From: a virus
IMG/VR virus record: IMGVR_UViG_3300028025_002138
Span: 1 to 20,574 of that record
Length of the DNA: 20,574 bases
Reading direction: 5' to 3' (one strand)
Below the pieces are notes generated by a model. That model was not told the DNA's origin and did no database searches. It saw only the letters and a program-made list of their open reading frames with translations. Below, piece after piece: positions 1-20,574 of this stretch (position 1 is its first letter; each line of letters begins with the position of its first letter). Made by a program: the position numbers and the translations under genes.

Positions 1-1
1 G

Positions 2-3000
2 GTAGAGCCCGCGCCCGTAGTGGCGAAAGCTGAACCCAAAGCAGAAGAGCCCAAGTACGGCGCGTCTTCAAAGGACTTGCTTGCCCAGAAGTTTGAGGCT
101 GACCTTGCGCTTGTCCATGAGAAGCTGGGTAGAAAGGGCAAGCTGACCGAGCAAGAGAACGCTGCGAAATCGTATTTTGGTAAGGTAGTGCCTGAACTTG
201 CTATTCGCGCCATAGCAAACGATGTGGTACGCCAAAAATCAACGTACCGAAACGCCAAAATGAAGGTGTTTGAAAAGTCTGCTGAAGGGCCAGAACGTAC
301 TTTTCACGTACCGGAAGAAGCTGCTTTTTTCAAAGGGCAAGGTGGTGCTAAGACCAAACTGGCTGAAAGCTGGGTACGCGAGAACTTGTCTCCTACAAGC
401 GTTAAGCATTTGGACGACCACATCAAACTGTACGCGAAAGAAGAAACTGGTGGCGCTTCATCCCTCAAAAAGATGAACAAACAGCAAGAAATTAAAGCTG
501 CTTCCGAAGCACAGTTTAAGGACGAGAACCGCGCCGAAGGTAAGACGGGCGAAGGTACGGATGTCAATGAGAACCGCGCCAAGAAAGACGCGATGATGGA
601 TATCCGAATTGACCTTGGTACTGTGCAAGGCAAGCGGGCTAAAAAGAACCAACGGGAAGCTGCTAAGAAATTGATGAAAACTCCTATGGGTTCGGAGTTT
701 TCCGAGATGGATGAGATTGCAGACACGGACGAAGTGTTGTTTGCCTCGCTCGAAGTTGCCAACATGCACGACCTACCGCATCCCGTTGTTGATGCTGCCT
801 TGCGTCGGGGCGATTTGGTTAGCGCGCTACAACTTCTTGATGAGTCTGAATCTTCAGACTTCGTGTCACGTGTGGCAAGTACGCTCGCTAAATACATTGG
901 TGATACGAAGATTGAGTACGGGGCCAAAGAGTCTAAGTTCGACCCCAAGAAGAACACTATCTACTATCGGGAAAACGCCACCGAGTACGAGATACTGCAC
1001 GAGGCTACCCATGCCGCCGTGTCGCACGTTATAGCCAACCCTTCCCACTCAGTTACCAAGCAACTGCAAAAGCTGTTTGATGAGGTCAAAGGCAGCATCG
1101 ACGGTGCGTATGGCGCAGAAAGCCTACAAGAATTCGTTGCCGAGGTATGGAGCAATAAGGACTTCCGTCAGCAACTGAAAGAGATGCCATCGGTAACTCC
1201 TAAGCTGTCCATGTGGGACAAGATTCTGAATGTGTTCCGTAAGTTCTTTGGGCTTGAGCCTAAAGCTGCACCTAAAGCCGAATCCATGCTGGATAGAACG
1301 GATGCCCTGATTGACCAAATCGTTGGCCCCGCGCCTGAGTTCCGTGATGGTGATACGCTGTTTGCACAGGCAATCAATGACCCCACCATTGCCCGCAGGA
1401 TTCTTCAGCAAGTAGGAACCACGGGTACGGTGTTCACCCCTGAGCGCGTGACTGACTGGCTTGCTAATGCGGAAACCGTGGGAGTTGCTGGGCGCAAAGT
1501 GATGTCCAAGTTCCTTAACTTGTCTGCGTTCGGGCAAGTCTCCAGCAAGCTGCTGGGCAGGGAAGCCATAGAGTTTTCTGACAAAGTGAACGAGATGTCA
1601 GGGTACTACGAGACCTTGATGAACAAGCTGCACCCGTTGCATAAACGGCTGGAGGCGTACGCTGACCCAAGCAATAGCCGGTACAAGGAATGGGCTACGC
1701 TGGTGCATGAGTCCTCACGGTTCGATGTTGACCCGAGGAAGAACGTCAGCGAGTACGCTACCAATCCCGAGAAGCTGACCAAGTACCGCGAGTTCAAAGC
1801 GGGGTATGACCGCCTACAGCCCAATGAAAAGGCGCTGTACGACGACTTGTTCAAAGCATACGATGCAATGTACTTGGAATTGAAGGACTCCATCCGCAAC
1901 AACTTGATGGATGCGTTCCCGACTGACCAAGCCAAGGCACTGTCTGCGTACAACAAAATCATGGATGAGATTACGTCCAAGAAGATAGGGCACTATGTGC
2001 CGTTGTACCGTGATGGTGCGTTCTTCTTGACGTATCTGCCCAAGGGTTCCGCAGAACATACGACTGAGATGTTCAATACTCAGGTAGAGCGCGAGGCCAA
2101 GCGATTCCAGCTAGAGAAGGACGATGCGGTTGAGCCGGGCAGCTTTGAAGAGAAGGCGTTGTTTGACACGCTGAAAGCCCGCAACATTCCTGCTGGCACT
2201 ATGGCGGCGAACATCATCAAGATAATGAAGGACAACGGTGTAGACGATGTGGGTGTGGACAAGTTCATCCAGCTTATCGTTAGCGCGATGCCCGAGACCA
2301 GCCTGATGAAGTCTTTTCAGACACGTAAAGGTACGCCCGGTTACATCAACGACCCGGCTCTGGCTTTCTCCAATGTGTCCAGTTCTACTGCTAGGCAGTT
2401 GTCACGTATGCGTTACAGCGAGACCCTGCAAGGGCTTGTCGATAAGATGAGCGAGAAGGGTAGGCAGATGCGGGGTGAAGATAGCACTATCGCTGCCGAG
2501 TACGTCAGGGAATTTGAAGCCCGTCGTGAGTACGCGATGAGCCCGAATGTCGCCACATGGGCACGATACGCCAGCACTGGTTCTTTCTACTTCAACTTGG
2601 CGTTCAATGCGTCCTCTGCGTTCGTCAATACGTTGCAGACCCCGATGATTGTGCTGCCTCATTTGGCTGGTGTCCACGGCTGGAACAACTCCCGCAAAGC
2701 CTTGCAGAAAGCCTTGAATCTGTACACAAGCAGCGGGCTCAAGCGCAAGGTCATTGACATCAATGGGAAAGAGTCTGAAGAGCGGGCCATGCTCTCCATT
2801 GAGAACCTTATACGCGCAGGTAAAAACCCCGAGTACAAAGCCCTGATTGAGCGGCTGTCGGCGCTTGGTTTCCTGCAAAACTCTACCGCCCGCGATGCAC
2901 TAGAAGCATCAGAACGCGCTTCGGCTGACAGTGGTGGCAAGAGGCCGTTGGGGGAAAAGGTTGCTGCCGCTTCGGGCTTTTTAATGCACCACACCGAGCG

Positions 3001-4135
3001 GATGAACCGTGAAATCACTGCGGTTGCTGCGTTTGATTTGGAGATAGAGCGGTTGAAAGGTAAGGGGATTACTGGGGACGCAGCCCAGAAGCAGGCAATT
3101 GAAAAAGCCGTACGTGTTACGGAATTAACGCATGGTGCTGGCAGTGCGGTATCCGGCCCTAGCATTGGTCATAGCAACTTCGGTAAAGTTCTTACCGTGT
3201 TCAAGCGGTTCGGGTTCACCATGTACTACATGTTGTTTGACAACATACGCCGGTCTTTCCCTATAAGCAAGGACATGAGCCCCACCCAAGTTGAAGAGAT
3301 GCAAGCAGCGCGTAGGCAGTTGGCGGGCATATACGGCATGGCAGGGTTGTTTGCTGGTGTTAAGGGCTTGCCCTTGTTTTGGGTTGTGCAGATGGCGTAT
3401 GACGCTTTCCAAGATGATGACGAGGACAACTTCGACACCATGATGCGTAAGTACCTCCATGAGATGGTGTACAAAGGCCCAGTGAACTACCTCACCAATC
3501 TCAGCATTGCTGACCGTGTGGGTTGGACGGATTTGGTTTACCGTGAGAGCAAGGGCGGCAGCAGTGATGCAAGTGCATTGACCAGCATGCTGACTAACAT
3601 AATTGGTGCGCCGTATGCTGTGGTGGACAGTATTTACCGTGGTTCGCAGTTGATAGGTGAAGGACACTTTGAGCGCGGTATGGAGGCCATGCTGCCTGCG
3701 GTACTCCGCAACTTGTTGAAGGGTGGGCGCTATGCAATTGAGGGCGCTAACACGCTGCGCGGTGACCCTGTTATGGGGGACATCAACGGCTACAACGCAG
3801 CCATGCAAGTCTTGGGCTTTGCCCCTGCCGACTTGTTGACTCGGATGGAGATGAAACAGTACGCCAAGAACCTTGATGAAGCGACTGTAGGGAAGAGCAA
3901 GAAGTTGCTCAAGCAGTACTACATTGCGGACAAGATGGGTGACACTGACCGCGCCGATGAGATTCGGGAAAAGCTGTTTGCCCTGAGCGACAAGCACAAC
4001 TTGGGCATTACCGATGCAACCATCAACAAGTCCATGAGGGCAAGGGAACAATTATCGGAAGAGATGTACCACGGCACTACGGTCTCCAAGAAAATCCGCG
4101 ATGAGGTTGAGCAAAGCATTGCGGAGATGGAGTAA
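2..4135 (+). CDS. Giant virion (DNA-ejection/polyvalent type) protein with HEXXH peptidase motif, 5' partial
   Basis: The frame is open to the left edge: codons before the GTG at 20 read V-E-P-A-P-V and run into a Pro/Ala/Lys/Glu linker, so that GTG is internal and the gene begins outside the window. The visible part is about 1,377 residues. An HEATH motif (998-1012) followed some 40 residues later by an EFVAE helix looks like an HExxH zinc-metallopeptidase site with a downstream Glu ligand. The C-terminal two thirds is mostly helical, with a hydrophobic FNLAFNASSAFVNTLQTP segment near 2590-2660, an NREITAVAAFDLE segment near 3005-3045, and a Gly-rich hydrophobic stretch near 3320-3400. These resemble the large PLxRFG/polyvalent proteins I recall at the end of late operons in podovirus-like phages, thought to be ejected with the DNA. 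That family call is from memory. It is the only + strand gene and ends convergent to the replication cluster. Confidence 0.75.
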   Translation, partial: VEPAPVVAKAEPKAEEPKYGASSKDLLAQKFEADLALVHEKLGRKGKLTEQENAAKSYFGKVVPELAIRAIANDVVRQKSTYRNAKMKVFEKSAEGPERTFHVPEEAAFFKGQGGAKTKLAESWVRENLSPTSVKHLDDHIKLYAKEETGGASSLKKMNKQQEIKAASEAQFKDENRAEGKTGEGTDVNENRAKKDAMMDIRIDLGTVQGKRAKKNQREAAKKLMKTPMGSEFSEMDEIADTDEVLFASLEVANMHDLPHPVVDAALRRGDLVSALQLLDESESSDFVSRVASTLAKYIGDTKIEYGAKESKFDPKKNTIYYRENATEYEILHEATHAAVSHVIANPSHSVTKQLQKLFDEVKGSIDGAYGAESLQEFVAEVWSNKDFRQQLKEMPSVTPKLSMWDKILNVFRKFFGLEPKAAPKAESMLDRTDALIDQIVGPAPEFRDGDTLFAQAINDPTIARRILQQVGTTGTVFTPERVTDWLANAETVGVAGRKVMSKFLNLSAFGQVSSKLLGREAIEFSDKVNEMSGYYETLMNKLHPLHKRLEAYADPSNSRYKEWATLVHESSRFDVDPRKNVSEYATNPEKLTKYREFKAGYDRLQPNEKALYDDLFKAYDAMYLELKDSIRNNLMDAFPTDQAKALSAYNKIMDEITSKKIGHYVPLYRDGAFFLTYLPKGSAEHTTEMFNTQVEREAKRFQLEKDDAVEPGSFEEKALFDTLKARNIPAGTMAANIIKIMKDNGVDDVGVDKFIQLIVSAMPETSLMKSFQTRKGTPGYINDPALAFSNVSSSTARQLSRMRYSETLQGLVDKMSEKGRQMRGEDSTIAAEYVREFEARREYAMSPNVATWARYASTGSFYFNLAFNASSAFVNTLQTPMIVLPHLAGVHGWNNSRKALQKALNLYTSSGLKRKVIDINGKESEERAMLSIENLIRAGKNPEYKALIERLSALGFLQNSTARDALEASERASADSGGKRPLGEKVAAASGFLMHHTERMNREITAVAAFDLEIERLKGKGITGDAAQKQAIEKAVRVTELTHGAGSAVSGPSIGHSNFGKVLTVFKRFGFTMYYMLFDNIRRSFPISKDMSPTQVEEMQAARRQLAGIYGMAGLFAGVKGLPLFWVVQMAYDAFQDDDEDNFDTMMRKYLHEMVYKGPVNYLTNLSIADRVGWTDLVYRESKGGSSDASALTSMLTNIIGAPYAVVDSIYRGSQLIGEGHFERGMEAMLPAVLRNLLKGGRYAIEGANTLRGDPVMGDINGYNAAMQVLGFAPADLLTRMEMKQYAKNLDEATVGKSKKLLKQYYIADKMGDTDRADEIREKLFALSDKHNLGITDATINKSMRAREQLSEEMYHGTTVSKKIRDEVEQSIAEME

Positions 4136-4141
4136 AGAAAA

Positions 4142-4162
4142 ACCCCGAGGGGTACTCGGGGT
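4142..4162 (-). terminator. Rho-independent terminator of the leftward operon
   Basis: A perfect 8-bp stem, ACCCCGAG (4142-4149) and CTCGGGGT (4155-4162), closes a 5-nt loop. Read on the minus strand it is followed at once by TTTTTCTTT (4142 down to 4134), a good U-tract that overlaps the TAA stop codon of the + strand virion gene. On the + strand the hairpin is followed by GTAAAAGG with no T-run, so it mainly serves the minus-strand transcript, although a bidirectional role cannot be excluded. Confidence 0.85.
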
Positions 4163-4198
4163 AAAAGGAGGAGAGAGCAACTAAAGCCAAGGAGATTA

Positions 4199-4219
4199 GT
4201 GCTAGGCGAACTCTAGCAC
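4199..4219. repeat. Second hairpin in the convergent gap
   Basis: A 7-bp inverted repeat, GTGCTAG (4199-4205) and CTAGCAC (4213-4219), with a 7-nt loop lies between the terminator and the stop codon of the 67-aa gene. Neither side has a T-run, so it is not a stand-alone terminator. It could protect the 3' end of a transcript or be an RNase processing site. Function is not established. Confidence 0.5.
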
Positions 4220-4223
4220 GAAA

Positions 4224-4427
4224 TCAATTTATCCGCCAGAACCTTACGCCTTGAGTTGCCCCCTCCAAACTAAAACGGGACTTGACTTTCATGCCCCGCA
4301 GGTCAGCAGCACGTTCTATGGCTTCCGTTAACGTATCAGGTGTTAACGTCGGTATGTAGAACGAACTGCCAATCACAAACTTATGCCACTCTATTATGAT
4401 TGGTACACCGCTATTCAGTATCGTCAT
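4224..4427 (-). CDS. 67-aa conserved-type hypothetical protein
   Basis: This is the last gene of the leftward operon. Its ATG overlaps the last 17 bases of the primase-helicase gene in another frame, and no clear Shine-Dalgarno sequence precedes it, so translation is probably coupled. The product is soluble: a beta-like N-terminal half (EWHKFVIGSSFYIPTLTP), a central helix (LTEAIERAADLRG) and a basic, strand-forming C-terminus ending in GVRFWRIN. I do not recognise a domain. Small proteins of this pattern often follow primase-helicase genes in similar phages (from memory). No function is assigned. Confidence 0.65.
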   Translation of the reverse strand: MTILNSGVPIIIEWHKFVIGSSFYIPTLTPDTLTEAIERAADLRGMKVKSRFSLEGATQGVRFWRIN

Positions 4428-7290
4428 ACGACGGAGAAGGCAAAGAATTGTCTTCAGGATTCAAGACCGTTGCTTTTGCGCAATCCACCACCAAGGCGCT
4501 CACCGCTGGCGTTGACATGTCTGACCCACGGGACATAGCTTTCTTGACGATGCCCATCCCAGCCCCGAGGCTGTTCAAATCATCCACCAATGCTTTGTAG
4601 GAAACTTGGTTCTCGCTGCACCACTCGCGCAGTATCTTGACGGAGATGAACAACTGCTTCGTATCGGGCTCAAAGCGGCTGATGAGTTCCCCACGGGGTT
4701 CCCGCACGGGTGCTTCGGTAAGACCGGAACGCTTGTCCACAGTGCTGTTGATGATGAGCATGTTGTTGTTGTACCTGTTAAGGAACAATCCGAGGTGTGC
4801 AAGAGGGCCAGTGACGCCGGGCCGCACTTCAACGCGCATCCTGCCAATTGTTTCCACAGCCCACTGGTAGATTGCTCCTACGTCAATGTTGTGTAGGCCC
4901 AGCTTCTTGGTGATGATGCCAGCCGCGAGAGCGCATGCCACCGTAGCTGACCAAAACCGCTCACGCTGGGTGATGCCCGCTGCCTTGTCAAACTTGCGCT
5001 GAATCTTGGCAATCATCTCCTTGACTTCAGGCAGATTGGCAATCACGTAGCGGATGAACATCTCACCAGCAATGCCGTAGTTCTCATACATGCCATTGAA
5101 CGCCGAGTCAGATTCGGTCTTGCTCATGTCGTCGTTCTTGGAGACGTTGAATTCCAGTATGCGCATCAGTTCGCCTTCAGGAAAATCCTTGAGGTTGAAC
5201 AACTGGTCGTACAGGCTCTTGTTCCCCGAGGTGATGGCAATCAATGACCAGCGCAGGATGTTCAGCCGTTCTGCATTGACTTGGCTCTGCATGCGGTTGC
5301 GTCCCCGCCCATGCGTTAGCCCGTAAGCGGTCATGCTGACTTCGGAGTCGGGCATGTTGGTCAACTCATCTATCGTTGCGGGGATGTTGCCAAGCACCGA
5401 GATACGATGCATACGGGCCAAGTACTTGTCGTCTTGGTTCAGCAGGGTTTCAACGGGGTGACCCCAAATGCTGTTAACCATGTGTTGGATGGTTGTCTTA
5501 CCCACGCCTGACCCGTTGTTCGTCAGATGGATGATTGCCCCGTTCAGCTTGGTGAATTTGAATAGCGCCGAGCCAAACCCTGCGAACAACGTGAACGCCC
5601 TGACTTCGTTGCCCTTCCGTGCGTAGTTGTCTGCCACCTTTGACCACTCATGGACAGTACCCTTCTTGGTGTACATGGTCGCAAGGTGTGCTGTAGCAGA
5701 TGAAGAGGGGCTGTAGTTGACACCGCTACTTGTAATTTCCCGATTACCAATGACGAATTTCGTATCGTCTTCGCACCAACCAAATTGCTGCCGTGCTTTC
5801 TCAGCTTCAGCAGTTTGTTGTAGTTCGTTTACCCAACGTGTTACATATGACATAAGCGCATCCAATTTCTTGTTAAGTGCAGTGACCCCCTGATAGGCAA
5901 TGACTTCGCGGAATTTCTCCTTGGAGAGAACGCTTGATAGGGGGCACGAAAATTCCCGAATCCCATCCTTGGGCATGTGCAAGCGCATCCACAGGGACTC
6001 ACCAGCATCGGGGTCTGTTAGCCGTTTGACTACGTAGAAGTCGTACTCATAAATTAACTGGTCACGTTCATCATCGTCCTCCTCGTCTTCCTGCTTCTTC
6101 GTGGTCTTCTTCTTGGTGTTGGGGTTGCCCCGCTTGTATACCCCGCCATTCCTGCCACGAAAATATGGGAATGGGTACTCAGGGATTTCAACCGTGATTT
6201 CTTCTTCCAGCGTAGCGTTACGCATCACAACGATGTTGTCTTCAGCCTTCGCTTCTGCAATCTGTGCGCCTATCTGAATAGGGGAAGTGATGTTGCCTTT
6301 ATGCGGGCATTCCTTGCAGCCTTCAGGGTTCAAGTTCTCAAACGTGCTGCACTTGTACGGCTTGCCAAGTAGAACGTCTGCCTTGACCTTGGTTACTTGT
6401 GGGTCGTACTCATCATGGGCATGGGATATCTTGTGTATGGCAAGTTCCCCGTCCTCGCAGTTGACCGCAATCGACAGCCCCGCTCTCCACAAAGGCTCAT
6501 CAATCTCTTGCTGGTTCTTGTAGATATGGACAAGTTGCGCACAGCTTTTACCCTGTGCTGCCTTACGCATGATGGTTCCAAACTTGGAGATGCTGTTACC
6601 CATCAAAGCGCGGGTCGTTGCATCCATTGGGCGGCGATGCGCTGGTGTAGCAAATGGCTGTGTTGGGTCTTCATCCACCTGTCCAGCTCCGATGATTTCC
6701 TTGAACCTATTGAATGTTGTAGGTTGTGATTCAAGTACCACCGTGACTTTGTTGGGAGGTGTGTCCTTATAGTTAAGCGTGTACGGCACTCGGAGTATTC
6801 GGGCTCCATCAGCCGTTACTGCTGGGTCAGCGTGTAGCTTGTGCTGGGCACAGAACTTCTTGAACGCTTCAGCCGTAGGCTTCCAATCGTTGTAGCCTAT
6901 TGTTTCTGTCAATGTCCAGTAGACATGTACACCGCGCCCCGAATTAACGATGGTCGGTTTTGGAAGTCCGGTAGCGTCAACGAACGCTCGTAAGGCAGTG
7001 AGAGCAGTGGTCTGCGTGTCGTATGGTTTTGCATCCCCACAATCAAGGTCAAGCCAAAAAGACTTGAACCACTTTGCGTTTTGCATGGTGCGCCCATCAA
7101 TAGGGTTTGCATACTTGGCACATCCAAAATATGCGTCAAACCCTTGGGACATCAACCCATCAACTACACCATCTATCTCCTCGGCTGTCTCTACGAATGT
7201 TTGTCTTGGCACACCTTTCTTCAGCCCTACCACGCAGTACATCCCTTCGGACGCAAGCACGGCAGAGAAAAAAGAAGTCCGTGAGGTCAT
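4411..7290 (-). CDS. Primase-helicase: Prim-Pol (AEP) domain fused to DUF927-type ATPase
   Basis: A 959-aa bifunctional replication protein. N-terminal Prim-Pol domain: FWLDLDCG gives the catalytic acid pair D81/D83, SGRGVHVYW contains the conserved H122, and HADPAVTADGARILRVP (D155, D161, R164, R167) matches the third motif. C314, C325, C328 and H330 form a likely zinc site. A charged Lys/Glu/Asp linker (about 393-410) leads to a DUF927-type helicase domain: Walker A GSGVGKTT (593-600, K598), Walker B ATIDE (D641/E642), sensor-1 ITSGN (686-690). A C-terminal region (about 825-940) is probably DNA binding. Expected role: RNA/DNA primer synthesis and fork unwinding. The start is the ATG at 7290, preceded by a modest GAGAG box. 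It follows an Xre-like HTH gene and overlaps the 67-aa gene. I see no DnaB or TOPRIM primase in the window, so this protein may cover both jobs. Confidence 0.9.
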   Translation of the reverse strand: MTSRTSFFSAVLASEGMYCVVGLKKGVPRQTFVETAEEIDGVVDGLMSQGFDAYFGCAKYANPIDGRTMQNAKWFKSFWLDLDCGDAKPYDTQTTALTALRAFVDATGLPKPTIVNSGRGVHVYWTLTETIGYNDWKPTAEAFKKFCAQHKLHADPAVTADGARILRVPYTLNYKDTPPNKVTVVLESQPTTFNRFKEIIGAGQVDEDPTQPFATPAHRRPMDATTRALMGNSISKFGTIMRKAAQGKSCAQLVHIYKNQQEIDEPLWRAGLSIAVNCEDGELAIHKISHAHDEYDPQVTKVKADVLLGKPYKCSTFENLNPEGCKECPHKGNITSPIQIGAQIAEAKAEDNIVVMRNATLEEEITVEIPEYPFPYFRGRNGGVYKRGNPNTKKKTTKKQEDEEDDDERDQLIYEYDFYVVKRLTDPDAGESLWMRLHMPKDGIREFSCPLSSVLSKEKFREVIAYQGVTALNKKLDALMSYVTRWVNELQQTAEAEKARQQFGWCEDDTKFVIGNREITSSGVNYSPSSSATAHLATMYTKKGTVHEWSKVADNYARKGNEVRAFTLFAGFGSALFKFTKLNGAIIHLTNNGSGVGKTTIQHMVNSIWGHPVETLLNQDDKYLARMHRISVLGNIPATIDELTNMPDSEVSMTAYGLTHGRGRNRMQSQVNAERLNILRWSLIAITSGNKSLYDQLFNLKDFPEGELMRILEFNVSKNDDMSKTESDSAFNGMYENYGIAGEMFIRYVIANLPEVKEMIAKIQRKFDKAAGITQRERFWSATVACALAAGIITKKLGLHNIDVGAIYQWAVETIGRMRVEVRPGVTGPLAHLGLFLNRYNNNMLIINSTVDKRSGLTEAPVREPRGELISRFEPDTKQLFISVKILREWCSENQVSYKALVDDLNSLGAGMGIVKKAMSRGSDMSTPAVSALVVDCAKATVLNPEDNSLPSPSYDDTE

Positions 7291-7338
7291 TGTTCGCTCT
7301 CAAAATTTCAGAACCCCCGCTGGCGACGGAGGACTGAG

Positions 7339-7587
7339 TTACAACGGTTGCCGCGCTTTTAGTTTCTTGATGACATCATGCAAGGTCTCGCGCATCGTGG
7401 GGTGGGGCAATGACTTGCCTAAGAACCACAGATACACGGCCTGACGGGACACACCTAAAAAGTCAGCAGCGTCTTGGACGGGGATATCTCGCGTAATACA
7501 TATGCGTCCAAGCTGCACACCAAGATGGGACTGGTCTGCCTTCCTGTTGGCTTCAATAAATTTACGTGAATAGCCTCTGTTGTTCAT
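7339..7587 (-). CDS. Xre/Cro-like helix-turn-helix DNA-binding protein
   Basis: An 82-aa basic protein. Residues about 22-57 form a lambda-repressor-like HTH: the segment VQDAADFLGVSRQAVYLWFLG has the typical A-x3-GVSR-x2-V spacing of the turn and recognition helix. A C-terminal amphipathic helix (about 64-78) may help dimerisation. The ATG at 7587 has no good Shine-Dalgarno sequence, and an in-frame TGA further upstream rules out a much longer N-terminus. It lies between the SSB-like and primase genes with an 80-bp gap on the upstream side, so it could autoregulate or set the level of primase. No operator was identified. Confidence 0.75.
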   Translation of the reverse strand: MNNRGYSRKFIEANRKADQSHLGVQLGRICITRDIPVQDAADFLGVSRQAVYLWFLGKSLPHPTMRETLHDVIKKLKARQPL

Positions 7588-7667
7588 AGTGTTAGGTGGG
7601 GGTACTCGCTGCGTCTGCGCTCACACGACCGATAGACTCCACAGCATCCGCTTTCCCCCCGAAAGAG

Positions 7668-8600
7668 TTAGTCCAGCCAATCGTCCAAGACTTCAGCTAC
7701 GTCCGTTGGGGTAGCTTTCTTAGCGCGTTTGGTGGGCTCCGCTACTTCCGGTGCTGCCTCTTCTTCAGGCTCAGCAACGGGTTTGGCCTTGGCCTTGGGA
7801 GCAGGGGCTTCCTGAACGGGAGCGGGAGCAGCAGGGGCAGCGGGAGCAGCGATAGCGGCCTTTGGCTTAGCACCATCCATAGCAGAAGATGTTGAGGCAA
7901 TCGCTACCTTCGCTTCAGGGGACTGACCCTTCTCTTGTGCGTTCTCCAGTTCTTCAGGCTCCAGCGGACGCACAGCCTTAAAGGTCAGCTTGGGTGTGGC
8001 ACTGGCAGTGTCGAACCGCATCTCGGTAACCACTGCGGTGATAGGAATACCATGACCGCCCAAGAATTTAGCGTATGCCTGTAGGGGCATCTTGCCATTT
8101 TCAGCGTTGCCAAAGATAGACTGTCCGGGCAGTTGCAGTTGATACACATCACCCTGCATATCGTTTTCCAGTGTCACAGCCAAGCGTTGACTGTAACGGC
8201 AAGCACGGCTTTGGCCCTGTCCTGAACCAGCGATGTTTTGCGGGCAGGAGGCGCACTTACTGGCTTGGGGCTCATCTGACTTTGCATCAGGGGCAATGCC
8301 ATCGTTTGACCAGCATGTGGGGGCAATGTTCTTGCCTTCTTCATATGTGCCTTCATAGTAGGTACGTGATACGTTCTCGTTAGCCGCCACAATCACGATG
8401 TTCATGGAGCGGTCTTCGTTTTGGGCAATCTCTTTGCCATCGACAAGCATGCGGAACACGCCACCACGGATAGAGATACGCTTACTAGCGCCGCCGCTAG
8501 AGCCGCCCATCAGGGACTTGGTAGTCGCATCCAGTTGCAGGTTGCGCAGATGTGCGGGCAGTGTGTTGCCGCCCTTAGAAAACAATGTCAACTCACTCAT
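7668..8600 (-). CDS. Single-stranded DNA-binding protein-like, with zinc site and acidic tail
   Basis: A 310-aa protein. Residues about 40-215 look like a beta-rich nucleic-acid-binding core (RISIRGGVFRML, MNIVIVAANENVSRTYYEG, LTFKAVRPL) holding four cysteines, C96, C116, C119 and C134, spaced as in a zinc ribbon. A Pro/Ala/Lys-rich disordered linker (about 243-297) ends in an acidic tail, DVAEVLDDWLD. That core, linker and acidic tip are the plan of replication SSBs such as T4 gp32 and T7 gp2.5, whose tips recruit partner enzymes. The SSB assignment rests on this plan and on the context among replication genes, not on a clear family signature. Start: ATG at 8600 with AAGGAGAA five to six bases upstream, overlapping the end of the 52-aa gene. 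Confidence 0.7.
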   Translation of the reverse strand: MSELTLFSKGGNTLPAHLRNLQLDATTKSLMGGSSGGASKRISIRGGVFRMLVDGKEIAQNEDRSMNIVIVAANENVSRTYYEGTYEEGKNIAPTCWSNDGIAPDAKSDEPQASKCASCPQNIAGSGQGQSRACRYSQRLAVTLENDMQGDVYQLQLPGQSIFGNAENGKMPLQAYAKFLGGHGIPITAVVTEMRFDTASATPKLTFKAVRPLEPEELENAQEKGQSPEAKVAIASTSSAMDGAKPKAAIAAPAAPAAPAPVQEAPAPKAKAKPVAEPEEEAAPEVAEPTKRAKKATPTDVAEVLDDWLD

Positions 8601-8751
8601 TTACTTCTCCTTTGATAAACAGATACATGGCTTCGATAATTGCAAACAAGTCCTTATCGGGGCTTGGATTCATAGGGCTATTGAAATACGCTAATGCCAA
8701 TTGAACGGCATGAATCCGTACTTGTTGTTCAGCGGTTACGCTGTCACTCAT
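8593..8751 (-). CDS. 52-aa hypothetical protein
   Basis: A short frame starting at the ATG at 8751 with GGAGAA upstream, overlapping the preceding HTH gene by ATGA and the SSB-like gene by 8 bases. The product is acidic and mostly helical: VRIHAVQLALAYFNSPMN, then DKDLFAIIEAMYLFIKGEV. There is no signal peptide or membrane span. I do not recognise the family. Tight coupling on both sides and a consistent ribosome-binding site make it a real gene. Its position suggests a small accessory of the SSB/primase unit (inference). Confidence 0.75.
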   Translation of the reverse strand: MSDSVTAEQQVRIHAVQLALAYFNSPMNPSPDKDLFAIIEAMYLFIKGEVNE

Positions 8752-8942
8752 TTAACTTCTCCTGTAGGTTGAGGTTGGGGGTTGGTGTTGGTGATTTTTT
8801 CAATGTCCACACGTTTGATGCGCACCTTATTACCCACTTTGAAATGGGGAATCTTTCCTTCGCGTATCAGCGTGTAGACCGTTTGCCGAGAGACCCGCAA
8901 TAGCTTTGCGACTTCCTCTGCTGTGTATGCTTCAACTTGCAT
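8748..8942 (-). CDS. Excisionase/MerR-type HTH protein
   Basis: A 64-aa protein with a classic winged-HTH of the HTH_17 (excisionase family) type: YTAEEVAKLLRVSRQTVYTLI, REGKIPHFKVGNKVRIKRVDIEK at residues 6-50, followed by a short Pro/Gln-rich tail. The ATG at 8942 has AAGGAG upstream and overlaps the end of the Gp157/Gam-like gene. No integrase or attachment site is present nearby, so it is more likely a transcriptional or replication regulator than a true excisionase. It is the second gene behind the strong promoter at 9367-9394. Confidence 0.85.
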   Translation of the reverse strand: MQVEAYTAEEVAKLLRVSRQTVYTLIREGKIPHFKVGNKVRIKRVDIEKITNTNPQPQPTGEVK

Positions 8943-9339
8943 TCTTGCTTCTCCTTATGGTGACTGAGTACTTTCTATCAATGTTCATACCGCGAGGCAT
9001 GAGGTCGGGGTTTTCCTCCAGTAGCTGCTTCATTCCGGTCTGACTAACCCGTTGCTCTAAGAGTTCAGGCATGTCGTGTTCCTTAATGAATTTGTACATG
9101 GATTGCCAATCACTCGTCCAGTAGCGGGCCTTAACCGAACGGTAGACCAAACCATGTTGAGTTTTCAGACTGTCGGTGTCGAGGGTCTTGCAGAGGTCAA
9201 GCAGCTTGGTCTCCACAAGTTCCATCTGTGCTTTGATAGCACCGTCTTGTTCTTCGTACTCGCGCAGTATTGCGCTTCTCTTGTCGCGCATCTTGATGTA
9301 AGCGGCGACCAATCTATCAACTGAAATATCTTCAACCAT
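8932..9339 (-). CDS. Gp157/Gam-like coiled-coil protein
   Basis: A 135-aa protein. The start is the ATG at 9339, with AAGGAG at 9350-9345 exactly five bases upstream; an in-frame GTG six bases earlier would overlap that Shine-Dalgarno sequence and is unlikely. Residues about 5-50 form a charged helix with coiled-coil character (KMRDKRSAILREYEEQDGAI), followed by a beta/alpha half: SLKTQHGLVYRSVKARYWTS, DWQSMYKFI, LLEQRVSQTGMKQLLEE, and a final basic strand YSVTIRRS. Helix then T-xx-G-xxYRSVK then DW is the layout I associate with phage Gp157 and Gam-like proteins, some of which bind DNA ends and block host nucleases. The family call is tentative. It is the first gene of the promoter-proximal unit. 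Confidence 0.6.
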   Translation of the reverse strand: MVEDISVDRLVAAYIKMRDKRSAILREYEEQDGAIKAQMELVETKLLDLCKTLDTDSLKTQHGLVYRSVKARYWTSDWQSMYKFIKEHDMPELLEQRVSQTGMKQLLEENPDLMPRGMNIDRKYSVTIRRSKNAS

Positions 9340-9366
9340 TTGCACTCCTTAAAAAGAGGAACCCGT

Positions 9367-9394
9367 ATAGTAGCACTAAATTTAACAGTGTCAA
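9367..9394 (-). promoter_or_regulatory. Sigma70-type promoter with extended -10
   Basis: On the minus strand TTGACA (9394-9389) is a perfect -35. After a 16-bp spacer comes TACTAT (9372-9367) as -10, with TG one base upstream (9375-9374), the extended -10 signature. An alternative TATACG lies three bases further on. The -35 lies a few bases past the helicase stop codon (9399-9397) and transcription would begin near 9360, giving a leader of about 20 bases before the ATG at 9339. It should drive the Gp157-like, HTH, 52-aa, SSB-like, Xre-like, primase and 67-aa genes by host RNA polymerase. Confidence 0.75.
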
Positions 9395-9396
9395 GA

Positions 9397-10947
9397 CTAA
9401 TCGGATAAAATTTCTTTGTAGAGGTCAATTATTTTGTTATGAAAATCGACTTTGTTATGCAGCATGGAATACATGTTGCGCTCTGCCCCACTGCCCTGTA
9501 GATGCACCACGGTAGTCGGATTCTTCTGCCCTGCCCTGTGGACACGGGCGTTGCACTGGAGGTAGGTCTCCACTGACATCACGGGGCTCCAGTACACGAT
9601 GGTGTTCGCGGCATGTAGGGTCACGCCATGCGATGCGGCCTGTGGTTGGATGACCAGCACTTGCGGAGCATCAGTCGTTTGGAACCGGTCAAAGATGTCT
9701 GTGCGTTTACCCACGGGCACATCACCATGAATCACCGCTGTTGAGTATCCATGCTTGCGTAGGTCTTCGGATACCAACTCAATGCCATGCCGATAGGGCA
9801 CGAATACTAGCACCTTGTGGCTGGATTCCTCAATGACTTCCCGCAGGACTGCAAGCCTATTGCTGGCATCAAACTGCACGGTCTCACCTGAGTCGGAATA
9901 GACTGCCCCTGCGGACAACTGCAATAGCTTGTTCAGGCTGGCTGCGGCGTTGACTGTGGTTATCTCTTCACCAGCAGCTTGCACGATTAAACGTCGGCGG
10001 AGCAATTGGTAGTACTTCTCTTGCTGTGCAGTAAGTGGTACGTTGCGCGTTACGTACGTCATCTCTGGAAGGTCTAAACATTCCTCCTTCGTAAACCTAA
10101 TGGCAGGTTGTAAGGCACGGTGAACAACGATTTGCGCTTCGGGTTTCGGAACCCATTTGAACTGCGTCACCTTGTTCATCACAGCATCTTTGAACGCCCC
10201 TGCGTTTCTTGGTACGCCATCAGGGTTGACCAGCTTAGCGATGCCGTATGCGTCTGTGGGTGATTGGGATGCGGGTGTACCTGTGAGCATCCATAGCCAT
10301 GTCTGTGGGGCCAGTATTTTGTGCAGCACCTTCCAGCGTTTCGTGGAGGGATTTTTGTATGCGTTGGCCTCGTCAATCACTATCAAGTCAAACCCACCCT
10401 CGCGGATAGCATCTGCCACAATCTCCACACCGTCATAGTTGATGGCAACGTACTCCGCGTCCCCGTTGATGATGTCTTCACGCTTTGATGCTTTACCGTA
10501 TGCCACATCTACCTTGCGGTGCATAGCAAACTTGAACAAGTCATTGCGCCAAGCCGAGTCCATGATGGATAGGGGGCAGATGATGAGTACCCGCTTAATG
10601 AACCCAAGGGACATCAGGTAGTCAGATGCCCAAATCACACTGGCGGTTTTGCCTGTGCCTTGCTCGTTGAAACAGAACGCCCGTCGATGCAGGGTTAGGA
10701 ACGACGATGTAATTTTTTGATGGTCAAACGGTTTGTATAAACCGGGCCACTTGTACGTAGCGTTGATTGGTGATGGTACGTTAATGCGTAAGTTCTTTAG
10801 TACTGTTGCCTCTTCTAGTCCCCAATGCACCAGCACTTCTGAGAACCCATCCCCCACGGTGATTACTTTGCTTTTGGGTATGACCGTTGTGATGCGGTCA
10901 GGGTTGCGCACCTTCAATAAGATGGCTCTGTTATCAATGATTTCCAC
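9397..10947 (-). CDS. SNF2-type superfamily 2 DNA helicase/ATPase
   Basis: Motifs in the 516-aa form: FDHQ (74-77), Walker A NEQGTGKT (94-101, K100), motif II IDEAN (DEAN 192-195) followed by AYKNP, motif III LTGTP (221-225), and motif VI ARVHRAGQ (about 467-474) with both arginines. These are SNF2-type SF2 features. The usual His of DEAH/DEGH is Asn. Start choice: an in-frame ATG at 11007 would add 20 residues but has no Shine-Dalgarno sequence, whereas GTG at 10947 has AGGAG exactly five bases upstream (10957-10953) and the protein then begins VEIIDNRAILLK. Likely role: ATP-driven translocation on duplex DNA during replication, recombination or fork remodelling. It is preceded by a 360-bp non-coding stretch and its stop codon abuts the next promoter. 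Confidence 0.88.
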   Translation of the reverse strand: MEIIDNRAILLKVRNPDRITTVIPKSKVITVGDGFSEVLVHWGLEEATVLKNLRINVPSPINATYKWPGLYKPFDHQKITSSFLTLHRRAFCFNEQGTGKTASVIWASDYLMSLGFIKRVLIICPLSIMDSAWRNDLFKFAMHRKVDVAYGKASKREDIINGDAEYVAINYDGVEIVADAIREGGFDLIVIDEANAYKNPSTKRWKVLHKILAPQTWLWMLTGTPASQSPTDAYGIAKLVNPDGVPRNAGAFKDAVMNKVTQFKWVPKPEAQIVVHRALQPAIRFTKEECLDLPEMTYVTRNVPLTAQQEKYYQLLRRRLIVQAAGEEITTVNAAASLNKLLQLSAGAVYSDSGETVQFDASNRLAVLREVIEESSHKVLVFVPYRHGIELVSEDLRKHGYSTAVIHGDVPVGKRTDIFDRFQTTDAPQVLVIQPQAASHGVTLHAANTIVYWSPVMSVETYLQCNARVHRAGQKNPTTVVHLQGSGAERNMYSMLHNKVDFHNKIIDLYKEILSD

Positions 10948-11307
10948 ATGGACTCCTATAGGTAAGCACTCCAAACATGGTGTTCGGAGGATAAGTTGTT
11001 GGCGCATGGCTGACCCTTGAAATCAGGCAGCAACTAAGGCTGCGGCGCACACACCAACACAACTGGGGACTGTACAGACGGTCTAGGGCTTCTTCTCTCC
11101 CCGTCTACGGCGTAGTACCCTCACGGTCTAGCCCTCAGCCGCAATCCCCATGCGTGTTAGTCCTCGTCTTTCCGAGGTGTCCGTTAACTCGCGGTTGGAA
11201 CCTTACCGTGTTAACTGATGCAGTTATCTCATGCAGGGGATAGCACCCCTCGTCTCACTCACACTTGCACCTAACTTCGTGAGACTGTCTAAAAAACCAA
11301 AACCAAA
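10948..11307 (-). other. 360-bp non-coding region dense in inverted repeats (possible structured RNA leader or origin)
   Basis: No credible gene fits here; the longest minus-strand starts run only a few codons. Short inverted repeats visible on the + strand: GCAGC/GCTGC (11027-11031, 11039-11043); AGGGCT/AGCCCT (11085-11090, 11130-11135) enclosing CTAC/GTAG (11105-11115); CCTCG/CGAGG (11162-11177); GTTAAC/GTTAAC enclosing CGGT/ACCG (11183-11215); TAACT/AGTTA (11212-11226); AGGGG/CCCCT (11235-11250); GTCTCAC/GTGAGAC (11252-11285). ACGGTCTAG also occurs twice (11078-11086, 11123-11131). This is the longest gap in a genome that otherwise overlaps its genes. It could be a structured 5' leader of the helicase mRNA, a small RNA or a replication origin. 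None can be shown from sequence alone. Confidence 0.55.
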
Positions 11308-11568
11308 TTACTTCATTGACTTGTCAGCATTCCTTGGGAATGACCGATTCTTTGATGCGGGCTCAAGCCGCACACCGTTCTTGTTTGAACCACCTTTAGA
11401 CAGGGCTTTGACATGGGCAACATCCTTACCCGTACGGTCAACGCCTTTCTTGTCTAAGGCTCGTCTAGCACGTTGCCGCTCCATGCGGGCCTCGTGTGCG
11501 CCATCTCGTGTCTTCTCTAACTCGTACTCCCGCTTAACATTGCGGTCTTCCTTGTTCTTGTACGCCAT
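11308..11568 (-). CDS. HNH-like small basic protein, possibly degenerate
   Basis: An 86-aa very basic protein. Two adjacent ATGs exist (11571 and 11568). AAGGAG at 11580-11575 is three bases from the first and six from the second, so the second is preferred. The N-terminal half is a charged helix (KREYELEKTRDGAHEARMER). The C-terminal half, GKDVAHVKALSKGGSNKNG then VRLEPASKNRSF, follows the order of small phage HNH domains: His, then Gly-Gly-x-Asn, then Asn-Arg. Where such domains usually have D-H, this one has A-H (A51/H52), so nuclease activity is doubtful. It follows the Cas4-like gene with an ATGA-type overlap and ends at the structured gap. Confidence 0.65.
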   Translation of the reverse strand: MAYKNKEDRNVKREYELEKTRDGAHEARMERQRARRALDKKGVDRTGKDVAHVKALSKGGSNKNGVRLEPASKNRSFPRNADKSMK

Positions 11569-12251
11569 CATCCACTCCTTCCATTATGGGGGCAAATCAG
11601 CACAGGGCAATACGCCTTGCATGTAAAGTTTTTCTTCGGGTTAAATACTTCGCTCTCGTAAGCCGCATCCCGTTGTACCAATATCTTGTCCAGTTCTGTG
11701 AAGATGTGCATCCCAGTGGGAGCATCATATTCCGCTTTGACCAAATCCTCAGCCACCACGAACAGCAAGGCAGCTTTGACATGCACGACAGTCGGGAAGT
11801 GCAGGAACACACACGCCGCCATCAATGCCAACTGCTTGGTGTCTGCATACCTACTGGACTTGCCCGTCTTGTAGTCAATGATACGCGCCATTTTCCCATC
11901 GGGGCTAATGATTACCAAATCGGCAATGCCCCTGTACCAAACATTGGGGTCGTTGAATGCGCAGGGGAGCAACCGCCCATCCACCCGTTGCAATCCCATC
12001 TCAAGTTCACAGTACTTTTGGCCGGGGTACGTGTTCAGCTTATCCAGTAACGGGTTTAGGTATGAGTACTTCTCAGGGAGAGGAGTGCCATCCCGTATGT
12101 AGTGTTCAGCAGCGGCATGCACATCTGTGCCGTACATCATGGCGGTACTCGCGGGTTCTGAAATGTCCTTGGCTACCCGCATGTGGTAGTACTTCTTGGG
12201 ACATTGGTCGAACAGCGTTATGCCCGAGTAACTCCATGATGGTGATTTCAT
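11568..12251 (-). CDS. Cas4/RecB-like PD-(D/E)XK nuclease with four cysteines
   Basis: A 227-aa protein. The longest frame begins at 12326, but the ATG at 12251 overlaps the TGA of the upstream winged-helix gene (ATGA) and the protein then opens MKSPSWSYSGITLFDQCPKK, the usual start of this family. Motifs: H45 in YGTDVHAAAEHYI, D111 in YRGIADLVII, D126-Y-K128 in RIIDYKTGKS, and Q140 in the following helix. C17 plus C211, C215 and C220 (CKAYCPVLIC) are placed like the iron-sulfur cysteines of Cas4/AddB, though the spacing is not exact. Such enzymes degrade or trim DNA ends. Here, beside polymerase and helicase genes and without any CRISPR, a role in replication-linked recombination is more likely than spacer capture. 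Confidence 0.85.
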   Translation of the reverse strand: MKSPSWSYSGITLFDQCPKKYYHMRVAKDISEPASTAMMYGTDVHAAAEHYIRDGTPLPEKYSYLNPLLDKLNTYPGQKYCELEMGLQRVDGRLLPCAFNDPNVWYRGIADLVIISPDGKMARIIDYKTGKSSRYADTKQLALMAACVFLHFPTVVHVKAALLFVVAEDLVKAEYDAPTGMHIFTELDKILVQRDAAYESEVFNPKKNFTCKAYCPVLICPHNGRSG

Positions 12252-12514
12252 TTTGCTCGTACTCGCTTCGTTTTGTCTTTCTTTAGTGGGGACGGGCAAT
12301 GCGGAGGAACATACGCCACACGCCACTTGGCAGTTAAATACTTACCCTCAACCCAACCCACAATGTATGCGTCAGGCATTTTGTTCAACACTCTGTAGAT
12401 GTGTCGTTCATCCGTTTCCAACCGCATGCTTATCTCTTTTGCTGTCAGCCCCTCTATGTTTGCTTTTAGTAAGTTGCGAACAAGCGGGGCTTTATGCTCA
12501 TACGGTTTTTTCAT
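12248..12514 (-). CDS. Winged-helix DNA-binding protein
   Basis: An 88-aa protein, ATG at 12514 with AAGGAAG upstream. Residues about 8-70 form a winged-helix: LVRNLLKANIEGLTAKEISM, LETDERHIYRVLNKMPDAYI, then wing strands VGWVEGKYLTAKWRVAYV. A Lys/Arg-rich tail follows. It overlaps the 61-aa gene by about 17 bases upstream and the Cas4-like nuclease by ATGA downstream. The fold fits a transcription or replication-site regulator. No target site is visible. It may simply help the nuclease or helicase find DNA (inference). Confidence 0.75.
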   Translation of the reverse strand: MKKPYEHKAPLVRNLLKANIEGLTAKEISMRLETDERHIYRVLNKMPDAYIVGWVEGKYLTAKWRVAYVPPHCPSPLKKDKTKRVRAK

Positions 12515-12683
12515 GCACTTCCTTCATGTGCCGCAGTGCACCCTGCATCAACCGCACACTTACCAGCGCATCCATAGTCTTTGTCATGGCCTCATCAAAG
12601 TTGTTCTCCAGCACAGCGTTGTGTGCGTCCTTCAATGCTTTCTCTGCATCCATGCAGGGTTTCGCGTAATCAACAATCGCCAT
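12498..12683 (-). CDS. 61-aa helical hypothetical protein
   Basis: The longest frame starts at 12695, but the ATG at 12683 has GGAG six bases upstream while the earlier ATG has none, so the protein begins MAIVDYAKPCMDAEKALKD. It is two predicted amphipathic helices and nothing else (NAVLENNFDEAMTKTMDALV, RLMQGALRHMKEVHEK). It overlaps the end of the polymerase gene by 14 bases and the winged-helix gene by 17. I recall similar short proteins directly after DNA polymerase genes in related phages, but no function is known to me. Confidence 0.7.
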   Translation of the reverse strand: MAIVDYAKPCMDAEKALKDAHNAVLENNFDEAMTKTMDALVSVRLMQGALRHMKEVHEKTV

Positions 12684-14499
12684 AGCTATCTCCATATCCA
12701 GCTTCGCAGTTCAATGGAATGCCTTGTGCCCAATCAGGGACATACCGCATGCACTCCATCACGTACGCCATTGCTTCTTCAGCTTCGGCCTTTGGTGCGA
12801 TACACGCCACGGCATCATGCACAGTCAGTACTACTGTGTACTTCCTAGCTATCCGCAGCATCTGTTCACCAATGATACAGCGCGCCAAACCCTGACAAAT
12901 GTTCTCTGTCAACTTGCCGCCGTACAGCTTCGTCACGCCTTTGCGTGAGTCGTAAATATACTGCATTCCGGTGTTTCCGTCTCGCGTATCTTTGACCTTT
13001 TTCAAGTTCGGGTAGCGTTGCACCAGCCCGTTGGGCATGATGATTCCCTCCGCGCCTACAGTGATTACGCCTTCCTTGCCCCACTTGATGGTCTTCTTCT
13101 TGTACATGGCATCTATCGCCTTGCCACCATCACTCCATAGCTTCTTTATATGAGGGTAGGTTTCCCTATAGGTACTAACAATACGCTCAGCTTCCTCCAG
13201 TTCAATGCTTGTGCCAAACGTTTTTAGCTGTGCCTGAAACTTAGGGCCACCCATGCCGTACCCTGCGCCAAGGATGGTCGTCTTACCCACGAACCGCTCT
13301 TGCTTGTCTATCTCTTCGCGGGGCTTTTCGTAGATAGCAGATGCCATGATTTTGTAGACATCCTCGCCCTTGGCAAAGGCTTCCACCAAGTCGTCCTGCC
13401 CAGCGAACCACGCAAGCACACGGGCCTCAATTTGTGATGAGTCGCAATCTATGATGACATGACCTGCGGGTGCGAGTATTGCCTTCTTTAACTTGTTGGC
13501 ATTTTGTCCACGGCTAGGTAAGTTCTGAAAGTTCAGCTTGTCCGCACCGCCCCACCGTCCAGTATGGGCAGCGTAGTAAGAGAGGGGCACGGGGATTAGA
13601 CCTCGGTTAGCAATCGATATCAACCGCTCTGTGCGTGTCTCCTCCAGTGTGGTCTTGTTCCCCAAGCGAGCAGCCACCAGCGTTTGTACACGCACATCAG
13701 GATGTTCAGACAAGGCTTTGAATTCCTCATCAGTCTTGGCAAACGCCAATGCCTCCTTGCCTGTGGTCGCGCTTATCTTCATCGGGGGCTCAACGCCCAA
13801 CTCACGCAGTAGTTCTGCAAATTTGAAGTTACTCATCAAGTCATCTATGTTGGCCCCAGACTGGGTGAGCAAAGCCTTCTTGCTATCACGTACTTCTATG
13901 AGATGACTATTCAAAAGCACGCCGTCGAGCCTCAATGATGGCTCTGTAAACATGCGAATGGTTAAGTTAATCAGGCGCAGTTCCGTCTTGTTGAAATGCG
14001 GTAAGAGCGTGAGGAACAGTTGGTAGGTTATCTCCACATCGTTAGCGCAGTACCCAGCGTACTTACGCATCTCCTCGTTGGAGAAGTCTTCCCGCCGCTT
14101 GTCCTTGGCGTTGACTACCTCAGTCCCCTTCTCGCCTAGCTTGTAGTACTGCGCCAGCTTGCTCAGGCTGTTACCCACCTCAATGCCGTGGATAGCCCGT
14201 GCCATGCTCAGTGTGTCACCAATAGCCATCGGCCTGATATCCAGTATCCAGTTAAGGATAGCCATATCAAACATCGCGTTGTGCGCCACTACCATGCTGC
14301 TTGCCCAGTTGTACTCTTGCAGTTGATTGCGTATGGCTTCGTGGCTCCCCGAGAAGAACCGTGTCTTCTTATCGTCCACCTTCACCGCAACCCCAATGAT
14401 TTGAAACTGCGGGTCGCGTATATACTCCTCTGTGGTCATCTTGCTCAGGCTGAAGTCCTTTGAGTAGTACGTCTCAAAGTCGATGGTTATAACGCTCAT
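12670..14499 (-). CDS. polA: DNA polymerase, family A, with 3'-5' proofreading exonuclease (Leu762 type)
   Basis: 609 aa. Exonuclease motifs: Exo I IDFETY (D7, E9), Exo II VAHNAMFD (D78), Exo III YCANDVE (Y150, D154), all catalytic residues kept. Polymerase motif A VIIDCDSSQIEAR (catalytic D353), motif B R402-xxx-K406-xxx-L410-xxx-Y414-G, motif C VHDA (H561, D562). L410 aligns with F762 of E. coli Pol I. The Leu variant is a recognised class of phage polymerases that published virus surveys have linked to slower or temperate life styles (from memory). Motif C has Ala where Pol I has Glu883. The 5' nuclease domain of Pol I is absent, as usual in phages. Start: ATG at 14499 with AAGGGA six bases upstream and an ATGA overlap with the VRR-NUC gene. 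Role: main phage replicase. Confidence 0.95.
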   Translation of the reverse strand: MSVITIDFETYYSKDFSLSKMTTEEYIRDPQFQIIGVAVKVDDKKTRFFSGSHEAIRNQLQEYNWASSMVVAHNAMFDMAILNWILDIRPMAIGDTLSMARAIHGIEVGNSLSKLAQYYKLGEKGTEVVNAKDKRREDFSNEEMRKYAGYCANDVEITYQLFLTLLPHFNKTELRLINLTIRMFTEPSLRLDGVLLNSHLIEVRDSKKALLTQSGANIDDLMSNFKFAELLRELGVEPPMKISATTGKEALAFAKTDEEFKALSEHPDVRVQTLVAARLGNKTTLEETRTERLISIANRGLIPVPLSYYAAHTGRWGGADKLNFQNLPSRGQNANKLKKAILAPAGHVIIDCDSSQIEARVLAWFAGQDDLVEAFAKGEDVYKIMASAIYEKPREEIDKQERFVGKTTILGAGYGMGGPKFQAQLKTFGTSIELEEAERIVSTYRETYPHIKKLWSDGGKAIDAMYKKKTIKWGKEGVITVGAEGIIMPNGLVQRYPNLKKVKDTRDGNTGMQYIYDSRKGVTKLYGGKLTENICQGLARCIIGEQMLRIARKYTVVLTVHDAVACIAPKAEAEEAMAYVMECMRYVPDWAQGIPLNCEAGYGDSYGDC

Positions 14500-14834
14500 T
14501 TAGTTCCCTTCGTTTCCTTCGTTTCTTTCGTTCCAAAATCTATCTCCCATATCCTCTTCATCATCTCGGCAACATCTTGTGTGTTGGTCTCGTTCACCAC
14601 GATGGCATACCCAGCCTGTCCATGTATTTTTGCTATGTTCATATCCTGAAGTGCAGTGGTCTTGTTCTTCCCAGCCTTGCATTCGATAGCAAAAAACCTA
14701 CCGTTGTAGCAACCCACAATGTCGGGGATACCGGCAGCACCGTAGCCGCCAGCAACAGGGTAGAAGTAGTACGCACCATAAACTTTTAGTATGCGCACTA
14801 CCTCTGCCTTGACTTTCTTTTCCGGGGTCATCAT
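14496..14834 (-). CDS. VRR-NUC domain nuclease
   Basis: A 112-aa single-domain VRR-NUC protein (restriction-endonuclease fold). Motifs: an N-terminal helix with E5 and E11, GIPDIVGCYNGRFFAIECKAG giving the D38, E51-x-K53 active site, and Q63 in the next helix. Stand-alone VRR-NUC proteins from phages can act as structure-specific nucleases. The C-terminus KETKETKGTK comes from a 9-bp tandem repeat. Two adjacent ATGs (14834, 14831) lie behind AGGAGAAGGG; either could be used. The gene precedes and overlaps the DNA polymerase gene, which suggests it acts on replication or recombination intermediates. Confidence 0.88.
   Translation of the reverse strand: MMTPEKKVKAEVVRILKVYGAYYFYPVAGGYGAAGIPDIVGCYNGRFFAIECKAGKNKTTALQDMNIAKIHGQAGYAIVVNETNTQDVAEMMKRIWEIDFGTKETKETKGTK
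14507..14533 (-). repeat. 9-bp tandem repeat at the end of the VRR-NUC gene
   Basis: Three units on the + strand: CCTTCGTTT (14507-14515), CCTTCGTTT (14516-14524), CTTTCGTTC (14525-14533, two changes). On the coding strand this gives AAACGAAGG-type units that encode the KETKETKGTK tail and repeat an AAGGAA-like Shine-Dalgarno core just before the polymerase start. Unit gain or loss would stay in frame. Confidence 0.75.
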
Positions 14835-14845
14835 TCGCCCTTCTC

Positions 14846-15082
14846 CTAATAAGTGCTTGACCTACGTGAACGCACGTAGCTGTCATGTGGGGTAGCTACC
14901 CCGTCCCTTGGCTCGTCGTAAAACCTCCGTGTTCCTATCACGCTACTCTTAATAAACTTCTCCGGTGCTGCCCTGCGGATAGCCGCAATGACTTCATCCA
15001 GTTCCTTGTTGTCCACGTTAAAGTCTTCTCGCTTGGGGCGTGATGCCCACACAAGCATTTGCTGGTGTTCGATGCTAAGCAT
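14846..15082 (-). CDS. 78-aa hypothetical protein
   Basis: The longest frame starts at 15154, but the ATG at 15082 has AAAGGAG seven bases upstream and overlaps the stop of the 30-aa membrane peptide, so it is taken as the start. The product opens MLSIEHQQMLVWASRPKRED, has a central helix (KELDEVIAAIRRAAPEKF) and a basic, Ser/Arg-rich tail (SYVRSRRSSTY). No membrane span or known motif. The 3' end carries a perfect hairpin at 14862-14879. Unknown function. Confidence 0.7.
   Translation of the reverse strand: MLSIEHQQMLVWASRPKREDFNVDNKELDEVIAAIRRAAPEKFIKSSVIGTRRFYDEPRDGVATPHDSYVRSRRSSTY
14862..14879. repeat. Perfect 7-bp hairpin inside the end of the 78-aa gene
   Basis: CTACGTG (14862-14868) and CACGTAG (14873-14879) pair around a 4-nt loop (CGTT on the transcribed RNA). 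It sits 16 bases before the stop codon and about 28 bases upstream of the VRR-NUC start. No T-run follows on either strand, so it is not a terminator. It may affect translation of the next gene or be an RNA processing site. Confidence 0.5.
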
Positions 15083-15167
15083 TGTTTTTCTCCTTTCGTT
15101 TGTCACGCACACGATGCTCATAGTTGAATAGCCAAAAGCTAATCCACGCTCCAAGAATCGTAATCAT
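15075..15167 (-). CDS. 30-aa single-span membrane peptide
   Basis: A micro-gene starting at the ATG at 15167 with AAAGGAGAAG upstream. Its first 14 residues (MITILGAWISFWLF) form a short hydrophobic helix, followed by a basic tail (NYEHRVRDKRKEKNNA), so the tail is expected in the cytoplasm. It overlaps the 53-aa gene by ATGA and the 78-aa gene by 8 bases. The coupling and Shine-Dalgarno sequence argue that it is translated. Function unknown. Confidence 0.6.
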   Translation of the reverse strand: MITILGAWISFWLFNYEHRVRDKRKEKNNA

Positions 15168-15325
15168 GTGTTCTTCTCCTTTAGCATGGCTTCAATTGCT
15201 TTAAACGGTGACTGATACCCAAGCCCCGTCAGGCTGTAGTCTTGTGCAATACCTTCGCGCTCCTCATCCGTCAGCCCTACCCACGGGCGCTTGTAATCTT
15301 GGATGTCATCATCTTCTTCAATCAT
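15164..15325 (-). CDS. 53-aa acidic hypothetical protein
   Basis: The frame begins at the ATG at 15325, which overlaps the TGA of the 37-aa membrane peptide (ATGA), and ends in an ATGA overlap with the 30-aa peptide. The product has an acidic N-terminus (MIEEDDDIQDYKRPWVGLTD) and a helix pair (EEREGIAQDY, FKAIEAMLKEKN). A W-x-x-LTDEE segment of this kind is frequent in small phage proteins of beta- and gammaproteobacteria, from memory. No catalytic motif. Confidence 0.7.
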   Translation of the reverse strand: MIEEDDDIQDYKRPWVGLTDEEREGIAQDYSLTGLGYQSPFKAIEAMLKEKNT

Positions 15326-15435
15326 GCTTGCCCCACTCCATACCCAATTAGGTAAAAAATTACTGCCACAACCACGGGGTGTTTAAGGCAACGTCCTGTG
15401 AACCACCAATCAATAAACTTGTCGATGCGGTTCAT
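15322..15435 (-). CDS. 37-aa single-span membrane peptide
   Basis: The start is the ATG at 15435 behind AGGAGGGCGC, not the longer frame from 15516, which would run inside the 128-aa gene. Residues 1-17 are polar and aromatic (MNRIDKFIDWWFTGRCL); residues 19-37 form one hydrophobic span (HPVVVAVIFYLIGYGVGQA). The gene overlaps both neighbours by ATGA. It is the second of four membrane micro-proteins in this run. Function unknown. Confidence 0.65.
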   Translation of the reverse strand: MNRIDKFIDWWFTGRCLKHPVVVAVIFYLIGYGVGQA

Positions 15436-15818
15436 GCGCCCTCCTGTGGTGGTGTGCAAGTGTGAATGGTGGTCAAGTCCTTTGTGCGCTTGCCGCAGCG
15501 TTCGCAGAAGTTCCATTCCCGCCCAGCCAGTGCTGCTTTCTTGCCATCATGGTAGCCCGAGTAGTATGCGATGGTCAGCATCTCAGTCTCCTGTGCTGGC
15601 TGTGCTGGCTGTGCTGGAACAAGGCGTACCAAATTACCTGTATCTATGTGCCATTGCGGTGGGTTGGGGTATGCACCATAAGTTTTGGTATCCATCCACC
15701 ATTGAATTCCGTCCTTAAATCTATCCGCAGCCATAGCCCTCTTAGCCTTAAACCCACCGCCCCAATCACCCTGCTTCTTTGCAAGGTCGTCAAAGGCTTC
15801 GTCCTCTGCATCTTTCAT
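15432..15818 (-). CDS. 128-aa hypothetical protein with C-terminal zinc knuckle
   Basis: ATG at 15818 (GGAG six bases upstream, ATGA overlap with the 38-aa membrane gene) is chosen over the ATG at 15830. The N-terminal part is helical and charged (KDAEDEAFDDLAKKQGDWGG). An aromatic middle (WWMDTKTYGAYPNPPQWHID) leads to a PAQPAQPAQ repeat. The C-terminal region has IAYYSGYHDGKKAALAG and then FCERCGKR...IHTC, a likely four-ligand zinc site (C-x2-C...H-x-C). Looks modular: an unknown front domain joined to a small zinc-binding back end. Role unknown. Confidence 0.7.
   Translation of the reverse strand: MKDAEDEAFDDLAKKQGDWGGGFKAKRAMAADRFKDGIQWWMDTKTYGAYPNPPQWHIDTGNLVRLVPAQPAQPAQETEMLTIAYYSGYHDGKKAALAGREWNFCERCGKRTKDLTTIHTCTPPQEGA
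15592..15618 (-). repeat. 9-bp tandem repeat encoding (PAQ)3
   Basis: On the + strand TGTGCTGGC is repeated at 15592-15600 and 15601-15609, with TGTGCTGGA at 15610-15618. It encodes the Pro-Ala-Gln linker between the front and zinc-binding halves of the 128-aa protein. Being a multiple of three, it can expand or shrink in frame. Confidence 0.85.
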
Positions 15819-15931
15819 AGCCAACTCCATACGATTAGGCCAACACTAGCCACAGCAAACAACACAGTGGCTATGGTGACGGCAACAAACAACACACTGA
15901 ACAGCATGTCATCGTCTTCGTCGTCGTTCAT
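15815..15931 (-). CDS. 38-aa single-span membrane peptide with acidic head
   Basis: The micro-gene begins at the ATG at 15931 with AAGGAG seven bases upstream. The product is an acidic head (MNDDEDDDM) followed by one long hydrophobic helix (LFSVLFVAVTIATVLFAVAS then VGLIVWSWL). Head and tail charges suggest the N-terminus faces outward or that it inserts without a signal; orientation is uncertain. ATGA overlaps on both sides tie it to its neighbours. Function unknown; a small envelope-acting early protein is possible. Confidence 0.65.
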   Translation of the reverse strand: MNDDEDDDMLFSVLFVAVTIATVLFAVASVGLIVWSWL

Positions 15932-16167
15932 GCTTTGCTCCTTGCTCTGATTGCCTCAACAATCCTTTGTTTAACGTACTCAACACCTTGATGTTCTGTA
16001 CCAAAGCCTTCGTGTTGTTGTAAGACGTTTTGTATGCACTCTTCACGCTCATGCGCTTCAACGATATTGGCAAACTTCACCCAAGCGTTATCCATCGCCC
16101 AGTTTTCCATGCCGCCTTCATGCACCCCTATGCCGGTACAGATTCGCATTGCTTCTTCGTTAGTCAT
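15928..16167 (-). CDS. 79-aa hypothetical protein
   Basis: The start is the ATG at 16167, overlapping the TGA of the 54-aa gene and preceded by AAGGATGCGGA; the longer frame from 16224 runs inside that gene. Sequence: MTNEEAMRICTGIGVHEGGM, a middle WVKFANIVEAHEREECIQNV, and a helical C-terminus VEYVKQRIVEAIRARSK. The FAN-x2-EAHEREECI type of segment is common in short phage proteins whose role is not known (memory). Soluble, probably all helical. Confidence 0.7.
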   Translation of the reverse strand: MTNEEAMRICTGIGVHEGGMENWAMDNAWVKFANIVEAHEREECIQNVLQQHEGFGTEHQGVEYVKQRIVEAIRARSKA

Positions 16168-16328
16168 TCCGCATCCTTCCATGTCCAGCCCAGCAGTTTG
16201 TTGGTGAACCAGCGTTGCAGCCACGACGGCTTGTGATACATGCCAAACCTAGTGTGCGGGGTTGCTTGCGCATACAAAACCCACCAGCCCACAGGCTTGG
16301 GTGGCTCATACATTTTGTAGGTATTCAT
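16164..16328 (-). CDS. 54-aa Trp-rich hypothetical protein
   Basis: ATG at 16328 is selected by GGGAGGG upstream and an ATGA overlap with the 51-aa gene; the frame from 16364 lies inside that gene. The product is rich in Trp, Tyr and Pro (MYEPPKPVGWWVLYAQATPH, then WLQRWFTNKLLGWTWKDAE), with an amphipathic C-terminal helix that could sit on a membrane or a partner surface. No known domain. The end of the gene repeats the same junction sequence as its start. Confidence 0.7.
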   Translation of the reverse strand: MNTYKMYEPPKPVGWWVLYAQATPHTRFGMYHKPSWLQRWFTNKLLGWTWKDAE

Positions 16329-16480
16329 TCCGCATCCCTCCCCTGAAACATCTCCGCGCTCCATGCATCAAGGATGCGGGCCTTGGCTTCTTCGCGTTCT
16401 TCGGGCGGGAAGTTGTCGGCAACAGCATCCTCCAGCATCTTCATGATTGACTCGGACATTTGTTGTGGTGTAAGTATCAT
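16325..16480 (-). CDS. 51-aa hypothetical protein
   Basis: Begins at the ATG at 16480, overlapping the stop of the 69-aa gene, with AGGAGATGAGGA upstream. The sequence has an N-terminal MILTPQQMSESIMKMLEDAV helix and a second helix EEREEAKARILDAWSAEMF. An in-frame internal ATG (MSESI...) is possible but less well placed. Acidic and soluble. No recognised motif. Ends in ...GRDAE, like the KDAE end of the next gene, because both stops lie in a repeated junction box. Confidence 0.65.
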   Translation of the reverse strand: MILTPQQMSESIMKMLEDAVADNFPPEEREEAKARILDAWSAEMFQGRDAE

Positions 16481-16686
16481 TCCTCATCTCCTAGTTCCAA
16501 CATCGCGTCTGCTATAAAACGCGCAGTAATTGCTAAGCGTTCGACTTTTTCTCCATATATAGAGTCAATGCTTTCTCTTGATATGAGCCCCTGCATAGCC
16601 AGCCCCGCGTAGTGGTCACGCAGGGTCATGTCCTTTGCGTAGCCGCCGTGTACTCCAACCCACGTTTTATTTGTGTCTTCTCTCAT
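16477..16686 (-). CDS. 69-aa hypothetical protein of a widespread phage family
   Basis: ATG at 16686 with GGAGAG upstream and ATGA overlap with the 65-aa gene. Core: MTLRDHYAGLAMQGLIS, SRESIDSI, then a helix RLAITARFIADAMLEL. The TLRDxxAxxAxQGLI segment followed by an A-xx-AxxxADAML helix is a pattern I recall in many phage and prophage hypothetical proteins. Its role is unknown. Predicted small alpha-helical, cytoplasmic. Confidence 0.75.
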   Translation of the reverse strand: MREDTNKTWVGVHGGYAKDMTLRDHYAGLAMQGLISRESIDSIYGEKVERLAITARFIADAMLELGDEE

Positions 16687-16880
16687 GCCATCTCTCCTTG
16701 TAGTTCAGTTAGTCTTACTCTCAGTCGGTTGATGCGGTCGTCGTTGTACTGAATCATGCTTGCAGCGTATTCACACGCACTCTCAGCTTCAAGTTTTGCC
16801 CGTTGCGCTTGTACCAATTCACGCGCTGCCAGTTCAATCGGGGATGGGGTTGATAACAGTTTCTTTGCCGTGGCAATCAT
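16683..16880 (-). CDS. 65-aa coiled-coil protein
   Basis: Start at the ATG at 16880, with AAGGAG upstream and an overlap with the 46-aa membrane gene; the frame from 16958 would run through that gene. The sequence PIELAARELVQAQRAKLEAE continues into a long helix ending INRLRVRLTELQGEM with heptad-like Leu and Ala spacing, so a coiled coil or helical hairpin is likely. I recall this as a common phage hypothetical family near replication genes. No enzymatic motif. Confidence 0.75.
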   Translation of the reverse strand: MIATAKKLLSTPSPIELAARELVQAQRAKLEAESACEYAASMIQYNDDRINRLRVRLTELQGEMA

Positions 16881-17017
16881 TGCTTGCACTCCTTGGTAAG
16901 TATGGATGCCACGCTGTGGCATGGCGGGTTGTAGGTTGTGTAGCCTATGTAAAAGCACACCACGATGATGGTAGAGACAAGCCCCACCAGCGCAAAGAAA
17001 TCCAGTACGTACTTCAT
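16877..17017 (-). CDS. 46-aa single-span membrane protein
   Basis: Start at the ATG at 17017 (MKYVLDFFALVGLVSTIIVV), preceded by a weak GAAGCG box; the longer frame to 17170 would run inside the HTH gene upstream. One transmembrane helix, about residues 4-26, is followed by a short domain with two cysteines (PPCHSVASILTKECKQ) that could form a disulfide if exported. ATGA overlap with the 65-aa gene. It is the first of the four membrane micro-proteins in transcription order. Confidence 0.65.
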   Translation of the reverse strand: MKYVLDFFALVGLVSTIIVVCFYIGYTTYNPPCHSVASILTKECKQ

Positions 17018-17031
17018 GTTGCGCTTCGTGT

Positions 17032-17283
17032 TCACAGCCGTTGTGGGCTCTGCATTACGTACTTGGCAAACTGCTTCTTGTTCTTTGGAGATGTATGCCA
17101 CACGTTGACAATGTTCCACCCGCCCCTCTTCAGTATGTGAATGATTGCTGCTAAGCGAAAGCACCCGCATCCTTTGAGCGCATCCATAGGGGTAAGGTGC
17201 CTACCCTTTAGCAACTCATCCAGCACCCATGAGATTTGCGTTGACTTCGCTGCAATAAAGTCTTTGTTCGTTAACGTAGCCAT
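17032..17283 (-). CDS. HTH/winged-helix domain protein
   Basis: 83 aa, ATG at 17283 with GGAG seven bases upstream. The segment WVLDELLKGRHLTPMDALKG then CGCFRLAAIIHILKRGGWNI has the pattern of a phage helix-turn-helix family (I recall it as HTH_39-like): an LTPMDAL first helix, an RLAAxI recognition helix and a GW-x-I strand. The basic tail VWHTSPKNKKQFAKYVM may contact DNA. It may regulate the microgene operon, but no operator is evident. Confidence 0.75.
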   Translation of the reverse strand: MATLTNKDFIAAKSTQISWVLDELLKGRHLTPMDALKGCGCFRLAAIIHILKRGGWNIVNVWHTSPKNKKQFAKYVMQSPQRL

Positions 17284-17423
17284 CAGTTGTCTCCTTCCAT
17301 CTCTGCATCGATAAGTTCTTGTTCATCGGGGTACAAGTCTTCATACGGTATGAAGTGGTTTTCCTGACAGCAGTGGTACTTGTCCCCTTTAGGTGTCAGG
17401 CAATACACGCAGTAGTCACTCAT
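17283..17423 (-). CDS. 46-aa Cys/His small protein, zinc-ribbon-like
   Basis: The ATG at 17423 overlaps the end of the 70-aa gene and the TGA overlaps the next ATG (TGATG). The first half holds six possible metal ligands: C5-x2-C8 and H18-C19-C20-x2-H23 (YCVYCLTPKGDKYHCCQENH). The second half is acidic (YEDLYPDEQELIDAEMEGDN). This looks like a minimal zinc-ribbon adapter. The codons for HFIPYED contain an 18-base sequence that is found again, inverted, at 19964-19981. Confidence 0.65.
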   Translation of the reverse strand: MSDYCVYCLTPKGDKYHCCQENHFIPYEDLYPDEQELIDAEMEGDN

Positions 17424-17632
17424 GCTAAATCTCCTATGTCATTTTTTAATCTTTTAAGCCGCAAACGGATATTGCTTACGACATCGCTATCGTCCCAAGG
17501 TTGGGGGTGAATGTGGCTCGTACTCGCCATCATCTGTATGTCCACCAAGGCTTCGTACACTTCGTCTGCTCGTGCTGCCCGCATGAATGCTTTCTCTTCA
17601 GCGGGTATGTCGAACATTAGGTTTGCTATCAC
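17420..17632 (-). CDS. 70-aa hypothetical protein, GTG start
   Basis: The start is taken as GTG at 17632: AGGAG lies eight bases upstream and the codon overlaps the TGA of the 186-aa gene (GTGA). A later in-frame ATG at 17617 has no Shine-Dalgarno sequence. The protein begins with the FDIPAEEKAFMRAARADEVY type of motif that I remember from a widespread family of phage small proteins, followed by EALVDI and a basic helix NIRLRLKRLKNDIGDL. Helical and soluble. Function unknown. Confidence 0.7.
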   Translation of the reverse strand: MIANLMFDIPAEEKAFMRAARADEVYEALVDIQMMASTSHIHPQPWDDSDVVSNIRLRLKRLKNDIGDLA

Positions 17633-18189
17633 TGTTCACTCTCCTTTCTCTGTTCCAAGTCGTCACTCTCTTCTTCACTCTCTTGCGGTTCTAGGTAGTA
17701 CAAGGCATCACTGACCTTGAGTCCTAGCCCATCTATGTAGCTGCCTTCTTGTGCAATGCGCAACGTACAAATAGCGCGTATCACCCAAGCAGGGGCATCC
17801 TTCTGCGCCATGTTTTTCCTTAGCTTACCTTGGAAACTTGGCAATGTAAAGTCTATGATATCTATCAGACCGTTGTCTTTGATAGCCACCCTCAATGCCG
17901 CTTTTGTCTCCGCTTTTGCTATCAGTGCGTGGACTATTTGCGGGTCGCTCACTGCTGGGATTGGCGCAGAGGGATAGGGGATGTGGTTAATCCTAGGTTG
18001 GGGGAGAGTACGTATAAGGGTTGAAGGGTATCGCGGGTCGCTACTCCCAAAGGAATACCTAGCAGTACCCATCGCACGTGCGTACGTTTTGAACCACCAT
18101 TCCGATGTCAGCACATCGTTTGTCACCACTTCCTTGAACGGCCTGTTCCCGTAGTAGCTGTCCTCGTAGGCTTCTTCGTTGTCGTTCAT
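17629..18189 (-). CDS. 186-aa hypothetical protein
   Basis: ATG at 18189, one base after the TGA of the upstream gene, so probably coupled. An acidic, Tyr-rich N-terminus (MNDNEEAYEDSYYGNRPFKE) is followed by a Pro-rich middle (LPQPRINHIPYPSAPIPA) and a helical C-terminal half (IVHALIAKAETKAALRVAIK, APAWVIRAICTLRIAQEG). The end is strongly acidic (PQESEEESDDLEQRKESEQ), like proteins that mimic DNA or bind basic partners, but that is only a guess. No known domain seen. Confidence 0.7.
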   Translation of the reverse strand: MNDNEEAYEDSYYGNRPFKEVVTNDVLTSEWWFKTYARAMGTARYSFGSSDPRYPSTLIRTLPQPRINHIPYPSAPIPAVSDPQIVHALIAKAETKAALRVAIKDNGLIDIIDFTLPSFQGKLRKNMAQKDAPAWVIRAICTLRIAQEGSYIDGLGLKVSDALYYLEPQESEEESDDLEQRKESEQ

Positions 18190-18190
18190 C

Positions 18191-18400
18191 TCACACCACC
18201 TTTCCTAGTTTGTTGAGCGTGTACTCCCACATGAGGGCATACGCTTTGTCCTTGTCACCGTTGCGTCCAGCTATCCACGCTTGGGTGAGGGGCTCCAAGT
18301 CTTCCTCAACGGGCAACTGTTTGCCACGCGACTTCAACTCGTCCAGCAACTCGTCATCGTCAAAGTCTTCAAGGTCTACATAAACTTTTTTGTACGCCAT
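18191..18400 (-). CDS. 69-aa acidic hypothetical protein
   Basis: ATG at 18400 with AGGAG eight bases upstream, starting just after the stop of the upstream gene. Short and acidic: MAYKKVYVDLEDFDDDELLD, ELKSRGKQL, then WIAGRNGDKDKAYALMWEYT. The D-F-DDDELLDELKSRG motif is one I recall from several phage and prophage small proteins of unknown role. No membrane segment. Function not assigned. Confidence 0.75.
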   Translation of the reverse strand: MAYKKVYVDLEDFDDDELLDELKSRGKQLPVEEDLEPLTQAWIAGRNGDKDKAYALMWEYTLNKLGKVV

Positions 18401-18404
18401 GTCA

Positions 18405-18614
18405 TTACTCCTCGTCAGGTGTGAATTCTTCAGCGTCCACAGTCCCTGCTGCCTTCAGCACTTGGTAGCGGACAACATCAATGCGGCATGTCTTTGGTCG
18501 TGAGAACAACCCCCACGCCACGGCGCAATCCGCTATGTCGTCGTAGTTGATACCCCCGCCGTTGTCATTGGACTCCCAGCGGGTTTTGAATTCTTCCTTG
18601 GTCATTGCTGTCAT
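18405..18614 (-). CDS. 69-aa hypothetical protein (DGGGINYDDIADCAVAW family)
   Basis: The longest frame starts at 18752, but the ATG at 18614 has GAGGAG eight bases upstream and lies two bases after the stop of the 50-aa gene, so it is used. Core: KEEFKTRWESNDNGGGINYD, DIADCAVAWGLFSRPKTCRI, then VVRYQVLKAAG. This pattern is widespread in betaproteobacterial phages and genomes as I remember it and has no known function. It supports the host inference for the window. Confidence 0.78.
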   Translation of the reverse strand: MTAMTKEEFKTRWESNDNGGGINYDDIADCAVAWGLFSRPKTCRIDVVRYQVLKAAGTVDAEEFTPDEE

Positions 18615-18615
18615 T

Positions 18616-18768
18616 TCAGTTCTCCTCTTTAGTTTCTTTTTCCTGCGCCATCTCGCGCAAGGTGTCGTACTGTTTCCATGCCGCACAGACAGTGCAGCCC
18701 CACATGTAGTCGGGGCAACGCTCACCAAAGTGTTCGGTGATAGCGTCTTCAATCAGGTTAGTTACCAT
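18616..18768 (-). CDS. 50-aa hypothetical protein with Cys motif
   Basis: ATG at 18768 with AAGGAG eight bases upstream; the frame that reaches 18927 would cross the 76-aa gene and is rejected. Sequence: MVTNLIEDAITEHFGERCPD, YMWGCTVCAAWKQYDTL, ending in a charged helix. Cysteines at C-x8-C-x2-C could bind a metal with a neighbouring His or with a second chain. Acidic and soluble. Function unknown. Confidence 0.7.
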   Translation of the reverse strand: MVTNLIEDAITEHFGERCPDYMWGCTVCAAWKQYDTLREMAQEKETKEEN

Positions 18769-18779
18769 CGTCGTTCTCC

Positions 18780-19010
18780 TTAAGTTATGTACACGACTGT
18801 TGCTTTCGCGCTTTCGGGGTATTGCCTGATGTCGTCTTTGGCGTACAGTATTTCGTGGTCGCCGTAGTACCAATCGGCGTTGGCCTTGAGCACCACAGTC
18901 TGCGTACTGAAGTCCATAACTTCGCAAACGCCTCCCTCGTAGCCATCACGCACAACCATCAACTCAGGGTCAACGGCTTGCAACTTCTCAATCAGTTCTT
19001 TCACTTTCAT
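18780..19010 (-). CDS. 76-aa conserved hypothetical protein
   Basis: The ATG at 19010 (MKVKELIEKLQAVDPELMVV) is used; the frame from 19028 adds six residues and has no better Shine-Dalgarno sequence, while GAGGGG precedes the internal ATG. The opening KVKELIEKLQxxDPELxVV followed by DGYEGG is a pattern common in phage and bacterial small proteins. The rest is mixed alpha/beta (CEVMDFSTQTVVLKANADWY). Cytoplasmic; role unknown. Confidence 0.78.
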   Translation of the reverse strand: MKVKELIEKLQAVDPELMVVRDGYEGGVCEVMDFSTQTVVLKANADWYYGDHEILYAKDDIRQYPESAKATVVYIT

Positions 19011-19024
19011 GCTTCGTTCCCCTC

Positions 19025-19903
19025 TCAAATAAACACACAGAAAAATGTATCGGTGAGGCGCACCCCCACATCGACAATGGCCTTGCGTACTTCAGCAATC
19101 TGCAAGACAGCTACCTTGTTGCGAATGTGTTCGGGCACATCCTCCAGCTTGAATAGCACTTGCTCCATCTCGTCCTCAACTTGCATTACCACACGGTCAG
19201 GCTTAGACCACACAAAACATGTCTTGGGTTTATATTGCGACATACGTTTCAGTTCCTCACCTTTCTCTGCTATTAGTGCCACCGCTTTCTTGAACGCTTC
19301 GGTTGCAGGTTGGTATCCAATGCGAACCATGTTCTCCACTTCCGCAATCATTGGCTCGTCGATGTTCTTGATTCGGTAAAACTCATTCCTAGCGGGGTCA
19401 CTCAGTTTGGAAATCCCTTGTGACAAAGCTACTCTATGGTCATTGATTAACGACTGCAACAGCTTGGGTTTCAAGTACGTCTTAGCATTCTTGACAGCGT
19501 TGGCAAAGTTAGATGTCCGCTTTACGTGGTAACCGTCTTTGTCGGCGTTGTACTTCTCGTTTGTGATTGCATCTGACTTCACACAGAACATCACCTTGCC
19601 GTTCTTGTCGTAATCCAAAAACAACCTACCTACACATAGTTCAGGTGCTTCTTTGTAGGCCACGCTTATGGTGCTGTAAACGTCATATGCATCAGGGTTA
19701 AAAGCCCCTCTGCTTTGGTGAGGTAACCCGAACACCACATCGCGGCGGGCATGCTTGAAGTCCATCATGAATCGATGCAAGTCACGGGCCACGGGGATTT
19801 CATCTACCCACCAAAAATGCCCCACAGCTTTAGCGTGGTCGTACGTATTTACGTAATCGATGTAGTCCCTACCTACAAAATCTTCCTTGGTAATTGCTGG
19901 CAT
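19025..19903 (-). CDS. 292-aa protein of unknown function, next to the VWA gene
   Basis: Start: ATG at 19903 (MPAITKEDFVGRDYIDYVNT) with AAAGGAA about seven bases upstream. A GTG at 19957 could add 18 residues but runs through a hairpin and T-run. The N-terminal half is mixed and aromatic (HAKAVGHFWWVDEIPVARDL, VGRLFLDYDKNGKVMFCVKS). The middle is helical (FANAVKNAKTYLKPKLLQSL). The C-terminal half is helical and charged (KKAVALIAEKGEELKRMSQY, DEMEQVLFKLEDVPEHIRNK). I do not recognise a domain; no Walker or nuclease motif is visible. Bacterial VWA proteins of the DUF2201 type often work with a MoxR ATPase. This is not one, so it may be a substrate or adapter instead (inference). Confidence 0.7.
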   Translation of the reverse strand: MPAITKEDFVGRDYIDYVNTYDHAKAVGHFWWVDEIPVARDLHRFMMDFKHARRDVVFGLPHQSRGAFNPDAYDVYSTISVAYKEAPELCVGRLFLDYDKNGKVMFCVKSDAITNEKYNADKDGYHVKRTSNFANAVKNAKTYLKPKLLQSLINDHRVALSQGISKLSDPARNEFYRIKNIDEPMIAEVENMVRIGYQPATEAFKKAVALIAEKGEELKRMSQYKPKTCFVWSKPDRVVMQVEDEMEQVLFKLEDVPEHIRNKVAVLQIAEVRKAIVDVGVRLTDTFFCVFI

Positions 19904-19926
19904 AAAAGTTCCTTTCGCTGGTTGAT

Positions 19927-19955
19927 AAAAAATAGGGGAATCCACAAAGGGATTC
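19927..19955 (-). terminator. Weak intrinsic terminator or attenuator-like hairpin
   Basis: On the minus strand GAATCC (19955-19950) pairs with GGATTC (19943-19938) around a 6-nt loop, followed after five bases by TTTTTT (19932-19927). The stem is only six pairs, so termination would be partial. It lies in the leader of the 292-aa gene, just before that gene's Shine-Dalgarno sequence, and could act as an attenuator together with the micro-ORF upstream. Confidence 0.45.
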
Positions 19956-20016
19956 ACAAAGCAACTTCATACCGTATGAAGTCCCCTGCGCCTTGATAAT
20001 TGTTTCCTTGCCCCAT
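19954..20016 (-). CDS. Possible 20-aa leader peptide between the VWA and 292-aa genes
   Basis: The stop of the VWA gene and this ATG overlap as TAATG. The frame MGQGNNYQGAGDFIRYEVAL ends with a TGA (19956-19954) that reaches the left arm of the hairpin at 19955-19938. Coupled translation would therefore place a ribosome on that hairpin. No independent Shine-Dalgarno sequence is seen and the frame is short, so it may be chance. Confidence 0.3.
   Translation of the reverse strand: MGQGNNYQGAGDFIRYEVAL
19964..19982. promoter_or_regulatory. Near-perfect palindrome, possible operator or hairpin
   Basis: ACTTCATA (19964-19971) and TATGAAGT (19975-19982) form an 8-bp inverted repeat around CCG. 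An 18-base stretch of it (19964-19981) recurs exactly on the opposite strand at 17356-17339. It lies in the leader of the 292-aa gene. It could be a regulator-binding site or an RNA hairpin. Confidence 0.45.
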
Positions 20017-20574
20017 TAGTCGATGTGGATGACCACACCCGATGGCGGCTTCGCGTTCTTGTTCCCCACCACACACCACAGCACAGGGCATGACCACTCA
20101 CCCCATGAACCCATCTCCCCGTCAGTGAACATGACTACGCACTCGGGCACAATCTGTTCCTGCTTCAAGTACTTAGGCACACATGCCGCATCAGTACCAC
20201 CGCCCCCTGCTGGGCTGGTTGACTTAGACATCTTCTCCAAATCATCTTGCCCATAAACTTCGTGCCGTGCGACTGCGGTATCCCAATACAGTACGTCCAC
20301 CTTTTCGGGTTGGAGCGTCATGCATATTGCTTGCATCTCAGCCAAGAACGGCTCCAGTGCATAGAAGCATGAACCCGATGTATCTGCGCCAAGCACCACA
20401 CGCCCCATCGTCTCGCTCACCGTGCTAGGCATATACACATCGTGCTGTAACCAGCGGCGGTTAACCTTCTGCCATGTGGAGATATCTTTACCAGCAGCAA
20501 GCGAGGACAAGTACTCACGCAACTGAACACGCCAGTCAACCTTCGGCTCGGTCAACGCACCCAACACCGCAGAC
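20016..20574 (-). CDS. VWA-like (DUF2201-type) protein, 5' partial
   Basis: The frame is open to the right edge: the GTG at 20567 is an internal Val preceded by Ser-Ala, so the gene starts outside the window and only the C-terminal domain of about 185 residues is seen. The VWA metal-site (MIDAS) motifs are complete: DTSGS (20384-20370), GGGGTD with its Thr (20195-20193), and FTDGE (Asp at 20123-20121). The preceding KVDWRVQLREYLSSL and NRRWLQHDVYMPS segments and the final PVLWCVVG fit the VWA-like DUF2201 family, whose missing N-terminus is a putative metallopeptidase. In bacteria such proteins commonly pair with MoxR-type AAA ATPases as chaperone-like machines. The partner here could lie just outside the window. 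Confidence 0.85.
   Translation of the reverse strand, partial: SAVLGALTEPKVDWRVQLREYLSSLAAGKDISTWQKVNRRWLQHDVYMPSTVSETMGRVVLGADTSGSCFYALEPFLAEMQAICMTLQPEKVDVLYWDTAVARHEVYGQDDLEKMSKSTSPAGGGGTDAACVPKYLKQEQIVPECVVMFTDGEMGSWGEWSCPVLWCVVGNKNAKPPSGVVIHID

What the first reader, a model, noticed from the sequence alone, without database searches (positions are those of the whole stretch)
10948..11307. 360-bp hairpin-rich non-coding region in an otherwise gene-packed genome
Genes around it overlap by a few bases, yet here 360 bp carry no gene but at least seven short inverted repeats, one nested pair, and a repeated ACGGTCTAG. It sits between the HNH-like and helicase genes in the transcribed strand. 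A new structured RNA, a long regulated leader for the helicase, or the phage origin are all plausible.
Basis: partly seen in the sequence, partly recalled or inferred. Interest (0 to 1): 0.6.

Follow-up and report, generated by a model that had tools for sequence, protein, structure and literature searches.

The report
Mobile modular RNAs in phages
A 360-base gap between two phage genes holds two conserved folded RNAs that match nothing in the reference RNA library; one of them is a mobile scaffold in which unrelated aquatic phages carry swappable folded RNA parts, which looks like a new kind of mix-and-match RNA element whose job is still unknown.

Summary
The interval (window 10948-11307, read on the minus strand, the strand of its operon) is non-coding and holds two separate structured RNAs.

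RNA1 (11285-11162) is an H-type pseudoknot plus two hairpins. Its pseudoknot helix is 99.5% paired in 35 distinct relatives, with compensatory changes in 5 of 6 pairs and many G-U pairs, so it acts as RNA on the transcribed strand. A scan for the RNA alone found 119 contigs; 109 place it between a small basic gene (p87) and the SNF2 helicase.

RNA2 (11160-10995) is an insert. Near-identical phages lack it or carry it with other contents. It has a rigid scaffold with two slots. I found 130 distinct copies, about 40 recurring cargo families and 96 cargo pairs. The window's copy is 96% identical over 170 nt to one beside the terminase gene of an unrelated phage. It was found in no bacterial genome, cultured phage or plasmid searched, and Rfam knows neither RNA.

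"Origin" is unsupported, and "helicase leader" does not explain RNA2. Function is unproven: trans-acting stable RNA is my lead, a cis leader the main rival. The hairpin density noticed first is not above chance; comparative evidence carries the case.

The parts
11162..11285 (-). RNA1: conserved pseudoknotted RNA (P1, P2, pseudoknot, P3, P5)
   Evidence: Covariation in 35 distinct relatives; model R1 match at 11210-11288, 66.6 bits; 109 of 119 motif-found contigs keep it between p87 and the helicase.
11252..11285 (-). RNA1 P1: GTCTCAC (11285-11279) pairs with GTGAGAC (11258-11252)
   Evidence: All 6 counted pairs have compensatory changes; 73% of cells paired, with some rows misaligned by one base.
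11217..11271 (-). RNA1 pseudoknot: GGTGCA (11271-11266) pairs with TGCATC (11222-11217)
   Evidence: 99.5% of cells paired in 35 sequences; 5 of 6 pairs change on both sides; other forms GGTGTG/CGCACC, GGTATG/CATACC, GGTACG/CGTACC, GGTAAG/CTTACC.
11181..11215 (-). RNA1 P3: GTTAAC with GTTAAC, enclosing a smaller hairpin
   Evidence: Relatives show GTCAGT/ACTGAC, GCTAAA/TTTAGC, GTTATC/GATAAC (partner chosen partly by fit, so supportive only).
11162..11177 (-). RNA1 P5 hairpin CCTCG-GAAAGA-CGAGG
   Evidence: Stem varies under fixed loops GGAAAGAC or CGYAA; the same hairpin type also stands directly before RNA2 in unrelated contigs.
10995..11160 (-). RNA2: inserted, mobile, two-slot modular RNA
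   Evidence: Absent in L002, L003, L004, L006; present with different cargo in L005; 130 non-redundant copies; 96% identical over 170 nt to a copy in unrelated phage L325.
11142..11155 (-). RNA2 scaffold 5' arm ACGCATGGGGATTG
   Evidence: GGNNATTG pairs with CAGTNNCC; GGAG/CTCC, GGGT/ACCC, GGCG/CGCC and GACC/GGTC versions seen.
11073..11141 (-). RNA2 cargo X (contains both ACGGTCTAG repeats)
   Evidence: Same module in 25 other contigs, 22 in the standard scaffold and 3 in altered stems; inner helix covaries GACGG/CCGTC, GGTGG/CCACC, GATGG/CCATC.
11054..11072 (-). RNA2 scaffold middle arm CAGTCCCCAGTTGTGTTGG
   Evidence: Near-invariant across cargo types; its GTGTTGG can pair with either the 5' or the 3' arm.
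11003..11053 (-). RNA2 cargo Y, two hairpins inside an acceptor-like stem
   Evidence: Same Y with the same X in L325; other units carry other Y modules.
10995..11002 (-). RNA2 scaffold 3' arm CCAACAAC
   Evidence: Conserved in most units, complementary to GTTGG.
10969..10989 (-). Hairpin CTCCGAAC-ACCAT-GTTTGGAG just before the helicase Shine-Dalgarno
   Evidence: A hairpin at this spot in most relatives, also those without RNA1, with different stems.
9397..10947 (-). SNF2-family helicase gene, GTG start
   Evidence: PF00176 E=2e-21, PF00271 E=7e-17, phrog_62 E=6e-107.
11308..11571 (-). p87, small basic protein, anchor gene of RNA1
   Evidence: No Pfam hit; phrog_4590, unknown function; kept next to RNA1.

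Best explanation
The interval encodes two structured non-coding RNAs made as part of the minus-strand replication operon of an uncultured aquatic phage. RNA1 is a family-specific pseudoknot RNA that stays with the exonuclease-p87-helicase locus. RNA2 is a horizontally moving, modular RNA: fixed arms (CCAAC-ACGCAUG-GGNNAUUG, CAGUNNCC-AGYYGUGUUGG, CCAACAAC) hold out two folded cargo domains, X and Y, drawn from large repertoires, some of them tRNA-like. Shown: structure, strand, conservation, insertion, cargo variety, spread between unrelated phages. Inferred: that the RNAs are released as stable RNAs and act in trans on host or phage factors (for example as decoys or ligands), with recombination at the fixed arms exchanging cargo and so specificity.
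For: RNA1: covariation against shuffles and slides; protein-independent scan finds it at the same locus in 109 of 119 contigs; extra genes fit between it and the helicase, and it lies elsewhere in L136 and L207. RNA2: 130 units, 96 X-Y pairs, one X with 11 different Y families, the window's X with 7. Window and L005 are 93-94% identical in the flanking genes but carry different cargo in the same scaffold, while L002-L004 have none. The same unit lies beside the terminase gene of unrelated phage L325 at 96% over 170 nt. Only 4 of 119 RNA2 contigs have this helicase. All 14 units near a tRNA point the same way as it. tRNA T-arms in 12 cargo modules, 0 expected. None in about 85,000 genomes.
Against: No transcript data. 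Genes downstream of RNA2 are co-directional 89 to 13, upstream only 56 to 38, which also fits a 5' leader. Hairpin density and folding energy of the window alone are unremarkable. No promoter or terminator was found in the interval itself. About a third of the helicase relatives lack RNA1.
Confidence: 0.5

Rival explanations
1. Cis-acting leaders: RNA1 and RNA2 are 5' untranslated elements that control translation or transcription of the next gene, with RNA2's GUGUUGG strand switching between two partners.
For: Downstream genes co-directional 89:13; many RNA2 copies end about 20 nt before a Shine-Dalgarno and start codon; the two pairings of GUGUUGG are nearly equal in predicted energy (median difference 0.1 kcal/mol over 105 units).
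Against: The same RNA2 precedes unrelated genes (helicase, DUF6496-like protein, others); in the window it is separated from the Shine-Dalgarno by another hairpin; RNA1 stays put when genes are inserted between it and the helicase and is displaced in L136. Near-equal energies follow partly from similar stem lengths.
Confidence: 0.27
2. DNA-level element: the arms are recombination sites, like integron attC sites, and the hairpins matter as single-stranded DNA; cargo is a passenger.
For: Arms are near-invariant in sequence rather than only in pairing; cargo is shuffled and units are tandem.
Against: A conserved U-G wobble in the GGNNAUUG/CAGUNNCC stem and many G-U pairs in RNA1, which would be A-C mismatches on the other strand; cargo modules themselves covary; no cassette genes; recombinases were not systematically looked for.
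Confidence: 0.12
3. Phage replication origin.
For: GC-skew slope changes close to the helicase start.
Against: The step is as large in 8 relatives without RNA1 as in 27 with it; RNA2 lies beside packaging genes in another phage; G-U pairing.
Confidence: 0.04
4. Intrinsic antiterminator or RNA-processing signal inside the operon.
For: Intercistronic position and strong conserved fold.
Against: Absent in about a third of relatives with the same operon; does not explain RNA2 cargo variety or its spread.
Confidence: 0.07

Closest known systems
Phage tRNA genes and tRNA-like RNAs (Rfam RF00005)
   Same: Some Y modules have D- and T-arm-like parts inside a 7-bp GUUGGUG/CACCAAC stem; L218's Y scores 39 bits as tRNA; RNA2 near tRNAs is co-directional.
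   Different: Most cargo has no tRNA features; ARAGORN calls none of the Y modules checked a tRNA gene; the unit also carries the X domain.
Type III antitoxin RNAs (ToxI) and phage mimics of them
   Same: Small pseudoknotted RNAs, sometimes in tandem, involved in abortive infection and its evasion (PMC3475682, PMC5772629; titles and abstracts only).
   Different: No toxin gene was looked for or seen; units are about 170 nt with two different domains rather than short identical repeats. Resemblance is only in style.
Integron gene cassettes / attC sites
   Same: Exchangeable cargo between conserved inverted arms (general knowledge).
   Different: Arms do not fit the GTTRRRY consensus, cargo is RNA rather than genes, and conserved U-G wobbles point to RNA.
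GOLLD and ROOL large RNAs (PMC12286853)
   Same: Structured non-coding RNAs linked with phages; GOLLD is named for lake environments.
   Different: Several times larger; Rfam scans of window and relatives return no such match.
ssNA-helicase RNA motif (recalled from memory)
   Same: Name suggests a structured nucleic acid near helicase genes.
   Different: No match to any Rfam family in the interval at E up to 10.

Membership tests
Any Rfam 15 family | Score at or above gathering, or E below 1 | tested here: not met
   Window: none at gathering, none at E up to 10 in 10900-11400. Relatives: only tRNA and one int-alpA, none on RNA1 or the RNA2 arms apart from a tRNA-like Y cargo; 11 loci at E up to 5 gave no hit on RNA1.
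tRNA | Cloverleaf with acceptor, D, anticodon and T arms | tested here: not met
   Not met in the window; a minority of Y modules elsewhere are tRNA-like.
Cis-regulatory leader / riboswitch | Fixed position upstream of one gene or one functional class of gene | tested here: inconclusive
   RNA1: same locus but not tied to the helicase start. RNA2: many different downstream genes.
Cis-regulatory leader / riboswitch | Ligand-dependent change of downstream expression | not testable with these tools
   Needs in-line probing and reporter assays.
Integron cassette (attC) | R'/R'' core sites RYYYAAC and GTTRRRY | tested here: not met
   ACCTAAC-like strings occur at unit junctions but the partner is GTTGGTG; by inspection only.
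Replication origin | Skew change that depends on the element | tested here: not met
   Skew step present with and without RNA1.
Stand-alone structured ncRNA | Compensatory base changes on one strand | tested here: met
Stand-alone structured ncRNA | Discrete transcript | not testable with these tools
   No expression data for these uncultured phages.

The most novel reading that the evidence does not exclude
Aquatic phages share a combinatorial library of folded RNA domains that recombine into a common two-slot scaffold and move between unrelated phages. Each combination is a trans-acting RNA aimed at a different host factor, so swapping cargo changes counter-defence or host-takeover specificity without any protein.
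Probability: 0.25. Interest if true: 0.95.

Novelty: categorically new. Interest (0 to 1): 0.82.

Why it matters
Mosaic exchange in phages is known for genes and protein domains. Here the exchanged units appear to be folded RNA domains in a fixed RNA scaffold, found in more than a hundred viral contigs and in no cellular genome, cultured-phage record or plasmid searched. If confirmed, phages would have a modular RNA toolkit that gene-based annotation overlooks, and the recurring cargo families would give concrete handles for finding what each binds. RNA1 is an independent, well-supported new RNA motif with a clear genetic anchor.

Tried and rejected
BLAST against cultured phages: no match or only short chance pieces; plasmids: none. 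Rfam at gathering and at high E-values: nothing. Folding energy and inverted-repeat counts on the window alone: not significant. Frameshifted gene: rejected, because relatives vary in length freely while base pairs covary. Origin: skew step not tied to RNA1. Promoters and terminators: nothing above chance. Nine motif hits (L091, L106, L120, L126, L132, L139, L178, L179, L188) judged chance by inspection. A crude gene-direction test with short ORFs was uninformative and was replaced by one with longer ORFs. Literature searches found no description of either RNA in what they listed; many papers are not held, including a large catalogue of candidate viral structured RNAs that I recall (Fremin et al. 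2023; an id guessed from memory was not found), so prior computational listing cannot be excluded.

Full report
What was checked. The interval 10948-11307 lies in a minus-strand block: PD-(D/E)XK exonuclease (11568-12326), p87 (11308-11571), the gap, then an SNF2 helicase (9397-10947). The helicase ORF can be extended to an ATG at 11007, but more than 60 relatives share the start at the GTG/ATG/TTG position with a Shine-Dalgarno in front, and what lies upstream varies as RNA rather than protein. So the gap is real and 360 nt long. By itself it is not remarkable: inverted repeats and folding energy match shuffled sequence.

RNA1. Eighty IMG/VR relatives were fetched by the helicase protein, so the set was not chosen by the RNA. 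About half or more keep a core of about 120-200 nt in the gap. A MAFFT alignment of 35 distinct copies, scored with a structure I named, gives 86.4% paired cells against 69.0% in shuffles and 30-46% for slid versions. The pseudoknot helix alone is 99.5% paired with double changes in 5 of 6 pairs. G-U and U-G pairs are frequent (15 G-U and 19 U-G at two positions); on the other strand they would be A-C, so the acting strand is the transcribed one. P3 and P5 also vary in a paired way, though there I chose partners partly by fit.

In 109 the hit is flanked by p87 and/or the helicase (55-84% identity) in the same order, nine are chance, and L136 carries a real copy about 2 kb upstream of its exo-p87-helicase block, ending in a terminator-like hairpin. 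L207, another phage, has RNA1 about 770 bp upstream of a p87 homologue in a non-coding stretch of roughly 900 nt that also holds an RNA2. A stricter RNA1 pattern found nothing in about 85,000 genomes.

RNA2. Compared with L002, L003, L004 and L006 the window has about 160 extra bases between P5 and the last hairpin. L005 has an insert at the same place with the same outer arms but different contents, although exonuclease, p87 and helicase DNA are 93-94% identical.

The anatomy is CCAAC-ACG-CAU-GGNNAUUG-[X]-CAGUNNCC-AGY-YGUGUUGG-[Y]-CCAACAAC. The GGNN/NNCC positions covary. X is mostly 20-80 nt and Y 35-130 nt. Clustering by sequence gave 123 cargo families, 42 of them with two or more members; in all but one of the families printed, members use only the X slot or only the Y slot; 96 X-Y pairs occur; the commonest X goes with 11 Y families and the window's X with 7. 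Up to four scaffold copies stand in one contig, many in tandem. The families are defined by a score cut-off, so their number is rough.

Movement. The window's X module was searched without its scaffold: 25 contigs, 22 in the standard scaffold and three in altered stems. In one of those (L321) the outer arms are replaced by fully complementary ones (CCAACAAGUAGAGGGAUUG with CAGUCCCUCUACUUGUUGG), which supports pairing of the 5' and middle arms. L325 has the window's X and Y together at 96% identity over 170 nt, but the genes around it read as terminase, portal and capsid genes, the helicase, p87 and exonuclease gave no match there, and the part of the translated comparison that was printed showed only L321 (gene names by my reading of the translations). 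So the unit travels between unrelated phages. No standard RNA2 was found in about 85,000 genomes.

Strand and context. Fourteen of 126 units lie within 300 nt of a tRNA (2 for random positions) and all 14 share its direction. With ORFs of 200 codons or more, the next gene downstream is co-directional 89:13, the one upstream 56:38. This fits transcription of the strand I name and a place near the start of transcripts, so it fits both stable RNA and leader models. Twelve cargo modules contain tRNA-type T-arms, none expected.

Mechanism. Shown: structure, strand preference, locus linkage of RNA1, mobility and modularity of RNA2. Inferred: release as discrete RNAs and action in trans. I prefer trans action because the same unit precedes unrelated genes, because cargo changes while the scaffold stays, and because RNA1 ignores genes inserted between it and the helicase. 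The alternative pairing of GUGUUGG (median energy difference 0.1 kcal/mol) could be a switch, but the tie follows partly from similar stem lengths.

Limits. Literature coverage is partial. RNA1 alone would be a new member of a known kind, a structured phage RNA; the rating 'categorically new' rests on RNA2.

Noticed in passing
L016 370-392, L029, L031, L074, L258: A further small pseudoknot-like module (GTCTAGGACTCGCAGACGTTAAAGCGAAGAGGG..GTGGAAACCCC) replaces P5 of RNA1 or stands alone in the gap; loop CTCGC/GCGAAGAG covaries with CACGC/GCGAAGTG.
   Followed up: partly
L034 1100-1170: A tRNA gene is inserted inside the same gap between RNA1 and the last hairpin (Rfam 65 bits).
   Followed up: no
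L041-L045, gap before helicase: Some relatives keep only the 3' half of RNA1 (P3 and P5) and lack P1 and the pseudoknot, as if RNA1 were itself modular.
   Followed up: no
RNA2 Y families 1 and 13 (e.g. L249, L283): Two hairpins whose loops (GCTGAT and ATCAGC) are complementary, suggesting a kissing interaction; another Y family shows RGC/GCY loops that vary together.
   Followed up: no
window about 11000: GC skew of the coding strand drops at the helicase start in the window and in relatives with and without RNA1.
   Followed up: partly
window 11308-11571: p87 looks HNH-like by eye (AHVKALSKGGSN..N..SKNRS) but has no Pfam match; it travels with RNA1 and could bind it.
   Followed up: no
L202, L217, L223, L225, L236, L257, L292, L304, L308: Two to four RNA2-type scaffolds with different cargo close together in one contig.
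   Followed up: partly
window 20-4135: Large plus-strand protein with DarB-like and LPD39 similarity, opposite in direction to the rest of the window.
   Followed up: no
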